A DNA stretch of 64,000 nucleotides from an uncultured Thermanaerothrix sp. (GTDB taxonomy: Bacteria > Chloroflexota > Anaerolineae > Anaerolineales > Anaerolineaceae). The notes beneath the pieces are model-generated. The model was not told the origin of the DNA. It saw nothing but the letters and a program-made list of their open reading frames with translations, and did no database searches. The stretch is from contig NZ_CALIMF010000015.1 in the NCBI RefSeq assembly GCF_938028735.1, positions 1 through 64,000 of the forward strand, written 5' to 3'. The translations under genes were made by a program, and so were the position numbers. Below are positions 1 through 64,000 of this stretch, piece by piece (position 1 is the first letter of the stretch; each line of letters starts with the position of its first letter).

Positions 1-747
1 CATATGGAGGACGTCCATCGTGCTGGGGGGGTGCCGGCGATCCTAAAAGAAGTGCATCGGGGTACCGGTTTACTCCATTTAGATCGTCTGACGGTCACCG
101 GGACCACGCTAGGGGAATCCTTAAATGGGGCGGGGATCAAGGACGAAGAAGTAATTCGGCGTTGTGAGAACGCGCATTCTCAGACTGGTGGCCTGGCCAT
201 TCTCTTTGGCAATCTTGCCCCGCGCGGCTCGGTGGTTAAGACGGCGGGTGTTTTGCCTGGGATGCGTCGTTTTAGTGGCCCGGCGCGAATTTATGAATCC
301 CAGGAGGACGCTCTGCGCGGTATCCTGGCACGAGAGGTTCAGCCTGGGGAAGTGGTGGTGATCCGCTACGAGGGGCCACGGGGTGGGCCGGGGATGCAAG
401 AAATGCTTAGCCCCACCAGTGCAATTGTGGGTATGGGTTTGGGTGACAAGGTAGCCCTGATTACCGATGGCCGGTTCTCTGGGGGAACACGAGGCGCTTG
501 TATTGGGCATGTTGCCCCAGAAGCGGCCGCGCGCGGCCCGATTGCCGCCTTACGTCCTGGCGACATTATTGAGATAGATCTGGACGCTCACACGCTGAAT
601 GTGCGCCTAAGTGATGAAGAGATCCAGCAGCGGTTGGCGGCTTTACCGCCGTTTGAGCCGCGAACCACCAGCAAATGGTTAAAGCGCTACGCCTACTTCG
701 TAAGTGGGGCAGATCGTGGTGCAGTGTTGGAATACCCTGGAATTTAG
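1..747 (+). CDS. ilvD: Dihydroxy-acid dehydratase, C-terminal part (5' end outside window)
   Basis: IlvD dehydrates 2,3-dihydroxy-3-methyl acids to the 2-oxo acids of valine and isoleucine synthesis, using an Fe-S cluster. The reading frame is open from the first base, so the gene begins left of the window and only about 248 residues of a family usually about 560 long are present. The stretch [20 protein letters not shown] followed by [20 protein letters not shown] is the characteristic C-terminal IlvD/Edd signature. It heads the branched-chain operon seen here, with ilvB 36 bases downstream. An in-frame ATG at 4 is internal, not the start. Confidence 0.95.
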
Positions 748-783
748 TCATTTCTAAGAGGTCTTGTCAAAGGAGGAGCAGTT

Positions 784-2505
784 ATGAAGCGGACAGGAGC
801 ACAAATCGTTTGGGAGGTGTTGGTGCGCGAGGGGGTTGAGGTTGTCTTTGGGTATCCAGGAGGGGCCAATCTTCCAATTTATGATGCGATGTTGAACTAT
901 CCGGTGCGCCATGTGTTGGTGCGACACGAACAGGGAGCGGCGCACATGGCGGACGGATATGCACGGGCGAGCGGTAAAGTGGGGGTGGCTTTAGCGACCT
1001 CTGGCCCAGGTGCTACCAATCTTGTGACTGGCATTGCAACCGCAATGATGGACTCATCCCCTACCGTTTTTATCACCGGACAGGTGGCTAGTCATCTCAT
1101 CGGCTATGATGCGTTTCAAGAGACAGATGTGACGGGGATCACATTGCCCATTACCAAACACAATTATCTGGTCACGCGTGTAGAGGAAATCGGACCCGTT
1201 TTGCGAGAAGCCTTCTATATCGCCCGCACAGGTCGCCCGGGGCCGGTCCTAGTGGATATAGCCAAGGACGCGCAACAAAATAGCATGGAGTGGACATACG
1301 ATCCTAAGCCTATTCAACTGCGAGGGTACCAGCCTTATCGCGTTCCAGATCGCGCTCGGATCATTCAAGCGGCGCAGTTGATTCGTGAAGCCAAACGTCC
1401 GCTCATTCTGGCCGGACGGGGGGTGCTACTTAGTCGTGCAATGGAGGAATTACGCGCTTTTGCCGAGCAGACCCAAATCCCAGTGGCGATGACCCTCTTA
1501 GGAATTGGGGGTTTTCCAGCGACTCACCCGTTGAACTTAGGGATGATGGGTATGCATGGACAAGCGTGGGTCAACCAGGCTATTCAGGAAGCCGACTTGC
1601 TGCTGGCCTTTGGCATGCGCTTTGATGACCGAGTAACTGGGAATGTTAAGACCTATGCAACAGGCGCGCGCAAGATTCACGTAGACATTGATCCTACAGA
1701 ACTCAACAAGAATGTCAAGGTGGATGTTTCGGTAATTGGTGACCTCCGCGAGGCCCTGTGCCTGCTGTTGGAAGAAACTCCTGCGCTTGAGCACTCCGAT
1801 TGGCTAGCCCATATCGAGACCCTGCGCCACGAGGCGGCTGATGAAGATATCCTCAACCTTGTACCGGGAAACGGCAAGCTTTATGCAGCACATGTTATTG
1901 ATGCGCTTTGGCGCTTTACTCAAGGAAACGCCATTATCGTGACTGATGTGGGGCAGCACCAGATGTGGGCAGCGCAGTATTACAAACAAGATCATCCCAA
2001 CCGGTTTATCACCTCGGGAGGACTGGGAACCATGGGGTTTGGGCTACCAGCGGCTATCGGAGCAAAGATTGCCTGTCCAGATGCTGAGGTCTGGGCAGTT
2101 GTTGGGGATGGGGGGTTCCAGATGACTGCTGCTGAGCTCTCAACTGCAGCCCAAGAGGGCGTGAAAGTGAATGTGGCGATTATCAACAACGGTTATCTGG
2201 GCATGGTACGCCAGTGGCAGGAGCTGTTCTATGAGCGACGTTATGCAGCGACCCCAATGCGTAGCCCTGATTTTGTAAAACTTGCCGAAGCCCACGGTCT
2301 GACGGGATTGCGGGTCACTTCTCGAGATGAAGTGAATACGGCGTTGCAGCGTGCCCGCGAGATTGAGGGTACAGTGGTGATTGATTTCAGGGTAGAGCAA
2401 GAAGACAACGTGTACCCGATGGTACCCGCTGGCGCTGATTTGCATGCCATGATTCGGCGACCACTGGTCAACCGCATGATCGAGACAGCTGAAGACGAGA
2501 TTTGA
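784..2505 (+). CDS. ilvB: Acetolactate synthase, large (catalytic) subunit
   Basis: This ThDP enzyme condenses pyruvate with pyruvate or 2-oxobutyrate, the first common step of valine, leucine and isoleucine synthesis. The three ThDP-enzyme domains are present at the normal length of 573 residues. The catalytic glutamate is E49 in [17 protein letters not shown], and the ThDP/Mg motif [12 protein letters not shown] lies in the last third, followed by the IINN block. The start is supported by an AAAGGAGGAG ribosome binding site. The regulatory subunit gene ilvN follows after 13 bases, as is usual. Confidence 0.97.
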
Positions 2506-2518
2506 TTGGGAGGGTGTG

Positions 2519-3049
2519 ATGCAACACATTATTGTGGCATTGGTGGAAGACAAACCAGGGGTGTTGAATCGGGTGGCTTCTCTGTTTCGGCGGCGCAACT
2601 TCAATATCGAGTCTCTCACAGTAGGTCACACCGAGCAGCCGGGAATTTCCCGTATGACAATTGTGGTGGATAGTGATAACGTCAATGCAGAACGATTGAC
2701 GGCGTACCTCTACAAACTCATTAACGTTATTCAGGTTTCAGATCTCACCTCCGTACCCAAGGTGACTCGGGACCTGGCATTGATTAAAGTGAGAGCCACG
2801 CCAGAAAACCGTGGACACGTCATGCAAATTGTCGAAGTGTTTCGGGCTCATGTGGTGGATGTGGCTACGGACTCCATGATTGTAGAAATCACTGGAGATG
2901 AGGAAAAGATCGAGGGATTTCTAGAGGTGCTCCGCCCGATCGGAATTATTGAAATGGTGCGTACCGGCGTGGTCAGCATGGCGCGGGGGAACATGCCCTT
3001 GTATGCCAATGGGAACGGATACCACGCTTCACCAACCTATGCTGAATAA
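2519..3049 (+). CDS. ilvN: Acetolactate synthase, small (regulatory) subunit
   Basis: IlvN binds the catalytic subunit and carries feedback inhibition, usually by valine. The N-terminal ACT domain is clear (LVEDKPGVLNRVASLFRRRN, then NIESLTVGHTE), with a second ALS-type C-terminal domain. At 176 residues it has the long bacterial form. A GTG at 2516 also opens the frame. GGAGG at 2509-2513 lies 5 bases before ATG 2519 but only 2 before the GTG, so ATG 2519 is preferred. It lies between ilvB and ilvC. Confidence 0.95.
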   Translation: MQHIIVALVEDKPGVLNRVASLFRRRNFNIESLTVGHTEQPGISRMTIVVDSDNVNAERLTAYLYKLINVIQVSDLTSVPKVTRDLALIKVRATPENRGHVMQIVEVFRAHVVDVATDSMIVEITGDEEKIEGFLEVLRPIGIIEMVRTGVVSMARGNMPLYANGNGYHASPTYAE

Positions 3050-3079
3050 CCCAACTTCATTGTTTCAGGAGGTGCTCAT

Positions 3080-4165
3080 ATGGCCAAGATGGATTTTGCG
3101 GGGGTTCTGGAAGAAGTAGTAACGCGTGAGGAGTTTCCCTTGGAAAAAGCGCGGGAGGTCTTGAAAGACGAAGTGGTAGCCGTGCTAGGATATGGCGTGC
3201 AAGGGATGGCGCAGTCCCTTAACATGCGTGATAACGGTATTCGGGTTATTGTGGGGGTAAGACCAGGTGGGCGATCTTGGGAGAAGGCTCAGAAGGATGG
3301 CTGGGTGCCAGGTGAAACCCTTTTCTCCTTGGAGGAGGCAGCGGAACGTGGCACTATTGTGCAGTATCTGGTTTCAGATGCAGCGCAGAAGCAAATGTGG
3401 CCCAGAATTGAGCCCTGCCTGAAGCCCGGTAACGCCCTCTATTTCTCGCATGGGTTTTCCATTGTGTATAAGGACCAAACAGGGGTGGTACCTCCATCCT
3501 ACGTGGATGTGATCATGGTAGCCCCCAAGGGTTCAGGCACCAGTGTGCGAGCCAACTTTCTGGCCGGAAGTGGTATCAATGCCTCGTTCGCGGTTGCGCA
3601 AGATCATACTGGGCGAGCCCGTGAGCGCACGTTGGCGCTGGGAATTGCGATTGGCTCGGGTTATCTTTTTGAAACCACCTTTGAGCACGAGGTGTATAGT
3701 GATCTGACTGGGGAGCGAGGGGTTTTGATGGGCGCTCTGGCGGGGATCATGGAAGCGCAATATCAGGTTTTGCGTGCGCACGGACATTCCCCATCCGAGG
3801 CTTTCAACGAGACCGTTGAGGAACTCACTCAAAGCCTGATTCGTTTAGTGGCGGAACATGGCATGGATTGGATGTATGCCAACTGCTCTACTACAGCGCA
3901 ACGCGGAGCATTAGACTGGCGCCACGAATTCCGCCGGGTGACTTTGCCAGTTTTTGAGCGCCTATACCAGTCTGTGGTATCCGGTGAAGAAACGCGAATC
4001 GTCCTAAAGGCAAATAGTGCTCCGGATTATAAAGAGAAATTGGAAGCTGAATTGCGTGAGATGCGGGAATCTGAGATGTGGCGCGCAGGGGCTAAGGTGC
4101 GTTCGTTGCGACCCGAGAACTGGAAAACCGCCGAAAAGCAGGTGGCGAGTACAGCCTCTGTATAG
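3080..4165 (+). CDS. ilvC: Ketol-acid reductoisomerase, fungal-mitochondrial-like class I
   Basis: IlvC isomerises and reduces acetolactate or acetohydroxybutyrate with NAD(P)H and Mg2+. The Rossmann loop GYGVQGMAQSLNMRDNG is near residues 37-53. The metal-binding C-terminal domain contains YSDLTGERGVLMGALAG and the block GHSPSEAFNETVEELTQSL. At 361 residues it is longer than the usual 330-340-residue bacterial class I enzyme. From memory, segments such as DGWVPG, LVSDAAQ, LYFSHGFS, VAPKGSGTSVR and CSTTAQRGALDW are closer to yeast Ilv5 than to typical bacterial IlvC. The start has an AGGAGG site and the gene sits in the normal operon position. Confidence 0.95.
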   Translation: MAKMDFAGVLEEVVTREEFPLEKAREVLKDEVVAVLGYGVQGMAQSLNMRDNGIRVIVGVRPGGRSWEKAQKDGWVPGETLFSLEEAAERGTIVQYLVSDAAQKQMWPRIEPCLKPGNALYFSHGFSIVYKDQTGVVPPSYVDVIMVAPKGSGTSVRANFLAGSGINASFAVAQDHTGRARERTLALGIAIGSGYLFETTFEHEVYSDLTGERGVLMGALAGIMEAQYQVLRAHGHSPSEAFNETVEELTQSLIRLVAEHGMDWMYANCSTTAQRGALDWRHEFRRVTLPVFERLYQSVVSGEETRIVLKANSAPDYKEKLEAELREMRESEMWRAGAKVRSLRPENWKTAEKQVASTASV

Positions 4166-4185
4166 GGATTTTATGGAGGTGTTGA

Positions 4186-5808
4186 ATGAGTGAAGATTAT
4201 GTTCGCATCTTCGATACGACATTGCGCGATGGAGAACAGTCCCCTGGGGCAACCATGACCAGTGCCGAGAAGCTCGAGGTTGCACGAGCGTTAGCCTCAT
4301 TGGGTGTGGATATTATCGAAGCGGGTTTCCCGGCTGCTTCTCCCGATGATTTGGAGGCAGTGCGTCGCATTGCCATAGAAGTGGGCAATGCTGATTACAA
4401 CGGAAAGACACCGGTAATCTGTGGTTTAGCGCGCGCTTCGGTCAATGATATCGATAAGGCTTGGGAAGCGGTGCGTCATGCTGCTAAGCCACGCATTCAC
4501 GTTTTTCTAGCCACCTCTGAGATTCACATGAAGTATAAACTGCGCATGACACCTGAGGAGGTGGTGCAACGGGTACGTGAGATGGTTGCCTATGCCCGTC
4601 AGCTATGCCCGGATGTGGAGTTTAGTCCTGAGGATGCTGGGCGGAGTGATCCGGAGTTTCTTTACTATGTGTTAGGAGAAGCCATTCAAGCCGGTGCAAC
4701 CACGCTGAATATTCCTGATACGGTGGGCTACACCACACCGGAAGAGTTCGGCGCACTAATTGCGGGTATTATTCGCAATACGCCAGGGATTGAGAAGTGC
4801 ATTGTTTCGGTGCATTGTCACAATGATCTGGGATTGGCGACCGCAAACACCCTTGCTGGCTTACGCGCAGGGGCACGTCAGGCCGAAGTAACCATTAACG
4901 GAATTGGTGAACGAGCTGGGAATACAGCCCTAGAAGAGGTTGTGATGGCTTTATACACCCGGCGACAGTTCTATAACCTGCGCACCGGAATTGATACGAC
5001 CCAAATTTATCGGGTGAGCAAACTGGTCAGCAATTACACGGGCATTCCGGTTCAGCCTAATAAGGCAATTGTGGGCGCCAATGCCTTTGCTCACGAGGCA
5101 GGAATTCACCAAGATGGCATGCTTAAGCACAGCATGACCTATGAGATCATTCGCCCTGAAACCGTGGGCGTTCCCCAAACGCGTCTGGTTTTGGGCAAGC
5201 ATTCCGGTCGTCACGCATTGCGTGCGCGCCTAGCTTCCCTGGGTTATCGGTTGAACGACGAAGAGCTGGATCAAGTTTTTGCACGGTTTAAGCATCTGGC
5301 GGATCGTAAGAAGGTCATCACCGATGCTGATCTGGAGGCATTGGTTTCTGATGAGCTCTACCAGCCTCGGGAGTTGTTTGCTCTGGATGGTCTGCAGGTG
5401 ACCTGTGGCACGATGGGGATGCCAACCGCTACGGTGCGTTTACGTGACCCTGAGGGGCACTTGCGGGTGCAAGCAGCTATTGGCACCGGGCCTGTAGATG
5501 CAACTTATAAAGCCATTGATGCAATTGTCGGGGCACCTAATGTTCTGCAAGAGTTCGTTATTCACGCGGTCACCGAAGGGATTGATGCGCTGGGTGAGGT
5601 GACGGTTCGAATTGAAGCCGGTCAGGGACTTCTACCCAGTGATGGGGATACGGCAACTGACTACCCGCGTACGTTCGGTGGGTATGGGGCAGATACAGAT
5701 ATTGTGGTGGCCAGTGCCAAGGCGTACCTATCGGCATTAAACAAATTGTTGGTTGCTAGCGGGCAGTATGGCCCGGTGGAAAAACCATCGGCCGAAACGG
5801 TTGGTTAG
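4186..5808 (+). CDS. leuA: 2-isopropylmalate synthase
   Basis: LeuA condenses acetyl-CoA with 2-oxoisovalerate, the committed step to leucine. The HMGL-like TIM barrel begins [14 protein letters not shown], with the metal-binding [12 protein letters not shown] motif near residue 210. The C-terminal LeuA allosteric domain, about residues 390-515, has the typical [13 protein letters not shown] sequence, so leucine feedback control is expected from the family. At 540 residues the length is normal. It starts 20 bases after ilvC behind a GGAGG site. Confidence 0.96.
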
Positions 5809-5839
5809 ATTTCAAAATCTTTGCCAAAGGAGGTATAAC

Positions 5840-6055
5840 ATGAATCCGCGACGTTTGAGTTCTGAGAATCCTGGTCCAGCCGGATACAGTCATTGGTTCA
5901 ATATGCCTCGCACCATTCCGGGGCGATGGGATATGAGTGCTTATCTCAACCCTCCTCATCCGCTCAACACTATGGCGGATATGAATGGTACGGCTTTTGA
6001 ACAATCTTTCGCATCGAGTGTGGTAACCAATGATGACACCGAAGACGTTGTTTGA
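5840..6055 (+). CDS. Unrecognised 71-residue ORF between leuA and leuC
   Basis: I do not recognise this product. The case for translation is a textbook ribosome binding site, AAAGGAGGT at 5826-5834, placed 5 bases before the ATG, which is stronger than those of several neighbours. The predicted protein is rich in proline, methionine, tryptophan and asparagine, has no lysine, has no membrane segment, and ends in an acidic tail. It overlaps the leuC start by 26 bases, and leuC has no good site of its own. It may therefore act as a translational coupler or leader for leuC as much as a functional protein. It is not an N-terminal extension of LeuC, because the frames differ. Confidence 0.6.
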
Positions 6056-7457
6056 AAAAATCTGGGAACGGCATGTCGTAGTGGAGCCCCCCGCGTCGCC
6101 TGCGGTATTGTATGTGGATCTCCATCTTGTGCATGAGGTAACCTCTCCCCAGGCGTTCAGTGCCTTGCGCGAGAAAGGGCTACGGGTTCGGCGACCAGAA
6201 CGCACGTTTGCAACGGTAGATCACGGTGTGCCGACCCTCCCACCGCCGGATGGGCGTCCTGAAGGGCGCTTGGCGTTTGCTGACGAACTGAGCCGACGGC
6301 AGATCCGTCAATTAGAAGATAATTGTCGTGAGTTTGGCATTCAGTTGATGGGATTGGATAGCCCTTATCAAGGTATTGTGCATGTTGTTGGTCCGGAATT
6401 GGGGTTGACCCAACCCGGGTTAACCATTGTCTGTGGGGACAGCCATACATCTACGCACGGGGCTTTTGGGGCTCTGGCTTTTGGAATTGGCACTAGCGAG
6501 GTTGAGCACGTTTTAGCCACACAATGTCTGTTGCAGCGCCGCCCCAAAACCTTTCTTGTGAATATGGAGGGCTACCCGAGTAAAGGAGTGACCGCAAAAG
6601 ATATGATCCTGGCCTTAATTGCTCAGATTGGCACGGGCGGGGGCACTGGTCACGTTTTGGAGTATGCCGGCCCGGCAGTTCGTGCGCTTTCCATGGAAGA
6701 ACGCATGACGTTGTGTAACATGTCCATTGAAGCTGGGGCACGGGCAGGCATGGTAGCCCCAGATGATGTGACCTTTGAGTATCTTTTTGGGCGGCCTTTT
6801 GCACCTAAGGGTGAGGCTTGGGAAAAGGCAGTGGCCTACTGGCGCACCTTGCCGAGCGACGAGGGAGCCGTCTACGATAAGGTGGTCACTCTGGACATAA
6901 GTGATCTAGAACCGATGATCACCTATGGTACGAATCCGGGCATGGGAATGCCCATAACGGCGCGCATTCCGGATCCGACCACTGTCACTGATCCTGCGCA
7001 ACGGGCGGCCCTGGAAAAGGCCTTGGCGTATATGGGGTTGCGCCCTGGTGAGCCCCTGGTAGGGCATCCGGTGGATGTGGTCTTTATCGGTTCATGCACC
7101 AACGGGCGGCTGACAGATTTACGCCAGGCAGCCAGTTTGCTCAGAGGCCGCAAGGTGGCTCCTAATGTGCGGGTGCTGGTTGTACCGGGTTCCCAGCAAG
7201 TCAAGCGAGCGGCTGAGGCAGAAGGTCTGGATCGTATTTTCAAAGAGGCGGGTGCGGAGTGGCGTGAGCCGGGTTGCTCGATGTGCATTGCGATGAACGG
7301 GGATGCGCTTCAGCCAGGGCAATATGCTGTGAGCACCAGCAATCGTAATTTTGAGGGACGCCAGGGACGTGGTGGTCGCACGTTCCTTGCCAGCCCGCTC
7401 ACGGCAGCAGCAACAGCCATTAATGGTGTGATTACGGATCCCCGTACGTTGCTCTAG
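6030..7457 (+). CDS. leuC: 3-isopropylmalate dehydratase, large subunit
   Basis: With LeuD this aconitase-family subunit interconverts 2- and 3-isopropylmalate, and it should also serve the citramalate route. The [4Fe-4S] ligands are visible as C356 in IGSCTNGR and C416/C419 in CSMC. The substrate loop [26 protein letters not shown] is present. The 475-residue length matches the bacterial LeuC type. Start codons at 6030 and 6033 are equally possible. Neither has a good ribosome binding site, which suggests coupling to the small ORF that overlaps the start. Confidence 0.96.
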
Positions 7458-7471
7458 GAGGTAAAGAAACC

Positions 7472-8062
7472 ATGGAAGCCTTCCAATGTTTGACCTCGCG
7501 GGTTGTGGTTTTGCCGGTTGATAACATTGACACGGACCAAATCATCCCGGCGCGTTTCTTGAAGACCACAGATAAAAACGGTCTGGGAGCCAGCCTCTTT
7601 GCAGATTGGCGCTATCTTGCGGATGGACAACCTGATCCCGCATTTGTCTTGAATCGCCCTGAAAGCGAGGGAGCCCAAGTGTTGCTGGTGGGGGATAACT
7701 TTGGTTGTGGCTCCTCTCGCGAGCATGCGGCGTGGGCCTTGCTGGGGTGGGGGTTTCGAGCTGTGATCTCCACGTCATTTGCAGATATTTTTCGCAATAA
7801 CGCGCTCAAAAACGGTCTGTTGCCGGTGGTTGTGACACCAGAAGTGCACCGCGCACTTATACGCACTTTTACACAGGATCCTGCTCAGACATTAACCATT
7901 GATCTTGAAACTCAAACCCTGCGTTGGCTGGACCAAGCGGTGCAGTTCCCCATAGATCCTTTTTCAAAGGATTGCTTGTTGCGCGGTGTTGATGAATTGG
8001 GTTATTTGCTCAGTTTGGAAACCGAAATTACGGCCTTTGAGGCCAAATATCTTACTGGGTAA
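7472..8062 (+). CDS. leuD: 3-isopropylmalate dehydratase, small subunit
   Basis: LeuD is the swivelling-domain partner of LeuC. It has the family hallmarks [16 protein letters not shown] near the N-terminus and [17 protein letters not shown] near residue 77, and 196 residues is normal for the bacterial small subunit. The start at 7472 follows an AGGAGG site overlapping the end of leuC by only a few bases, and cimA follows after 12 bases. Confidence 0.96.
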
Positions 8063-8074
8063 GGAGTAGCGGCC

Positions 8075-9652
8075 ATGATCCAGATCTATGACACCACCTT
8101 GAGAGACGGTTCACAGCGTACCGACATCTCGTTCTCTATTGATGATAAGTTGAATATTGCGCGGCGTTTAGATGATCTGGGCGTGGCGTTTATTGAAGGA
8201 GGCTGGCCCGGCTCTAACCCTAAAGATGCCGAGTTCTTTCGCCGTGCTGCGAATATGGAGTGGCGCTATGCTAAGATTACGGCTTTTGGGATGACCTGTG
8301 CGGCTGAAAAGCGTGCCGATGAGGACGAGAACATTCGTGCTTTGCTCGAAGCCCAAACCCTCTATTGTACTGTAGTAGGTAAATCCTCACTGCTGCATGT
8401 TCATGAGGTCATTCGTACCACGCCTCAGAACAATCTACGGATGATCGAGGAGAGCGTGGCCTATTTGGTGCAGAATGGACGTAAGATTATTTATGATGCC
8501 GAGCACTTTTTTGATGGGTATAAAGAAGATGCTGAATATGCCCTTGCGACCCTAGAGGCAGCTTTGCGAGGGGGCGCAGAAACGTTGGTCCTGTGTGATA
8601 CGAACGGCGGTACTCTGCCTTGGGAAGTGGGGGAAATTGTGCGTGCTGTGCGGATGCGTTTTCCCACAGCCCAGTTAGGCATTCATGCCCATAATGATGG
8701 TGAGTGTGCAGTGGCAAATTCCTTGGTGGCAGTGCGCGAGGGGTGTATTCAAGTCCAGGGGACGATCAATGGATATGGAGAACGGTGTGGAAATGCCAAT
8801 CTGTGCTCTATTATTCCCGATTTGGAATTGAAAATGGGTCTGAAGGCTTTGCCGGAGGGGCATCTTGTCAAATTGACTGATCTCTCACATTATGTGGCCG
8901 AGGTTGCCAATCTGGCTCCTGATGAGCACCTTCCCTATGTTGGACGGGCAGCTTTTGCCCACAAAGGTGGCATCCATGTGGCTGCGATGCGACGTACTTC
9001 GCGCTCTTATCAGCATGTTGATCCTGAACTGGTAGGCAATCGCAGCCGGGTAGTCGTTTCGGAACTCTCGGGACGTGGCAATCTACTCAGCAAGGCCGAA
9101 GAGTATGGCCTGGATCTTGATAGCACGTTTGATGTAACCTCGGCCCTGAAAGATCTGAAATCCATGGAAGCGCAAGGTTTTTCCTTTGAGGCGGCTGAGG
9201 CTTCGGTGGTGATGATGTTGCGCCGGCGCCAACCGGATTATCAGCCACCCTTTGAGTTAATTGATTTTACGGCCAGTGTTGAGCATCGCCAAGGACGAGG
9301 GATGATTGCTGAGGCAACCGTCAAAGTGCGTGTAAATGGTGAGGTTATCCATACCGCTGCGGATGGTAACGGGCCAGTGAATGCATTGGATCGGGCGTTG
9401 CGAAAAGCCTTGCGCCCATTTTATCCCGAAATTGATCACTTTCATCTAAAAGATTACAAAGTGCGAATTCTCGATGGTAATCATGGCACGATGGCAACCA
9501 CGCGAGTGCTAATTGATACTAGTAACGGGGTGAGCCAGTGGAGCACGGTCGGGGCGTCTACCAATATCATTGAGGCTTCCTGGCTGGCGCTGGCGGATTC
9601 CGTGGAATATGGACTCTGGGAGTTAAGCAGGAGACAAACGCATGAGAGCTAA
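8075..9652 (+). CDS. cimA: (R)-citramalate synthase
   Basis: CimA condenses acetyl-CoA with pyruvate to citramalate, giving 2-oxobutyrate for isoleucine without threonine deaminase. The barrel begins [18 protein letters not shown], which is the CimA rather than the LeuA version (DGEQSPG in LeuA here). [14 protein letters not shown] supplies the metal histidines. A C-terminal LeuA-type regulatory domain with [13 protein letters not shown] suggests feedback control, by isoleucine in characterised relatives. At 525 residues it fits the long CimA group. It overlaps leuB by 11 bases, implying translational coupling. Confidence 0.94.
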
Positions 9653-10703
9653 CATCGTTCTCTTGCCAGGAGATGGCATTGGGCCGGAAGTCGTTAGTGC
9701 GGCGGTACAGGTTTTGGAGGCAGTTGGACAACGTTTCGGGCATACCTTTGAGTTCTCTGAACACCTAGTCGGTGGATGCGCCATTGACCAGACCGGAAGT
9801 CCCTTGCCTGAGACAACACTCGACGCCTGTCGCGCTGCGGATGCTGTGTTGTTGGGTGCAGTTGGGGGGCCAAAGTGGGATGACCCGCGGGCGTCAGTGC
9901 GTCCAGAACAGGGACTGCTGGGATTGCGTAAAGGGTTAGGAGTTTTTGCAAACTTGCGTCCAGTGCGGGTCCATCCTGCCCTGATTGAAGCATCGCCACT
10001 AAAGCCAGACCGGTTGGAAGGTGTTGACTTAATCGTGGTACGTGAACTGACCGGTGGTTTGTACTTTGGCCAACCCAAGAAGCGTGAATGGAGCGATGGT
10101 CAGTACCATGCAGTGGACACCCTGGAATATTGCGAATCTGAGATTGAGCGTATCGTGGATCTAGCGTTTCGTCTCGCACGTCAGCGCCGGAAAAAAGTGA
10201 GCTCGGTGGATAAGGCCAACGTGCTGGAATCATCACGTCTGTGGCGGGAGGTAACCAATCGAGTGGCTCAGCGTTATCCTGATGTCACCTTGGAGCATGT
10301 TCTGGTGGATACTGCTGCGATGCGTTTGGTAACTTCTCCCCGGTCTTTTGACGTCATCGTTACCGAAAATATGTTTGGGGATATTCTCACCGACGAGGCA
10401 GCGGTGTTGGCGGGTTCAATGGGTATGCTTCCTTCGGCATCGCTAAATGGTCGGGAGGGGGGGCTATATGAGCCTATCCATGGCTCAGCGCCGGATATCG
10501 CCGGTCAGGGGATTGCTAACCCTATTGGTACGATATTGAGTGCGGCCATGCTATTGCAGTATTCACTGGGGCTGGAGCAGGAAGCCAAGGCGATTGAGAG
10601 GGCGGTGGATCGGGCAATTGCTGAAGGGGCTCGTACACGGGATTTGGGTGGATACTTGAGCACAACCGCGATGACCCAGGCGATCATCGAGCGGTTAGAC
10701 TAA
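9642..10703 (+). CDS. leuB: 3-isopropylmalate dehydrogenase
   Basis: LeuB oxidatively decarboxylates 3-isopropylmalate with NAD+, and in citramalate-route organisms also 3-methylmalate. Visible motifs are [11 protein letters not shown] at the N-terminus, the arginine-containing substrate region [35 protein letters not shown], and the metal/NAD segment [25 protein letters not shown]. The [18 protein letters not shown] cofactor loop follows. The length of 353 is typical. It starts inside the end of cimA. Confidence 0.96.
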
Positions 10704-10730
10704 ATCTAATTCCAATGTGGAGGAATCATT

Positions 10731-11651
10731 ATGGCCGAGTCACGTTATATCTGGTTGGATGGTCAACTCGTGGAATACGAGAAGGCCACGGTCCACTTTC
10801 TCAATACAGCGTTGCACTACGGCTTGGGGGTATTTGAAGGTATTCGTTGTTACAGCACCCCACGCGGTCCGGCCATCTTCCGGTTGAAAGAGCATATGGA
10901 GCGGCTGGTTAATTCGGCCAAAATACTGGGATTTCGCACCCTACCTTTTACTGCCGAGCAACTGGGGGAGGCGTGTAAGGAAGTGGTGCGGGCAAACGGC
11001 TTTGAGGCGTGCTATATTCGCCCTCTGATCTTTCACGAGAGTGATAAACGTGATTTGAACTTGGATAGCGGAGTAGCACGGGTTGGCATTGCGGCCTGGG
11101 CATGGGGGGCTTACCTTGGGGAGGATTCCGAGGAAAAGGGGGTGCGGATGAATGTTTCGTCATACACCCGTCATCACCCCAATGTGATGATGACCAAGGC
11201 CAAAGTTACAGGAAACTATGCCAATAGTGTTTTGGCCAAAACCGAATCGGTACGGTTAGGTTTCGATGAAGCGGTTATGTTGGATCCCCAGGGCTATGTA
11301 GCGGAATGCACGGGGGAAAACCTTTTCATTGTTCGCAAAGGAGTCATTTATACTCCTGGAACCTGGGCCGTATTGGAAGGAATCACGCGCGATTCGCTAA
11401 TCGTGTTAGCCAGGGATCTCGGTTACTCGGTGGTGGAGACTCAGATCAGCCGGGATCACCTTTATATTGCGGATGAAATGTTTGTGTGTGGAACGGCGGC
11501 GGAAGTAGTACCGGTCACGGAGATTGATTTTCGGGTTATTGGCGATGGGAAGGCTGGGCCAGTGACCCGCGCTTTGGCCAGAGCGTTCCGCCAGGTAGTT
11601 GGGGGAGAACACCCGCGTTCTGCTGAATGGCTAAGTTATGTAAATGGCTAA
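10731..11651 (+). CDS. ilvE: Branched-chain amino acid aminotransferase
   Basis: This fold-type IV PLP enzyme performs the last step for valine, leucine and isoleucine. The likely PLP lysine is K158 in AKVTGNYANS. The YGLGVFEGIRCY and GYVAECTGENLFIV blocks are diagnostic, and the length of 306 is normal. A GGAGG site precedes the ATG. It is the last gene of the operon, with a terminator 48 bases beyond the stop. The last codons and the stop lie in a 16-bp tandem duplication. Confidence 0.95.
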   Translation: MAESRYIWLDGQLVEYEKATVHFLNTALHYGLGVFEGIRCYSTPRGPAIFRLKEHMERLVNSAKILGFRTLPFTAEQLGEACKEVVRANGFEACYIRPLIFHESDKRDLNLDSGVARVGIAAWAWGAYLGEDSEEKGVRMNVSSYTRHHPNVMMTKAKVTGNYANSVLAKTESVRLGFDEAVMLDPQGYVAECTGENLFIVRKGVIYTPGTWAVLEGITRDSLIVLARDLGYSVVETQISRDHLYIADEMFVCGTAAEVVPVTEIDFRVIGDGKAGPVTRALARAFRQVVGGEHPRSAEWLSYVNG

Positions 11652-11660
11652 GTTATGTAA
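11628..11660 (+). repeat. 16-bp tandem duplication spanning the ilvE stop
   Basis: TGGCTAAGTTATGTAA occurs at 11628-11643 and again at 11645-11660, separated by one base. The first copy is read in the ilvE frame, and the second supplies the TAA stop at 11649-11651 in a shifted frame. This is a direct observation of a small local duplication that rewrites the last residues of IlvE. Confidence 0.9.
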
Positions 11661-11698
11661 GTGGATAGGCTGCCTGTATCTATACATCTGATCGCAAG

Positions 11699-11728
11699 AG
11701 CGCCCTGATGCAGGGCGCTTTTATTTCG
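11699..11728 (+). terminator. Rho-independent terminator of the ilv-leu operon
   Basis: AGCGCCCTG at 11699-11707 pairs perfectly with CAGGGCGCT at 11711-11719 around a 3-base loop, followed by TTTTATTTC. It lies 48 bases after ilvE, before the unrelated chemoreceptor gene. Confidence 0.9.
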
Positions 11729-11889
11729 TTTGATTGGGGATTAATCGGGGTTTTATTGGTTTTTTATCCGTTGTTTATAGTTTTGCAGAGGCCCGATTTG
11801 TAAACTGCTATTGGCCGAAAAAGGGATTAGCCAATTTCGAGGCCTTAGAAGCAAGATCATGGTGGCGTTTGGGCAAAATTGAGGGAGCA

Positions 11890-14115
11890 ATGGAGACAAT
11901 GGGCGGGCTGACTTTTGCAGGACTCATTCTGCTGGTGGCATTGCTGACGTTGGGGATTGTGTACCTTGTCTTCCGGAGGGGAATAGCGCTTCGTCTTAAT
12001 GCAATTGTGGTGGGCATGACCTCGCTTGCAGCCACAGCGGGTTTCATCCTAGGAAAGCAAGGGGTAACCTTTGTTGGATTAGGGCTGGCAGTCGTGCTGG
12101 TAGCGCCTGCCTACTTATTGTTATTGCTGGCTTTAAGGCGCATTGTGATGCCCATTCATGACGTGGCACAATCTGCGCTCCAACTGGCGCAAGGGGATCT
12201 TGGACAGGATCGTTCAATCGAGGGATGGGATGAGATTCGGGATTTACTTCACGCCCAGCGCCAGATACGGGAATATCTACTGCAGATTAATACAATCGCA
12301 GAGAAAATTGCGGGGGGCAACCTGGCATTAGATGTCGGTGCACGTTCCGAGAACGATGCTATTGGGCAAGCCTTGGTACGGATGGTGAGATCCCTGCGCG
12401 AAACCATCAGCAAGATGACCCAGAATATTGATCAGATCAGCCGGGAGTATGGCAGCATTGCTTTTGCGGCTGATCGGACCAATCAGGCAACGCGTGAAAT
12501 TAGCGAGAATCTGCATCATGTAGTTCGGGATACCAATGAGCAGATCGAGCGTTTACAATCCACCTTGCAGGCAATTGAACAGATGGCGTTGGCTATTGAT
12601 GGTGTAAGCAAAGGGGCTCAGGAACAAGCCCTAGCAGTGGCCGAGTCGTCGCGGAGGATGCAACAGATTACCGAGAAGATTCGACTTGTTGCGGAGCGTG
12701 CGCATTTGGCAACCCGAGTTACCAGCGAGGTTTCAACTTCAGCCCAGCATGGCTCGCGGATCATTCGTGAAAGCATTGAGCGTATGCAGCGGATTGTGGA
12801 GAGCACCCAGCGTGTGCGAGAGAAGGCCGAATGGATGGGGCAAAATACACGACAAATTGGGATAATCCTTGAGACCACTCAGGAACTGGCTGCGCAGACG
12901 AATCTCCTGGCTCTAAATGCGGCCATTGAGGCCGCCCGCGCTGGTGAGCAGGGCAAGGGATTCGCAGTAGTGGCTGATGAAGTCCGCAAACTGGCTGAAA
13001 AATCGGTCCAGGCAACCAAAGAAATTGCAGGGTTGATCCATAGCATTCAAAAATCTGCATCTGAAATGGGTGTCGCCATCCAGGAGCAAGGGACGGAAAT
13101 TGATGCAGGAGTGCAACAAAGTCTTCACGCGGATGAGGCCCTGGAAGCCATCTTAAAGGGGATTGATCAGATTGAAAGTAGAATCCAGGATATTTCTCAA
13201 GCCACCGATGAAATCAACGATGCCACACGCGGCTTGACAGCGGCGATGGAAACGGTCTCAGCGGTTGTAGAAGAGAATACGGCCGCTACTGAGGAGCTTG
13301 CTGCCAGCGCTTCGGAGGTGACATCTACTGTTCGAGTCTATGCCGCCACCAGTGAGCAAAACTTAAGGGTACTCAATTCCGTGGCGCAGGCTTCAGAGCA
13401 GATTCGCGATCAGGTTGCAGCGGTTACTTCATCTATCCAGCGGATGAGTGAACAGACGACTCTTTTGCAACAACAAATTGCTAGAATTATCACCCAACAG
13501 GTGAGCGGCAAGGTCAGCCGAGGGAGCGCTTTAATTGGACGGCTGGATTTTGTGCGTGAGAAGTACGGACAGGTGGCTCTGGATCAAGTTATTCGCCGCC
13601 TGCCGGCTGACATTCAGCAGATTTTGCGTGGGAAGATTGAGCCTGAAGGTGAATACCCACCTGAAGTGTTAGGGGCACTCACGGCAGCCATCAAAGAGAT
13701 TCTGGCGGGAGGCAAGGACGATATTCTGCGCGAGATGACCCGTTACCGGGCTAAATATGATATTCAGCCGGGGGCTGCGCTGGCAAAGTATTTCAAGCCC
13801 GGTGATCCCGGCTACATCATTCGTCGTATGGACTTATGCTTGCGCCATAATTGGGGCGATGGGGTGGTTGTGCGTATTTTTGATTTGGCTGAGAATCACG
13901 TGCGCATGGAAGTGGATATGGGGAAGAAACAGCCGCGTGAACGGTGTACGTACAACCATGTAGGTTGGATGGAAGGAGTCATTGAGGCTGCAGGGGGGAT
14001 TCCCTACATTCAAAAGACGCGTTGTATGTATAATGGAGATCCTTATTGTGAATATGATGTGCGTTGGGAGATGGCAACTGTTCCCTCTAAACAGGGAGAA
14101 TCGCTTCGATGGTAG
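11890..14115 (+). CDS. Methyl-accepting chemotaxis-like protein with C-terminal V4R-like sensor domain
   Basis: The N-terminus has about three hydrophobic helices (residues 5-90) and no sizeable extracytoplasmic domain, followed by a HAMP-like linker. A long signalling coiled coil carries the conserved hairpin tip [20 protein letters not shown] and [16 protein letters not shown]. After the coil (from about residue 545) comes a globular domain ending [17 protein letters not shown], then C712 and C720 with an upstream C686. This resembles the cysteine pattern of V4R ligand-binding domains. A TTG at 11734 opens the frame further, but ATG 11890 behind GAGGGAG gives the sensible membrane start. 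No other che or flagellar genes are nearby. Confidence 0.85.
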
Positions 14116-14266
14116 TTCCTTTGCCCCTTTCACTGTGAACGTTGACAATTCCTCCGAACATCCGCGCTCGCTCGCGCATACAAGTAATGCCAAAGGAATG
14201 CTCAAATTGAGCCTGGCTGTCGAAGCCAACTCCATTGCTTATGTTGAGCCGGGGGCGTTTATTGAA
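14087..14266 (-). pseudogene. C-terminal relic of a NarX/DegS-type histidine kinase
   Basis: Reading the minus strand gives a 59-codon open stretch ending in TAG at 14089-14087. It contains SNGVGFDS, then EHSFGITCMRERARMFGG and [14 protein letters not shown]. This is the G1/G2 end of a HATPase_c domain of the LuxR-coupled sensor kinase type, where DNGVGFD is usual. The G1 aspartate is replaced by serine, an in-frame stop lies at 14269-14267, and no H-box or N-box can be found upstream. It overlaps the 3' end of the chemoreceptor gene by 29 bases in convergent orientation. Confidence 0.75.
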
Positions 14267-14299
14267 TTAATGAAACTTGTGAATTGGGCGTTTATTGAA
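14253..14299. repeat. 14-bp direct repeat at the relic breakpoint
   Basis: GGGCGTTTATTGAA occurs at 14253-14266 and 14286-14299, a 33-base period. Recognisable histidine kinase homology stops at the first copy, so the repeat may mark the deletion or duplication that broke the gene. The rest of the gap up to 14488 shows no gene. Confidence 0.7.
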
Positions 14300-14488
14300 C
14301 ACATGAATCCAGCCAAGCATAAGGCAGGTACCGGTGTCTCAAATGATAATCCTGATTGTTTTTGAAAGCCCAGATTGGGTACGGTGGTCAAGAGGATTGG
14401 GTGTAAAATCATAAGGGGGGTAAGACAAGCGCAGACTGTGTTGGATAACACACTGATTTACCTAATTCACATAATGGAGGAGAAATTT

Positions 14489-15496
14489 ATGAAAACGGCA
14501 AAATGGCTTATCTTGTGGTTGGTTGTGGTCGCGTTGTTGCTCGGGGCATGCTCGCAAGCCACCGAGACCCCCAAAGCCGAAGAGAAGCCCTTTAAAGTAG
14601 CGTTGATCCTGCCCAGCACTATCCGAGATTTGGAATGGAGCCAATCGCTTTACGAGGGATTGCTAAAGGTTCAGCAGGAGATGGGGGGACCCGGAAAACT
14701 TGAAATCGCCATTTCCGAGGATGCCTGGGATGTTACTAACGCGGCTGCCGCAATTCGTGATTATGCCAGCCAGGGCTATAACCTGATTATTGCCCACGGT
14801 GCCCAATATGGCACTTCTCTGCAACAAATAGCCCCTGAATTCCCACAAACCTCGTTCGCTTGGGGAACTACCACTCAGACTTACAAGGATGAGGGCATTA
14901 ACAACGTTTTTGCTTATCAACCCCAAGCCCAGGAGGGGGGATATGTTAATGGGGTGATTGCCGGTTTGTTGACCAAAACAAAGATTGTTGGTGTCACTGG
15001 CCCCATCGAAGCCGGAGATGCTCGCTTATATAACCTGGGTTTCGAAGCCGGGGTGAAGTCGGTGGATCCTACCATTCAGGTCAATATCAGTTATACGGGT
15101 TCTTTCTCAGACGTGTCGTTGATGTCGGCGGCAGCGGAAACGCATGTCCGGGCGGGTGCAGATATATTGACCGGCACCTCACAGTCGGTTACGGGGGCGA
15201 TTAGCGTGGCTAAGCAACATGGCATCCTGTGGCTTGCTTCTGCCTGGTATCAGGATTCGTTAGCGCCTGACACAGTAGCCGCTAACTTAATCTACCGATG
15301 GGAGGTGATTCTGCGGGATATGATCGAAAGCAATAAGGCGGGTGTACCAGGTGGAAAGGTTTTCTATCTCTCGTTTAAGAACGGTGGTCTTGAGATGGTT
15401 TATAACGACAAATTGGTACCACCTGATGTCAAAGCCAAGGCTGAAGCCACCATCCAGGGGATTAAGGATGGGAGCATTGTAGTTGAGGTGAAGTAG
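14489..15496 (+). CDS. BMP-family basic membrane lipoprotein (ABC transporter substrate-binding type)
   Basis: The product starts with a lipoprotein signal peptide; the lipobox LLGAC places the lipidated cysteine at residue 21. The mature part is a type I periplasmic-binding fold of the BMP/Med/PnrA family (FKVALILPSTIRDLEWSQ at the start, and the GVTGPIEAGDARLYNLGFEAG region). Such proteins bind nucleosides or related ligands. No permease or ATPase gene is adjacent, so it may serve a transporter encoded elsewhere or act as a sensor. GGAGG at 14476-14480 supports ATG 14489 over an upstream TTG. It is monocistronic, with a terminator after it. Confidence 0.85.
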   Translation: MKTAKWLILWLVVVALLLGACSQATETPKAEEKPFKVALILPSTIRDLEWSQSLYEGLLKVQQEMGGPGKLEIAISEDAWDVTNAAAAIRDYASQGYNLIIAHGAQYGTSLQQIAPEFPQTSFAWGTTTQTYKDEGINNVFAYQPQAQEGGYVNGVIAGLLTKTKIVGVTGPIEAGDARLYNLGFEAGVKSVDPTIQVNISYTGSFSDVSLMSAAAETHVRAGADILTGTSQSVTGAISVAKQHGILWLASAWYQDSLAPDTVAANLIYRWEVILRDMIESNKAGVPGGKVFYLSFKNGGLEMVYNDKLVPPDVKAKAEATIQGIKDGSIVVEVK

Positions 15497-15522
15497 AAAG
15501 TGGGTGTTTAGGGTCTGCTAGT

Positions 15523-15560
15523 AAGGAAGCCCCCGCGTTAGAAGTGGGGGCTTCCTTTCC
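15523..15560 (+). terminator. Terminator between lipoprotein gene and beta-glucosidase
   Basis: AAGGAAGCCCCC at 15523-15534 pairs with GGGGGCTTCCTT at 15546-15557. The arms are symmetric, with A's on one side and T's on the other, so the hairpin can serve both converging genes. Confidence 0.85.
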
Positions 15561-15580
15561 AAGGAAGAGCAAGGCGGAAT

Positions 15581-16984
<1,404 letters not shown>

Positions 16985-17008
16985 TTATTAGAGACTCTGG
17001 TTAGATTT

Positions 17009-17022
17009 TGGGAGCGCTCTCA
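17009..17022 (-). promoter_or_regulatory. LacI-family operator, proximal to the beta-glucosidase gene
   Basis: TGGGAGCGCTCTCA is a near-perfect palindrome and differs by one base from TGGGAGCGCTCCCA, the known CelR/CebR cellobiose-repressor site in actinobacteria. Its centre is at 17015/17016, 36 bases or more upstream of the beta-glucosidase start and in its leader. Confidence 0.75.
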
Positions 17023-17035
17023 ATATATTGGGCAT

Positions 17036-17061
17036 AAAAAGCCGTTTTAGGGGCGGCTTTT
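17036..17061 (-). terminator. Attenuator-like hairpin in the beta-glucosidase leader
   Basis: Read on the minus strand, AAAAGCCG (17061-17054) pairs with CGGCTTTT (17044-17037) and is followed by another T and AT. It lies between the promoter and the beta-glucosidase gene, flanked by the two operators. It could terminate leaky transcripts or simply be an insulating terminator. The arm is A/T-rich at the base, so its strength is uncertain. Confidence 0.45.
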
Positions 17062-17081
17062 GAGGAAAAAATAAGGATCTT

Positions 17082-17095
17082 TAGGAGCGCTCTCA
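17082..17095 (-). promoter_or_regulatory. LacI-family operator overlapping the beta-glucosidase transcription start
   Basis: TAGGAGCGCTCTCA repeats the first operator with two changes at the left edge. It is centred at 17088/17089, 73 bases (about seven helical turns) from the other site. It starts a few bases after the -10 box of the minus-strand promoter, the classic place to block initiation. Confidence 0.75.
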
Positions 17096-17101
17096 GTTCT
17101 A

Positions 17102-17129
17102 ATTATAGGGGTTTTGGGGCGAAATGCAA
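17102..17129 (-). promoter_or_regulatory. Sigma-70-type promoter for beta-glucosidase
   Basis: On the minus strand TTGCAT (17129-17124) and TATAAT (17107-17102) are separated by 16 bases. Initiation would fall inside the operator at 17082-17095. Confidence 0.7.
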
Positions 17130-17155
17130 GGGGAAGTCCAGCTTTTTCCGAAGTC

Positions 17156-17185
17156 TTGACGTTTCTGCCTTGTCTTCATTATAAT
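17156..17185 (+). promoter_or_regulatory. Sigma-70-type promoter for rpmF
   Basis: TTGACG at 17156-17161 and TATAAT at 17180-17185 with an 18-base spacer, 50 bases before the rpmF start. It is divergent from the beta-glucosidase promoter. Confidence 0.75.
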
Positions 17186-17234
17186 TCGGCGGTCATTAAT
17201 GATCGGGAGCAAGTAAAAGATTAGGAGATTAACT

Positions 17235-17429
17235 ATGGTGCCTTTACCGAAGCGAAAACTTTCTAAAGGACGACGGGATCGGCGGCGTGCGCATGACGCT
17301 CTGAAAGCTACGAATCTGGTGCAATGTAGTAATTGCGGGGAATTACGCCTACCTCATACAGTTTGCCCCAATTGTGGCTATTATCAGGGCCGAGAAGTTA
17401 TCAGCCTTGAGAAAGAAGCCAAAAAATAA
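17235..17429 (+). CDS. rpmF: 50S ribosomal protein bL32
   Basis: A small basic protein of 64 residues beginning MVPLPKRKLSKGRRDRRRA. It has the zinc-binding pairs CSNCGE and CPNCGYY typical of the four-cysteine form of bL32. It has its own promoter and terminator. A TTAGGAG site sits 7-8 bases before the ATG. Confidence 0.95.
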   Translation: MVPLPKRKLSKGRRDRRRAHDALKATNLVQCSNCGELRLPHTVCPNCGYYQGREVISLEKEAKK

Positions 17430-17453
17430 GCGTGTAATTGGCTGGTGGACAAG

Positions 17454-17485
17454 AGCGCGACCTTCAATTGGGCCGCGCTTTTTGT
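17454..17485 (+). terminator. Terminator after rpmF
   Basis: AGCGCG at 17454-17459 pairs with CGCGCT at 17474-17479, with further partial pairing inside (ACC with GGG/GC), followed by TTTTTG. The converging membrane protein gene ends immediately downstream. Confidence 0.75.
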
Positions 17486-17487
17486 TG

Positions 17488-17706
17488 TTACAGCGCCCGC
17501 GCTAGCATAAAACCTAAAATCGCAATAATTAGCCCTAGGTGTAGCAGGAGGTGGGTCTGAGCCACCCACCCATCGGTGAGAAACCGGACAAGCAGGTTAA
17601 GGATGATCAATCCCAGGCCAACGAGTGGGAGAAGCCCTTTGCGGGCTGCCAAGAATTCGGAAAGGCGATCAAGAACCCGAGAGATCAATGTGTTCATGAA
17701 CGTCAT
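17488..17706 (-). CDS. Small two-helix membrane protein, unrecognised
   Basis: A 72-residue hydrophobic protein with an N-terminal amphipathic basic stretch and two predicted membrane helices (about residues 27-43 and 52-71). I cannot assign a family. It overlaps the end of hflX by 38 bases (ATG at 17706, alternative ATG at 17697), so it is probably translationally coupled to it. Its reading frame has gene-like composition, but support rests on position and membrane-helix pattern alone. Confidence 0.55.
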   Translation of the reverse strand: MTFMNTLISRVLDRLSEFLAARKGLLPLVGLGLIILNLLVRFLTDGWVAQTHLLLHLGLIIAILGFMLARAL

Positions 17707-19045
17707 CCGGTTCGGTCACAGTTTTAATGCGACGGGTGAAAGGCTGAAAGCGAGCAATCAAACGGCCCGGTAATAGACCCCGAATGGTTACATAACCGTC
17801 ATGGTGGGTGACGCGCTCAACCTTGCCGTGCTCGTGGAAGAGCGAAATCATATGCCCTTCGGTATAGGGGATGTGCACTGTCATCGGAGCGTAATCTTCG
17901 AACAGCGTGGTCTCAATTGCCTGCAGCAATTCGGGCAGGCCTTCCCCGGTAAGCGCAGAGATGGGCACTGAGTGCAAGAAGGTACTCGAAAGTGCTTGAA
18001 TCGCAGAGGGGTTGGGCAGACGATCAATCTTGTTCAGTGCCGTGATCATTGGGATGTCCCCTGCGCCAATGTCTTCGAGTGTTTGTCGAACTACTCTCCA
18101 CTGCTCTATGGCATTGGGATGGGTGACGTCAAGCACGTGAACTAGGAGATCTGATTCGGTGATTTCTTCTAGTGTGGCTCGAAAGGCGGCGATAAGCTGG
18201 GTAGGCAGCTTCTGGATGAAACCGACAGTGTCGGTGAAGAGAACGATATGTCCACCGGGAAGCTCTACGCGCCGCGTGGTAGGATCAAGGGTGGCGAATA
18301 ATTGGTCTGCCACGAAAACCTGCGCATGAGCCAATCGATTCAGCAAGGTAGATTTCCCAGCGTTGGTGTAACCTACTAGGGAGATAACCGGCACCTGGGA
18401 TTTGCGCCGTTGTTGACGGTAGCGCTGGCGATGTGCGCGCACTTTTTCTAGTTCGCGCTTGAGAAAGGCGATGCGGCGGCGGATTTCGCGGCGATCCACT
18501 TCCAGCTGAGTTTCACCAGGCCCACGTAGCCCCACCCCACCCTGGCTTCCGGTACGACCTCCGCCGCCACCGGTTTGCTGGGCTAGATTGGTCCAAGCGC
18601 GAGTCAAGCGGGGCAGACGGTACTCATAAAAGGCCAATTCAACCTGTAAGATGCCCTCACGGGTGTGGGCGTGACGGGCAAAGATGTCCAGGATCAGCGC
18701 TGTACGATCCAGCACCCGCACCTGATTGCCAAATTGTTCCTCCAGCTCACGCTGGTGGCGGGGTGAAAGCTCGGTATCGAAGATCACTATATCTGCAGCA
18801 GTTTCTTCCAATAAAATCTTTATTTCCTCGACCTTGCCTTTACCGATCAACGTGTCAGGATGCGGGCGATCAAGGCGCTGATAGGTTTCTCCAACCACCT
18901 CCAGGTCGGCAGTTTGAGCCAACAAGCGCAATTCAGCTAGCGAGTCCTCCAAGGGAAGCGGAGTGGGCTCGCTGCGGATTTCGACTCCTACCAGGAAGGC
19001 GCGCTCGCGTGGAAAACCTGTGGGTTCCGGAATTTTAGGGCTCAT
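17669..19045 (-). CDS. hflX: Ribosome-associated GTPase HflX
   Basis: HflX splits stalled 70S ribosomes under stress. The order is an N-terminal HflX domain (residues about 25-200, with the glycine-rich GGGGGRTGSQGGVGLRGPGE and TQLEVDRR region), then a G domain with GYTNAGKSTLLNRL as P-loop, DTVGFIQKLP as G3 and NKID as G4. A C-terminal domain rich in beta strands ends the protein. The length of 458 is slightly above the usual 400-430. It follows the aminotransferase gene on the same strand after 12 bases. Confidence 0.95.
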   Translation of the reverse strand: MSPKIPEPTGFPRERAFLVGVEIRSEPTPLPLEDSLAELRLLAQTADLEVVGETYQRLDRPHPDTLIGKGKVEEIKILLEETAADIVIFDTELSPRHQRELEEQFGNQVRVLDRTALILDIFARHAHTREGILQVELAFYEYRLPRLTRAWTNLAQQTGGGGGRTGSQGGVGLRGPGETQLEVDRREIRRRIAFLKRELEKVRAHRQRYRQQRRKSQVPVISLVGYTNAGKSTLLNRLAHAQVFVADQLFATLDPTTRRVELPGGHIVLFTDTVGFIQKLPTQLIAAFRATLEEITESDLLVHVLDVTHPNAIEQWRVVRQTLEDIGAGDIPMITALNKIDRLPNPSAIQALSSTFLHSVPISALTGEGLPELLQAIETTLFEDYAPMTVHIPYTEGHMISLFHEHGKVERVTHHDGYVTIRGLLPGRLIARFQPFTRRIKTVTEPDDVHEHIDLSGS

Positions 19046-19057
19046 ATTTCCATTATA

Positions 19058-20242
19058 CTAGGCCCTTTGAATCCATGAAAGCAGGCGTTGCATTGCCTCT
19101 TCTAAGCGCTCTGTAGGCGCTCCTAGCGAGATGCGCACGTAACCTTCACCATACCGCCCATAGACAACCCCAGGGGTAATGCTGACACCAGTGTCTTCGA
19201 GCAGACGTGTGCAGAATTCGGTGCTATCGCTGAAGCCAGGAGGAAGATGCGCCCAAACGTAAATGGCGGCAGCGGGAGGTTCAACGCCAAAACCAGCCGT
19301 TCGCAGAGCCTCAACAACCAGGTCACGGCGCTGTTCGTAAATCTGGTTGCGCGTTTCAATCCAGGATTGATCACCCGTGAGCGCGGCTATCCCAGCCAGC
19401 AAAATGGGCTGAAAGTGTGAGGAGTCCACCTGACTTTTGTAGACATGTAGATATTGGATGATGTGAGGGTTGCCCACTGCCATACCTACGCGCCAGCCAG
19501 CCATGTTGTAGGTCTTAGAAAGCGAGTTAAACTCAATGGCTACTTCTTTGGCGCCTGGAATCTGCAGGATGCTAGGTGCCTTGTATCCGCCAAAACAAAT
19601 ATCGGTATAAGGCGCATCAAAGGCGATCACAAAGCGGTGCTGTTGTGCCAAAGCAACCACGTGTTCAAGATATTCATAAGAGGCGATCGCACCTGTAGGA
19701 TTATTAGGGTAGTTTAGCCATAAGATTTTGGCCCGGTCGAGAATTTCAGGGGCGATCTCATCTAGCGCGGGTAGGAAGTTGTTCTCGCGCCTGAGAGGCA
19801 GTTTGATAATTGTTGCTCCAGCGATTAAACTGGCCGCTTCATATACAGGATAGGCCGGATCCGGTACTAGAACCAAATCACCTGGGTTCAGCAAGACCTG
19901 TGCTAGGTTGAAGAGGCCTTCCTTGGAGCCGATCAATGCTAGGGTCTCGCGCATGGGATCCAATTCGACATTGAAGCGTCGGCGGTAGTAGGTAGCAACA
20001 GCTTCTCGGAAGGCGGGAAAGCCTCCATTGGGTGTGTAGCCATGGGTATCAGGTCGGCGAGCATTTTCTACCAGTGCTTCAATGATAAAGTCGGCAGGCG
20101 GCAGGTCAGGGGAACCCATGTCAATGCGAATCACGTCCACCTTGCGGGCCTTTAGTTCGGCAATTTTCTGGTTTAGACTGGCGAAGAAGTAAGGTTTGAA
20201 GGAGGCAATACGGTTAGCGGGCTGGATAAAAGAGGCGCTCAT
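19058..20242 (-). CDS. Class I/II PLP aminotransferase, LL-diaminopimelate/aspartate aminotransferase-like
   Basis: A fold-type I aminotransferase of 394 residues. Visible are YTPNGG near the N-terminus, NYPNNPTGA, the tyrosine/aspartate block DAPYTDICF, and the PLP lysine in SLSKTYNMAGWRVG. The C-terminal arginine is in GEGYVRISLGAP. The overall pattern is that of DapL and related alanine/aspartate aminotransferases, so the substrate is uncertain. An ORF extension to 20302 exists, but ATG 20242 lies 7 bases after the kinase stop and gives the normal N-terminus. Confidence 0.85.
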   Translation of the reverse strand: MSASFIQPANRIASFKPYFFASLNQKIAELKARKVDVIRIDMGSPDLPPADFIIEALVENARRPDTHGYTPNGGFPAFREAVATYYRRRFNVELDPMRETLALIGSKEGLFNLAQVLLNPGDLVLVPDPAYPVYEAASLIAGATIIKLPLRRENNFLPALDEIAPEILDRAKILWLNYPNNPTGAIASYEYLEHVVALAQQHRFVIAFDAPYTDICFGGYKAPSILQIPGAKEVAIEFNSLSKTYNMAGWRVGMAVGNPHIIQYLHVYKSQVDSSHFQPILLAGIAALTGDQSWIETRNQIYEQRRDLVVEALRTAGFGVEPPAAAIYVWAHLPPGFSDSTEFCTRLLEDTGVSITPGVVYGRYGEGYVRISLGAPTERLEEAMQRLLSWIQRA

Positions 20243-20249
20243 AGCTAAA

Positions 20250-21536
20250 CTACTCAGAAGGGGATTGGGGTTGGGTGAAAGAAGCAAAGATATCGGCCAC
20301 ACGGCTCTCCAGCGAAGGATGACGCTTGGGGATCAAAATATGAAAGGTAGAACCCGGACAGCGTATCTCATCGTGTCCTTCTGATTCTACCCAAATTGTG
20401 CCACCGTGGGCTTCGATGATGCCTTTGGCGATCGGCAGCCCTAAGCCAGGGCCGCCTCCTTTGAACTTTGTTTTGCCACTGGAATGCAGAGCCACATTGC
20501 CCACACGTGAAAACTTCTCAAAAATGATGCTCTGATCATGCGGGTCAATGCCAATGCCAGTGTCGGTGATGGTGACTTCGACAAAGCCGGGCAGTTCGCG
20601 ACCACTAACCTCGATTTTTCCGCCGTCCGGGGTAAATTTGATGGCGTTGTTCAGCAGATTGCGAAAGGCCTGTAGTAGTCGTTCGGGATCTCCCATCAGT
20701 ACTTCATGGCTCCCCGGAAAATCGTGAATTTGAAGGATTTGTCGTCTCTCCTCGATAGCGGGCTGAAGTTCGCGTTCGAGAATGGCGAAAAGATGATTTA
20801 ACCAGATGGGCTGGAAGTTAAGCGAAAGGAGTTGGTTGTCAATAAGGGACACATCAATCATGTCTTCAATGAGGCCTCGCAAGCGCCTGGCGCCGTTCTC
20901 TATTCCATCCAGCAGGAGGGAGAATTCGGCAGTGTTAGCATCTTGTTGATGTAGCCCCTCGCGGAGCATGGCGGTGTAACCTTCTATCAGTGTCAAGGGC
21001 GTTTTCAACTCATGGGCTGCAATAGCGATGAAATCGGACTTGCTTTTATCAAGGCGTTCCAGCCGCTGCTGTACCTCATTCAGGCGATTTGAGATATAAG
21101 TGATTTTGGCTTCAATCTCATGTTGAGCCAAACGCTCGTAAGCATAATTGAAACAGGGGAGAAGCGCTCTAAACATCGCCAACGCTTCAAGGGGGGTCAG
21201 ATGGATCATGAGCGCCTCAAGGGATGAAGTGACTAATACGCTCATGAAACGCATCAGGTCACTGGCAGTGCTTTCGAGGTCAGTCTGAGTCAGTGAGGAC
21301 GCCCACTGGGCCAAGATGGGATCCAGAAGATCGACCGCTTCTCCCTTCAGGATTTGAGTGGAGGCATGCACAAATTCGCGAACTTGGTGGTGGAGATTCT
21401 CGCGTGTGGATGCACTCTGACCGACCACCCGAACTGTGCGCTCAATCCACTCGGTTTGAATAAGTCCCCAGGATACCGGAAGGTCTTTCATGAGATCAAG
21501 TTTAAGCGAGGATGCGGCTTTTGCCAATTGCCTCAT
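20250..21536 (-). CDS. Soluble sensor histidine kinase
   Basis: A cytoplasmic kinase of 428 residues without membrane helices. The first about 170 residues are all-helical (RsbR/globin-like sensor type, not assignable by eye) followed by a coiled coil. The HisKA H-box is IAAHELKTPLTLIEGY, and HATPase_c shows the N-box FRNLLNNAIKFTPDGG, the G1 box DTGIGIDPHD and the G2 block GGGPGLGLPIAKGIIEAHGG. No response regulator is adjacent. Gene spacing of 7-8 bases to both neighbours suggests one transcript with trmFO and the peptidase. Confidence 0.88.
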   Translation of the reverse strand: MRQLAKAASSLKLDLMKDLPVSWGLIQTEWIERTVRVVGQSASTRENLHHQVREFVHASTQILKGEAVDLLDPILAQWASSLTQTDLESTASDLMRFMSVLVTSSLEALMIHLTPLEALAMFRALLPCFNYAYERLAQHEIEAKITYISNRLNEVQQRLERLDKSKSDFIAIAAHELKTPLTLIEGYTAMLREGLHQQDANTAEFSLLLDGIENGARRLRGLIEDMIDVSLIDNQLLSLNFQPIWLNHLFAILERELQPAIEERRQILQIHDFPGSHEVLMGDPERLLQAFRNLLNNAIKFTPDGGKIEVSGRELPGFVEVTITDTGIGIDPHDQSIIFEKFSRVGNVALHSSGKTKFKGGGPGLGLPIAKGIIEAHGGTIWVESEGHDEIRCPGSTFHILIPKRHPSLESRVADIFASFTQPQSPSE

Positions 21537-21542
21537 ACGCCA

Positions 21543-22436
21543 TCAGCGTTGGGTAATCCAATGATACAACGTGCGGCCAATAACTTCCAGACTGTAGGGT
21601 GAAACTTTGTCGGGAAGGTCTTGGGTAGTGTGCCAATAGGGGTAGTCAAAATCAATCAAATCCACAGCGGGGATTCCCTGCTCTAGAAAAGGCACATGAT
21701 CATCTAAAATGGCCTGACCATCTAAGTCTAAAAAGTGCTCCTGATAGCCCAGGGAGTGGGCAACAGCCCAGATTTCACGTATCAATTGGGGGTCAGAATG
21801 GCGTTCTTTGAGCAAGTTAAGATGGGCATCGCCGATCATATCCACCACAACCACAGCGTCCGGTCGTCCCCCAAGTTGTGAAACGAAGTAGCGCGAACCC
21901 ATAATCCATTCCCAGCCGGGAAGGCCTCCCTGGTCTTCGGCGTCAAAGAACACCAGCCAGATGCTTTTGTTAAGGTTGGTAGGTAACGTACGCGCCAGTT
22001 CGAGCAGTACGGCCACCCCGGAAGCTCCGTCATTAGCGCCAGGTACCGGCTGGGTGCGATTAACGGGGTCGGGATCCTGGTCAGCAAGCAGGCGAGAATC
22101 GTAGTGGGCAGCTAGGATGATCCATGTGCCTTGCGTGCCCCGTTTGCCGATTAGATTAGTGATGGGTTGCCCGTTGTAAGTGCCCGATTGCACCTCGACT
22201 GTCCAAGCGTTTGCGCGCAGGGTCTTCACAATGTAATCCTGAAGGGCAGCGTGAGCCAGGCTGCCAGGGGTACGCGCTCCCAGCGCTACCTGGTCTTGCA
22301 CATCACGGTAGGCGCGCTGGGCATTGAAAACAACGGCGGGTTGGCTGGCGCTTAAAATCCAACGCCCAATGATCAATGCACCCGCTACCAGGAGGAGTGT
22401 CAGGAGGAGACGTAAGCGATAAATCCGGGGGGGCAT
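21543..22436 (-). CDS. M28 peptidase, glutaminyl-peptide cyclotransferase-like
   Basis: The N-terminus has a basic stretch and one hydrophobic helix (residues about 7-25), so it is secreted or membrane-anchored outside. The M28 metal ligands are visible: AAHYDSR, GANDGASGVAVLLELAR, FFDAEDQGG, and near the C-terminus DDHVPFLEQGIPAVDLIDF and YWHTTQD. The last two are typical of glutaminyl cyclases rather than ordinary aminopeptidases. A GTG at 22445 opens the frame, but GAGGTG lies ideally before ATG 22436. trmFO ends 10 bases upstream. Confidence 0.82.
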   Translation of the reverse strand: MPPRIYRLRLLLTLLLVAGALIIGRWILSASQPAVVFNAQRAYRDVQDQVALGARTPGSLAHAALQDYIVKTLRANAWTVEVQSGTYNGQPITNLIGKRGTQGTWIILAAHYDSRLLADQDPDPVNRTQPVPGANDGASGVAVLLELARTLPTNLNKSIWLVFFDAEDQGGLPGWEWIMGSRYFVSQLGGRPDAVVVVDMIGDAHLNLLKERHSDPQLIREIWAVAHSLGYQEHFLDLDGQAILDDHVPFLEQGIPAVDLIDFDYPYWHTTQDLPDKVSPYSLEVIGRTLYHWITQR

Positions 22437-22446
22437 GGTAATCACC

Positions 22447-23823
22447 TCAATACAGCGAGGGGAGTATGACCTGAGCGCGTTCGGGGTATTGACGCAACCA
22501 GGTGCTCATATTCTCCAAGGCACGCATGGCCAGAGTCTGGTGTCTTTCTTGTTTGCCCCGTGGGGGATGATCCAGGTCGGGCAATAAACCAAAATTGGCT
22601 TTCATGGGCTGGAAATCTTCAAGGCGAGCCTCGGTGATATAGCGGCATAGTGCCCCCAGCATGGTGGTGGGCGGAGGGACAACCGGCTCGTTTCCCCTCA
22701 AGAGGCGCACTGCGTTCCAGCCAGCCAGCAGGCCGGTGCCAATGTTTCCCATGTAACCTTCCACGCCGGTAATCTGGCCGGCAAACAGGATCGTTTGATG
22801 CTGGCGCAATTGAAGAGTGGGGAGCAAGAGACGCGGAGAGGCGATGTAAGTATTACGGTGCATCTGTCCATAGCGAACAAACTCCGCTTGTTCTAGGCCA
22901 GGAATCATGCGAAAAACCCGCTTTTGCTCGGGGTAGGTTAGGTTCGTTTGAAATCCTACCAGGCTGTAGAGCGTACCGTGCAAGTTGTCCTGGCGTAACT
23001 GGACTACAGCATAGGGTTGTTTCCCCGTGCGTGGGTCTGTTAAACCAACTGGGCGCAATGGCCCAAATGCCAAAGCCTTCTCGCCACGTGTGACCAACAC
23101 CTCAATGGGCAGGCAGCCCTCAAAGTATTTATCAGCGCCGGCTTTGACCCCACGTTCAATGGCTCTCTCGAAATCGCGCAGGGGGATGCGTTCTGCGTGT
23201 ACCAGCGCGTCCACAAAGGCTTTGTATTCGGCTTTAGTCATCGGGCAGTTGATGTAATCCCCTTCTTCTTGCGCCCCGCGCCCGTAACGCGAGCCTTTGA
23301 AGGCAATTTTCATGTTGATGGAATCGGCTGTAACGATTGGGGAAATGGCATCGTAAAAGAAAAGATAGTCTTCGCCGGTCAAGCGTTGAATCTCCTCTGC
23401 CAGAGCGGGCGAGGTCAGCGGGCCGGATGCAACTACGACCACGCCCTCGGGGAGGCGGGTTACCTCTTGGCGCACAATTCGGATGCGTGGATGCTGACTG
23501 ATAATCTGGGTGACCAACTCGGCAAATGCATCTCGGTCAACGGCCAGAGCGCCCCCCGCCGGCACCGCTGTAGCCTCGGCACACGCCAGCAGTAGGGAAC
23601 GCAACAGGCGCAATTCCTCTTTGAGCAGTCCTGAAGCGCGATCCAGGAGGCGAGATCCTAAGGAGTTGGAGCAGATTAGCTCTGCCAACTTATCTGTGCG
23701 ATGAGCTCCGGTACTGACCAGAGGGCGCATTTCATAAAGAATAACCTCTGCTCCTAGTTCTGCAGCCTGCCAAGCCGCTTCGCTTCCGGCCAATCCACCA
23801 CCTATAATGTGAACGACAGCCAT
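22447..23823 (-). CDS. trmFO: Folate/FAD-dependent tRNA (uracil-54) methyltransferase
   Basis: TrmFO makes ribothymidine at position 54 of tRNA using methylene-tetrahydrofolate and FADH2. It starts with the FAD loop HIIGGGLAGSEAAW, followed by YEMRPL, the block AELICSNSLGSRLLDRASGLL, and the C-terminal GYMGNIGTGLLAGWNA. The 458-residue length from ATG 23823 is normal. The frame is open to 23865, but the Rossmann start shows the true N-terminus. It is probably the first gene of a minus-strand operon running to hflX. Confidence 0.93.
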   Translation of the reverse strand: MAVVHIIGGGLAGSEAAWQAAELGAEVILYEMRPLVSTGAHRTDKLAELICSNSLGSRLLDRASGLLKEELRLLRSLLLACAEATAVPAGGALAVDRDAFAELVTQIISQHPRIRIVRQEVTRLPEGVVVVASGPLTSPALAEEIQRLTGEDYLFFYDAISPIVTADSINMKIAFKGSRYGRGAQEEGDYINCPMTKAEYKAFVDALVHAERIPLRDFERAIERGVKAGADKYFEGCLPIEVLVTRGEKALAFGPLRPVGLTDPRTGKQPYAVVQLRQDNLHGTLYSLVGFQTNLTYPEQKRVFRMIPGLEQAEFVRYGQMHRNTYIASPRLLLPTLQLRQHQTILFAGQITGVEGYMGNIGTGLLAGWNAVRLLRGNEPVVPPPTTMLGALCRYITEARLEDFQPMKANFGLLPDLDHPPRGKQERHQTLAMRALENMSTWLRQYPERAQVILPSLY

Positions 23824-23932
23824 AGGTTTATCTCGCTCCTCGGCGCCCCAATTAGCGCATGGCACAGGTTGTAGTGTTGATAGTATCTTAGGATGGGTGA
23901 ATGTGTCAAGTCAACCTTGAACGATGCAAGTG

Positions 23933-23946
23933 TTAAGACCTATCAA
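23933..23946 (+). promoter_or_regulatory. Possible FNR/DNR-type site upstream of the nitrite reductase
   Basis: TTAAGACCTATCAA matches the palindrome TTGAT-N4-ATCAA at 8 of 10 positions, with the right half perfect. It lies 115 bases before the nirS-like start. Regulation by a Crp/FNR-family oxygen or NO sensor would fit the enzyme, but no promoter boxes of good quality are visible at the matching distance. Confidence 0.35.
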
Positions 23947-24060
23947 CTTGGTGCTGTTTGCGCTAGCGCAATCATGCATTGGGCAAAATGCTTTATTCTA
24001 ACTTTTAGGTTATGGGTTTATCCTTGACCGCCTGGAAGCTCATTTCCACAAGGAGGCATA

Positions 24061-26130
24061 ATGAAGCCACGCTGGATTCTCTGGGTTTTGTTGGGGATTG
24101 GAATGCTAGGATTGACGGCCTGTGCGGGTCGGCCTCAACCAACGCCGGCGCTCACCCCTGTGTTAGCAGAGCCCACGCTGACTGCTGGGGAAGATACTCT
24201 GGGATTGGCGATGGAGGGATTCAAAAAAGGGGGGTGTGGCGCTTGCCATGTGATTCCTAGGGTGCCAGGCGCACAAGGTACCATTGGGCCGGATCTGACG
24301 AACATCGCTGAGGTGGCTAAAAAGCGGCTGGAGTCGGGTGAATATAGCGGTAAGGCCAAGACCGTGCTTGATTATTTGCACGAGTCCATTGTGGATCCGG
24401 ACGCTTTCCTAGCCCCAGATTGTAATGGAGTACCTTGTCAGAAAGGGCTGATGCCCGCAAATCTGGACAAGCTCCTAAGCACGGCAGAAATCGAGGCTAT
24501 GGTTCAATATCTCTATCATCCACCGGAGAAGGTTGCAGAGCAAGAACTCTCTGCACCGACGCAAGCCGTTTCGGCGGCCGGCTCCTCAACCCTCTTAAGT
24601 GAGGAGGAGTTTGCCTGGGCCAAGCAGGTTTATTTTGAGCGCTGCGCTGGTTGTCACGGGACCTTGCGAAAGGGCGCAACTGGGCCGGCCCTCACACCTG
24701 ATCAAACGCAACCCAAAGGAACCCTTGCTTTAGCCTCCATTATTTTCAACGGGACGCCCCGTGGAATGCCAGATTGGGGTAAGCAGGGTTTCTTCACCCA
24801 AGAACAGACGGAGATTATGGCCAAGTTCTTGCAAATGGAACCGCCCGCGCCGCCAGAAATGTCGCTTGAGCAGATGAAGCAGACCTGGAAGGTTCTAGTG
24901 CCTCCCGATCAGCGACCTACTCAGCCCCAAACAACACGCGATTGGCAGAATTACTTTGTGGTGACGTTGCGAGATGCCGGACAGGTAGCTGTGATTGATG
25001 GAAATACTTATGAAGTAGTGGCAAAACTCGATACTGGGTATGCGGTTCATATTTCGCGGATGTCAGCAACAGGCCGATATGTTTACGTTATTGGCCGTGA
25101 TGGTCGTCTTTCGATGGTGGATCTTTGGCCTGAAGTGCCTCAAAAGGTCGCCGAGGTACAAACCTGTTATGATGCTCGGTCGGTAGAGGTCAGTAAATAT
25201 AAAGGTGAATTGGGAGATTTCAGGGATCGTTATGCCATCGTCGGTTGTTATTGGCCTCCTCATTTTGTTATATTGGATGGGCAGACGCTGGAGCCTTTCA
25301 AAATCGTGAGCACGCGAGGATACACGGTTGACACGGAAGAGTACCATCCCGAGCCCCGTGTGGCCGCCATTGTTGCCTCGCACCTTAAGCCAGAGTGGAT
25401 CGTCAACGTCAAGGAGATTGGTCAAATTTGGTTAGTGGACTACAGTGATCCGCATAACCCAACTATTAAGATGATTGAAGCCGCCCGCTATCTGCATGAT
25501 GGTGGCTGGGATGCCACGAAGCGCTACTTCCTGGTGGCAGCCAATCAATCGAACAAGGTAGCTGTTGTAGACAGTTTGGAAGGCAAGTTGGTGGCTCTGA
25601 TAGATACGCCAGCGGTCCCCCATCCAGGGCGAGGAGCCAACTGGGTGGATCCGCAGTTCGGCCCAGTCTGGAGCACGGCCCATCTGGGGGATGCGGCGAT
25701 CACTACCATCGGCACCGACCCGGTCGGGCACCCACAGTATGCCTGGAAAGCGGTTCGCGAGATTGCGTTACCTGGTGCTGGCAGCCTGTTCATCAAAACA
25801 CACCCCACCAGCCCATGGATTTGGGTGGATATGACCCTGAACTCCGAGCCACAATTGGCGCGTACCATCTGCGTGGTGGCTAAATCCGATCCTACTCGGC
25901 CGTATAAATGCTGGGAAGTGGCCGACTACGGGCGGGCTACACACTTTGAATACAATCGCCAGGGCACCGAAATTTGGGTGAGTGTATGGGGTACTGCGGA
26001 TAAACCAGGCCAAACCGGCGAGATCGTCATCTACGACGATCGCACTTTGCAGGAGAAAGCTCGCATTCCTAACCTAGTCACCCCGACTGGTAAGTTCAAT
26101 GTTTACAACACAGTGAATGACATTTACTGA
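24061..26130 (+). CDS. nirS: Cytochrome cd1 nitrite reductase with extra N-terminal cytochrome c domain, lipoprotein
   Basis: NirS reduces nitrite to NO in denitrification. The signal peptide has the lipobox LTAC (cysteine 21), so the enzyme should be anchored outside the membrane. Two heme c motifs are present: C59-GAC-H63 in an additional domain (about residues 40-160) and C195-AGC-H199 in the normal NirS cytochrome domain. The eight-bladed d1 propeller covers about residues 295-689, with H330 (YAVHISRMS, the d1 ligand) and the substrate histidines H429 (YHPEPRV) and H479 (LHDGG). The C-terminal TPTGKFNVYNT is diagnostic. At 689 residues it is longer than ordinary NirS (about 560-600). No d1-heme synthesis genes are nearby. 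Confidence 0.92.
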   Translation: MKPRWILWVLLGIGMLGLTACAGRPQPTPALTPVLAEPTLTAGEDTLGLAMEGFKKGGCGACHVIPRVPGAQGTIGPDLTNIAEVAKKRLESGEYSGKAKTVLDYLHESIVDPDAFLAPDCNGVPCQKGLMPANLDKLLSTAEIEAMVQYLYHPPEKVAEQELSAPTQAVSAAGSSTLLSEEEFAWAKQVYFERCAGCHGTLRKGATGPALTPDQTQPKGTLALASIIFNGTPRGMPDWGKQGFFTQEQTEIMAKFLQMEPPAPPEMSLEQMKQTWKVLVPPDQRPTQPQTTRDWQNYFVVTLRDAGQVAVIDGNTYEVVAKLDTGYAVHISRMSATGRYVYVIGRDGRLSMVDLWPEVPQKVAEVQTCYDARSVEVSKYKGELGDFRDRYAIVGCYWPPHFVILDGQTLEPFKIVSTRGYTVDTEEYHPEPRVAAIVASHLKPEWIVNVKEIGQIWLVDYSDPHNPTIKMIEAARYLHDGGWDATKRYFLVAANQSNKVAVVDSLEGKLVALIDTPAVPHPGRGANWVDPQFGPVWSTAHLGDAAITTIGTDPVGHPQYAWKAVREIALPGAGSLFIKTHPTSPWIWVDMTLNSEPQLARTICVVAKSDPTRPYKCWEVADYGRATHFEYNRQGTEIWVSVWGTADKPGQTGEIVIYDDRTLQEKARIPNLVTPTGKFNVYNTVNDIY

Positions 26131-26165
26131 GTGCCCGGTGTTTTGTGAAACAGAAGCGTGCTCCG

Positions 26166-26202
26166 GCCCCCGGCTGCCCTGAGGTACCGGGGGCTTGTAA
26201 TT
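26166..26202 (+). terminator. Probable terminator after nirS
   Basis: GCCCCCGG at 26166-26173 pairs with CCGGGGGC at 26187-26194, followed by TTGTAATT. The T-tract is poor, so termination strength is uncertain. Confidence 0.5.
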
Positions 26203-26519
26203 GGTTGGCAAAGTCCATGGTTGTTGTAGTTAAAGGGCTGAATTTATTTCCTGAGAACTAGAAACTGGCTGAGTTCTTGCCTCGCTGGAGGATGAGAAAA
26301 GGCATCGAAAAGCGCTGACCCGCGGTTTCTAAATCATGAAACCGATCCCCGTCATGGCTGTGAGTGTAGCAGATAAGCCCGATCAATGTGGTAGAGGGAG
26401 GTCTTACTCCCTAGGCGTTGGGCGCTAATGCAGGGGCTTATTATAGAAATGGGGCGGCTCTCCTGAGATCAAGGCACCAGGAAGCAGGCTGAAGGGGTGG
26501 CGCCTTCTAACAAACAATC
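26203..26519. other. Gene-free region upstream of the rpoN promoter
   Basis: No coding region with a ribosome binding site or recognisable product is visible on either strand. The region could hold upstream activating sites for the sigma-54 promoter at its right end, but I could not find a convincing inverted repeat. Confidence 0.5.
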
Positions 26520-26535
26520 AGGCATGAAACTTGCA
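26520..26535 (+). promoter_or_regulatory. Sigma-54 promoter upstream of rpoN
   Basis: AGGCATGAAACTTGCA fits the -24/-12 consensus TGGCAY-N5-TTGCA with one mismatch at the first base. The invariant GG (26521) and GC (26533) are exactly 12 bases apart. Transcription would start near 26546, about 40 bases before the rpoN ATG, implying autoregulation. Confidence 0.75.
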
Positions 26536-26585
26536 ACGCGAGTCATTTGCGCATATACTATCAAAGGTAGGTTGAAAAGGCGCCC

Positions 26586-28019
26586 ATGTTGCAAATTCAG
26601 CAGACTTCTACACGCACAGTTATCACTGCGCATCTGACTCAGACCATGTCTCTGTTGCATCAATCGGTGGGGGAGTTGTGGCAGCAGATTCAGGCTGAAT
26701 TGACCAATCCCGCCCTTGAACTGGTTGAGGAACGCCGATGCCCAATGTGCCATCGCTTACTGGAGGCCAGTGAGAGCGTTTGTCCCATCTGCAGCAAACC
26801 GCGGGGTAGTGCTCAGGATGAGGTGGTGGTTTTCATTTCCCCACGGGAGGACTTCTTCCCCACCTCCTCGGGCGAATGGAATGAGGAAACCGAGGAGGAG
26901 CTCTTGGAAGAGCGATTCTTCTCCGAACCACTTGAATTGTCTACTTATGTCCTGCGCCAGGTGGCGTTTGAGTTAGAGCATGACGACCAACTTATTGCAG
27001 CGCATTTGGCTATGCACCTGGATGAGGATGGGCTACTGAGGACTGAGGTGGCCGAGGTGGCGAGTTATTTCCACGTACCTGTCTCGCGGGTAGAACGCAT
27101 TCGCCAGGCTATTCAACGCGTGGATCCATTGGGGGTGGGCTCCTATACTCCTCAGGAAGCCATGCTGGTCCAACTGGAGGTTCTTAAGGAATCTGACGAT
27201 GTGCCCGATGTAGTGGAACTCTTGATCCGGGAGGGATTGGATGACTTAGGCAAGCGTCGTTACGCAGAGCTGGCGCGGCGGTTAGGCATGCCATTGCGTG
27301 CGGTCAAGGAAGCAGCTCAGTTCATCAGTAATAATCTGAATCCTTACCCGGCGCGGGGACATTGGGGGGATGTGCGGACCCCTGCTGCTGATGCACGGCG
27401 TGCTTTGACCTACCCTGATGTCGTCATCTCTCATCTCAATGAGGACCCTAATGGACCGCTGATGGTGGAGATTATCCTGCCCTTGCGGGGCGTTTTGCGC
27501 GTCAATCCAACTTTTCGACAGGGGCTTAAACTGGCGGAGGGGGAGGCGCGGGAAGAATTGCGTAGCGATCTAGATCGGGCCGCGCTCTTTATCAAGTGTC
27601 TTCAGCAGCGCAACCACACCCTGTTACGTCTAATGCGGCGTGTGGTGGAATTGCAACGTGATTACATCCTTAAGGGTGAGCGTTATTTGCGGCCCATCAC
27701 TCGCCATCAAATTGCACGTGAGTTAAATCTGCATGAATCCACCATTTCCAGGGCGGTGGCGCAGAAAAATGTGCAACTTCCGAATAAGCGTATTGTGCCG
27801 CTGGCTTCCTTTTTCGATCGAAATGGCAATGTGCGGAGCGCCCTACGTGAGCTTATTGCTGGCGAGTCCTACCCGCTAAGTGATGCTGAAATTGCCGAGC
27901 GCTTGCGCCAGCAGGGCTTCAAGGTGGCGCGGCGGACGGTTGCCAAATATCGCACCATGGAAGGAATCCTGCCGGCTCACTTACGGCACTCCCCCTCTTG
28001 TTCCCCTTCTACTCCATAA
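26586..28019 (+). CDS. rpoN: RNA polymerase sigma-54 factor with inserted zinc ribbon
   Basis: Sigma-54 directs polymerase to -24/-12 promoters and needs an AAA+ activator. Region I is the glutamine/leucine-rich N-terminus (residues 1-47, with HLTQTMSLLHQSVGELW). The core-binding domain follows, then the helix-turn-helix HESTISRAVAQKNVQLPN and the RpoN box ARRTVAKYR at residues 448-456, the family signature. An unusual insertion sits in region II: C52-x2-C55-x10-C66-x2-C69, a zinc-ribbon pattern. The 477-residue length is normal. It heads a co-directional set with a sensor kinase and a sigma-54 activator. Confidence 0.95.
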   Translation: MLQIQQTSTRTVITAHLTQTMSLLHQSVGELWQQIQAELTNPALELVEERRCPMCHRLLEASESVCPICSKPRGSAQDEVVVFISPREDFFPTSSGEWNEETEEELLEERFFSEPLELSTYVLRQVAFELEHDDQLIAAHLAMHLDEDGLLRTEVAEVASYFHVPVSRVERIRQAIQRVDPLGVGSYTPQEAMLVQLEVLKESDDVPDVVELLIREGLDDLGKRRYAELARRLGMPLRAVKEAAQFISNNLNPYPARGHWGDVRTPAADARRALTYPDVVISHLNEDPNGPLMVEIILPLRGVLRVNPTFRQGLKLAEGEAREELRSDLDRAALFIKCLQQRNHTLLRLMRRVVELQRDYILKGERYLRPITRHQIARELNLHESTISRAVAQKNVQLPNKRIVPLASFFDRNGNVRSALRELIAGESYPLSDAEIAERLRQQGFKVARRTVAKYRTMEGILPAHLRHSPSCSPSTP

Positions 28020-28039
28020 GTTCCTCGATTGAGGCGTAA

Positions 28040-29971
28040 ATGACGTTTTATCCTATTGGGCGCAATACCAAGAGCAATCTCTTTCGTGGCCTGGTCTTGC
28101 TGCTGGATCTGTGTAATGAGCCAGTTCTCCTGTTTGATACCCGCCAAAATCGTATCTTGTATGCTACCCCTCGCTTTTGTGAGTTGAGCGGTTATTATCT
28201 GAGTGAACTGCTGAAACGGGCCCCAGAGGACATTTTGGGTGGGGAAAACATCATGGATTTTGCTGAAAGCAGCGATCTGGATCTGGTGCTTCATCCTAAG
28301 AGTGGGAACGTGATCAGTGTGGTTGGGCGGTGGGTGCCTCTGGGACTCCCTGAACCCTGGGCGGCTTTACGCATCACGCCGGGGGAAGATCCCTCTGCCT
28401 CCATGCAGCGCTGGTGGTTGCAAGCGCTGGAAACCCTTGGGAGCCTACCACGTCTCTTTCGCCAGCCCACCCTGGAGCAGGCTGTTTGGGAGATTTTGAA
28501 CTCACTTGCTCGTTTGTTTAAGGTGGCCTATGTGGGGGTTTATCAGGCTGAGAGTCGGTTCCCTGCGCTTCGGCGCATGGCGTGGGTTGGCAATGAGGCG
28601 TTATTTCCAGAGTCCCTTCCCAACACCGATTTAATCCGCCTGACGGCCAGCACCATTTGGGTGCCAGGTAAGCGGATTAATACCGAGGTCCACCGCGTAG
28701 CCCGTATGCACAACCTCAGTTACGTAGTGAGTGCCCCCCTTGGTTTTGAGCCAGCAATAGTGGGGTTGCTGATCGTGGCTGATTGGGAAAAATCTCCCCC
28801 GCCGTTTCTGTTGGAAGTGACAACGTTGGTGGCCAGTTACATTGACTTGCTTATTCAGCATTACCTGCGCAATGAGTCAATGCACATGGAAAAGGTTGTT
28901 TATGAACGACAAAACCAGATTCGAACGGCCATTGTTGAAAACAGCCACGAAGGCATTTTGATCCTGGATTCGGCGCTCTTGGTTGAGGATCTCAATTCAA
29001 CGGCTGAGATGATGCTGGGATATACCCGAAATGAGGTGGTGGGCCATACGGTGGAGAATATCCTGATCAGTCCAGATCGCGTTATGCCAGCACTGATTAG
29101 CGCCAGCCAAGGAAAGAGTTTTCCCTCTTTACCAGGTGTGACCCTGCATCGGCGCAATGGGCAGTCGTTTCCAGCGGACTTAAAGATCTTGCCAGTTGAA
29201 CGGGAAGGTGAAGTTCAAGCGGTGGTGGTCCTGATTAATGACATTAGTGAAAATGAACAGATTCGCGCTCAAACACGTCAGTTGGAACAACGGGCGTTCC
29301 TGGGAGAGTTTATGGGGGTTTTTGCCCATGAGGTTCTTAACCCTTTGAATGGTATTTCGACCGGTTTGGAGTTGCTAGCGGCGCGGTTGGGTGAGGATAG
29401 TCCCCACCGGGATCTAATAGCCCGTATGGAAGCCGATTGCAACCGCTTAGCGCATCAGATGGAGGCGTTGAAAAGTCTTTCCAAACCCTATGATCCTAAA
29501 CAGGAGCCGGTGAATATCGGCGAAGTAGTAAGTCGCTTAGTGGAACGGTGGCGACCACGTATGGCCCGCCTGAAGATTACCCCCATTGTGCAGATAGATG
29601 AAAATGTACCTCCGGTTCTGGGGGACTGGCGCGCGTTGGAGCAGGTATTTATGAACCTGATCAGCAATGCAATGGACGCGATGAGCCAGGAAGGTGGGGT
29701 ACTCTCTGTACGCGTTAAGCGCAATTATTCGGAGACATTGCGCCCCCAGGTGGAAATCACTGTCTCGGATAATGGGCCGGGAATTCCAGAGGAGATTCGA
29801 GAGCGGATTTTTCAGCCTTTCGTGACCACCAAACCCCATGGTACTGGCCTGGGATTGCCCATCACCAAGCGCATTGTTACGGCTCATCATGGTACGATTA
29901 AGGTCAATTCTTTTCCCGGTGGAACCGTGTTTCACGTCTTTCTGCCGGCCATTCCAGAAGACGAGGGGTAA
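28040..29971 (+). CDS. PAS-GAF-PAS sensor histidine kinase (NtrB-like)
   Basis: A 643-residue cytoplasmic kinase with no membrane helices. Visible order: a degenerate PAS-like domain (about 25-95), a GAF-like domain (about 135-285), a PAS domain (about 305-420, IVENSHEGILILDS and LGYTRNEVVGHTVENIL), then HisKA with the phospho-acceptor H430 in GVFAHEVLNPLNGIS. HATPase_c follows, with FMNLISNAMDAM, SDNGPGIPEEI and GTGLGLPITKRIV. It ends 5 bases before the response regulator gene, which is its obvious partner. The signal sensed is unknown; GAF and PAS point to a soluble or redox ligand inside the cell. Confidence 0.92.
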   Translation: MTFYPIGRNTKSNLFRGLVLLLDLCNEPVLLFDTRQNRILYATPRFCELSGYYLSELLKRAPEDILGGENIMDFAESSDLDLVLHPKSGNVISVVGRWVPLGLPEPWAALRITPGEDPSASMQRWWLQALETLGSLPRLFRQPTLEQAVWEILNSLARLFKVAYVGVYQAESRFPALRRMAWVGNEALFPESLPNTDLIRLTASTIWVPGKRINTEVHRVARMHNLSYVVSAPLGFEPAIVGLLIVADWEKSPPPFLLEVTTLVASYIDLLIQHYLRNESMHMEKVVYERQNQIRTAIVENSHEGILILDSALLVEDLNSTAEMMLGYTRNEVVGHTVENILISPDRVMPALISASQGKSFPSLPGVTLHRRNGQSFPADLKILPVEREGEVQAVVVLINDISENEQIRAQTRQLEQRAFLGEFMGVFAHEVLNPLNGISTGLELLAARLGEDSPHRDLIARMEADCNRLAHQMEALKSLSKPYDPKQEPVNIGEVVSRLVERWRPRMARLKITPIVQIDENVPPVLGDWRALEQVFMNLISNAMDAMSQEGGVLSVRVKRNYSETLRPQVEITVSDNGPGIPEEIRERIFQPFVTTKPHGTGLGLPITKRIVTAHHGTIKVNSFPGGTVFHVFLPAIPEDEG

Positions 29972-29976
29972 TCACA

Positions 29977-31146
29977 GTGGCAATCACAGTGGTTGTTGTT
30001 GAGGATGAAGATAATGCCCGCCTAAACATTATAGAGCATTTGAGTACGCTGGGGTATGAGACAATTGGCTTTAGCACGTTGGCTGAGGCCCGCGCTTGCT
30101 TGGAACGCGGCGAGGGTGACATTTTTATTGTGGATGTCCAATTACCCGATGGTTATGGCCCAGATCTGCTTTTGGAGAGCAGTCGTTTGTCCTTCCGGCC
30201 CCCGATGATCGTCATTACGGCCTATGGAGATATTGAAATGGCCGTGGAGGCGATGCGCAACGGGGCCAGTGATTTTGTGACCAAGCCATTTCAGCTGTCG
30301 CAATTGGCTAACTCGGTGAAACGCGCTAGTGAAATCGTCTTTATGCGACGCGAACTGGCTCACTGGCGCGAGGCACAGACGCGCGAGGTGAATTTTATCA
30401 TCGGCAAGAGCCCCGCCATGCAGAAGGTCATTCTCCAAGCGCGCCGGGCAGCACAGGCGCAAGTTTCGGTGTTAATCACAGGCGAAACCGGCACGGGTAA
30501 GGATGTTTTAGCGCGCTACATTCACCAGAATGGCCCTCGGGCGTCTAAACCCTATATTGCGGTCAACTGTGCGGCTATCCAGCCGACCATGATTGAGTCG
30601 GAACTTTTTGGGCATGAGGCGGGAGCGTTCACGGGTGCAGAGAAACGCAAGCATGGCCTTATTGAAGTAGCGGATGGGGGCATCTTGTTTTTGGACGAGA
30701 TATCTTCCATGTCGTTGGATATGCAGGCCAAATTGCTGCGGGCGCTTGAGGAGCAGGCCATTCGCCGTGTAGGCGGAACTACCATGATCAAGGTAGATGT
30801 GCAAATTATTGCGGCCTCCAATCGCAATCTGCAGGAAATGATCCGCTCGCAGCAGTTTCGCCAGGATCTTTATTACCGCTTAAAGGTGGTAGATTTGCAC
30901 TTGCCTCCCTTACGGGATCGCAAAGAGGATATTCCTGAACTGGTGGGGTTCTTCATTCGACACCACAATGCCAAATTGGGGATGAACGTGCAGGATGTAA
31001 CACCTGCTGCTATGGAAGCCTTGATGAAGTACGATTGGCCGGGCAATATTCGGGAATTAAACCATGCCATTGAACGGGCAATGTTGTTCTGTAATGGGCG
31101 CGTCGTTGATTGGGGAGACTTGCCGGCGGATGTGATCCAGGGTTAA
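29977..31146 (+). CDS. Sigma-54 activator: receiver plus AAA+ domain, no DNA-binding domain
   Basis: An NtrC-class response regulator. The receiver domain (1-125) has acceptor D53 in VDVQLPDG and the lysine in VTKPF. The AAA+ domain has Walker A GETGTGKD at 169-176, the sigma-54-contacting GAFTGA loop at 216-221, and GGILFLDEIS as Walker B. The protein stops at residue 389, right after the AAA+ lid (NIRELNHAIERAM...), so the usual Fis-type helix-turn-helix is absent. Downstream sequence holds no displaced HTH. The start is GTG 29977 behind ACGAGGGG. It probably activates from solution, as known for FlgR and CtcC. Confidence 0.93.
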   Translation: MAITVVVVEDEDNARLNIIEHLSTLGYETIGFSTLAEARACLERGEGDIFIVDVQLPDGYGPDLLLESSRLSFRPPMIVITAYGDIEMAVEAMRNGASDFVTKPFQLSQLANSVKRASEIVFMRRELAHWREAQTREVNFIIGKSPAMQKVILQARRAAQAQVSVLITGETGTGKDVLARYIHQNGPRASKPYIAVNCAAIQPTMIESELFGHEAGAFTGAEKRKHGLIEVADGGILFLDEISSMSLDMQAKLLRALEEQAIRRVGGTTMIKVDVQIIAASNRNLQEMIRSQQFRQDLYYRLKVVDLHLPPLRDRKEDIPELVGFFIRHHNAKLGMNVQDVTPAAMEALMKYDWPGNIRELNHAIERAMLFCNGRVVDWGDLPADVIQG

Positions 31147-31158
31147 CGAACCATAGAT

Positions 31159-31174
31159 TGGCATGCTTCTTGCA
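31159..31174 (+). promoter_or_regulatory. Sigma-54 promoter of the membrane protein-TPR-protease genes
   Basis: TGGCATGCTTCTTGCA is a full match to TGGCAY-N5-TTGCA, with GG at 31160 and GC at 31172 at the required 12-base offset. Transcription would start near 31186, about 31 bases before the next ATG, after the stop of the activator gene. Confidence 0.85.
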
Positions 31175-31216
31175 TCATTCCCATTCGTCAGGCTTGCTAA
31201 AGTCAGGAGGATGGGA

Positions 31217-31546
31217 ATGATGCCTTTTGAGATGACTAAAAATGATTTTTTCTTTACCATGGCTGGACTTTTGCTCCTGCTGGGGGTGGTTTGTTTTCTA
31301 AGCGGGCTGATCATACTGATCTCACGAGTTTTGGGAAGCGATGTACAACGTCTGGCTGCTCAAACTGCCAAAATGGTCCAGAAGGGGATTAGTGAAGAAA
31401 TTGCTGGCCTGGTTGGTAATGCGGCGACTTTGATCGAATCTCTCAATCAACTGGTACACACTACGGCGGGGATCGGCGTCTTTCTGATGTTGGTGGGGAT
31501 GCTCCTGATTCTGGCTTCTTATTTCCTAGTGGTGCGGATCGTCTAA
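31217..31546 (+). CDS. Small two-helix membrane protein under sigma-54 control
   Basis: About 109 residues with two strongly hydrophobic segments (about residues 11-37 and 83-108) joined by a 45-residue amphipathic, mostly helical linker. Not recognised. AGGAGG at 31205-31210 suits ATG 31217 (6-base spacing) or 31220; ATG 31211 is too close, and the TTG-type start at 31163 lies before the predicted transcription start. It is the first gene after the sigma-54 promoter and 41 bases before the giant TPR gene, so it is likely a working part of the same system, perhaps its membrane target or anchor. Confidence 0.75.
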   Translation: MMPFEMTKNDFFFTMAGLLLLLGVVCFLSGLIILISRVLGSDVQRLAAQTAKMVQKGISEEIAGLVGNAATLIESLNQLVHTTAGIGVFLMLVGMLLILASYFLVVRIV

Positions 31547-31587
31547 CCCCATTCATCCTAATCTCTTTCTCACGAGTTGAGGCCGTT

Positions 31588-34500
31588 ATGAAGTTGCTTT
31601 TGGAATGGATCCGTGCGTCCTTGAACGAGCCTGAACAGGGCCTGGTGTTGCGGGCATTACGCCATGATCCCATTGTTTGGGAGTCACTTCAGGAAGTCAG
31701 TGTGCTAGGAACACTGAGTGGAGTCAAACGTGATGCTTGTGAGTTGTGGATGGCCGGGAGTTTGGCTATCTCCTTAATCCAGCCCACGGTTCATGCTACG
31801 GGGATCTCAGCCCTGCAACGCTTGGCCGGTGATGAATCCATTGTGCGTGAGGGGGTGACACTCCTGGGATGGGTGGAAAAGGGACATGCTCCAAGCAATT
31901 TGCGAGAAGCAGGGTTGGTAGCGCTGGAATTATGGCGACGCGCTCAGGAAACCTCTTGGGAAAATATCTTGCCTCATGAGCAATTTGAGACCGATCCTGA
32001 ACGGTGGAATGCTCCCCTAGTTTGTCTATGGGGATACTTAGATGATCCTCATGCCTTGTTGGAATTCTTAGCGGCACTACCAGAGCCGCTGAGCTATCAT
32101 CATGTGCTCCACGTTTTGCTTAGTCAACCCTTAAGCGATCAGGAACAGTGGGAGTATCTGCGCCCGGTGATCCTCAGGCAATCTCTGTCGCAGCAAGTGC
32201 AGTGGCCTTGGTACCTCCTTCAGGAAGGACGGAAAGAATTGGCCGGTCTCACAGCAAGTCATGTGTTGGTTCTTTCCCGAAGGGCTCTGGAGGCATGGTG
32301 TGACCAGGATATTTCTAACCTGACCACGTGGAGCGACCTGAAAGAACGTGCGTTCTGGTTGCATGCGACAGCGTTGTTGTTTCGACTGAGCGGTATGCCC
32401 GCGAGAAGCCTGGAGCGATTAGAACAATTACAGGCTTTGCTGGATTACTGGAAAGCCGGTGTGGCGATACAACAGATGGCGCTATATCCTTCTGGATCTT
32501 TAGGTCAAGAGGCTTCGACGAAGTTTCCTGGGTTGATCTTGGAGCAATTCTCTGTATGGGGATTAGGAGATGCGCTGGCCCTTTCCGGACAGGAGTTAGG
32601 AGAATGGGATATTAATACCCCGCCGATTCTACTGGAAGTTCTTAAGTGGGCCAGAAAAAGCGAAACAATTCCAGATGCGCAGCGCCAGATTCTGGTTGAG
32701 AGATTGCGCTCCTGGTTGGAGGATCAAGATGCGGCGCACCTTCAGAGGGTGATGGCTTGGCTGGGTAAAGTAGATCCCAAGCCCTTGTTAAGGGCATTGC
32801 AGCGTTTAGGGCTGAGTGAATTGGGCATTGAAGTAGGGCAGCGAGTTTTGGAGTATCTCTCTCCCTCCGAAGACCTCTTTCTCCAGATGTGTGATCTCTG
32901 CGATGAGGCGGGTTTTTATCAACAGGCGCTAATTTATGGATTACAAGGGGTTATCCACTTTCCACAATCAATTCCCATAAGGCGAAAACTGGCCCGTGCC
33001 TATGAGCGTTTGGAGGCCTGGGAGAAAGCATTAGAAGAATGGCGACATCTCACTGGAGATGAGACCTTGGAGGATAAAATCAATGATCGAATGTCGCTAA
33101 TTTACTGTGCCATCCAGGTGGGGCGGTTTCAGGAGGCCTTTGAGGAGTGCCAGAGGGTCTTAAACGACTCGCCTGAAAACGGCATGGCTTACGCTTACCT
33201 TGGGGTCATCTTATTAGAAAATGGGGAGATGGAGGAAGCCGTTCAGGCTTTAACCCAAGCTACCCTTTTGTGTCCTACTGAGGCCTACCCCTGGGTAAAA
33301 CTAGCCGAGTACTACCAGCGTCATGGCGAGGTCACAAAGGCGATCGACACCCTTCGCAGTGCCAGCCTTGTCTTGCCGACTTCGGCAGAAATTCATCTGG
33401 CGTTAGGAAAAATTCTCCTGGAGCGAGGGAATCTCTCTGAAGCGCTGCCTTACTTACGCCGTGCGAGTGATTTGACTCCGAACTCTTACGAAGCTAATCT
33501 CTTGCTGATCCAGACCTTGCTAGGGTTAGGCTATCATGAAGAAAGCCAGGCTGTTTTGATGCGGGCTGGTGCGCATTGGCCTGACGATCCCCACTTGATT
33601 TTCCTGAAGGCCTGCTTGCAGCAACGGTTGGGGGCAGAAGCCCATCAGGTGCGAGAGACGATGCGTTCCCTTTTGGATCACGGGGATGTGAGGCCCGAAT
33701 GGGCATGGTTCTATCTCAAAACCTTGTGGAATAAAGATGAAGATCTCCTGAATCTGGGAGCACATGCTCTACCAGAGGAGTTGGAACAGGCACAGGCCTT
33801 GTTACGCCGCCTTCTGGTTCAGCAGCCTGATAATCAGAATGCCCAATTACTTATGGGATGTGTATTACTGGCTCGGGGGCAGAGCGAGGTGGCGTTAAGT
33901 ATCTTCCAGACGCTGGAGAGTGATCGAAAGTCCCTGGAGTATTGCAAGCAAGCCGTCCTTCTGGGTGGGATTGGGATGAGTGCCTTGAAGCAACATCAGC
34001 CCGAGGTTGCTTTGGCGGCGCTGGAAGAGGCCATTGCCCTTTGTCCCGAGTGGCCAAGATTGCACATGGCGTTAGCAGAGGTTTATGCCTCTCTCAATCT
34101 CAAAGCCGCGGCTCAAGAAACTGCCAATCGGCTTCTGGATCACTTTGCAGATGATTTAGAAGTTGTGGAATGGTTTGTACAATTTGCAAATCAAGAGCAG
34201 TGGATAGAAGAGAAGATAAAAGGATTAGAGCAAGCCACAGCGTTGGTTCCACAATGTGGAACTTACTGGTTAAGACTGGCAGATGCCCTAGCCGAGGGGG
34301 GAGAGGAAGAACGCGCGCTTGAAATTCTAACGACACTTTCCTCTCAGCCTCATCTGGATGCAACGGTTGTGTCAATGCTCAGCCAACGCCTATATGCGCG
34401 CAACAACTATCTGCTGGCTGCCCACTCGTTGTGCCGATTGAAAGGGGAGGCAGAGTTCTGGAATAAGGAGCGGAGTTTGCAAGTTGCACTTTTGTCCTTT

Positions 34501-36945
34501 TTGGCGGGCGAGCTGGAAACAGCGCGGGCTGCTCTCCTGGAGACACTCGAAATGGCCCCTGATTGGCTACCTGCTCGCGTCGTTCAGGCGTATTGGTTAA
34601 CCCGAGAGGGGCGAGCGTCGGAAGCAGTGGCTGTCCTAGAAGCCATCTTGCAGCAAAGGCTAGATGATCCGCTCTTTGAGGACTCTGATATCAAGGATTG
34701 GACTCATGATTTGCTTCAGAAGGGCGGAATTGACTTCTCGAGGGGTGCTGTTCATTTCCTGTATGCTCGTCTCAAACTTCGGTTAGGTGACATCGAAACT
34801 GCTTATGTGCATTTTGTACGTGCGGCAACTCTGTGCCCCCAGGCGCTGGCCTATCGTGGATGGGCAGTTTTGGCGGCGCAGGCAACATTACGTTTTACAG
34901 AGGTGCGCGCTCTTATAGAGGTTGAACCGGCTACCTTTGAAGCAATACAGTTAGGGGATGCAGAGCGAAACTGGCGTGCACTAATGATGCTTCTTGCCGG
35001 CGAGCTCGCGTTGGAAGAAGGCGATCTTGAAGGCGTTTATCAAAGGATTGAGCAGAGCCTGGCGTGGCGCGCTGACTTTCCCCGTGCCATCGCTCTCAAA
35101 GTCCGTTACTTGGCGACACTGGGGCGGTGGCGTGAAGCGCGTGCTCTTTATGAGCGTCTGGGACCCGTTATTCAGGCTGCACTCTTGGGCGTCTTTGAGG
35201 AGCATGAGGTAGGCATGGAATGGGGGTGGTTGGGCGAAGCGGCGCTGGCGGTTTTAGATTGGGAACGCGGGCTTCAATTGTTGCAAAGCAATGCCGAGCG
35301 GTTTTCTGGTATGCCGATAGCACACTGGCGGCTGGCACGTGCATGGGTGGTAACCCAAATGGCCTGTACTTGGGCAGATGTACTGGGGATTCAGGATCAC
35401 CGGCCTCCTGAGATTCCAGATGTCTTGAAGCGCTTTGAGGAAGCCTTGGCAAAACTGAAAGATTGTAGCCAGGAAGCCCTCGTTGAACAGTTGCGTGTTT
35501 GGGGATATGGTGTCTTTGCCCCCACTTATTCCAATGTACGCGCGTTGGTTGGCCTACCGCTGAACAGTGAGCGCGCAGCCGCTTTGCTCGTGGCATTGGT
35601 TCATCTACAAAACTGGCCCGGCGCAGAAAAGGTGGCAGAGCAGTTCATGCAAGATGTCTGGATGCAATTCTACGCAGCCACTTTTCTAGGAACGCGGGCG
35701 CCTGAGAAAGGGATGATGTGGGCGCTCAAGGCTCTTGAGGAACTAAGCGATTTCCCACCTTTGTTTGTGGCGCTGGCGCGTTGTGCCCGTGCAGCGAGTA
35801 ACCTGGAAGTAGCCCTGGAGGCCATGGATCGCGCATTGAATCTGTGGCCCTCTGAATGGAGGTGGCTAGAAGAGGCGGCCAGCCTTGCCATGGAAACCGA
35901 AAATCCCTCCCGGGCTGTTGACTTTCTGGAGCGCCTGTTGCAGGAGTGCCCCAACCATCTAGCAGCCCATCTGAATCTAGCCCGGTTGTATGTGGATCTC
36001 AATCAAGGAGTATTGGCCCGGGGACACCTGGAACAGGCTCTTCTATTAGCGCCTGAAAATCCAGAAGTTGTTCTTCAGTATCTTCAGACCCTGTGGGTTC
36101 TTGGAGAGGCTCAAAAGGTGGTGGAGATTGCTAAGAGCTATCTAGATAAATTTTCTGACCGATCCACGTTGCTAAAAGTGGCTGCTCGGGCGGCAATAGA
36201 AACGGGCTCTTGGGAGTACGCCAACACCTGGACGCAAACGCTTATAGAGAAAGGGGAAGATGATCCCGAGTCTGTCTTGTTGCGAGTGGCTTATCTAGAA
36301 CGGAGGGAGGATAAGCGCAAGGCTTTGGCCTACTTGGATCGGGTCATTGAGTCCCGGGACGAGAATGTGGCACTACTGGGTGAAAAGGCTCATCTGATCA
36401 GTCAACTGGACGGTTATGCGCAGGCGTTACCCATTATCCAAAAGGTTTTGACCCAAGATCCGGAGAATTCTGCAATGCTTGGGCTGGCAGCACAAGCGTT
36501 TTGGTCATTAGGCGATATCACACAGGCGGAAGCGATGGCGCTTAAGGGGCTGCAAAATATGCCCGATCAGGAAAATCTGCACATGTTGATGGGGCAGATA
36601 TGTTCCCAAAAGGGGCAATTGGATAAAGCCCTTTATCACTTTGGTGAAGCCTTGCGGCTGAATCCACAGAATCTTGAGGGCTATCTGGCCATGGCAAAAG
36701 TGTATCAACTACGGCGCGAATCTCCCAAAGCATTTGAGATCTATCAGCAGGCCTTGCGTATTGCCCCACGGGATCCGCGGGTATATTACGAGTATGGCTT
36801 AGCACTTCGGGATGGCAAAGATTATTTGGCTGCTGAGTCCATGCTGCGCCGAGCAGCCCAGTTAGCTCCGGACAATCTGGCCATCAAGCGTCAGTTGGGG
36901 GCTCTGGTGGCTTTGAATTTAGTGCATCAACCCCAGGAGGCATGA
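31588..36945 (+). CDS. Giant TPR-repeat protein (1785 residues)
   Basis: A soluble all-helical protein with no signal peptide or membrane segment. The first about 420 residues are helical but do not show clear TPR spacing. From about residue 430 to the C-terminus the sequence is a long array of tetratricopeptide repeats, visible as recurring W/Y-x-x-L-G-x-x-Y...A-x-x-x-Y/F...P motifs (for example AYLGVILLENGEMEEAVQAL and YEYGLALRDGKDYLAAESML). No catalytic motif is evident. TPR superhelices bind peptides or partner proteins, so a scaffold or recognition subunit is likely. The stop overlaps the ribosome binding site of the downstream TPR-protease gene. Confidence 0.88.
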   Translation: MKLLLEWIRASLNEPEQGLVLRALRHDPIVWESLQEVSVLGTLSGVKRDACELWMAGSLAISLIQPTVHATGISALQRLAGDESIVREGVTLLGWVEKGHAPSNLREAGLVALELWRRAQETSWENILPHEQFETDPERWNAPLVCLWGYLDDPHALLEFLAALPEPLSYHHVLHVLLSQPLSDQEQWEYLRPVILRQSLSQQVQWPWYLLQEGRKELAGLTASHVLVLSRRALEAWCDQDISNLTTWSDLKERAFWLHATALLFRLSGMPARSLERLEQLQALLDYWKAGVAIQQMALYPSGSLGQEASTKFPGLILEQFSVWGLGDALALSGQELGEWDINTPPILLEVLKWARKSETIPDAQRQILVERLRSWLEDQDAAHLQRVMAWLGKVDPKPLLRALQRLGLSELGIEVGQRVLEYLSPSEDLFLQMCDLCDEAGFYQQALIYGLQGVIHFPQSIPIRRKLARAYERLEAWEKALEEWRHLTGDETLEDKINDRMSLIYCAIQVGRFQEAFEECQRVLNDSPENGMAYAYLGVILLENGEMEEAVQALTQATLLCPTEAYPWVKLAEYYQRHGEVTKAIDTLRSASLVLPTSAEIHLALGKILLERGNLSEALPYLRRASDLTPNSYEANLLLIQTLLGLGYHEESQAVLMRAGAHWPDDPHLIFLKACLQQRLGAEAHQVRETMRSLLDHGDVRPEWAWFYLKTLWNKDEDLLNLGAHALPEELEQAQALLRRLLVQQPDNQNAQLLMGCVLLARGQSEVALSIFQTLESDRKSLEYCKQAVLLGGIGMSALKQHQPEVALAALEEAIALCPEWPRLHMALAEVYASLNLKAAAQETANRLLDHFADDLEVVEWFVQFANQEQWIEEKIKGLEQATALVPQCGTYWLRLADALAEGGEEERALEILTTLSSQPHLDATVVSMLSQRLYARNNYLLAAHSLCRLKGEAEFWNKERSLQVALLSFLAGELETARAALLETLEMAPDWLPARVVQAYWLTREGRASEAVAVLEAILQQRLDDPLFEDSDIKDWTHDLLQKGGIDFSRGAVHFLYARLKLRLGDIETAYVHFVRAATLCPQALAYRGWAVLAAQATLRFTEVRALIEVEPATFEAIQLGDAERNWRALMMLLAGELALEEGDLEGVYQRIEQSLAWRADFPRAIALKVRYLATLGRWREARALYERLGPVIQAALLGVFEEHEVGMEWGWLGEAALAVLDWERGLQLLQSNAERFSGMPIAHWRLARAWVVTQMACTWADVLGIQDHRPPEIPDVLKRFEEALAKLKDCSQEALVEQLRVWGYGVFAPTYSNVRALVGLPLNSERAAALLVALVHLQNWPGAEKVAEQFMQDVWMQFYAATFLGTRAPEKGMMWALKALEELSDFPPLFVALARCARAASNLEVALEAMDRALNLWPSEWRWLEEAASLAMETENPSRAVDFLERLLQECPNHLAAHLNLARLYVDLNQGVLARGHLEQALLLAPENPEVVLQYLQTLWVLGEAQKVVEIAKSYLDKFSDRSTLLKVAARAAIETGSWEYANTWTQTLIEKGEDDPESVLLRVAYLERREDKRKALAYLDRVIESRDENVALLGEKAHLISQLDGYAQALPIIQKVLTQDPENSAMLGLAAQAFWSLGDITQAEAMALKGLQNMPDQENLHMLMGQICSQKGQLDKALYHFGEALRLNPQNLEGYLAMAKVYQLRRESPKAFEIYQQALRIAPRDPRVYYEYGLALRDGKDYLAAESMLRRAAQLAPDNLAIKRQLGALVALNLVHQPQEA

Positions 36946-36949
36946 TTCC

Positions 36950-39580
36950 ATGGATAACCAATCCTCTATGCTACCCTCGATCTCGCGACTCTGGGAGCGT
37001 AAACAATGGCTGAGCATTATTCGGGTGGCAATTGAGGCACGAAGCCTGCGTTTTGCCCGTCAAGTGGCCATGGCCTGGTTGAATATTTATCCAGGCGATT
37101 TGACAATGAGCTATTGGCTAGCCAAGAGTTTCGTGCTAGATGGACTTATCGAGCAGGGGCAGGTTATTTTGGAGCGCGTTTTGCAGGTGGATCCAGAGTT
37201 TTATGAGGGCTATCGGCTGGTGCTTGATATTGCCGAGCGCGGAAATGCGCATATGGATCCTCAGGCAGCAAAAACAGCATTGTTTGTCCTGAATCCAGAT
37301 TTTGAGCCGCTTGAGTCCATGCCTGAATGGGCTGAAAGGCTACGTCAGGCGCGCCAAGCTTTGGAGCAGGGGCACCTTGAGCAGGCAGAAAACCAGATTT
37401 ATCGCGCCCTTACCCTGGCTCAAGATCAATTGTTGGTCTACCTAACCCACATTCGAATTCTACATCGCTTGCAAGATTGGGTTAGCGTTGTTCGATTTAG
37501 CAATCTCTATCGTCAGCGCTGGCCGGACTGTCTGGGGCTAACGCTGGCGCTGGCAGAGGGCAAACTGGCATTGGGGGATGAAGCTGAAGGTACAAGCCTG
37601 TTGCATCGGTGTGTGACTATGGACGTCGCTGGCCAGGTCATCCTGCGATGGTTAGGTCCTGGGCATCCTTTTTGGCGTCTCTGGCCTGATTCTTTGACCC
37701 TAACCTTTGATTTTCCGGTTCCGGCTGAGGTAGCTGCTCACTTAGGTTGGAACCAATTGTCTGAACCCTCGGTGCAAGAGATTTCTGTTGGAGATGTTGC
37801 GGTTGAAAATCTTAGATCTTTTGCCACAAACTCTCCGGAATATAAGGATAGTGAGCGAACGGTGAACGAGGAGCAGAGTGGAGAAGAACCTAAAAATGCT
37901 AATGAGAGTAGTTCTGTCTCTCATTTACCCCGAGCAAAGAGCCCTTGGGTTCTTGAAATTGAAAATGAACTTGATGCCATTGCCAAACGGATTAATCGCG
38001 GTGGTATTGCCCATGTAGATGGGCGATTTCCAATTTACGTAGTTTTCTCTTCTCGTGTGGGGTTAGAACAGCATTACGGTGAGCAAGCCGCTACTACCAT
38101 CGTGGCTCAAATGCAGGAGTTGGTGGAAGTGGTAGCCAATGAGTTTGGCTGGGGTGCAATGATCTTCCTGCCGGATGATGCGGATTCTATGGCACGTTTA
38201 GGAATGAAACCCCTTGAAAAAACCGATGCATGGTCGCTCAAACTGGCGTTAGTGGATTTGGATGAGGTTCTAGCCAAACGGGGTGGCCGCATTGGCGCGT
38301 TACTAATCATAGGAGGGGATGAGATTGTTCCTTTCCATCGGTTGCCCAACCCAACTGACGATATAGACACTGAGGTGCTTTCAGATAATCCTTATGCTAC
38401 CCGCGACAGCAATTACTTTGTCCCCGAATGGGCGGTAGGGCGTTTGCCTGGAGGGCGCGATCGCGATCCAGGGCCGATTTTGCAAAGCCTGCGATCTATG
38501 CAAAGATACCATCGCGAACGCCGCAGAAATCCTTCGTGGTGGGAGCGTTGGTTAGCTTTTTGGCGTTCGTGGGGCTTCCCGGAGCATCGCGGCTTGGGAT
38601 ACTCGGCAGCTGTATGGCGTCGAGCTGCCCTGGCTACTTTCCGGCCAGTGGGCCGACGGAAAATATTCTGGATTTCACCGCCTTATAAGCGAGAGCGACT
38701 GAATCCCAAGGTGCTTACCCGCACGGCATTGAACTATTACAATTTGCACGGGCTGATAGACGGGGCTGAATGGTATGGTCAAAAGGACCCCCATGATCCC
38801 ACCCCGGGACCGGATTATCCAGTGGCCTTGACCCCAGGTGACCTCGTTAAGAATGGTAAAGCCCCCCGGATTGTATTTAGCGAGGCTTGTTATGGTGGTC
38901 ATATCCTGGGTAAGAGCGATCAGGATTCAATTGCTCTGCGTTTTTTAGATATTGGTACGTTGGCGTTTGTTGGTTCAACCAGCATCTCCTATGGGGCGGT
39001 TCAAAGCCCATTGGTTGGTGCTGATTTGCTCGGTTACTACTTTTGGAATGGATTGCGTGCGGGTTATTCAGCGGGTGAGGCGCTCTTGCTAGCTAAAATC
39101 GCCCTGGTGCGAGAAATGAACCGCCGTCAGGGTTTTCTGGACGGTGAAGACCAGAAGACTCTCATCTCATTCACGCTCTATGGGGATCCATTGACGTATG
39201 GGCTGGACCTGCTCAAACCCTCCAAGCGTCTGTTTCGATCCTTCCAGCGACCTAGGGTGAAAACCATCGCTGATCAGCCGAATGGCAAGGCTCTCCCCGA
39301 AACGATGAGTGGTCATCTGGTAGCTGAAGCCAAAAAGATTTTGGAACCCTTCTTGCCTGGATTGGCGCAGGCGGAATGGCGGCTTAATGTTGCCCGATCT
39401 ACGGCGGGTGAAAGAGAGGCCAATCCAGTATCTGGAAAGTCCGCTTTAGGCAACAGTAACGAGCCGTTGGTATTGGTTTTCCACAGGAACCAGATTGAAG
39501 GCGGAAAGGCCCATCCCTATTTTGCCCGGGTTACCATGAGCAAGGAGGGCAAGGTGATGAAGGTTTCGATCTCACGTTAA
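36950..39580 (+). CDS. TPR protein with clan CD (C25/caspase-like) cysteine peptidase domain
   Basis: 876 residues, no signal peptide, so cytoplasmic. Residues 1-285 are TPR-like helices. A polar linker (about 285-335) leads to a caspase/gingipain-fold domain (about 340-755). This shows ALLIIGGDEIVPFHR (449-463), SDNPYATRDSN and VGRLPGG, then the candidate catalytic pair H600 in NLHG and C647 in SEACYGG, and the closing FTLYGDPLTYG. The order and spacing match peptidase family C25 and its relatives. A small mixed domain ends the protein. AGGAGG at 36935-36940 supports the start, and the gene lies 4 bases after the giant TPR gene. Substrate unknown. Confidence 0.85.
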   Translation: MDNQSSMLPSISRLWERKQWLSIIRVAIEARSLRFARQVAMAWLNIYPGDLTMSYWLAKSFVLDGLIEQGQVILERVLQVDPEFYEGYRLVLDIAERGNAHMDPQAAKTALFVLNPDFEPLESMPEWAERLRQARQALEQGHLEQAENQIYRALTLAQDQLLVYLTHIRILHRLQDWVSVVRFSNLYRQRWPDCLGLTLALAEGKLALGDEAEGTSLLHRCVTMDVAGQVILRWLGPGHPFWRLWPDSLTLTFDFPVPAEVAAHLGWNQLSEPSVQEISVGDVAVENLRSFATNSPEYKDSERTVNEEQSGEEPKNANESSSVSHLPRAKSPWVLEIENELDAIAKRINRGGIAHVDGRFPIYVVFSSRVGLEQHYGEQAATTIVAQMQELVEVVANEFGWGAMIFLPDDADSMARLGMKPLEKTDAWSLKLALVDLDEVLAKRGGRIGALLIIGGDEIVPFHRLPNPTDDIDTEVLSDNPYATRDSNYFVPEWAVGRLPGGRDRDPGPILQSLRSMQRYHRERRRNPSWWERWLAFWRSWGFPEHRGLGYSAAVWRRAALATFRPVGRRKIFWISPPYKRERLNPKVLTRTALNYYNLHGLIDGAEWYGQKDPHDPTPGPDYPVALTPGDLVKNGKAPRIVFSEACYGGHILGKSDQDSIALRFLDIGTLAFVGSTSISYGAVQSPLVGADLLGYYFWNGLRAGYSAGEALLLAKIALVREMNRRQGFLDGEDQKTLISFTLYGDPLTYGLDLLKPSKRLFRSFQRPRVKTIADQPNGKALPETMSGHLVAEAKKILEPFLPGLAQAEWRLNVARSTAGEREANPVSGKSALGNSNEPLVLVFHRNQIEGGKAHPYFARVTMSKEGKVMKVSISR

Positions 39581-41398
39581 TGGAGGGGACGTAATCGTTG
39601 ATCCCTGCGTACGCGGCGATTCCTTTTGCTCCTGCAGTACCAAGTCGATAAACAGGGCCGCCGACCAGCCAAACACGTGGGCGGCCTTTTCACAGGCTTC
39701 GCCAGTTTCGGGGTGGTAGTACTCCACAATGTCTTGGTTGCGATTGATCATTTCTAGGGTGCGTCGGCGTAGGGTTTGTCCAAGTTCGGGATAGCCAGTG
39801 CGCATCAACCCTTCGATGAGGAGGTAGTTAACGTTGACCCACGTTGGCCCGCGCCACATCTGGGTTGGGTTGTAGTGCGGGTCATTGAGGGCAACAGTAG
39901 GTACTGGGAAAGCAGGCCAGAACTCCGCTGGATTGATCAGGTGTTGAACCAAAGCGGAGTGAATAGGGGCAGGCAATTGCCCGGTTAGTAAGGGAAACAA
40001 ACTAAATGGTGTCAGGATCTTAATGGGTTTTTCGTGATGCCAGGGCCAGAACACACCGGCTTTGGCATCCCATAGCTTTGCGATCATACGTGAGAGCAAT
40101 GCCTGGGCTTGAGTTTGCCAGCGTTGAACATCTTCGCTCAAGTTGAGCACCTTGGCCATTCTTGCGAGGGCTTCTAATTGTAGGAAGAGATACGTATTCA
40201 AGTCGGGAGAAGTAACCGGCATCCCCTCATCCCACAAGGGACTGTCATCCAAGCCGGAGGAGTAGGGATGTTGATATTCGCACAGGCCATCTTCATCGAT
40301 ATCGTTCTTGCTGAACCACCATGTGTTCCAATGCACAATCGCATCATAAATTTCTTTCAAAAACTGTTGGTCCCTAGTGCTCAGGTAAAGCTTCCAAGCC
40401 GCCCAACCCAAAATAGGGGGCTTGGTCACATCTGCCTTTACTGGAAAATCCAAGTGGGTGATGGTGCCTTCGTCATGGACAGCGTCAGGAAGCATGCCAT
40501 CCTCGCGTTGGTGGTCGAGTAGCACACGGAATTGGTCCTGCGCTAGACGAGGGTTCACGTGGCGGTAGGCGAGCGCATGAAAGAAGGCATCCCATTGCCA
40601 GACGCCAACGTAGAAAGGCTTGGAGGGCACCATGGCTTCACGGGTGGTGTAGAAGCGTGTGGATATTAACCCGGCGCGCATAATCCACCAGGCGTAGTAA
40701 TATTGCAGTTGGTAAATACCCTCCACCCGGGGCACGGCTTGGAACCACTCTTCCCATCGTTGCAAGGCCGCGGTAAGGGCTTGTTGGAGGTCAGGAATGT
40801 AACGATTGAAGCCCAGACGGGGTGTGATGTTAAGTAGCAGGGCGTTGGGATCACCGTGGTCGAATAAGATCTCAACATTAATTTCATTGGGTTGCTGAAG
40901 GGTGATTTGATTCTTAAGCATGGGACGGTCGCTGGTGTAAGCCACGTTGCGTCGAATATCCCCCACCATATGGAGAATCCCTCCACGCCGATCCGTATGC
41001 CCCTGATTGACGTGAACGATAAACCGCAGTCCGCAGCGGGCTGTGGGGAGGAGGATGAGAAGCGTTTCAGAGTCAGCGAACGTGAGTGCAAAAACACCCT
41101 TGGATGTGCCGATTTCGATCAGATGAGGATACGTTGTGACCTGATCAAAATCCAGTGGGTGTCCAGCCTCATCGCAAAAGGTCAGGTTTTCGATCAGTGG
41201 CGGGCGATAACGATATCCAGAGAGGCGGGGGTCAATTTTGAGCCATCGTTCGGCGAGCCGAATCGTCAGCGAGTTATTATTGCGTAAGACCAGCAAGCGT
41301 GAACCGCGCTCGGTGAAGGGAACATTAATCAAATCGATCCGGTTTTTTAGTAGGGAGCAAATCGAATTTTGGGGAGGAGCGTACAGACCGGATTGCAT
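39572..41398 (-). CDS. GH63-type glycoside hydrolase, probable glucosylglycerate (or mannosylglycerate) hydrolase
   Basis: A cytoplasmic 608-residue protein. An N-terminal beta domain (about 1-200) is followed by an (alpha/alpha)6 barrel with VWQWDAFFHALAYRH, YSSGLDDSPLWDEGMPV, MWRGPTWVNVNYLLIEGL and EYYHPETGEACEKAAHVFGWSA. The DDSPLWD and EYYHPETG elements match the catalytic regions of bacterial GH63 mannosyl/glucosylglycerate hydrolases. Neighbouring genes synthesise glucosylglycerate, which supports that substrate. It is the last gene of the minus-strand operon and overlaps the protease gene end by 9 bases in convergent orientation. Confidence 0.82.
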   Translation of the reverse strand: MQSGLYAPPQNSICSLLKNRIDLINVPFTERGSRLLVLRNNNSLTIRLAERWLKIDPRLSGYRYRPPLIENLTFCDEAGHPLDFDQVTTYPHLIEIGTSKGVFALTFADSETLLILLPTARCGLRFIVHVNQGHTDRRGGILHMVGDIRRNVAYTSDRPMLKNQITLQQPNEINVEILFDHGDPNALLLNITPRLGFNRYIPDLQQALTAALQRWEEWFQAVPRVEGIYQLQYYYAWWIMRAGLISTRFYTTREAMVPSKPFYVGVWQWDAFFHALAYRHVNPRLAQDQFRVLLDHQREDGMLPDAVHDEGTITHLDFPVKADVTKPPILGWAAWKLYLSTRDQQFLKEIYDAIVHWNTWWFSKNDIDEDGLCEYQHPYSSGLDDSPLWDEGMPVTSPDLNTYLFLQLEALARMAKVLNLSEDVQRWQTQAQALLSRMIAKLWDAKAGVFWPWHHEKPIKILTPFSLFPLLTGQLPAPIHSALVQHLINPAEFWPAFPVPTVALNDPHYNPTQMWRGPTWVNVNYLLIEGLMRTGYPELGQTLRRRTLEMINRNQDIVEYYHPETGEACEKAAHVFGWSAALFIDLVLQEQKESPRTQGSTITSPPLT

Positions 41399-41411
41399 AC
41401 AATAGGCCTCA

Positions 41412-43130
41412 CTATAGAATCTCCAACCACAAAAGTCCGTATGGGGGGAGGCTCACTTCCAGAGGATCCTTCAAGTCGATAACCTGACCGGATAACAATT
41501 CTAATCCCTTCGTCCCGAAAAGTTGGAATGAAGCAAGGGGAACTTTAAGGTTTTGCAATTCGGCGCTTACGTTATGCACACATAGCACGATTGAGGAAGC
41601 CTCTGGAGTTTGGCGGATTAGGCAGAAAACCGCAGGTGAAAGCGAAAGCACCCTTTGAAAGCCATAAGGGTTGAAGGCAGGGCTTTTCTGCCGGGCTTGT
41701 ATCAGGGCTAACATGCCCTCAAGCACACGTGCTTCACGAGACTTGGGATGACTTAGTCTTTCCTCAATCGTTCTTAATGAAAACTTCTGGCGATTGATGG
41801 CTCGGTTGTACCCTAACAAACGTACCCCCTCGTTCCAATTCGACGAGCCAAGCAAACTGTGAACGTAGATTCCGGGGATTCCCTGCAAAGCCATTAAAAT
41901 AGCGTGGGCTAACAAAAAGCGCCGGAGAGAGAGCTCCTCTGAGTTGGGATCTGCGAGGGCATCAAAGTAGGTGATATTGAGCTCATAGGGGCTCAAGGTA
42001 CCATCTGGATTGCTTTTATAAGAAATCAATCCACCCCGCTCTTGAACTCGGGTGATTAGGGTCTCAATTTCGGTTTCGCTCAACATCCCGCGTACGGGAT
42101 TGATGCCGATTCCGTCATGGGAGGCAAGAAAGTTGAAAAACGTCACCTCTGAGGAAGGTAGTTTGAGCGCTGTAGCGGCCCATTGGGTCATCTTTTCCGC
42201 ATTTCCGCTATAGAGAGTATGGAGCATTAACGGTGGGAGGGCGAAGTTATAGACCAGATGCGCCTCGTTATATCCGTCTCCAAAGTAGGAAAGGTTCTCG
42301 GTGTGTGGAACGTTGGTCTCAGTGATCAAGAGCGCCCAGGGTGCGATCTGTTTCACGATTGTTCGGAAGAGACGCACCAAACCATGTGTTTGAGGTAGGT
42401 GAATGCAGGGTGTGCCAATCTCTTTCCAGACATAAGCCACTGCATCCAGACGGATGATTCGGGCGCCGTGCTCGAGGTAAGTGAGTAAGACGTCTACCAT
42501 CTGGAGTAGGACTTGAGGGTTTTTGTAGTTGAGATCCACCTGGTCGGCACTGAAAGTGGTCCAGACCCACAGGGTTCCCTGAGGGGTTTCAAAAGGGGTT
42601 AATAGAGGCAAGGCGCGAGGGCGCACTACAGCGGAGAGATCAGTCTCAGGGGAGGCAGTGAGGTAGAAATCGCTAAAATTCGGGTCCCCTTTCAGAAAAC
42701 CCTGAAACCATGGGTTTTGCACCGAGGTGTGATTGAGCACCAGATCTACCATCAAGATAAATTCAGAGGCCAGCGTTTGGATGTCATCCCATGTGCCGAG
42801 AGCAGGATTGACTTGATAGAAGTCGATGACCGAGAATCCATCGTCTGAGGAGTACGGAAAGAAGGGCAGGATGTGCAGCCCCGACAAGGCGCTTTTCAAG
42901 TGATGCCGACAAAACCGGCGCAAGGTCCTTAAGGGGCGTTCGCCATCCGCGGTAAACTGATCTCCGTAAGTAATGAGGATGACATCTTGGTGATCTAGCG
43001 GGTGGGTTGGAATGGTCGGCGGATGGAAGCGCTGAAGACGTGCCACTAACGTGGGCAGGAGGCGATGGGCGGTATCGCTTCCATACAAGAATTTTAGGTG
43101 CTCAAGAAGGGGGGTGGGGTTAATGTTCAT
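41412..43130 (-). CDS. GH13_18 sugar phosphorylase, probable glucosylglycerate phosphorylase
   Basis: A sucrose-phosphorylase-type enzyme of 572 residues. Motifs include LHILPFFPYSSDDGFSV, the nucleophile aspartate in ARIIRLDAVAYVWKE, the acid/base glutamate in LLITETNVP, and ASHDGIGINPVRG. The subfamily also includes glucosylglycerate phosphorylases, and the context (GpgS and its phosphatase upstream) favours that over sucrose. It would release glucose-1-phosphate and glycerate. An upstream start at 43151 is possible, but ATG 43130 forms an ATGA overlap with the phosphatase stop, as elsewhere in this operon. Confidence 0.85.
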   Translation of the reverse strand: MNINPTPLLEHLKFLYGSDTAHRLLPTLVARLQRFHPPTIPTHPLDHQDVILITYGDQFTADGERPLRTLRRFCRHHLKSALSGLHILPFFPYSSDDGFSVIDFYQVNPALGTWDDIQTLASEFILMVDLVLNHTSVQNPWFQGFLKGDPNFSDFYLTASPETDLSAVVRPRALPLLTPFETPQGTLWVWTTFSADQVDLNYKNPQVLLQMVDVLLTYLEHGARIIRLDAVAYVWKEIGTPCIHLPQTHGLVRLFRTIVKQIAPWALLITETNVPHTENLSYFGDGYNEAHLVYNFALPPLMLHTLYSGNAEKMTQWAATALKLPSSEVTFFNFLASHDGIGINPVRGMLSETEIETLITRVQERGGLISYKSNPDGTLSPYELNITYFDALADPNSEELSLRRFLLAHAILMALQGIPGIYVHSLLGSSNWNEGVRLLGYNRAINRQKFSLRTIEERLSHPKSREARVLEGMLALIQARQKSPAFNPYGFQRVLSLSPAVFCLIRQTPEASSIVLCVHNVSAELQNLKVPLASFQLFGTKGLELLSGQVIDLKDPLEVSLPPYGLLWLEIL

Positions 43131-43729
43131 CCGACCGAGGGGGGCCAGCAAATTACCGTGATTGAAGCGTTATCGGGAATTAGGGAAAAGACACGCTCAA
43201 ATGGGAAATGAGAGGCCTGGACGATTAATGTGGCAATTGCCAGACCATGTGAGACCAGGAGCACGCGCTGACCGGGGTGCCGGGAGGCAATATCATTGGC
43301 GGCAGCGGCCATCCGTTGGGCTACTTCCAGCACACTTTCACCGCCGGGAGGTCGGACCTGTAAAGGCTGCTCTTGACGTTGAGATATGTGATGGGGAAAG
43401 CGAGCAACCACTTCGGAGAACTGCATTCCCTCCCATTCGCCTTGATGGATCTCGCGCAAGCGCGGATCCACAATAACGGGACAGTGAACACGGGCAGCAA
43501 GGATGAGTGCCGTGTCGTGGGCGCGCTTCAAGTCGCTGCTGTAAATGGCGGCAAAGTGATGCCCGTCTAGAGAAGCAGCAACGTGCTTGGCCTGTTCTAT
43601 CCCGGTGGTGTTGAGGGGCACATCTGTCTGTCCCTGATAGCGGCCTTCCAGATTCCAGTCGGTTTGGCCATGGCGGACAGCCCAGATTTCGCATTGGGTT
43701 GGATGACAAGAGGGTTTAGGGGTGACCAT
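43127..43729 (-). CDS. Histidine phosphatase family, probable glucosyl-3-phosphoglycerate phosphatase
   Basis: A 200-residue phosphoglycerate-mutase-like enzyme. The catalytic histidine is in AVRHGQTDWNLEGRYQGQTD, the acid residue in LREIHQGEWEGM, and the second histidine in VSHGLAIATLI. Members of this family dephosphorylate glucosyl-3-phosphoglycerate (mycobacterial GpgP), and the gene lies directly after the synthase, overlapping it by 14 bases. The specificity is therefore inferred from context; general GpmB-type activity cannot be excluded from sequence. Confidence 0.85.
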   Translation of the reverse strand: MVTPKPSCHPTQCEIWAVRHGQTDWNLEGRYQGQTDVPLNTTGIEQAKHVAASLDGHHFAAIYSSDLKRAHDTALILAARVHCPVIVDPRLREIHQGEWEGMQFSEVVARFPHHISQRQEQPLQVRPPGGESVLEVAQRMAAAANDIASRHPGQRVLLVSHGLAIATLIVQASHFPFERVFSLIPDNASITVICWPPSVG

Positions 43730-45515
43730 CTGGGTGATTTTCTAAATATTCGGGGATTTCGATCATAGGTGGGCGCTCTTGCTCCACCACTTCCTGAACT
43801 ACGAGTGAATAGCGGCCTTCTTCGTAGCGGATAAACTTCATGGACTTATTGACCTCTTCCAGAATGGGGAGGTGGTAGCGTTGCTCAAGTTTGCGAATAA
43901 AAGCCTGGAGAATTAGAAAGGACATTCGACTCAACGCCTCGAGGGGTTGATTGTGATGAATACGTTCCTGAAGGTCTACCTGGGCGATTGCAGAAAGTCC
44001 GAAATGTTCAAAAACGTCAATGAGCAGTCCAGTTTCTACACCATAACCAGAGAAGAAGGGCAAACGCTCGAGGGCCCGGCGACGGCCTCCGTATTCGCCG
44101 GAAAGCGGTTGGATTACCCCGGAGAGTTCGGGGTAGAACATGTTAATTAATGGGCGAGCGGTCAATTCGGTGACACGTCCTCCGCCAGTGGCTTGGATTT
44201 TCTCACCCTCACGGATAGGGCGACGATAGAAACCTTTGACAAACTGGATCTGAGGGAAGTGGAGTAGGGGGCCCAATATGCCGTAGACGAACCGTGGATG
44301 GATGTTAACAATATCCGTATCTATCCAGAGGATAATATCTCCTTTGGTGACGTATAGGCTTTTCCATAGGGCCTCTCCTTTCCCCTTGCGGGCCCCATAT
44401 TGAGGCAGAACTTGCTGGTGAATGTACACGGGAATGCCAAGGTCGGCGGCAATTTCTCGCGTCCGGTCGGTGGAATTGGAATCCATCAGAATAATTTCGT
44501 CCAACAGGGGGACCTGATCCATCAAAGCAGATTTGACACAGGATATGACTTGCCCAACGGTCTCTTCTTCATTGAGTGCCGGAAGAGCCAGGCTAATGGT
44601 CAGATTTTGTTTCTCTTTTAGAGTCACCAGTTCGTTTAAGTCTGCAAACTCATCCGCATGAAAGGTGTTTTCGGCAAACCATTTATCTACCAAAACCGAG
44701 ATGGCTTTGTAACCGATCCGCTCGCTTTCGGGTCCACTCCAAGTTGTGGGCAGGGGTTGGGCGCTCTTAACGACGATAACCGCACATGAGGCTTGATTGA
44801 GCAGAGTTTCGGCGGTAAGGCCTAAACCGCTGGTCTCGGGGGTCGGTCGCGCAGCTGCCCCGATAATTAGCAGATCGGCCCGTTGGGCTTCTTCCAGGAT
44901 CGCGTGAGCGGGTTGATCGGCAGCAGCGGTTTTATAGGTAAGTTCTCGGAAACTGGGGAGGATACGCGCCAGCCCACGGAATGGACCTTCAATCTGACTG
45001 CGCTCTGGCCCGACTAGATGCAGTGCTGTGATGCGATAATCGTGCAAACCCAAAGCCATGCGTAGGCCAAGTTCAGCATGGGGGCCACCGCGTAGGGGGA
45101 GCAGGATGTTGCCTTTGTATTCCGGCCATGGGCCACGAACTAGTGCCAAATTACAAGGCGCAGAGGAAAGGACCTCAGGGAGAGTGAACAGTCCCTGAAA
45201 ATGATAAGGGATTTCCAGGACGAGTAAATCGGGCAGATCATTTTCCAGGCGCTGGCGTAAGTCTACCCATCCAGTCGATTCGGAAAGGACTTGGACGCGA
45301 TTGGTAAGACCAAGTGACTCGCGCAAAGCGGCAGAGATTTTGTGACCTTTAGAGTGGGGGTGAACTCTCTCTCCGGACGAAGGAGAGGTAATCTGGTAGA
45401 TGGCAAGCTCGGCATTGAGTGCGTGGGCCAGTCTTAACGCGTGGTAAGGTAAAGCCTGCCCAAGGACGGGGACGGCGACCCGTCGAAAGGGGATGAAACG
45501 TTTTTCAGTAATCAT
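43716..45515 (-). CDS. gpgS: Glucosyl-3-phosphoglycerate synthase fused to two USP domains
   Basis: The C-terminal half (from about residue 295) is a GT81 glycosyltransferase: ISLALPALNEEETVGQVI, EIILMDSNSTDRT, the metal site WIDTDIVN, KGFYRRP and PLSGEYGGRR. It should make glucosyl-3-phosphoglycerate from NDP-glucose and 3-phosphoglycerate. The N-terminal 270 residues look like two tandem universal stress protein domains, the second with DLLIIGAAARPTPETSGLG and ending ASCAVIVVKS. Ordinary GpgS is only about 320 residues, so the fusion is unusual. The start ATG 45515 forms an ATGA overlap with the upstream glycosyltransferase stop and has GGAGG. Confidence 0.88.
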   Translation of the reverse strand: MITEKRFIPFRRVAVPVLGQALPYHALRLAHALNAELAIYQITSPSSGERVHPHSKGHKISAALRESLGLTNRVQVLSESTGWVDLRQRLENDLPDLLVLEIPYHFQGLFTLPEVLSSAPCNLALVRGPWPEYKGNILLPLRGGPHAELGLRMALGLHDYRITALHLVGPERSQIEGPFRGLARILPSFRELTYKTAAADQPAHAILEEAQRADLLIIGAAARPTPETSGLGLTAETLLNQASCAVIVVKSAQPLPTTWSGPESERIGYKAISVLVDKWFAENTFHADEFADLNELVTLKEKQNLTISLALPALNEEETVGQVISCVKSALMDQVPLLDEIILMDSNSTDRTREIAADLGIPVYIHQQVLPQYGARKGKGEALWKSLYVTKGDIILWIDTDIVNIHPRFVYGILGPLLHFPQIQFVKGFYRRPIREGEKIQATGGGRVTELTARPLINMFYPELSGVIQPLSGEYGGRRRALERLPFFSGYGVETGLLIDVFEHFGLSAIAQVDLQERIHHNQPLEALSRMSFLILQAFIRKLEQRYHLPILEEVNKSMKFIRYEEGRYSLVVQEVVEQERPPMIEIPEYLENHPDGHP

Positions 45516-46732
45516 AGGCCCTCCAGCAAGGGGGCAATCTGGCGCTGGTAGACGACTTCCCATGAAAAATTGAGGCGCACACGACTACGTACTCGATAGA
45601 GAGGATCTCCTTCGAGGCGTTCCTTGATAGCGTGGGCAATGGCGGTGGGTGGTGTCTCTGGAGTGAAATAATAAGCGTCTTCCTGGGCGATTGCGCGTAA
45701 AGGCGGAATTCCGGTGCAGAAAATGGGCAGGCGACTGAGACCAGCCTCTAAAAGTGGAATCCCAAATCCCTCTTCGCGGCTGGTAAGCAAAAGAGCATCC
45801 GCAAGGCGGTAAAGGTCTGCAATCACGATATCACTTACGCCTTCTGGATGAAACTCTGCCAGGAGGTGAACGGAGTTCTCAATCTTTAATTGGGCACGTA
45901 GGGAGAGGAGGGTTTGATAGTAGTTCAGGTTATCAGGATTATGGGCGCCCGGTGGTCCTGTGATGATGAGTTTGGCTTCAGGGAGGAGCGCATGCAGTTC
46001 CGCCATGATCTGGAGAGCTTGCTCCAGATTTTTGCGCCGGGTAATGCGTACCGGGCAAAGCAGGATGGGCATTGCAGTGGCAAGGTTGAGGCGCTCAAAG
46101 AGATCCCGAGTAACTTCAGAAAGGCCTAAAAATTCGGCTTGTTCAATTCCAGCAGGGATAACGTGAATTTTCTCGCAAGGCAATCCACTTAACTGACTCC
46201 ACTCAAGACACCGAGCCTCGGATACAACGACTTGAATAGTATTGGGCCAGGCTTGGCGTAGAAGATCCCACGGCCAGCCTGGATGCAATTCCTTTTGGTA
46301 ACGCTCGGCCGTCCAGGCCAGGTCGTGATGCCATAGGATGACCCGCCGGGGGATGCCGCGGTGGGTGAGATGATAAAGGGCTACCGTAAGGGGTAAGTTT
46401 TTATGCTGCGTGGCTACGTTGTGAGCGATGAGCACATCAGCCTGAAGCAGATAGGGTTCCAACAATCTCTCCAGGGTGGCTACCAGGGCATCCATGTTTG
46501 GCGGTACGTGCCCCTGGTCAAGCTCGCCTTTGGCCTCGAGAATTTGCGGATGGCGAGAATCAAGGAGGGGGAGAACATGCACCGGGATACGATCATCCCA
46601 GGTCCCGCCCCGCCCAGCCAGGATGGTGACCTGATGCCCCGCCTTGAGCAAATATTTGGCCTGACGCGCTATTACCGCTTCAACTCCGCCGATGATGGGG
46701 GGCGCTGCGTAGTGAAGCAGGACAAAGTGCAT
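45512..46732 (-). CDS. GT4-family glycosyltransferase
   Basis: A GT-B glycosyltransferase of 406 residues. The N-terminal domain has PPIIGGVEAVIARQAKYL, and the C-terminal nucleotide-sugar domain has ICPVRITRRKNLEQALQIMA-like sequence, then TGPPGAHNP and the EX7E-type motif SREEGFGIPLLEAGLSRLPI. It leads the operon, with AAAGGAGG 5-6 bases before ATG 46732 and a promoter just upstream. The substrate is not evident. It could add further sugars to glucosylglycerate or act in polysaccharide synthesis. Confidence 0.85.
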   Translation of the reverse strand: MHFVLLHYAAPPIIGGVEAVIARQAKYLLKAGHQVTILAGRGGTWDDRIPVHVLPLLDSRHPQILEAKGELDQGHVPPNMDALVATLERLLEPYLLQADVLIAHNVATQHKNLPLTVALYHLTHRGIPRRVILWHHDLAWTAERYQKELHPGWPWDLLRQAWPNTIQVVVSEARCLEWSQLSGLPCEKIHVIPAGIEQAEFLGLSEVTRDLFERLNLATAMPILLCPVRITRRKNLEQALQIMAELHALLPEAKLIITGPPGAHNPDNLNYYQTLLSLRAQLKIENSVHLLAEFHPEGVSDIVIADLYRLADALLLTSREEGFGIPLLEAGLSRLPIFCTGIPPLRAIAQEDAYYFTPETPPTAIAHAIKERLEGDPLYRVRSRVRLNFSWEVVYQRQIAPLLEGL

Positions 46733-46749
46733 AGTAACCTCCTTTAGAA

Positions 46750-46779
46750 AGTTTATCTTGAAGGTAAATTATTTGTCAA
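46750..46779 (-). promoter_or_regulatory. Promoter of the glucosylglycerate operon
   Basis: On the minus strand a perfect -35 TTGACA (46779-46774) is followed after 16-18 bases by GATAAACT as the -10 region. The leader would be very short, with the AAAGGAGG site close to the transcription start. Confidence 0.6.
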
Positions 46780-46816
46780 ATGCCTTTTGCGAATACCGGG
46801 GAGTAAAGATATCTCG

Positions 46817-46825
46817 TGCTATAAT
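46817..46825 (+). promoter_or_regulatory. Extended -10 promoter for the cysteine desulfurase gene
   Basis: TGCTATAAT is an extended -10 element (TG-N-TATAAT). No good -35 is seen at the right distance, which is common for extended -10 promoters. It lies 51 bases before the ATG and is divergent to the glucosylglycerate operon. Confidence 0.6.
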
Positions 46826-46876
46826 CAGAAATTGTCGAAAGTGAAAAGCCGTTTTTACCGTTATCTGGAGTGAGAT

Positions 46877-48049
46877 ATGGCCTGGGAGGAACGTGTCTAT
46901 CTGGATTATGCTGCCACCACCCCGGTAGCCGAGCGAGTGATCAAGGTCATGCTACCTTTCTTTGAAAGTGCGTTCGGCAATCCATCGTCAGTGCATTTTG
47001 AGGGTCAGCAGGCCGAAGCTGCTCTGGAGGAAGCACGTGAGCGTGTTGCGCGGGCATTGGGTGCACAACCGCGCGAGATCTTTTTTACTTCGGGGGGCAC
47101 AGAGAGCGATAACTTGGCCTTGCGCGGGATTGCTCTGGCGGAGCATCAACGCCGGGGTGCTTATCGCATTCTAATTACGCCTGTTGAGCATCACGCGGTT
47201 TCCACAACCGCTCGCCAGTTGCAGGATGTGTTTGGTTTCATCGTGGATTATATACCGGTGGATTCTTATGGTCGTGTGGATCCAGATGACTTGCACGACT
47301 TGATTGACTCAAGCACGGCTCTGGTTTCAATTATTCACGCTAACAACGAGATTGGCACCCTCAATCCAATTGCTGAGATCGCAGCCATATGTGAGGAGAA
47401 GGGGGTACCCCTTCACACGGATGCCGTTCAATCGGTGGCGCATTTACGATTGGACCTGGCGACCCTAGGAGTTTCGGCGCTCTCGATCGGTGCCCACAAG
47501 TTCTATGGCCCCAAGGGGGTTGGGGCGCTTTATGTACGTCAGGGAACTCCCATTCTCCCTGTCCAAACCGGAGGGGCTCAGGAGCGCGGTTTGCGTGCCG
47601 GAACGGAAAATGTCCCGTTGATTGTTGGTATGGCCGAAGCTCTTGAAATGAATCTAGAAACGCTTGACCAAGAAACACAGCGCCTTAGAGCGCTACGGGA
47701 TCGGTTGATTGAGGGGGTGTTGGATGCCATTCCGCGTGCACGCCTTACCGGGCATCCTTTAGAACGCCTGCCCAACCATGCTTCATTTGCTTTTGAGCAT
47801 GTTGAGGCCAATACGTTGCTGATGTACCTGGACCATGCGGGCTTTGCGTGCTCCTCGGGATCGGCCTGCAAAACAGGTAACCCGGAACCTTCTGAGGTTC
47901 TGCAGGCCATTGGTTTCACTCCTCAGTGGGCGATGGGGGGGTTACGGGTCACTATGGGACGGGGTACCACCCAGGCTCATGTTGAGCGGTTTTTGAGCAT
48001 ACTACCGGCTGTGGTAGAGAAGTGCCGGGTCGCCAGTAGGGTACGCTGA
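46877..48049 (+). CDS. Cysteine desulfurase (NifS/IscS family)
   Basis: A PLP enzyme of 390 residues that removes sulfur from cysteine for tRNA thiolation and Fe-S assembly. It opens with VYLDYAATTPVAERV. Other motifs are TSGGTESDNLALRG, HHAVSTTARQL, the PLP lysine in GAHKFYGPKG and the active cysteine in CSSGSACKTGNPEPS. It is followed after 5 bases by mnmA, so its main task here is probably sulfur donation to MnmA. Confidence 0.94.
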   Translation: MAWEERVYLDYAATTPVAERVIKVMLPFFESAFGNPSSVHFEGQQAEAALEEARERVARALGAQPREIFFTSGGTESDNLALRGIALAEHQRRGAYRILITPVEHHAVSTTARQLQDVFGFIVDYIPVDSYGRVDPDDLHDLIDSSTALVSIIHANNEIGTLNPIAEIAAICEEKGVPLHTDAVQSVAHLRLDLATLGVSALSIGAHKFYGPKGVGALYVRQGTPILPVQTGGAQERGLRAGTENVPLIVGMAEALEMNLETLDQETQRLRALRDRLIEGVLDAIPRARLTGHPLERLPNHASFAFEHVEANTLLMYLDHAGFACSSGSACKTGNPEPSEVLQAIGFTPQWAMGGLRVTMGRGTTQAHVERFLSILPAVVEKCRVASRVR

Positions 48050-48054
48050 CCAGC

Positions 48055-49146
48055 ATGGAGCCAGAGCGGACACGCAAGGTTGTAGTGGCGATGAGCGGGG
48101 GGGTTGACTCCTCGGTTGCCGCTGCATTGCTAGCCAAAGAAGGATATGATGTAACTGGTATGATGCTTCGCTTGTGGAGCGAAGCGGGTAAGGAGGATCT
48201 TAACCGTTGCTGTACCCCAGATGCGATGATGCTGGCCCGGCGCGTGGCGGCGAAACTAGGGATCCCTTTTTACGTCATTGATGTAAAAGAGAAATTTCGT
48301 GAATGGGTGGTGGAGGCTTTTATCCAGGGCTATCTTGCTGGAATGACTCCCAATCCCTGTCTGGTTTGCAACCGCCAGATTCGGTGGGGCTTGCTGTTGC
48401 AGCAAGCTCTCTCATTAGGAGCGGAGTGGCTGGCGACCGGGCATTACGCCCGAATCGCCCGTGATGAGCAAGGGCGTTTTTTGCTCTTGCGCGCCTTGGA
48501 TGCCGCCAAAGACCAATCCTACGTGCTAAGTGTGCTGGGCCAGCAGGACTTGCGTCATACTCTGCTACCCATTGGTAACTATACTAAGCCCCAAGTGCGT
48601 GAATTGGCACGTAAGTTTGGATTGCCAGTGGCGGAGCGGTCGGAGAGCCAAGATCTGTGTTTTCTGGCCGGTGAGGATTACCGGGATTTTCTGGTACGGC
48701 ATGCGCCTGAGGCTATGCGCCCTGGGCAGATTGTCAATCGGCGGGGCGAGGTCTTGGGCGAGCACCAGGGGTTGGCGTTTTACACGATCGGGCAACGGAA
48801 GGGGTTGGGGGTGGCATCTTCGCGACCTTTATACGTGGTTGATAAGGATTTTCGGCAAAATCTCTTGATTGTAGGCCCCTTGGAGGAACTGGGGAAGACA
48901 ACACTCCACGCAGCGCCGGTAAATTGGGTGCTGGGTGAACCTCCGGCAGAGCGCTTCCGTGCCGAGGTGAAAATCCGTTACACCGCGACTCCGCTTTCCG
49001 CAACGGTCATTGTGGAGACTCCCCAGCAAGTGCGGGTTGAGTTCGACCAACCGGTTCGGGATATTACTCCTGGTCAACGCGCAGTTTTTTACCAAGGGGA
49101 TGTGGTTGTGGGTGGGGGTACCATTGTTTCGGCATCAAATGGGTGA
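48055..49146 (+). CDS. mnmA: tRNA-specific 2-thiouridylase MnmA
   Basis: MnmA thiolates the wobble uridine of Lys, Glu and Gln tRNAs with ATP and a persulfide donor. The PP-loop is VAMSGGVDSSVAAALL. The catalytic cysteines lie in PNPCLVCNRQIRW and SQDLCFLAGEDYRDF. The C-terminal beta domain with TIGQRKGLG is present, and the length of 363 is normal. It is coupled to the desulfurase gene upstream. Confidence 0.95.
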   Translation: MEPERTRKVVVAMSGGVDSSVAAALLAKEGYDVTGMMLRLWSEAGKEDLNRCCTPDAMMLARRVAAKLGIPFYVIDVKEKFREWVVEAFIQGYLAGMTPNPCLVCNRQIRWGLLLQQALSLGAEWLATGHYARIARDEQGRFLLLRALDAAKDQSYVLSVLGQQDLRHTLLPIGNYTKPQVRELARKFGLPVAERSESQDLCFLAGEDYRDFLVRHAPEAMRPGQIVNRRGEVLGEHQGLAFYTIGQRKGLGVASSRPLYVVDKDFRQNLLIVGPLEELGKTTLHAAPVNWVLGEPPAERFRAEVKIRYTATPLSATVIVETPQQVRVEFDQPVRDITPGQRAVFYQGDVVVGGGTIVSASNG

Positions 49147-49156
49147 GGATTCGGCT

Positions 49157-49432
49157 ATGACCATTCCAAGCATCTTGCTGGGCCTTTGCACGGCCACATT
49201 GCTGGGGGCACTTTTTCACCTGTGGCGGGGCGGTGGCTGGGTGAAACTGGTGACTTACTTGACAGCGGCCAATCTGGGTTTTTGGGGTGGTCACTGGATC
49301 GCTAGTTTACTGGACTGGACAGCGGCGCGAATTGGGCCAATTAACCTGGGTGGTGCGTTGATGGGCAGCGGTCTATTTCTCGGTCTTGCTTATTGGCTGG
49401 CTCAGGTGGAACCCCCTCGAGGAGAAAAGTAG
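49157..49432 (+). CDS. Small membrane protein, unrecognised
   Basis: About 91 residues with three hydrophobic segments (around 3-20, 28-50 and 62-82) and glycines typical of packed helices. I do not recognise the family. ATG 49157 follows GTGAGG; an ATG at 49139 overlapping the mnmA stop is also possible. It sits between mnmA and trmI in one co-directional run, ending 2 bases before the trmI start. Confidence 0.65.
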   Translation: MTIPSILLGLCTATLLGALFHLWRGGGWVKLVTYLTAANLGFWGGHWIASLLDWTAARIGPINLGGALMGSGLFLGLAYWLAQVEPPRGEK

Positions 49433-49434
49433 GC

Positions 49435-50301
49435 GTGAGTTGGAATCTGCGTTCAACCTCTGTGCAAGATGGTGATCTGGTTTATTTAGTCAGTTCGCGG
49501 CGTAAAACTTTTATCTTGCGCTTGGAACGGGGTGGAGAATTCCATAGCCATCGCGGGATCATCAAGCACGACGACATTATTGGAAAACCGTGGGGAACTC
49601 GCATTGCCAGTCACATGGGGGAGACTTTTTTGATACTGCAACCCTCCTTGGCTGATCTCATCCGCGAATTACCGCGAACAACTCAGATTCTGTATCCGAA
49701 AGATATTGGCTTGATTCTGGTAAATATGAGCATTGGCGAGGGACAGCATGTGCTTGAGGCTGGTACCGGATCGGGTTCTCTAACCTGTGCGTTTGCCTTT
49801 GCCGTGGGGTCTCACGGACGTGTGACCAGTTATGACGTGCGTTCGGATGTGCAAAACCTGGCTTTGAAGAATTTGCAACGCCTAGGGCTGGCTGAGCGGG
49901 TAACTCTCAAACTGCGGGATATCGCCGCCGGATTCGATGAACGCGAGGTGGATGCTGTATTTCTGGATGTGCCTAATCCGCAAGATTATGTGGCGCAGGC
50001 CCGCCAAGCGCTTAAACCGGGGGGATTCTTTGGCAGTATTTTGCCGACCACTAACCAAGTGACGCGATTGGTGGCGGCGTTAAGGGCGCAGGCGTTTGCT
50101 TTGATTGAGGTGTGCGAGGTATTGTTACGCTACTATAAACCGGAGCCAGAACGTTTACGGCCCGTAGACCGCATGGTGGCTCACACTGGCTTTCTGATTT
50201 TTGCCCGCGCGGTTCAGGCGGCGATGGAGGCGTTGCCTGGAGAAGACCTTGCGGAAACGGAAATGGCATTAGAGGACAATGACGGAGAGATTACCTTGTG
50301 A
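49435..50301 (+). CDS. trmI: tRNA (adenine-58-N1) methyltransferase TrmI
   Basis: An S-adenosylmethionine-dependent enzyme of 288 residues. A small N-terminal domain contains IIKHDDIIGKPWGTRI and the QILYPKDIGLI stretch. The Rossmann domain has VLEAGTGSGSLTCAFA as motif I, FLDVPNPQDYV as the catalytic motif and LKPGGFFGSILPTTNQV. This is the typical TrmI/GCD14 pattern. The start is GTG 49435, two bases after the preceding stop and behind GAGGAG. Confidence 0.92.
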   Translation: MSWNLRSTSVQDGDLVYLVSSRRKTFILRLERGGEFHSHRGIIKHDDIIGKPWGTRIASHMGETFLILQPSLADLIRELPRTTQILYPKDIGLILVNMSIGEGQHVLEAGTGSGSLTCAFAFAVGSHGRVTSYDVRSDVQNLALKNLQRLGLAERVTLKLRDIAAGFDEREVDAVFLDVPNPQDYVAQARQALKPGGFFGSILPTTNQVTRLVAALRAQAFALIEVCEVLLRYYKPEPERLRPVDRMVAHTGFLIFARAVQAAMEALPGEDLAETEMALEDNDGEITL

Positions 50302-50917
50302 TCCCGCCGATCCGGCGAAACATCTCACAATTGAGATTATCCGGCAACGACTCGCCGAATTTCAGGCTGTTTGGTCGGTCTCAGATCCTCTCGCTTCTGT
50401 CTGCAAAGCTACCTTACGTCCAGCGGCAGTTTTGGTGCCGCTGGTTTGGGAGGCCGGGGAATGGCATTTGCTTTTCACCCGCCGCAGTTCCCATGTCCAG
50501 AATCACAGAGGGCAAGTGGCTTTTCCGGGCGGGGCAATTGAAGCGGAGGATCCTTCGGTGGAAAGTGCTGCTTTGCGGGAGACCTGGGAGGAGATTGGGG
50601 TTGAGGCGGCGCGGATCATGCTATTAGGGCGGCTACCGGCGCTGGTGTCGGTGACGCATTATCTCATCTACCCAGTGGTGGGTAAGATGGACTGGCCGGT
50701 ATCCCTACGATTGTCCAAGGAAGAGGTTGAGCGAGTTTTTACCATTCCACTGGCGTGGTTGGCACAGCCAGCTCACCTGCAGCGAGAGATCTTGCCTGCG
50801 GGGGATGGTACTCGCCGCGAGGTGCTTTTCTACACCCCCTATCAGGGAGAGCGTGTTTGGGGTGTTTCAGCATATATTGTCTATTTGTTGTTACAGGCCC
50901 TGAAGCTTGTGGTGTAA
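50279..50917 (+). CDS. Nudix hydrolase, CoA pyrophosphatase type
   Basis: 212 residues. The Nudix box is GGAIEAEDPSVESAALRETW followed by EEIGVEA, and the preceding segment SSHVQNHRGQVAFPGG is the UPF0035 signature of coenzyme A diphosphatases (NudL/YeaB). The start at 50279 overlaps trmI by 23 bases. A terminator follows 34 bases after the stop. Confidence 0.88.
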   Translation: MTERLPCDPADPAKHLTIEIIRQRLAEFQAVWSVSDPLASVCKATLRPAAVLVPLVWEAGEWHLLFTRRSSHVQNHRGQVAFPGGAIEAEDPSVESAALRETWEEIGVEAARIMLLGRLPALVSVTHYLIYPVVGKMDWPVSLRLSKEEVERVFTIPLAWLAQPAHLQREILPAGDGTRREVLFYTPYQGERVWGVSAYIVYLLLQALKLVV

Positions 50918-50950
50918 GGACGATAGTACATATTGGCTACATAAAGTGAA

Positions 50951-50983
50951 ACTGGATGCCATCTCATTAGGCATCCAGTTTTC
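50951..50983. terminator. Bidirectional terminator between the Nudix gene and bL25 gene
   Basis: ACTGGATGCC at 50951-50960 pairs perfectly with GGCATCCAGT at 50970-50979, followed by TTTCGC on the plus strand, with TTTCAC on the minus strand. It can serve both convergent genes. Confidence 0.85.
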
Positions 50984-51009
50984 GCACAATGCTAAGGCTG
51001 ATGAGGAGA

Positions 51010-51654
51010 TTATTCCTCTTCGGGTTCCTCGGCTTTCTTGCCGCGTTCTATCACTTCGGGCTCTGCTAAACTCACTTCTTCTCCTTCGGTTACTTCTTCC
51101 TCAGCGCCGCCCGTGATCACAGCCACTACCTCGTTCGGATCTTCCAAGCATTCCACATTGGGGGGGAAGGTTAGATCGCGGACGTAAATGGCATCGCCAA
51201 TATGGGCTAGGCCGGAAATATCCACTACGATTTTTTCGGGCAGGTCTTGAGGCAAGCTAGAGACCTCCACTTCCTCTAGATTGGTGATCAGTACACCGTT
51301 GAAGTCGCGCACAGCAGGGGCTTCGCCCACAAATTCGAGCGAAATCTCAGCGCGGATTTTCTCGGTCATGGAGACGACCTGAAAATCCACATGTAACAAC
51401 GTGCCCTTGATGAAATCACGTTGCTTTTCGCGGATCAGGGCAGCGTGTTGGGCGCCATCCAATTCGATCGTCACTAGGGATGAGGGTTTGAGCCCAGCAA
51501 GTACTTTGGTGGCTTCGTGAAGATCAAGAGCAATGGGGGTAGGGGCAAAATGATGCCCATACAAAATTGCGGGCAGCTGGCCTGCGCGGCGTAAAGCGCC
51601 CACCTTTTTTCCGGTCACATTCCGGCGGGTGGCTTTTAGTACAACTTTTTCCAT
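51010..51654 (-). CDS. rplY: 50S ribosomal protein bL25 (CTC/TL5 form)
   Basis: bL25 binds 5S rRNA. The N-terminal L25 domain (VVLKATRRNVTGKKVGALRR and GQLPAILYGHH) is followed by the C-terminal TL5/CTC beta domain (about residues 90-185) and an acidic tail rich in glutamate, giving 214 residues. The frame opens at 51681 and has ATGs at 51663 and 51654. AAGGA lies directly on the former but about 8 bases before 51654, so that start is preferred. Confidence 0.93.
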   Translation of the reverse strand: MEKVVLKATRRNVTGKKVGALRRAGQLPAILYGHHFAPTPIALDLHEATKVLAGLKPSSLVTIELDGAQHAALIREKQRDFIKGTLLHVDFQVVSMTEKIRAEISLEFVGEAPAVRDFNGVLITNLEEVEVSSLPQDLPEKIVVDISGLAHIGDAIYVRDLTFPPNVECLEDPNEVVAVITGGAEEEVTEGEEVSLAEPEVIERGKKAEEPEEE

Positions 51655-51821
51655 TTTTTCCATCCTTCGAGCGCCTCTCACCTCGTCAAATCGAGGTTAC
51701 CTTCGCTCTTTTTGAGGTATGATTGACGCCAGTTGAACTGGCTGCAGGGTGTGATTTTAAGCATCTCTGGCTGCTTCGTCAAGGTTATGGGTTTTTCCGC
51801 TTCTGGCGCGGGAGGTAAGGC

Positions 51822-53363
51822 ATGATAAAAAAGCAATTTGGGCGAGCAATTCTTAGGTGTGTACTAGGAATAGGCCTGGGGCTTGGCCTGGTGGCCTGCC
51901 GGCCTGTCAAGGATACATGGCCTTCCCTGCCATCACCAACGGATCAGGATGTTGTTGTCCCGACGTTGCCACTCTCAACGCCGATCCCAACGCCAACGGC
52001 TGAGGTGACGGAAACCTCTGCACCAACTTCCACAACTCTCAACACAAACGAAAGTGGATTGACCCGATACCGTCTGAGGCTGCAATTAAATCCTGAAACC
52101 CATACTGCCGAGGTGAGGGCCACGATCAATTGGTTCAACGATACCGGAAAAACCCAAACCGATCTCCCCTTGATCATTGAACCGGCTCGTTATCCAAATG
52201 TGTTTACACTGCTCGAGGTGTTCCAGAACGATCAGCTGGTAACTCTAATTCCAGAGACAGCGAACATGTGGCGATTGCAGGGGATGGCACCAGTGACAGC
52301 GGGGAGCACGAGCGAGTTCACAATCACTTTCCGGCTAGACCTACCGGAAATTCCTCCGCCTTCCGACACGACCAAGCCCCAGATTTTTGGTTTTACCCGC
52401 CGGCAGGTGAATCTGGTGGATTGGTATCCTTTTATTCCCCCTTTTCGAGATGGAAAATGGCTGGTCCATCCACCAGGGTACTTCGGTGAGCATTTGGTTT
52501 ACCCACTGGCCGATTTCGAGGTCACCTTGCGTCTTGAGGGGACCAACCGTGAATGGCAGGTTGCTGCCAGTGCCCCGGCCGAGCGTGCCCTAGATGGCAG
52601 TTTCCATTTTGACTATCCGCGTGCCCGTAATTTTGTACTTTCTCTAAGCCCTGATTATCGCCTGCAAGAGCAAACGATCAATGGAGTGCAGGTGCGGGGG
52701 TTTGTCTTCGCTGAAAGTGAGCAGGCGGGTCAGGCGGCTTTAGATGCCACCACCCGGGCCCTGGATTTATATTCCCGTTGGTTTTTGCCTTACTCACGTG
52801 CCCAACTCAGTCTGGTGGAAGCCGATTTCTTGGATGGGATGGAATACGATGGACTTTATTTTCTTAGCAAAGGTTTCTACAACCTATATGATGGAACGCC
52901 TCAAGGATACTTGACGATGATTGCTGCACACGAAACAGCCCATCAATGGTGGTATGTGCGGGTAGCGAATGATCAGGCCATGCACCCGTGGCTGGATGAG
53001 GCTCTATGTACTTACAGTGAGCGTCTTTTCTATGAGACGTACTACCCTGAACTGGTTTCATGGTGGTGGTTCTATCGGGTCAACTATTACCAGCCAGCAG
53101 GGTGGATAGATAAAAGTATTTATGATTATGCGGGTTACCAGTCCTATCGGAACGCTGTCTACTTACGCGGAGCGCAATTTTTTGAAGATGTGCGCCGGAC
53201 GATGGGGGATAAAGCGTTTCTAACTGCGCTGGGGGATTATGTGCAACGTTATGACGGAAAAATTGCCAACTCCCATGACCTACTGGATGTCCTAGTGGCG
53301 CATTCTCCAAACGATCTTGAACCCGTCTTCCGCCAGTATCTGAGCGACTATCTTTCTCGGTGA
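51822..53363 (+). CDS. M1-like metallopeptidase, surface lipoprotein
   Basis: 513 residues. The signal peptide ends in the lipobox LVAC, followed by a threonine/proline/serine-rich linker to about residue 75, as in exposed lipoproteins. A beta-rich M1 N-terminal-like domain precedes the gluzincin site H370-ETA-H374 with the third ligand E393 in WLDEALCTYSE. The GAMEN exopeptidase motif is replaced by LDGMEYDGLYF, so strict aminopeptidase activity is uncertain. It ends directly against the converging lhgO stop with no bases between them. Confidence 0.88.
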   Translation: MIKKQFGRAILRCVLGIGLGLGLVACRPVKDTWPSLPSPTDQDVVVPTLPLSTPIPTPTAEVTETSAPTSTTLNTNESGLTRYRLRLQLNPETHTAEVRATINWFNDTGKTQTDLPLIIEPARYPNVFTLLEVFQNDQLVTLIPETANMWRLQGMAPVTAGSTSEFTITFRLDLPEIPPPSDTTKPQIFGFTRRQVNLVDWYPFIPPFRDGKWLVHPPGYFGEHLVYPLADFEVTLRLEGTNREWQVAASAPAERALDGSFHFDYPRARNFVLSLSPDYRLQEQTINGVQVRGFVFAESEQAGQAALDATTRALDLYSRWFLPYSRAQLSLVEADFLDGMEYDGLYFLSKGFYNLYDGTPQGYLTMIAAHETAHQWWYVRVANDQAMHPWLDEALCTYSERLFYETYYPELVSWWWFYRVNYYQPAGWIDKSIYDYAGYQSYRNAVYLRGAQFFEDVRRTMGDKAFLTALGDYVQRYDGKIANSHDLLDVLVAHSPNDLEPVFRQYLSDYLSR

Positions 53364-54587
53364 TTAGACTGCCTCGCGTACAGGTATTTCAAAGGATTTC
53401 AATGCCATCTCGGCAATGGTTTGACCGATACTGATTGAGGCGGTAGCCGCGGGTGATGGAGCGTTGAGGACATGGATCATATTTGGGGTTTCTAAAATGG
53501 CAAAATCATCTAAGAGCGCTCCGTTGCGGCTCAACGCTTGTGCACGCACACCGGCCCCACCACGTTCAACGTCTTCTTCGCGCAGGTCGGGGAGGAGACG
53601 CTGAAGGGCGCGCACAAATGCGCGCTTGGAAAGGGAACGGTAGAATTCGCCCAGGCCGGTTTTCCAGTATTTCAAGCCCATACGCCAAAAACCAGGAAAA
53701 ATTAAGTATTCACCGATATCGCGCAGTGAGATGTCTGTCATACGGTAACCTTCGCGTTTGAAAGCGAGCACGGCATTGGGGCCAGCTTCAACGCCACCAG
53801 TGACGCGGCGCGTGAAGTGGACTCCTAGAAAAGGAAAGCGCGGGTCAGGGACGGGGTAAATCAGGTTCTTAACTAGGTATTGGCGTTCCGGTACGATATC
53901 ATAATACTCGCCCCGGAAGGGAATAATGTGTAGGTCAGGCCTCAAGCCACACATCCGGGCCACGCGGTCGGAATGAAGCCCGGCGCAATTAATGAGATAG
54001 CGGGTTTCATAAGCACCTGCCGTAGTTTCTAGGATTAAAGCCTTTTCCCTTTGTTGAAATCCGGTTAGACGAGCACGGGTTTGAACGACTGCCCCCTGGG
54101 CTTGGGCTAGTTCGGCGTATTTTTGGGTGACTCGAACATAATCTACGATACCCGTGTAAGGAACGTAAATTGCGGCTAGCCCCGTAGTGTAGGGCTCGTA
54201 CTCTTTAATCTCTTCAGGACCGAGTTTGCGAATTTCGGTAAGACCATTTTCCAAGCCACGCTGATAAAGTGCCTCCAGACGGGGAAGTTCATCAGGAAGG
54301 GTGGCCACAATGATCTTCCCACAACGCTCGTGGGGAATAGCGTGCTGCTCACAGAATCGGTACAATGCCTCTCGTCCCTGAATGCAATTACGCGCTTTCA
54401 GCGAGCCGGGTTTATAGTAAATGCCAGAATGGATAACTCCACTGTTGTTGCCGGTCTGATGTGCGGCTAAACGATCTTCGGCTTCGAGAACGATCAACGA
54501 AGCGCGGCTGTGCTGGGTAAGGGCCATGGCTGTGGCCATGCCTACGATTCCGCCGCCAATAATTGCGATATCATAACGTGTGGTCAT
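53364..54587 (-). CDS. lhgO: L-2-hydroxyglutarate oxidase/dehydrogenase
   Basis: An FAD enzyme of the DAO family that clears L-2-hydroxyglutarate to 2-oxoglutarate. The FAD loop is DIAIIGGGIVGMATAMAL, then HQTGNNSGVIHSGIYY, which is diagnostic for LhgO, and GVHFTRRVTGGVEAGPNAV. The C-terminal GAGVRAQAL and HVLNAPSPAATASISIG match as well. The length of 407 is normal. No partner genes are adjacent. Confidence 0.92.
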   Translation of the reverse strand: MTTRYDIAIIGGGIVGMATAMALTQHSRASLIVLEAEDRLAAHQTGNNSGVIHSGIYYKPGSLKARNCIQGREALYRFCEQHAIPHERCGKIIVATLPDELPRLEALYQRGLENGLTEIRKLGPEEIKEYEPYTTGLAAIYVPYTGIVDYVRVTQKYAELAQAQGAVVQTRARLTGFQQREKALILETTAGAYETRYLINCAGLHSDRVARMCGLRPDLHIIPFRGEYYDIVPERQYLVKNLIYPVPDPRFPFLGVHFTRRVTGGVEAGPNAVLAFKREGYRMTDISLRDIGEYLIFPGFWRMGLKYWKTGLGEFYRSLSKRAFVRALQRLLPDLREEDVERGGAGVRAQALSRNGALLDDFAILETPNMIHVLNAPSPAATASISIGQTIAEMALKSFEIPVREAV

Positions 54588-54779
54588 GGATGTGATAATC
54601 CTCCTTATCTACGCAGGAATTTAATAGGCAAGATAATTCGGTCATTTGGGTGCAAAATGGGCAAGATGATTATAGCGCGTTTTGTGGATCAACGTTGGCC
54701 AATTCGATAATTGCCTTTTGCAATTCGGATTCTCTTATTGCAGGGTGTGGTAAACTTATAAAAGTGAGGGTGATGACCT

Positions 54780-55187
54780 ATGACGGATGATCAAAAAGTC
54801 AAGCGAATCGTATATATTGAGGACGACCAGGAGATGATCGAATTAGTCACATTAATCCTGAGCCGTCGCGGTTATGAGGTTATCGGCGCTCAGGGGGGGC
54901 GTAATGGTTTGGAGGTTGCCCTCGCACAAACCCCGGATTTGATTTTACTAGACCTGATGATGCCCGACGTTGATGGTTGGGAAGTTTTTCAGCAGTTAAA
55001 AAATCATGCTCAAACGCGCAATATCCCGGTGATTGTGATCACCGCTAAAGCCCAGCCAATAGATCGGGTTTTGGGGTTGCACATCGCCAAAGTAGATGAC
55101 TATATTGCAAAGCCCTTCCACCCACAGGAACTGGTAAACAGTATAGAAAATGTGCTGAATAATGTCTCAAATCAATTATCGGTGTAG
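54780..55187 (+). CDS. Stand-alone response regulator receiver protein
   Basis: A 135-residue CheY-like protein consisting only of a receiver domain. The acidic pair is in IVYIEDDQEM, the phospho-acceptor aspartate in LILLDLMMPDVDGW, the threonine in VITAKA and the lysine in IAKPFHP. No kinase gene is adjacent and no output domain is present, so it acts by protein contact. The start follows GAGGGTG by about 10 bases. Confidence 0.88.
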   Translation: MTDDQKVKRIVYIEDDQEMIELVTLILSRRGYEVIGAQGGRNGLEVALAQTPDLILLDLMMPDVDGWEVFQQLKNHAQTRNIPVIVITAKAQPIDRVLGLHIAKVDDYIAKPFHPQELVNSIENVLNNVSNQLSV

Positions 55188-55216
55188 GTGGTGCCAGAAG
55201 GTTGTGCTTATCCCCT

Positions 55217-55585
55217 ATGCGACTGGCTCTTATTCAAAATCTTACCCGACCGCTTGAAAATCTTGTTCGTGTCCGTCTGTGTACGAGTTATTGGGAACGA
55301 TTGCGCGGATTGATGTTTCAATCTCGCCTTGCGCCTTTTGAGGGCATCCTGCTTATTGAGCCCGATGAAGGGCGCTTGCAAACAGCGATTCACATGCTTT
55401 TTATGCAGTTTGACATCGCGGTCATTTGGATCAACCGTGCTAAACGGGTAGTGGATGTGCGCCATGCGTATCCTTGGGCGTTGATTTATTTGCCCCAGCA
55501 ACCGGCTTTGTATATTTTAGAAACTCATCCTAGTCATCTTGCGCACTTCAGAGTGGACGATGATATCGAGATTACGCTTCTTTAG
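55217..55585 (+). CDS. DUF192 family protein
   Basis: About 122 residues with the DUF192 pattern: TSYWERLRGLMFQSRL, FEGILLIEP, the conserved IHMLFMQFDIAVIWIN and a late PW pair. The function is not known. Many homologues are exported, but no signal peptide is seen here. The start is ATG 55217 or TTG 55202. It overlaps the next gene by 26 bases, suggesting coupling. Confidence 0.82.
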   Translation: MRLALIQNLTRPLENLVRVRLCTSYWERLRGLMFQSRLAPFEGILLIEPDEGRLQTAIHMLFMQFDIAVIWINRAKRVVDVRHAYPWALIYLPQQPALYILETHPSHLAHFRVDDDIEITLL

Positions 55586-56981
55586 CCTTGTGCTTGTTCT
55601 GGTGAGCCTATTATATCCTTGGGGGAGCAAAGACGCGGTTCAGGCGCAAAGTGAGGATTTGCCGGTATACATTGTTCAACCCAAGGACACGATCAATTCT
55701 ATTGCGCGTCGTTTCGGGGTTTCGCCTCAAGATCTCATTCAAGTCAATCAGCTTGCCAACCCAGATCTTATTAGCGTGGGTATGGCACTCAAAATCCCCG
55801 GTTTTGAAGGGGTTCGTGGGACGCTGACCACGCTCTCGGTGCCTCTTGGCGCTTCTCTTGCTACCTTGAGCCGCCAGTATCAAATCAGTGAAGAGCAACT
55901 TATTCGTCTCAATCGCTTGACCAGCCCATCGCAATTATTTGTGGGCTCCACTTTGATCCTGCCGGTGCAGCAGGATGCAACTCGCTCTCAGTCTCTGCGT
56001 CTGGTAAGCCTTCAGGCTAGGCAATCCCCCCTTGAATTGGCTGTGGCTTCGGGGATGACCTTATGGGAACTACTCCTGCAGAATGGAGTGGAAACCAGCA
56101 CCCAACTTTTGCCCTCGGATCCATTGGCGATTGCAGTGGATCGATCTGCTACAGAAGAGGTCTCTGCGTTTCCGGGGGCGCCCGAATTTGTCCGGGGCCT
56201 TGAGCTCTATCCGCTACCGCTCACACAGGGAAAGACGGTGGTGGTCAAGGTAAAGGTGAATCAGCCAGTCAGCCTGAGCGGTTCTATTGGAGATTGGTCA
56301 CTGCACTTCAACACCCTGGGTACCGACACCTACATCGCGTTACAGGGTATTCATGCCATGGCGCAGCCGGGATTGATTGATTTCTCACTCTCTATGGTGG
56401 CTCAGGATGGAGAAACTTTTGCGCTTAGTCAGCCTATCCTTTTACAACCGGGCAATTATCCCCAGGATCCGCCTTTGTTTGTCGATCCCCAGACCCTGGA
56501 TAAATCCATTACCGAGCCCGAAGATCAACTTGTACGTACGGTAACAAGTGCAAACACACCGGTAAAATACTGGCAGGGGGTGTTCCGCAAACCTGTAGAT
56601 GAGCCCAGTTGCATCAAATCCTGGTTTGGTAACCGTCGCTCGTACAATGACAGCGGTTATACTTATTTCCATACGGGGGTGGATTATGGGGTGTGTGCGA
56701 ATTTGAATGTTTACGCTCCAGCAGCGGGGGTTGTCGTATACACCGGTCCGTTGACGGTTCGGGGAAATGCTACCATTATTGATCACGGGTGGGGGGTTTA
56801 TAGTGGATTTTGGCATCAGAGCAAGATCCTTGTTAATGTCGGTGATCGCGTCGAAGCCGGGCAATTGATCGGCGAGATCGGAGGAACCGGGCGCGTTACC
56901 GGTCCGCATCTGCATTGGGAAGTGTGGGTAAACGGCGTCCAGGTAGAACCCCTGGATTGGCTGGAGCAGGAATATCCATAG
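55560..56981 (+). CDS. Secreted LysM-M23 peptidoglycan endopeptidase
   Basis: An N-terminal signal peptide (hydrophobic stretch about residues 6-22, cleavage likely after VQA) is followed by two LysM modules (VYIVQPKDTINSIARRFGV and TLSVPLGASLATLSRQYQ). A beta-rich middle part follows, and a C-terminal M23 domain has HTGVDYG and HLHWEVWV as zinc/catalytic motifs. It should cut or remodel cell-wall peptide crosslinks. ATG 55560 is chosen because it gives a standard signal peptide; a TTG at 55539 also opens the frame. Confidence 0.9.
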   Translation: MISRLRFFSLVLVLVSLLYPWGSKDAVQAQSEDLPVYIVQPKDTINSIARRFGVSPQDLIQVNQLANPDLISVGMALKIPGFEGVRGTLTTLSVPLGASLATLSRQYQISEEQLIRLNRLTSPSQLFVGSTLILPVQQDATRSQSLRLVSLQARQSPLELAVASGMTLWELLLQNGVETSTQLLPSDPLAIAVDRSATEEVSAFPGAPEFVRGLELYPLPLTQGKTVVVKVKVNQPVSLSGSIGDWSLHFNTLGTDTYIALQGIHAMAQPGLIDFSLSMVAQDGETFALSQPILLQPGNYPQDPPLFVDPQTLDKSITEPEDQLVRTVTSANTPVKYWQGVFRKPVDEPSCIKSWFGNRRSYNDSGYTYFHTGVDYGVCANLNVYAPAAGVVVYTGPLTVRGNATIIDHGWGVYSGFWHQSKILVNVGDRVEAGQLIGEIGGTGRVTGPHLHWEVWVNGVQVEPLDWLEQEYP

Positions 56982-57231
56982 GCCAGGAGGTTTTGCGCCG
57001 TAGCGCGATGGACGCAGGAAAATGGGGGCTGTGTTTTATAGCGCGCCCCGGTTAAGCCGAACCATATCTAAAATAAGGCTGAGGTTACATAAGGGTGGGG
57101 TTTTGATAGACACAGGATGCTTGTTGGGTTCGCTCTCGAACCACAAAGGGCGATTTCTTTCCTTTTGATGTATAATTTTTGTGCTTTTTAGTGCAATCCA
57201 ATGTGTCAATCCATAAGGAACGGATGGAAAT

Positions 57232-58821
57232 ATGGCCTCATTAGGATTATCCTTGGATCCCAATTACTGGACAAACCTAACCATCACCGAGGAGGATCTG
57301 CAGTTTTTATATAACCACCTTCTTGAGACTGAAACTCCTCAAACCGCTGCCGAACTGGCAGAAGTATTGATCCGGGAACGGATTCGGCGGGAAGTCGAGC
57401 GCCTAAAGCAGGAGCAAGCGGCAGGAGGGGAAATTTATCAGCCTAAACATCGCTACCAACCCGGCCAAACTTTGCGCTTCCCGGCGCTGGGGATGCTTCA
57501 GGGGGTGGTGGTGAACGTGCGCCCGGGGCTTAACCCAGATTACCCCCCTTTTGAAGTCATTGAAGTTGAATTTGACCCCGCTACTCGTAAGGAGTTTGCT
57601 GCTGGACTGTTAGACCATCCTCTAAATGCCCCGATTTCAGTAAACGCTCAGGATCCCCTCCTGGACCCCAAGTATGTAATCAAGCATTACGGGCGCGAAA
57701 TTGCTGCCAAACTCAGCGCGATTTTTGAGACCACCCCCGATTTGGTGCGGATCGCTGGTGCGTATTTCCCACGAGCGCTATTGGTAGACGTCTCGATTGG
57801 ATATTTGAATCTAGCTGAGGCTGTTCTGGAAATGGCCGGAGGCGGACCGCTGCCTACCCGCGCCATTTTAGAGCAAATTGAATTGCCCTCAGATGTGAAT
57901 CCTAAGCTTACCGAGTTCTCCTTGAACTTAGCCCTTCAAGAAGATGGACGCTTTGATGAAGTAGGCCCAGCCGGTCAGATTTTGTGGTTTTTAAAGCGTC
58001 TAGAGCCTCAGGCAGTTCAGACACCACCCGTATTTCTAAAATACAGCCCTCCGGATCAGGTCAGTGAGCCTCCGCTGCCTATTTTGCGGAATCTCAATCG
58101 GCTCGTGTACGATGAGTTGGAGAATCAAGAGGTTCCTCGCGAGGAAGTTGGTGAGGTTACATTAAGCCTAATCTTTCCACACTGGCGTGCCGGCACCTTG
58201 CCTTTGGCAGGGCCAATTGCCAATCTTTTCCCGACGGCTTATGAGTCGCCACGGGTGCGCTTTAATTTTGTGGATGAAGAGGATGGAACTGTTTACCCGG
58301 GTTGGGTGGTTCGTTCCCATCGTTATATTTATGGATTGCAAGAGTGGTATACTCGCCAGGATGTCATCCCAGGGAGTCTGATCACGGTTCGCCAGGGTGA
58401 AAAACCCGGTGAGGTATTCATCCGCTCGCGCAAGAAACGCCCGACGAAAGAGTGGTTGCGCACTGTGCTTATTGGCTCCGATGGGGGGATCGTCTTTACT
58501 ATGCTCAAACACACCGTTGGAGTTGAATATGATGAGCGCATGATCATTATTATTCCGGATCCAGAACGTTTGGATCAGGTATGGGAGCAAGTGCAACGTC
58601 AGCGCACGCCGCTTGAGCGAGTAATACGCAATCTGGCGAGGGAATTGGCCAAATTGAACCCTCAGGGGCATGTTCATGCGCAAGAACTGTATGCGGCAGT
58701 TAATTTGGTTAAGCGCTGCCCACCTAGTACCTTGCTTGCCGTATTGGCCGGCTTACCCGATGTTACCCATTTGGGCGACCTTTATTTCCGCCTGAGCGAG
58801 GAGGAGGTCAGCCATGAGTAA
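57232..58821 (+). CDS. Unrecognised 529-residue soluble protein
   Basis: I do not recognise this family. No signal peptide or membrane helix is visible. The N-terminal 65 residues are helical and charged. A beta-rich segment contains YQPGQTLRFPALGMLQGVVV, a region of positively charged strands near SRKKRPTKEWLRTVL follows, and a helical C-terminus ends in an acidic run. A TATAAT at 57171-57176 may be its -10 box. The stop overlaps the following gene by 8 bases, so the two are probably a functional pair. Confidence 0.8.
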   Translation: MASLGLSLDPNYWTNLTITEEDLQFLYNHLLETETPQTAAELAEVLIRERIRREVERLKQEQAAGGEIYQPKHRYQPGQTLRFPALGMLQGVVVNVRPGLNPDYPPFEVIEVEFDPATRKEFAAGLLDHPLNAPISVNAQDPLLDPKYVIKHYGREIAAKLSAIFETTPDLVRIAGAYFPRALLVDVSIGYLNLAEAVLEMAGGGPLPTRAILEQIELPSDVNPKLTEFSLNLALQEDGRFDEVGPAGQILWFLKRLEPQAVQTPPVFLKYSPPDQVSEPPLPILRNLNRLVYDELENQEVPREEVGEVTLSLIFPHWRAGTLPLAGPIANLFPTAYESPRVRFNFVDEEDGTVYPGWVVRSHRYIYGLQEWYTRQDVIPGSLITVRQGEKPGEVFIRSRKKRPTKEWLRTVLIGSDGGIVFTMLKHTVGVEYDERMIIIIPDPERLDQVWEQVQRQRTPLERVIRNLARELAKLNPQGHVHAQELYAAVNLVKRCPPSTLLAVLAGLPDVTHLGDLYFRLSEEEVSHE

Positions 58822-59245
58822 TCCCCAGCCTTTCAGCATGATTCGTCCCACAACCAAAACGCCTTTCCACATTGACTTTGAGTGGTGGCAGCATCATGAT
58901 TCCAATTGGCGGGTCTACCTGTTCGATTTCCTGTGCCCAGAGCACCAAAAAGCCTTTGAGAGCAAGGCCGAGATTTGGATTGATTACGTTGACCCGCAGA
59001 CCGCCGAGGTGCATCGGGTGGACGGCTTGCAACATACCCTGATGAGCCATTGCGCCAGGCAACCAGATTTCCTTCTACGTGAGACCTCTTTGATCAATAA
59101 GATTTTCAAGTTGTTATTGGCTAACGGCAATCGTCCGATGACACCTGAGGAAATGGCACCCGCGGTTGGGCGTCCGGCTGAGGTGATTCTGCGTACCCTT
59201 TCTGGCCCGCAGGTTTATCACGGCATTCGCCCTTGCAGAGGCTAG
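58814..59245 (+). CDS. Unrecognised 143-residue protein, partner of the preceding gene
   Basis: A small soluble protein with many tryptophan and histidine residues in the first half (FEWWQHHDSNWRVYLFDFLC) and a winged-helix-like second half (LINKIFKLLLANGNRPMTPE then EMAPAVGRPAEVILRTL). The latter resembles an HTH that could read DNA or mediate dimers; this is an impression from pattern only. ATG 58814 follows GAGGAGG within the upstream coding sequence and overlaps it. Confidence 0.75.
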   Translation: MSNPQPFSMIRPTTKTPFHIDFEWWQHHDSNWRVYLFDFLCPEHQKAFESKAEIWIDYVDPQTAEVHRVDGLQHTLMSHCARQPDFLLRETSLINKIFKLLLANGNRPMTPEEMAPAVGRPAEVILRTLSGPQVYHGIRPCRG

Positions 59246-59249
59246 AATT

Positions 59250-59265
59250 TGCATCCCGGGATGCA
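59250..59265. repeat. Perfect 16-bp palindrome
   Basis: TGCATCCCGGGATGCA lies 5 bases after the stop of the preceding gene. It has no T-tract, so it is more likely a protein-binding site or a weak processing/terminator hairpin than a standard terminator. Confidence 0.5.
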
Positions 59266-59548
59266 GTTAGGCAAGGAATATGAATATGGGGTTAATTGGT
59301 GTGGGGTATACAGGTCGGAGTGCCAGTTTAGAAATGGCTTTCATTTGATGGGTCGAGAGGCTGTTCGGCCTGGCGCGGTGTGCGTGAGTAAGTTGTGTGA
59401 CGTAGACGCCTCTTTTCCTAAAATGGCCAATGGGTAGCATTGGCTCGGCTCCAAATGGGAGTGGTGAGAGGAAGATTCTAGGGTTTCGACAAGAGAAGCG
59501 CTTATGTCATTGAAGGTATTTCTGGTATGCACTCAGCGATGCCCTGTC
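59266..59548. other. Gene-free region before the NarL-type regulator
   Basis: A 62-codon ORF crosses this stretch, but it lacks a ribosome binding site and any recognisable sequence, so I see no supported gene. The right end holds the promoter described next. Confidence 0.5.
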
Positions 59549-59577
59549 TTGTCATAATTGGGGGTTTTGAATATACT
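59549..59577 (+). promoter_or_regulatory. Sigma-70-type promoter for the response regulator
   Basis: TTGTCA at 59549-59554 and TATACT at 59572-59577 with an optimal 17-base spacer, 36 bases before the ATG. Confidence 0.65.
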
Positions 59578-59612
59578 CAAAGGCGTGGCTCTGGATTCAG
59601 GAGGTAGCGGTT

Positions 59613-60266
59613 ATGGCGAAGCAGAGAATTTTGCTGGTGGATGATCATGAAGTGGTACGTTTAGGTTTGCGGGCACTATTGGAGCATCATCCTCAATTTG
59701 AAGTGGTGGGCGAAGCTGGGACTGCCAAAGAAGCCTTGGAACAAGTTGCACTACATCACCCGGATGTGGTGTTGATGGACATCCGGTTGCCTGGAACCTC
59801 AGGGATTGAGGCCTGCGAGGAAATCACCCAGAAGTATCCTGAGACCAAAGTCATAATGCTGACCTCCTATGCGGAAGATGAGATGCTCTTTTCGGCGATT
59901 CGGGCGGGGGCTTCGGGGTATGTGCTTAAGCAGGTTGGCCGTGAGGATTTGATTCGAGCCATTGAGGCAGTAGGGCGTGGCGAAGCCTTACTCGATCCCG
60001 CAGTAACCCAGCGCGTTTTTCAAGAAGTGCGCCGTGTAGTTCGTGAGGAAGAAGCCTCTGCCTTTGCCAACCTCAGTCAGCAGGAGAAGCATGTGTTGTT
60101 ATTAGTCTCGGAAGGCAAGACCAACCGTGAGATTGCCAAGGCGCTCTACTTGGGGGAAGGGACGGTGCGCAATTATGTCAGCAGCATTCTTTCAAAACTA
60201 GGGGTCAGCAACCGTGCTGAGGCGGCGGCTTATGCGGTTGAACACAACTTGCGGGATTATCTTTAA
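59613..60266 (+). CDS. NarL/LuxR-family response regulator
   Basis: 217 residues: a receiver domain with acidic pair DDHEVV, acceptor aspartate in [13 protein letters not shown] and lysine in VLKQVG, then a LuxR-type HTH with [20 protein letters not shown] and [22 protein letters not shown]. It should bind DNA when phosphorylated. No cognate kinase is adjacent; a kinase relic of the matching type lies 45 kb away in this window. An AGGAGG site precedes the ATG. Confidence 0.92.
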
Positions 60267-60337
60267 GAATCAGGGCTTGATCCCCTGAGTTAGAATAGAG
60301 AGGTGGGCGGAGAATAATCCGCTCACTGTGCTTCCTT

Positions 60338-61186
60338 TTAGCCTGAGGTAAACAGGGTATCCCAGGTCTCCTGCATCCAAAGGGCATCGGTCTCAAGGTT
60401 AGGGCTCTCGCACAAAATGCGACCAGCACAATCACGATCGTGGAGGGCGGTAAAGAGGGCTTCAACATTGAAATCGGACTCCCGGATGGGGAGATGATTT
60501 CGTTCTCCTTTGGCAGAATACTCAATACCCGAGAGATGAATATGTAGGCGCTTCAAAGAGTCTTCCCCCAAGGCGCTGGCATAGGCGTCCAATACGCGTG
60601 TCCATTCATTGTAACTATTCATGGAGCCATCTCCAGCCCTAGCATGAAGGTGCGCAAAGTCTAGGCAGGGCTGTACCTGTGGCACCTCGCGGCTCATTAG
60701 GAGCACATCTTCCAGGGAACCAATCATTGCGGACTTTCCCATGGTCTCTGGACGGAGCGTTACCTTAATACCCTTGGCCTGAAGTTCTTCCACACATCCC
60801 TGCAGGCGGGAAACCACTTTACCCATTACCTGGGCAGTCCTTTCACCAAAGTAAGACCCGGGATGGAAAACAATATCGGTAGCCCCTGCCAGAAATCCGT
60901 AATAGGCTGCATCCATCAATCGTTGGCGAGATTTGGGCCACTCGTCATCAGAGGCATTTAGATTGATAAAATAAGGGGCGTGGACGCTCAGAACAATTTC
61001 GGTTTCCTTGGCTGCCATCGCAATTTGAGCGCACGTCTCTGGGGTCACTCGTACGGCCTGTACCCAACCCAATTCCAGGGCTGAAAGCCCTAGAGAAGCG
61101 ATCTGGTATACGGCTCCTACTGACCCGCCTGGCTTTTTGGGAGTGGAAAGGGGGGAGCCTACAGTACCAAAACGAAAGGGGCGCAT
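60338..61186 (-). CDS. Endonuclease IV-like TIM-barrel protein
   Basis: 282 residues of the AP endonuclease family 2 fold. Metal-ligand blocks are visible: LSVHAPYFINL, DIVFHPGSY, TLRPETMGK, PCLDFAHLHARAG, LHIHLSGIEYSAKGERNHLP and LCESPN. This is close to deoxyribonuclease IV (Nfo), which cuts at abasic sites. The ligand set looks complete, although sugar isomerase-like relatives share the fold, so the assignment is at family level. Confidence 0.82.
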   Translation of the reverse strand: MRPFRFGTVGSPLSTPKKPGGSVGAVYQIASLGLSALELGWVQAVRVTPETCAQIAMAAKETEIVLSVHAPYFINLNASDDEWPKSRQRLMDAAYYGFLAGATDIVFHPGSYFGERTAQVMGKVVSRLQGCVEELQAKGIKVTLRPETMGKSAMIGSLEDVLLMSREVPQVQPCLDFAHLHARAGDGSMNSYNEWTRVLDAYASALGEDSLKRLHIHLSGIEYSAKGERNHLPIRESDFNVEALFTALHDRDCAGRILCESPNLETDALWMQETWDTLFTSG

Positions 61187-61222
61187 CTTTTGAAGCCTTT
61201 CTAGCCTAATGATAAGTGCAGT

Positions 61223-61603
61223 TTACCGGGGGACAATGATTTTTTGAAAAAGTGGAGGCCCTAGAATCAAAAAGCCAATGATTGCTGCGGTTATGGCTGC
61301 AACTAGGACGGCAGCAGCAGCAGTATCTTTGGCAATCCTGGCCAGAGGATGGGTATCTGGGTTGACGAGGTCAATGAAGGCTTCTAAAGCCGTGTTGAAA
61401 GCTTCGCTCAACCAAACCAGTCCAATAGCAAAAATCAAAAGAGCCCAGCGGGTCAGGTCAAGGCGCAGCCAGAGACCGAGAGCAATGACCAGGAAGGTTA
61501 CTAAAGCGTGAATCCAGGCGTTTTTCTGGGTGCGCAACACGTACCCCAAGCCACTAAAGGCGTGTCGAAATGCTGGTAGACGCGAACGAAGAAAACTTAT
61601 CAT
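61223..61603 (-). CDS. dgkA: Diacylglycerol/undecaprenol kinase
   Basis: A 126-residue membrane enzyme with three hydrophobic helices. Its motifs are RHAFSGLGYVLRTQKNAWIH at the N-terminus, the catalytic SEAFNTALEAFIDLV with the acidic residues, and DTAAAAVLVAA. This matches the Gram-positive-type DgkA/undecaprenol kinase of the DagK family. It sits 12 bases after ybeY, the common ybeY-dgkA order. Confidence 0.92.
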   Translation of the reverse strand: MISFLRSRLPAFRHAFSGLGYVLRTQKNAWIHALVTFLVIALGLWLRLDLTRWALLIFAIGLVWLSEAFNTALEAFIDLVNPDTHPLARIAKDTAAAAVLVAAITAAIIGFLILGPPLFQKIIVPR

Positions 61604-61615
61604 CTGTCTATCTCA

Positions 61616-62065
61616 TCAGTCGGGTAAGATTTTGGGGTCACAACCGAGAGATTGAAGAATTTCTGCTTGAAGTCGCCACATGACCTGTTTCTCGTCTTCT
61701 GTTGTGTGGTCATAACCTAGCAGATGTAGAATACCGTGCACAACTAGTAAGGTCAATTCGCAGGCTGGGCTGTGGCCGGATTTTTGCGCTTGCTCGTTCA
61801 CTTTTTCCCACGATATGATAATATCGCCGGCGTAGAGGCGCTGTGTTTCTGGGTCAACTTCGCCGGAAGGGAAAGACAGCACATCAGTAGGAGCGTCATA
61901 ACCGAGGAACTCGTAGTTAAGACGCTGCAATTCGTTGTTATCACTGACCACAATAGAAAGATCTACATCCCTCTGTTCAAATTTTAGGACCGCTTCGGCC
62001 GCCCGGATGACTAAATCTTGATTTACCTGTTTTTCGAAAGGGGGCTCAACAATGAGGTTAATCAT
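61616..62065 (-). CDS. ybeY: Endoribonuclease YbeY
   Basis: A 149-residue zinc RNase of 16S rRNA maturation. The zinc site is HGILHLLGYDHTTEDE, and the upstream block NYEFLGYDAPTDVLSFP is characteristic. The start ATG overlaps the stop of pgpH by four bases (ATGA). Part of the conserved pgpH-ybeY-dgkA group. Confidence 0.95.
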   Translation of the reverse strand: MINLIVEPPFEKQVNQDLVIRAAEAVLKFEQRDVDLSIVVSDNNELQRLNYEFLGYDAPTDVLSFPSGEVDPETQRLYAGDIIISWEKVNEQAQKSGHSPACELTLLVVHGILHLLGYDHTTEDEKQVMWRLQAEILQSLGCDPKILPD

Positions 62066-64000
62066 GGGGTATGGCTTTCAAGAGGGGATGGTGATTCTAT
62101 GGGTTGGGTGGCTTGCTCCCCGGCGGACTTGGAAAACGGTTGAACTTCAGGGTACTTGATACGTGGGTGATAGGCGTTGAGCAAGGTCTTGGTAAAGGAT
62201 TCAGTAATCAGATAAAAATCGCGCAGGGTCAAATTGGTTTGATCCAATTGTCTTTCGCGTTGGCAGTACTCGATGGCCTTGCGCACCAAATTCCGAAATT
62301 CTTCTTCCTCGGTGGGCATTTCGGCCCGGGCGCGTGCCTCGGTCATATCCGCCAGCATAAGCAGCGCGGTCTCACGGGATTGAGGCGGCGGTCCTGGGTA
62401 GCGAAAGCGCTGCACATCCACTTGCGTGGGATCGTTTCCGGCGGCTTCAAGAGCTCGGGCGTATTGATAGCGTGCGATCAAGGTGCCGTGGTGTTCGCGA
62501 ATGAAATCAATAATCCGTGGGGGCAAGCGGTGTTTGCGGGCCAGCTGGACGCCGTCCTCGACGTGGCGGATAATGATATCAGCGCTGGTATATGGGTCGA
62601 GTTCGTTATGAGGATTGGTTTTTCCCTGTACTTGATTTTCAATAAAGAAGGCCGGATTGACGGCTTTGCCAATATCGTGATAAATTGCTCCAACGCGAGT
62701 CAGTAGGGTATCTGCACCAATGGCTTCGGCAGCCTGTTCGGCAAGATTAGCGACCTGAAGACTGTGCTGATACGACCCTGGCGCATTTCGTAAAACAAAC
62801 TGAAGTAGGGAATGATCTGGCCGAAGCAGATCCAGAAGTTGGAGGGGAGTAATGACGCCGAGAGCTTGCGAGAAGAGGAATTGGAGCAAGAGGGTTAGAC
62901 TGGCTGAGGCAATTCCGTTGATGAAAGAAGAGCCAACCAGCGTAGTGATGCCGATCCAATCAGCAAAGGGGTCGGGCAAGCGAAAGGCGATGATCATAGC
63001 GCTCCCAGTTAGCCCGATAGCAATGCCGGCACCGAAAAAATTGGCTACCCGGCGAGCCTTTCCCAATGCCAAGATGCCCATAAGGCTGGTGAGAAGATAG
63101 AATATGAACAACCCAAGGGCATTGGGTAGATTATAGGTGGAGAGCAGACTCAATACCAGTGAGAAAACGAGGCCAATTTCCAGGCTGTAGAGACTGGCTA
63201 CGGTGAGAGCAAAGGCGGGCAAAGGAAATAGATAAGGGACAACGACACGATTGGGGATGACGATCCGAGCGGCATAAAGAAATACTAGAAAAGTGAATGC
63301 CAGGAGCAAAAGCGCCTTAAGGCTTTCAAGCGAATGGGCGCGCTGGCGGGTAAAGTATAACCCGATGAAAACGCTCAAGGAGGCTACCAGCGCTGTAGCC
63401 CCTGCAATTTCCCGATAACGATTTTCTGTTTCGACCAGGCCGAATTTTTCCAGGGCCTCCATGACGACTGGGGTGATTAACTGGCCGCGGCGCACGATGA
63501 CCTCGCCTGCTAGGTAAGAACGGGTGACGGGCTCAACGCGTTTGGCCGCCTCCTCACGCGCCCTTTCGGTGAGTGTTTCGCTGTACAGACTGTTGGGTTG
63601 AACCAAGGGAGTGACCAGATCCGCAACAATGCGAGCCTGCTCCTCGGGAAGGGTAAAACTAATCATCCCGGGGACGCTTTGGCGGGCCTCCTCCAGACGA
63701 TCCTCTCGTATGGTGCCGCGCATGACCTGCTCAAGGGTGAGCAGGGCCTCCTGCTGAATCGTTTGCCATTGATTGTCATTAAGATCAATAATTAACCGTG
63801 CCGTCTGTTCAGAGATGGGAATGTCAGCCAAGGCTTGTAGATCCTCGATCTTTTGTTCGGGAGCGGCATACGGGTCATAACGGACTGTTGTAATGTAATT
63901 CAGAGCCAGTTGTAGTTTCTCGATCTGACGGCGGGTAATGGACGGATCAGGGGGCAGATAAACCGGAGCAACTGACTTGCGGGCCTCTTCTTGGGCCTGA
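62062..64000 (-). CDS. pgpH: 7TM-HD cyclic-di-AMP phosphodiesterase PgpH, partial
   Basis: The gene runs off the right edge; about 646 residues are present, lacking the first membrane helix. The extracytoplasmic 7TMR-HDED domain comes first (including QAQEEARKSVAPVYLPPDPS, read through to the window edge), then seven membrane helices (about 63450-62870). A cytoplasmic HD domain follows, with NAPGSYQHSLQVANLAEQAA, YHDIGKAVNPAFFIEN and IREHHGTLIARYQY. Relatives hydrolyse c-di-AMP. A TTG at 63831 is only an internal codon. Confidence 0.93.
   Translation of the reverse strand, partial: QAQEEARKSVAPVYLPPDPSITRRQIEKLQLALNYITTVRYDPYAAPEQKIEDLQALADIPISEQTARLIIDLNDNQWQTIQQEALLTLEQVMRGTIREDRLEEARQSVPGMISFTLPEEQARIVADLVTPLVQPNSLYSETLTERAREEAAKRVEPVTRSYLAGEVIVRRGQLITPVVMEALEKFGLVETENRYREIAGATALVASLSVFIGLYFTRQRAHSLESLKALLLLAFTFLVFLYAARIVIPNRVVVPYLFPLPAFALTVASLYSLEIGLVFSLVLSLLSTYNLPNALGLFIFYLLTSLMGILALGKARRVANFFGAGIAIGLTGSAMIIAFRLPDPFADWIGITTLVGSSFINGIASASLTLLLQFLFSQALGVITPLQLLDLLRPDHSLLQFVLRNAPGSYQHSLQVANLAEQAAEAIGADTLLTRVGAIYHDIGKAVNPAFFIENQVQGKTNPHNELDPYTSADIIIRHVEDGVQLARKHRLPPRIIDFIREHHGTLIARYQYARALEAAGNDPTQVDVQRFRYPGPPPQSRETALLMLADMTEARARAEMPTEEEEFRNLVRKAIEYCQRERQLDQTNLTLRDFYLITESFTKTLLNAYHPRIKYPEVQPFSKSAGEQATQPIESPSPLESHTP

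Follow-up and report, generated by a model that had tools for sequence, protein, structure and literature searches.

Where would a nitrite reductase obtain its heme d1 if the genome that encodes it has none of the known genes for making d1? The question is raised by a nirS gene in the window, a 64,000-nucleotide stretch of DNA from an uncultured Thermanaerothrix sp. An earlier note, made from the letters alone, had described the gene as a lipid-anchored NirS with an additional cytochrome c and all three d1-site histidines, and our searches bear this out: the ORF lies exactly at 24061-26130 on the + strand and encodes a lipobox cysteine (Cys21), two CxxCH motifs, and H330, H479 and H521. All features below are on the + strand.

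24050..24056, +, Shine-Dalgarno-like AAGGAGG ahead of the nirS start codon (sequence)
24061..26130, +, nirS fusion ORF, 689 aa: lipoprotein C1, cytochrome c C2, d1 propeller (sequence; profile and PDB searches)
24061..24123, +, signal peptide with lipobox LTAC, Cys21 (sequence; C21 nearly invariant in a 10-member alignment)
24193..24525, +, C1, SoxX-like cytochrome c domain, CGACH at 59-63 (TIGR04485 match; alignment; model)
24529..24591, +, linker, residues 157-177, predicted disordered (pLDDT <50)
24598..24834, +, C2, NirS cytochrome c domain, CAGCH at 195-199, Met236 (= P. aeruginosa Met88) (Pfam; PDB match; alignment)
24940..26112, +, d1-heme beta-propeller, Cytochrom_D1 (PF02239, 448 bits)
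25048..25050, +, His330 = P. aeruginosa His182, axial d1 ligand (alignment)
25495..25497, +, His479 = P. aeruginosa His327, active site (alignment)
25621..25623, +, His521 = P. aeruginosa His369, active site (alignment)

Anatomy and family of the fusion

Sequence matches and a structure model give the window protein the NirS architecture of a cytochrome c domain and an eight-bladed d1 propeller. The top PDB matches were the P. aeruginosa and Paracoccus enzymes (E about 2e-192), with the C2-d1 part matching P. aeruginosa NirS from one end to the other at about that same E value, and Pfam placed Cytochrom_D1 at residues 294-684 (E 1e-133) and Cytochrome_CBB3 at 188-257. The two heme c motifs are C59-C62-H63 and C195-C198-H199, and counterparts of His182, His327, His369, Arg156, Arg198 and Arg372 are all in place. 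The protein thus shares C2-d1 and the catalytic and checked d1-contact residues with canonical NirS of P. aeruginosa and Paracoccus pantotrophus (1nir, 1qks), which is soluble and periplasmic and has no C1, whereas the window NirS has C1 and, from a lipobox read by eye, is predicted to be lipid-anchored. C1 covers the whole SoxX profile (TIGR04485) but at 48.5 bits misses the 61-bit cut-off, and there is no sox setting around the gene; its Met131, invariant in the 10-member alignment, is the likely sixth ligand. In the model (mean pLDDT 80.9) C1 is a helical domain of its own on a disordered linker, as would suit a tethered donor; the flexible linker is the model's sole yield.

The fusion is ordinary for Anaerolineae and has been known since 2022, hence it is not the novelty here. 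In the sections available of Schwartz et al. 2022 (PMC8756737), a C1-C2-NirS fusion is described from Chloroflexi together with NirK and cupredoxin variants and conserved histidines; it matches the window's in architecture, phylum, conserved active site and isolated gene. The sections seen of Pold et al. 2024 (PMC10999283) assign the fusion to clade 1g. An origin as an assembly artefact was ruled out as well, since the full-length fusion was found in 10 of 400 genomes sampled from the phylum, the window's among them; the window protein is 65-76% identical over its full length to the other nine.

C1 is not confined to NirS. It is carried by NirK in 5 of the 400 phylum genomes, and a C1-like free lipoprotein occurs in 6 further ones. 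The available part of PMC8756737 treats the NirK fusion as a possible artefact; because it was found in five genomes at 66-82% mutual identity, we consider it real. The earlier note had suggested that the extra heme domain is a built-in electron donor, and, judged from sequence, the occurrence of C1 on NirK and as a free lipoprotein fits a general donor module. The C1-type cytochrome c on copper NirK was seen at L012-L016, in five same-order genomes, two of which add an N-terminal cupredoxin-like domain. A further N-terminal domain that looks cupredoxin-like by eye also precedes fused NirS at L011, L044, L047, L052, L054 and L055, as in the NirK fusions; by this reading the domain has been exchanged between unrelated nitrite reductases. 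Two other loci stand out: NirS of Candidatus Desulfolinea nitratireducens (L045:9875-12232) has three CxxCH motifs, indicating yet another N-terminal cytochrome c, and in the isolate Anaerolinea thermolimosa IMO-1 the nirS frame (L063:9920-12402) is broken close to the His327 motif, through a sequencing error or because the gene is a pseudogene.

We scanned 84,980 species genomes for NirS loci and took the best 80 of 581 relatives, among which 14 gammaproteobacterial loci (Woeseiaceae, Lysobacterales and others, within L073-L106) carry a second, different N-terminal cytochrome c fusion. Like the window protein these have an extra N-terminal heme c, but their C1 is unrelated-looking (NCAACHQ type). 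In a tree built on the C2-d1 part that all have in common (84 rows; duplicates L006 and L011, L056, L063, and the short L061 and L069 omitted), the 14 form one branch with support 88 inside gammaproteobacterial NirS, a clade separate and far from the Chloroflexota branch. Clear independent fused lineages number only two, with L072 perhaps a third.

Conservation of the d1 pocket

Side-chain contacts of d1 are made by R156, R198 and R372, according to the portion of PMC7278500 consulted. Neither these arginines nor H182, H327 and H369 vary across the 14 gammaproteobacterial and 29 Chloroflexota fused rows; the latter include two genomes twice and one row that stops before H369/R372. Among 117 positions invariant in NirS of PF17805-positive genomes, fused Chloroflexota show no departure at 98 and fused gammaproteobacteria none at 109; the remaining 19 and 8, respectively, vary mostly in one or a few rows. 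In 10 of 10 pairs dN is far below dS, with the C2-d1 part most constrained (dN 0.012-0.117, dS from 0.47 to saturation), and the frame is open in all ten full-length fusions of the phylum sample. The d1 pocket is under strong purifying selection. Woeseiales nirS, which may or may not be of the fused type, is transcribed in sediment according to the part seen of PMC7451513.

Search for d1 and tetrapyrrole synthesis genes

The earlier note had placed the gene between trmFO and rpoN with no d1 genes nearby, and this is what we find: nirS sits between genes for TrmFO, whose match clears its cut-off, and sigma-54, which at 251 bits narrowly misses its cut-off of 277 bits; neither has an evident link to nitrite, and d1 genes are not local to nirS. 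Elsewhere in the window, a 1785-aa protein, TPR-rich by eye, is encoded at 31588-36945, and genes for a sensor kinase and an NtrC-type regulator lie upstream of it.

We carried out the genome-wide search that the note had proposed, using the profile PF17805, which comprises NirD/L/G/H and the Ahb siroheme decarboxylases, a NirF profile built from 16 loci, and NirJ. The window's assembly of 2.62 Mb yielded no PF17805 match, no NirF and, at E 1e-40, no NirJ, the best partial radical-SAM match reaching 79 bits; its single PF02239 match is NirS itself. P. aeruginosa and Paracoccus pantotrophus, with canonical NirS, by contrast have a d1 synthesis operon. This assembly has 38 contigs and is 88% complete, so that for it alone absence is not proof, and the case for absence therefore rests on near-complete relatives.

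Most of the 87 genomes surveyed are MAGs. None of 29 distinct Chloroflexota genomes with fused NirS (duplicates G018=L048 and G055=L052 removed) had PF17805 over its cut-off, G401 giving one sub-threshold match (24.9 of 27 bits). Nor did any of the 14 gammaproteobacterial fused genomes from the best 80 of 581 relatives or of three genomes with a non-fused Chloroflexota-type NirS (L059, L060, L062), against 35 of 41 genomes with ordinary non-fused NirS. NirF and NirJ were searched in 80 of the 87, leaving out G446, G466, G467, G469, G474, G475 and G476, all PF17805-positive and non-fused. NirF, and NirJ at >=300 bits, were missing from all 43 fused and the three non-fused Chloroflexota-type genomes; the other 34 non-fused genomes had NirF in 27 and NirJ at that score in 28. 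Seven fused Chloroflexota genomes that are 98-100% complete, two of them in one contig, were negative for PF17805, NirF and NirJ alike. Since the non-fused L059, L060 and L062 also lack PF17805, the fusion is not itself the cause of the absence; on the tree, fusion and absence could be compared in 3-4 independent pairs, too few to judge by (sign test p 0.25-1).

NirJ-like matches were considered as a d1 enzyme and rejected: the window's genome has partial radical-SAM matches only, and fuller proteins in five Chloroflexota genomes (144-172 bits) were set aside, as by their C-terminal motif they presumably belong with other radical-SAM/SPASM proteins. Two radical-SAM genes lie close together at L023 and L025 (G000 contig 14), and similar pairs occur in several NirS-bearing relatives.

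HemC is required for any tetrapyrrole. A SUMT (NirE/CobA) search of 65 of the 87 genomes and a HemC search of 51 found neither in the window's genome. Of the 29 fused Chloroflexota, 4 have SUMT and 16 lack HemC, two 99%-complete same-family genomes and one in a single contig being among the 16; of the 14 fused gammaproteobacteria, 10 have SUMT and 13 HemC, and HemC was found in all 6 controls. Genomes free of both, the window's and several near-complete relatives, probably make no tetrapyrrole at all, and wherever HemC is missing tetrapyrrole uptake would be needed even for c hemes. The cytochrome-bearing Anaerolineae G000, G104, G216, G064 and the one-contig G112 are without HemC and apparently unable to make any tetrapyrrole.

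Whereas the parts seen of PMC8756737 deal with nirS neighbourhoods of 20 kb, the present survey is genome-wide and is read in terms of auxotrophy; as far as the literature found shows, partly in excerpt, the genome-wide absence of d1 genes from fused-NirS genomes is the unpublished part. Nothing on d1 uptake or auxotrophy was found in the literature searched; nir biosynthesis genes are mentioned as tabulated by clade in the part available of PMC10999283, and those tables, outside that search, may list some of the absence.

Gene neighbourhoods and the possible source of heme d1

A TonB receptor of the TIGR01785/01786 (heme/hemoglobin) type adjoins nirS in 12 of the 14 fused gammaproteobacterial loci among the best 80 of 581 relatives, and in 8 of the 14 it is on the same strand and ends 28-176 bp upstream of the nirS start. 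Five of the 12 exceed the TIGR01785 or TIGR01786 curated cut-off (L073, L085, L093, L104, L106) and seven fall slightly under (L075, L081, L084, L086, L090, L092, L094); some matches lack the N terminus, through match limits or a contig end. A different TonB receptor is directly upstream of nirS in L103, and L074 has one about 3 kb upstream. In the other 66 of these 80 loci (42 non-Chloroflexota, 29 of them with >=3 kb of upstream sequence) the only heme-type receptor was a partial match in L089, 8 kb away. These receptors may simply import ordinary heme as an iron source. In the Chloroflexota loci the surroundings of nirS showed no heme importer and no gene that is shared by all; a Crp/Fnr-type regulator occurs in 7 of 25 loci and Nar genes in 3 of 25. 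In the latter three (L045, L054, L055) fused nirS has narH, narJ and narI upstream within 10 kb, whereas published descriptions have no nitrogen genes nearby. A NorB-type NO reductase is encoded near nirS in L086, L092 and L094.

The earlier note had held that a lack of d1 genes throughout the genome would argue against NirS function. The lack is borne out, in the window's assembly and in near-complete relatives including two single-contig genomes; because the pocket and purifying selection are kept, we prefer cofactor auxotrophy to loss of NirS function. On sequence grounds, the fused NirS is probably a working nitrite reductase of heme-d1 auxotrophs that take d1 from other denitrifiers, with C1 as a tethered electron donor. 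An intact-looking NirS without cofactor genes in the window bacterium, its relatives and an unrelated marine group suggests that d1 is obtained from neighbours.

Should d1 instead be made along a route yet to be discovered, de novo or by the remodelling of imported heme and with enzymes that are no relatives of NirDLGH, NirJ and NirF, the fully kept pocket would be in keeping with it, siroheme could be the starting point in the gammaproteobacteria with SUMT and HemC, and the 144-172-bit radical-SAM proteins of some fused Chloroflexota might take part. De novo synthesis is hard to reconcile with the 16 of 29 fused Chloroflexota in which HemC is missing, however, no recurring gene beside nirS resembles a replacement enzyme, and we regard this route as unlikely. 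We think it quite unlikely that a different tetrapyrrole (heme b, siroheme) occupies the propeller, or that the propeller serves as an NO/redox sensor or scaffold rather than as a nitrite reductase. The absence of known d1 genes would suit such a role, a different function is raised in the sections seen of Schwartz et al. (PMC8756737) and a d1-free scaffold role of NirS is mentioned in the part consulted of PMC7278500, but the invariant catalytic H327 and H369, the invariant d1-binding arginines, and the nearby Nar genes (three Chloroflexota loci) and NorB-type reductases argue against it.

That d1 genes are present and were missed, through MAG gaps or divergence under the models, is very improbable. 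Gaps do occur, six of the 41 non-fused genomes being PF17805-negative and three of those six having NirJ, but the contrast of 0 of 43 fused with 35 of 41 non-fused genomes, the seven near-complete negatives, HemC in 13 of 14 gammaproteobacterial fused genomes, which implies that gaps are modest, and the detection of archaeal PF17805 members in controls all count against it. A horizontally acquired, decaying relic, to which the isolated location and the A. thermolimosa frame break might point, is hardly credible, given dN low against dS in ten pairs and ten of ten frames open.

If heme-d1 auxotrophy is correct, NirS would be exported, tied by its lipid to the membrane's outer face and fitted with two c-type hemes. 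With the known d1 route absent, its pre-formed propeller pocket would be filled by d1, or dihydro-d1, that nearby denitrifiers release; C1 on its flexible linker would take electrons from the membrane chain and hand them to C2, from which they would reach d1 and reduce nitrite to NO. Anaerolineae are mostly single-membrane cells, so that the lipid-anchored NirS would face the outside directly, and the gammaproteobacteria would need an outer-membrane receptor for d1, for which a candidate adjoins nirS. Loading with outside d1 is plausible because, in the parts available of PMC7278500, the d1-free NirS crystal structure is open and pre-folded and d1 binding is the last maturation step; NirS also stays active with dihydro-d1 (PMC7278500, PMC3694632, both in part). 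Free d1 in the environment is not documented in the literature found.

More tentatively, d1 may be a shared good: two lineages, having lost its synthesis or always lacked it, would respire nitrite with d1 from their neighbours, the Gammaproteobacteria through a dedicated nirS-linked TonB receptor and the Chloroflexota through a lipid-anchored apo-NirS at the surface, each having added a second N-terminal heme c. This would be a new cofactor dependency between community members and, as far as the literature searched shows, the first d1 uptake system, with named receptor candidates. nirS commonly serves as the marker gene for denitrifiers, and counts of it would overstate independent nitrite reducers if some nirS carriers depend on others for d1.

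Follow-up and report, generated by a model that had tools for sequence, protein, structure and literature searches.

The window, by which we mean the whole 64,000-nucleotide stretch analysed here from an uncultured Thermanaerothrix sp., carries on its forward strand rpoN and the genes for a PAS histidine kinase and an NtrC-like activator, followed by those for a small 2-TM protein, a giant TPR protein and a further TPR protein with a C25-like domain, which we call the TPR-protease (Table 1). The operon is taken to end at the protease gene because the downstream neighbour is convergent. Elsewhere in the window, at 24061-26130, SoxX-like and c-type cytochrome domains are fused to a cytochrome d1 heme domain.

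Table 1. Features of the TPR-protease locus (coordinates refer to the window)
Feature	Position	Strand	Basis or remark
rpoN promoter, probable sigma-54 type, AGGCATGAAACTTGCA, 10/11 matches	26520..26535	+	
rpoN (sigma-54)	26586..28019	+	single copy found in genome
PAS histidine kinase	28040..29971	+	domain scan; syntenic in relatives
NtrC-like sigma-54 activator: receiver and AAA+ with GAFTGA, no DNA-binding HTH	29977..31146	+	domain scan, motif
Sigma-54 -24/-12 promoter TGGCATGCTTCTTGCA	31159..31174	+	52 bp upstream of 2-TM gene
2-TM small protein, about 107-111 aa (start 31211, 31217 or 31220), first operon gene	31211..31546	+	hydropathy 2.9 and 2.8; conserved in 17 loci
Giant TPR protein, 1785 aa, operon partner	31588..36945	+	ends 4 bp before protease gene
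TPR-C25-like protein (TPR-protease), 876 aa, ATG start	36950..39580	+	ORF, alignment, fold model, profile-profile comparison
N-terminal TPR-type helical repeats, about residues 14-275	36989..37774	+	model helices H17-29 to H259-265
Gingipain-fold catalytic domain, about residues 355-755	38012..39214	+	RgpB Z 31.6, Kgp Z 29.6, hhalign to C25
Codon of predicted catalytic His600 (NLHG)	38747..38749	+	invariant in 34 rows and in L061/L062
Codon of predicted catalytic Cys647 (SEACYGG)	38888..38890	+	invariant in 34 rows and in L061/L062; aligned with C25 Cys

The promoter before the 2-TM gene, 13 bases past the activator gene, is the sole exact sigma-54 match within the 64 kb window. The layout of the locus recurs in relatives, from the genus neighbourhood out to distant families of Anaerolineae, and, of the 25 loci examined (window included), 20 have an exact TGGCAY-N5-TTGCW ahead of the 2-TM gene, mostly 50-59 bp before the start. 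A -24/-12 element is also conserved before rpoN, with 10-11 of 11 matches in most Anaerolineaceae, which suggests that rpoN is under positive autoregulation. The complete genome G253 departs from this layout: no giant TPR gene was found to separate its 2-TM and protease genes, and the site ahead of the 2-TM gene is weak. In some deep lineages (L050, L056, L057, L058 and L060), a receiver-only response regulator is inserted after the sigma-54 promoter, ahead of the 2-TM gene. Counted genome-wide, -24/-12 matches appeared enriched (15 vs 2 for a reversed-pattern control), but relatives that lack sigma-54 have similar counts, and for this reason we used only sites that are conserved and positioned.

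With a receiver, an AAA+ domain bearing GAFTGA and no HTH, the activator fits type Ic, the class of the HTH-less activators CtcC of Chlamydia and FlgR of Helicobacter (PMC3162934). The genome holds two strong matches to the sigma-54 activation domain, and GAFTGA is present only in the copy at the locus. The other copy (L092, contig C6:89700-90194) belongs to a 660 aa NtrC-family protein that is probably no sigma-54 activator, since its AAA+ domain is without GAFTGA. The first-pass annotation had suggested that the TPR-protease is a regulated intracellular protease with an unknown partner, and had made no mention of the operon, the sigma-54 system or a link to FtsZ. Its regulation is now supported by the sigma-54/two-component control region, and for the partner, candidates can be named, these being the 2-TM protein, the giant TPR protein and a second FtsZ (FtsZ2) described below.

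Catalytic domain and family assignment

The orthologue of the TPR-protease in Thermanaerothrix daxensis has 81% identity to it, with a dN of 0.12, a dS of 1.32 and a dN/dS of about 0.09; by this comparison of coding sequences, the ORF is under purifying selection. In an alignment of 34 relatives (26-81% identity), H600, C647, E645, D471, D479, W608 and G610 are invariant, as are the motifs LDGEDQKT, NPTDD and WYGQ, and the LD..QK/F..GDP end is likewise conserved. H600 and C647 are also kept in L061 and L062, two additional members that diverge strongly from the rest. The maximum mean hydropathy over 19 residues is 1.39, so that no hydrophobic segment reaches TM strength; the protein is thus without signal peptide or membrane anchor, and is predicted to be cytoplasmic. 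Some genomes of family f9 have second, more divergent copies of the catalytic domain (G100:C18:412424, G173:C71:1612 and G005:C1:66701), two of these three with an in-frame stop inside the match.

Because Pfam and NCBIfam scans assigned the TPR-protease to no peptidase family, fold comparison was taken as the route to its identity. We built an AlphaFold2 model from the 34-row alignment (mean pLDDT 79.8, above 85 in most of the catalytic domain and mostly above 90 in the TPR helices), in which a disordered linker (about 269-330) connects the TPR-like helices (17-265) to an alpha/beta domain (about 355-755), and the chain closes with a small beta tail. This tail (residues 788-876) is a small conserved C-terminal beta domain (H..HFAR.T....GK..KLS.S) that is present in nearly all family members. 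By structure superposition (VIA matches), the predicted catalytic domain of the model (residues 361-755) is closest to gingipain R (RgpB; Z 31.6, 308 residues, 2.7 A) and gingipain K (Kgp; Z 29.6), followed at a lower level by separase (Z 16.9), Csx29 (14.5), SAVED-CHAT (14.1) and PorU (13.7). Foldseek gave a concordant result, with Kgp as the top match (E 1.5e-8).

Several elements of the first-pass annotation bear on this domain. It had proposed H600 (NLHG) and C647 (SEACYGG), 47 residues apart, as a catalytic pair within a C25-like order of motifs, and both residues are where it placed them, with the motif order as described and conserved among relatives. Neither of the two results that it had named as refuting came about: in the family alignment the two residues proved invariant, as reported above, and in structure prediction the model sets H600 after strand 594-598 and C647 after strand 641-644, as in clan CD. 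Its reading of the protein as having N-terminal TPR helices and neither signal peptide nor sorting domain also held: there is no hydrophobic N-terminus and no TM segment, and the helical-repeat array of the model (residues 14-235) matches TPR structures. Pfam support for these repeats is weak (TPR_14, E 0.034, below the cut-off), and a sequence-profile search of the PDB returned TPR proteins only. The profile searches that it had suggested gave a divided answer. On one side, at E<=1 the protein matched none of the Pfam models for C25 (PF01364, which also had no match in the rest of its genome), caspase C14, clostripain C11, separase C50 and CHAT. On the other, hhalign against a C25 profile, built from bona fide C25 domains of other Chloroflexota, where PF01364 members do occur, aligned 320 columns (E 8e-7, probability 92%) with C647 on the C25 cysteine and the His two columns off the C25 His, inside a locally gapped stretch.

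C25 peptidases are usually secreted, with a signal peptide and a sorting domain, a trait that is not strictly defining. Judging from the model and the profile comparison, the TPR-protease is homologous to C25 and is predicted to work alike, as a separate cytoplasmic family missed by the C25 model. As this model fails to recognise the family, we do not file it under C25 by the Pfam criterion.

A second FtsZ and the distribution of the module

In deeper lineages, genes for a TIM-barrel protein, a DivIVA-like coiled coil, an MraZ homologue, a secreted peptidoglycan amidase and FtsZ lie directly downstream of the protease gene. In Anaerolineaceae, ftsZ2 is not adjacent to the protease gene; in the genome to which the window belongs, it is on another contig (C14), behind a TIM-barrel gene, with an exact sigma-54 site, TGGCACACTTCTTGCA, ahead of the pair. 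An exact site upstream of this operon was found in G000, G202, G271, G357, G243, G334, G362 and G289, and a site is also present, from coordinates, in G263 and G253. The canonical ftsZ of the same genome clusters with ftsA, ftsQ, ddl, murB and murC. Both proteins score above the NCBIfam FtsZ cut-off, FtsZ2 with 379 bits against TIGR00065 (cut-off 295), and FtsZ2 ends in the C-terminal peptide LDVPAFLRRR. In the FtsZ tree, where some FtsZ2 branches are long, the canonical FtsZs form one clade (100/100) apart from all FtsZ2, whether clustered with the protease or in separate operons, which is consistent with FtsZ2 being one old paralogue.

Two neighbours of ftsZ2 deserve a remark. The TIM barrel of the protein encoded just before FtsZ2 in our genome (L170:7028-8368, C14) was predicted by a low-confidence model, and its glycoside-hydrolase-like NEP motif is intact in L059 (YNEPN) and degraded in our genome (FDRPN) and in L048; it is possibly a pseudo-enzyme or a carbohydrate-binding division factor. 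The MraZ homologue inside the protease-FtsZ2 cluster (L057:14326-14781, Pfam E 5e-27; L056:13229-13657) may serve as a dedicated regulator, separate from the MraZ of the dcw cluster.

We then asked how these genes are distributed over 396 Anaerolineae genomes, in which the protease is present in 43 and a strong rpoN in 45. The set of 43 is defined by the catalytic domain; a profile termed A2 gave hits in 274 genomes and was set aside, since these are mostly generic matches to N-terminal TPR. Protease and rpoN occur together in 35 of the 43 protease genomes, vs 4.9 expected (Fisher P 2e-33), and the family-level protease/rpoN split is 12/4/6/38 (P 1.5e-5), P values that overstate independence because the genomes are related. 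Of the 35 genomes that have both, 23 carry the two genes no more than 20 kb apart on a single contig. The exceptions are 8 protease genomes without strong rpoN and 10 rpoN genomes without protease, some of them incomplete. At least two FtsZ were found in 34/43 protease genomes and 43/353 others (odds ratio 27). The two-FtsZ genomes without protease belong largely to families f38 and f39, which have other duplications, so the two-FtsZ state alone is not specific. The two or three FtsZ copies in these families represent separate FtsZ duplications within the class. All 11 Anaerolineaceae genomes sampled have the protease, in a fixed layout, together with rpoN and two FtsZ, and the related family f2 has no protease, no strong rpoN match and one FtsZ.

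Proposed function and its alternatives

The reading that we favour, and hold to be moderately probable, is that the TPR-protease is a regulated, active intracellular cysteine protease of clan CD and a core part of a sigma-54-controlled alternative division, or FtsZ2, programme in Anaerolineae. It is supported by the predicted fold, the invariant dyad, the predicted cytoplasmic location, the operon, the positioned promoters, the linkage to FtsZ2 and the co-occurrence with rpoN and FtsZ2. From what is known of sigma-54 biology, the PAS histidine kinase would detect an internal signal and phosphorylate the HTH-less activator, which would then drive sigma-54 RNA polymerase from solution, as CtcC and FlgR do (PMC3162934). 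Three promoters would respond: (i) that of rpoN and the two-component genes, giving positive feedback, (ii) that of the 2-TM, giant TPR and protease genes, and (iii) that of the TIM-barrel gene and ftsZ2. Together, the 2-TM and giant TPR proteins may provide a scaffold docked at the membrane, which would hold the protease by its TPR repeats and gate it, and the protease would make a limited cut in a division or cell-envelope protein, leading to FtsZ2-dependent septation or fragmentation. Tentatively, we also raise the possibility, to which we give clearly less weight, of a second, developmentally switched division machine, in which the sigma-54/two-component system turns on FtsZ2 and a TPR-docked, separase-like protease of gingipain fold whose cut of a division protein triggers specialised septation or filament fragmentation.

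Several other explanations have to be weighed against this. The catalytic domain might be a non-proteolytic scaffold or sensor that retains the dyad for the sake of folding or of binding a ligand, the TPR-2TM assembly then being structural in division. An intact dyad in a clan-CD fold does not guarantee activity, the C25 fold is able to serve a different reaction, as in PorU, itself among the lower fold matches (Z 13.7), and the many invariant residues beyond the dyad fit a structural constraint. However, neither the His nor the Cys varies even in relatives with about 26% identity, and in this fold the two are the catalytic pair; we regard a scaffold as unlikely. The module could also serve general envelope remodelling, with an FtsZ2 link that is indirect and due to the clustering of cell-wall genes. 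A role for sigma-54 in controlling the exterior of bacteria has been proposed (PMC3162934), and amidase and TIM-barrel proteins are found in the cluster; against this, ftsZ2 keeps its own conserved sigma-54 promoter even on another contig, and MraZ-like and DivIVA-like proteins belong to the cluster as well. This explanation seems to us about as improbable as a scaffold.

More doubtful still, in our view, is a caspase-like death protease that is armed by the sigma-54 system and carries out regulated cell death or phage defence, the 2-TM protein acting as pore or anchor. The pairing of TPR with a clan-CD protease resembles Csx29 (Z 14.5), the operon does have a 2-TM partner, and one homologue weakly resembles Saf_2TM (E 0.049, below the cut-off). 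Yet PADLOC gave no specific defence match, the layout is fixed in 11/11 sampled Anaerolineaceae genomes, and the genes linked to the protease belong to division and the cell wall rather than to defence.

Relation to known systems

Taken one by one, the catalytic fold, control by sigma-54 and the duplication of FtsZ are already known. In the open-access literature that we searched (sigma-54, C25 and FtsZ in Anaerolineae), we found no description of the combined programme or of a cytoplasmic TPR-C25-like family; to our knowledge, no earlier work connects a cytoplasmic protease of gingipain fold with a dedicated sigma-54 circuit and with a second FtsZ. Should the protease act on division, it would offer a bacterial parallel to separase, by analogy and not necessarily by descent, and sigma-54 in Anaerolineae would gain a specific job. 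Cell differentiation in a large and poorly understood filamentous group can now be studied with a concrete regulon and its promoters and marker genes in hand, and relatives in the cultured species Thermanaerothrix daxensis and Ornatilinea apprima make transcript tests feasible.

Among known proteases, the C25 gingipains RgpB and Kgp share with the TPR-protease the closest fold (Z 30-32, about 310 residues), the order of motifs through to the GDP end, and a His and then a Cys after successive strands. The differences are clear: the TPR-protease has no PF01364 match even at E 1 and only about 15% identity, lacks signal peptide and sorting domain, has TPR in place of the propeptide, and shows an H-C spacing of 47 residues with an insertion, WYGQKD. 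Separase (C50), the second-best fold group (Z 16.9), is likewise a cytoplasmic clan-CD protein with N-terminal helical repeats. Its role in the cell cycle would extend to the TPR-protease by association only, and the latter has no Pfam match, cohesin or securin and a fold similarity to separase far weaker than that to C25. Csx29 (TPR-CHAT) of Craspase also unites TPR and a clan-CD protease in one cytoplasmic, partner-regulated bacterial protein, but it has a CHAT rather than a C25-like fold and a CRISPR partner, Cas7-11, without sigma-54 or FtsZ; none of the ORFs examined around the protease gene, in the window and in relatives, is a CRISPR gene. The domain architecture of the locus activator is that of CtcC and FlgR, including the absence of a DNA-binding domain, the distinction being that the locus activator lies beside the single rpoN of the genome and beside its target operon, and does so in Chloroflexota. 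Finally, two FtsZ paralogues with a conserved C-terminal peptide are also found in other bacteria and archaea; what sets the present case apart is that the second FtsZ is placed under sigma-54, as its promoter site indicates, and is tied to a protease module.
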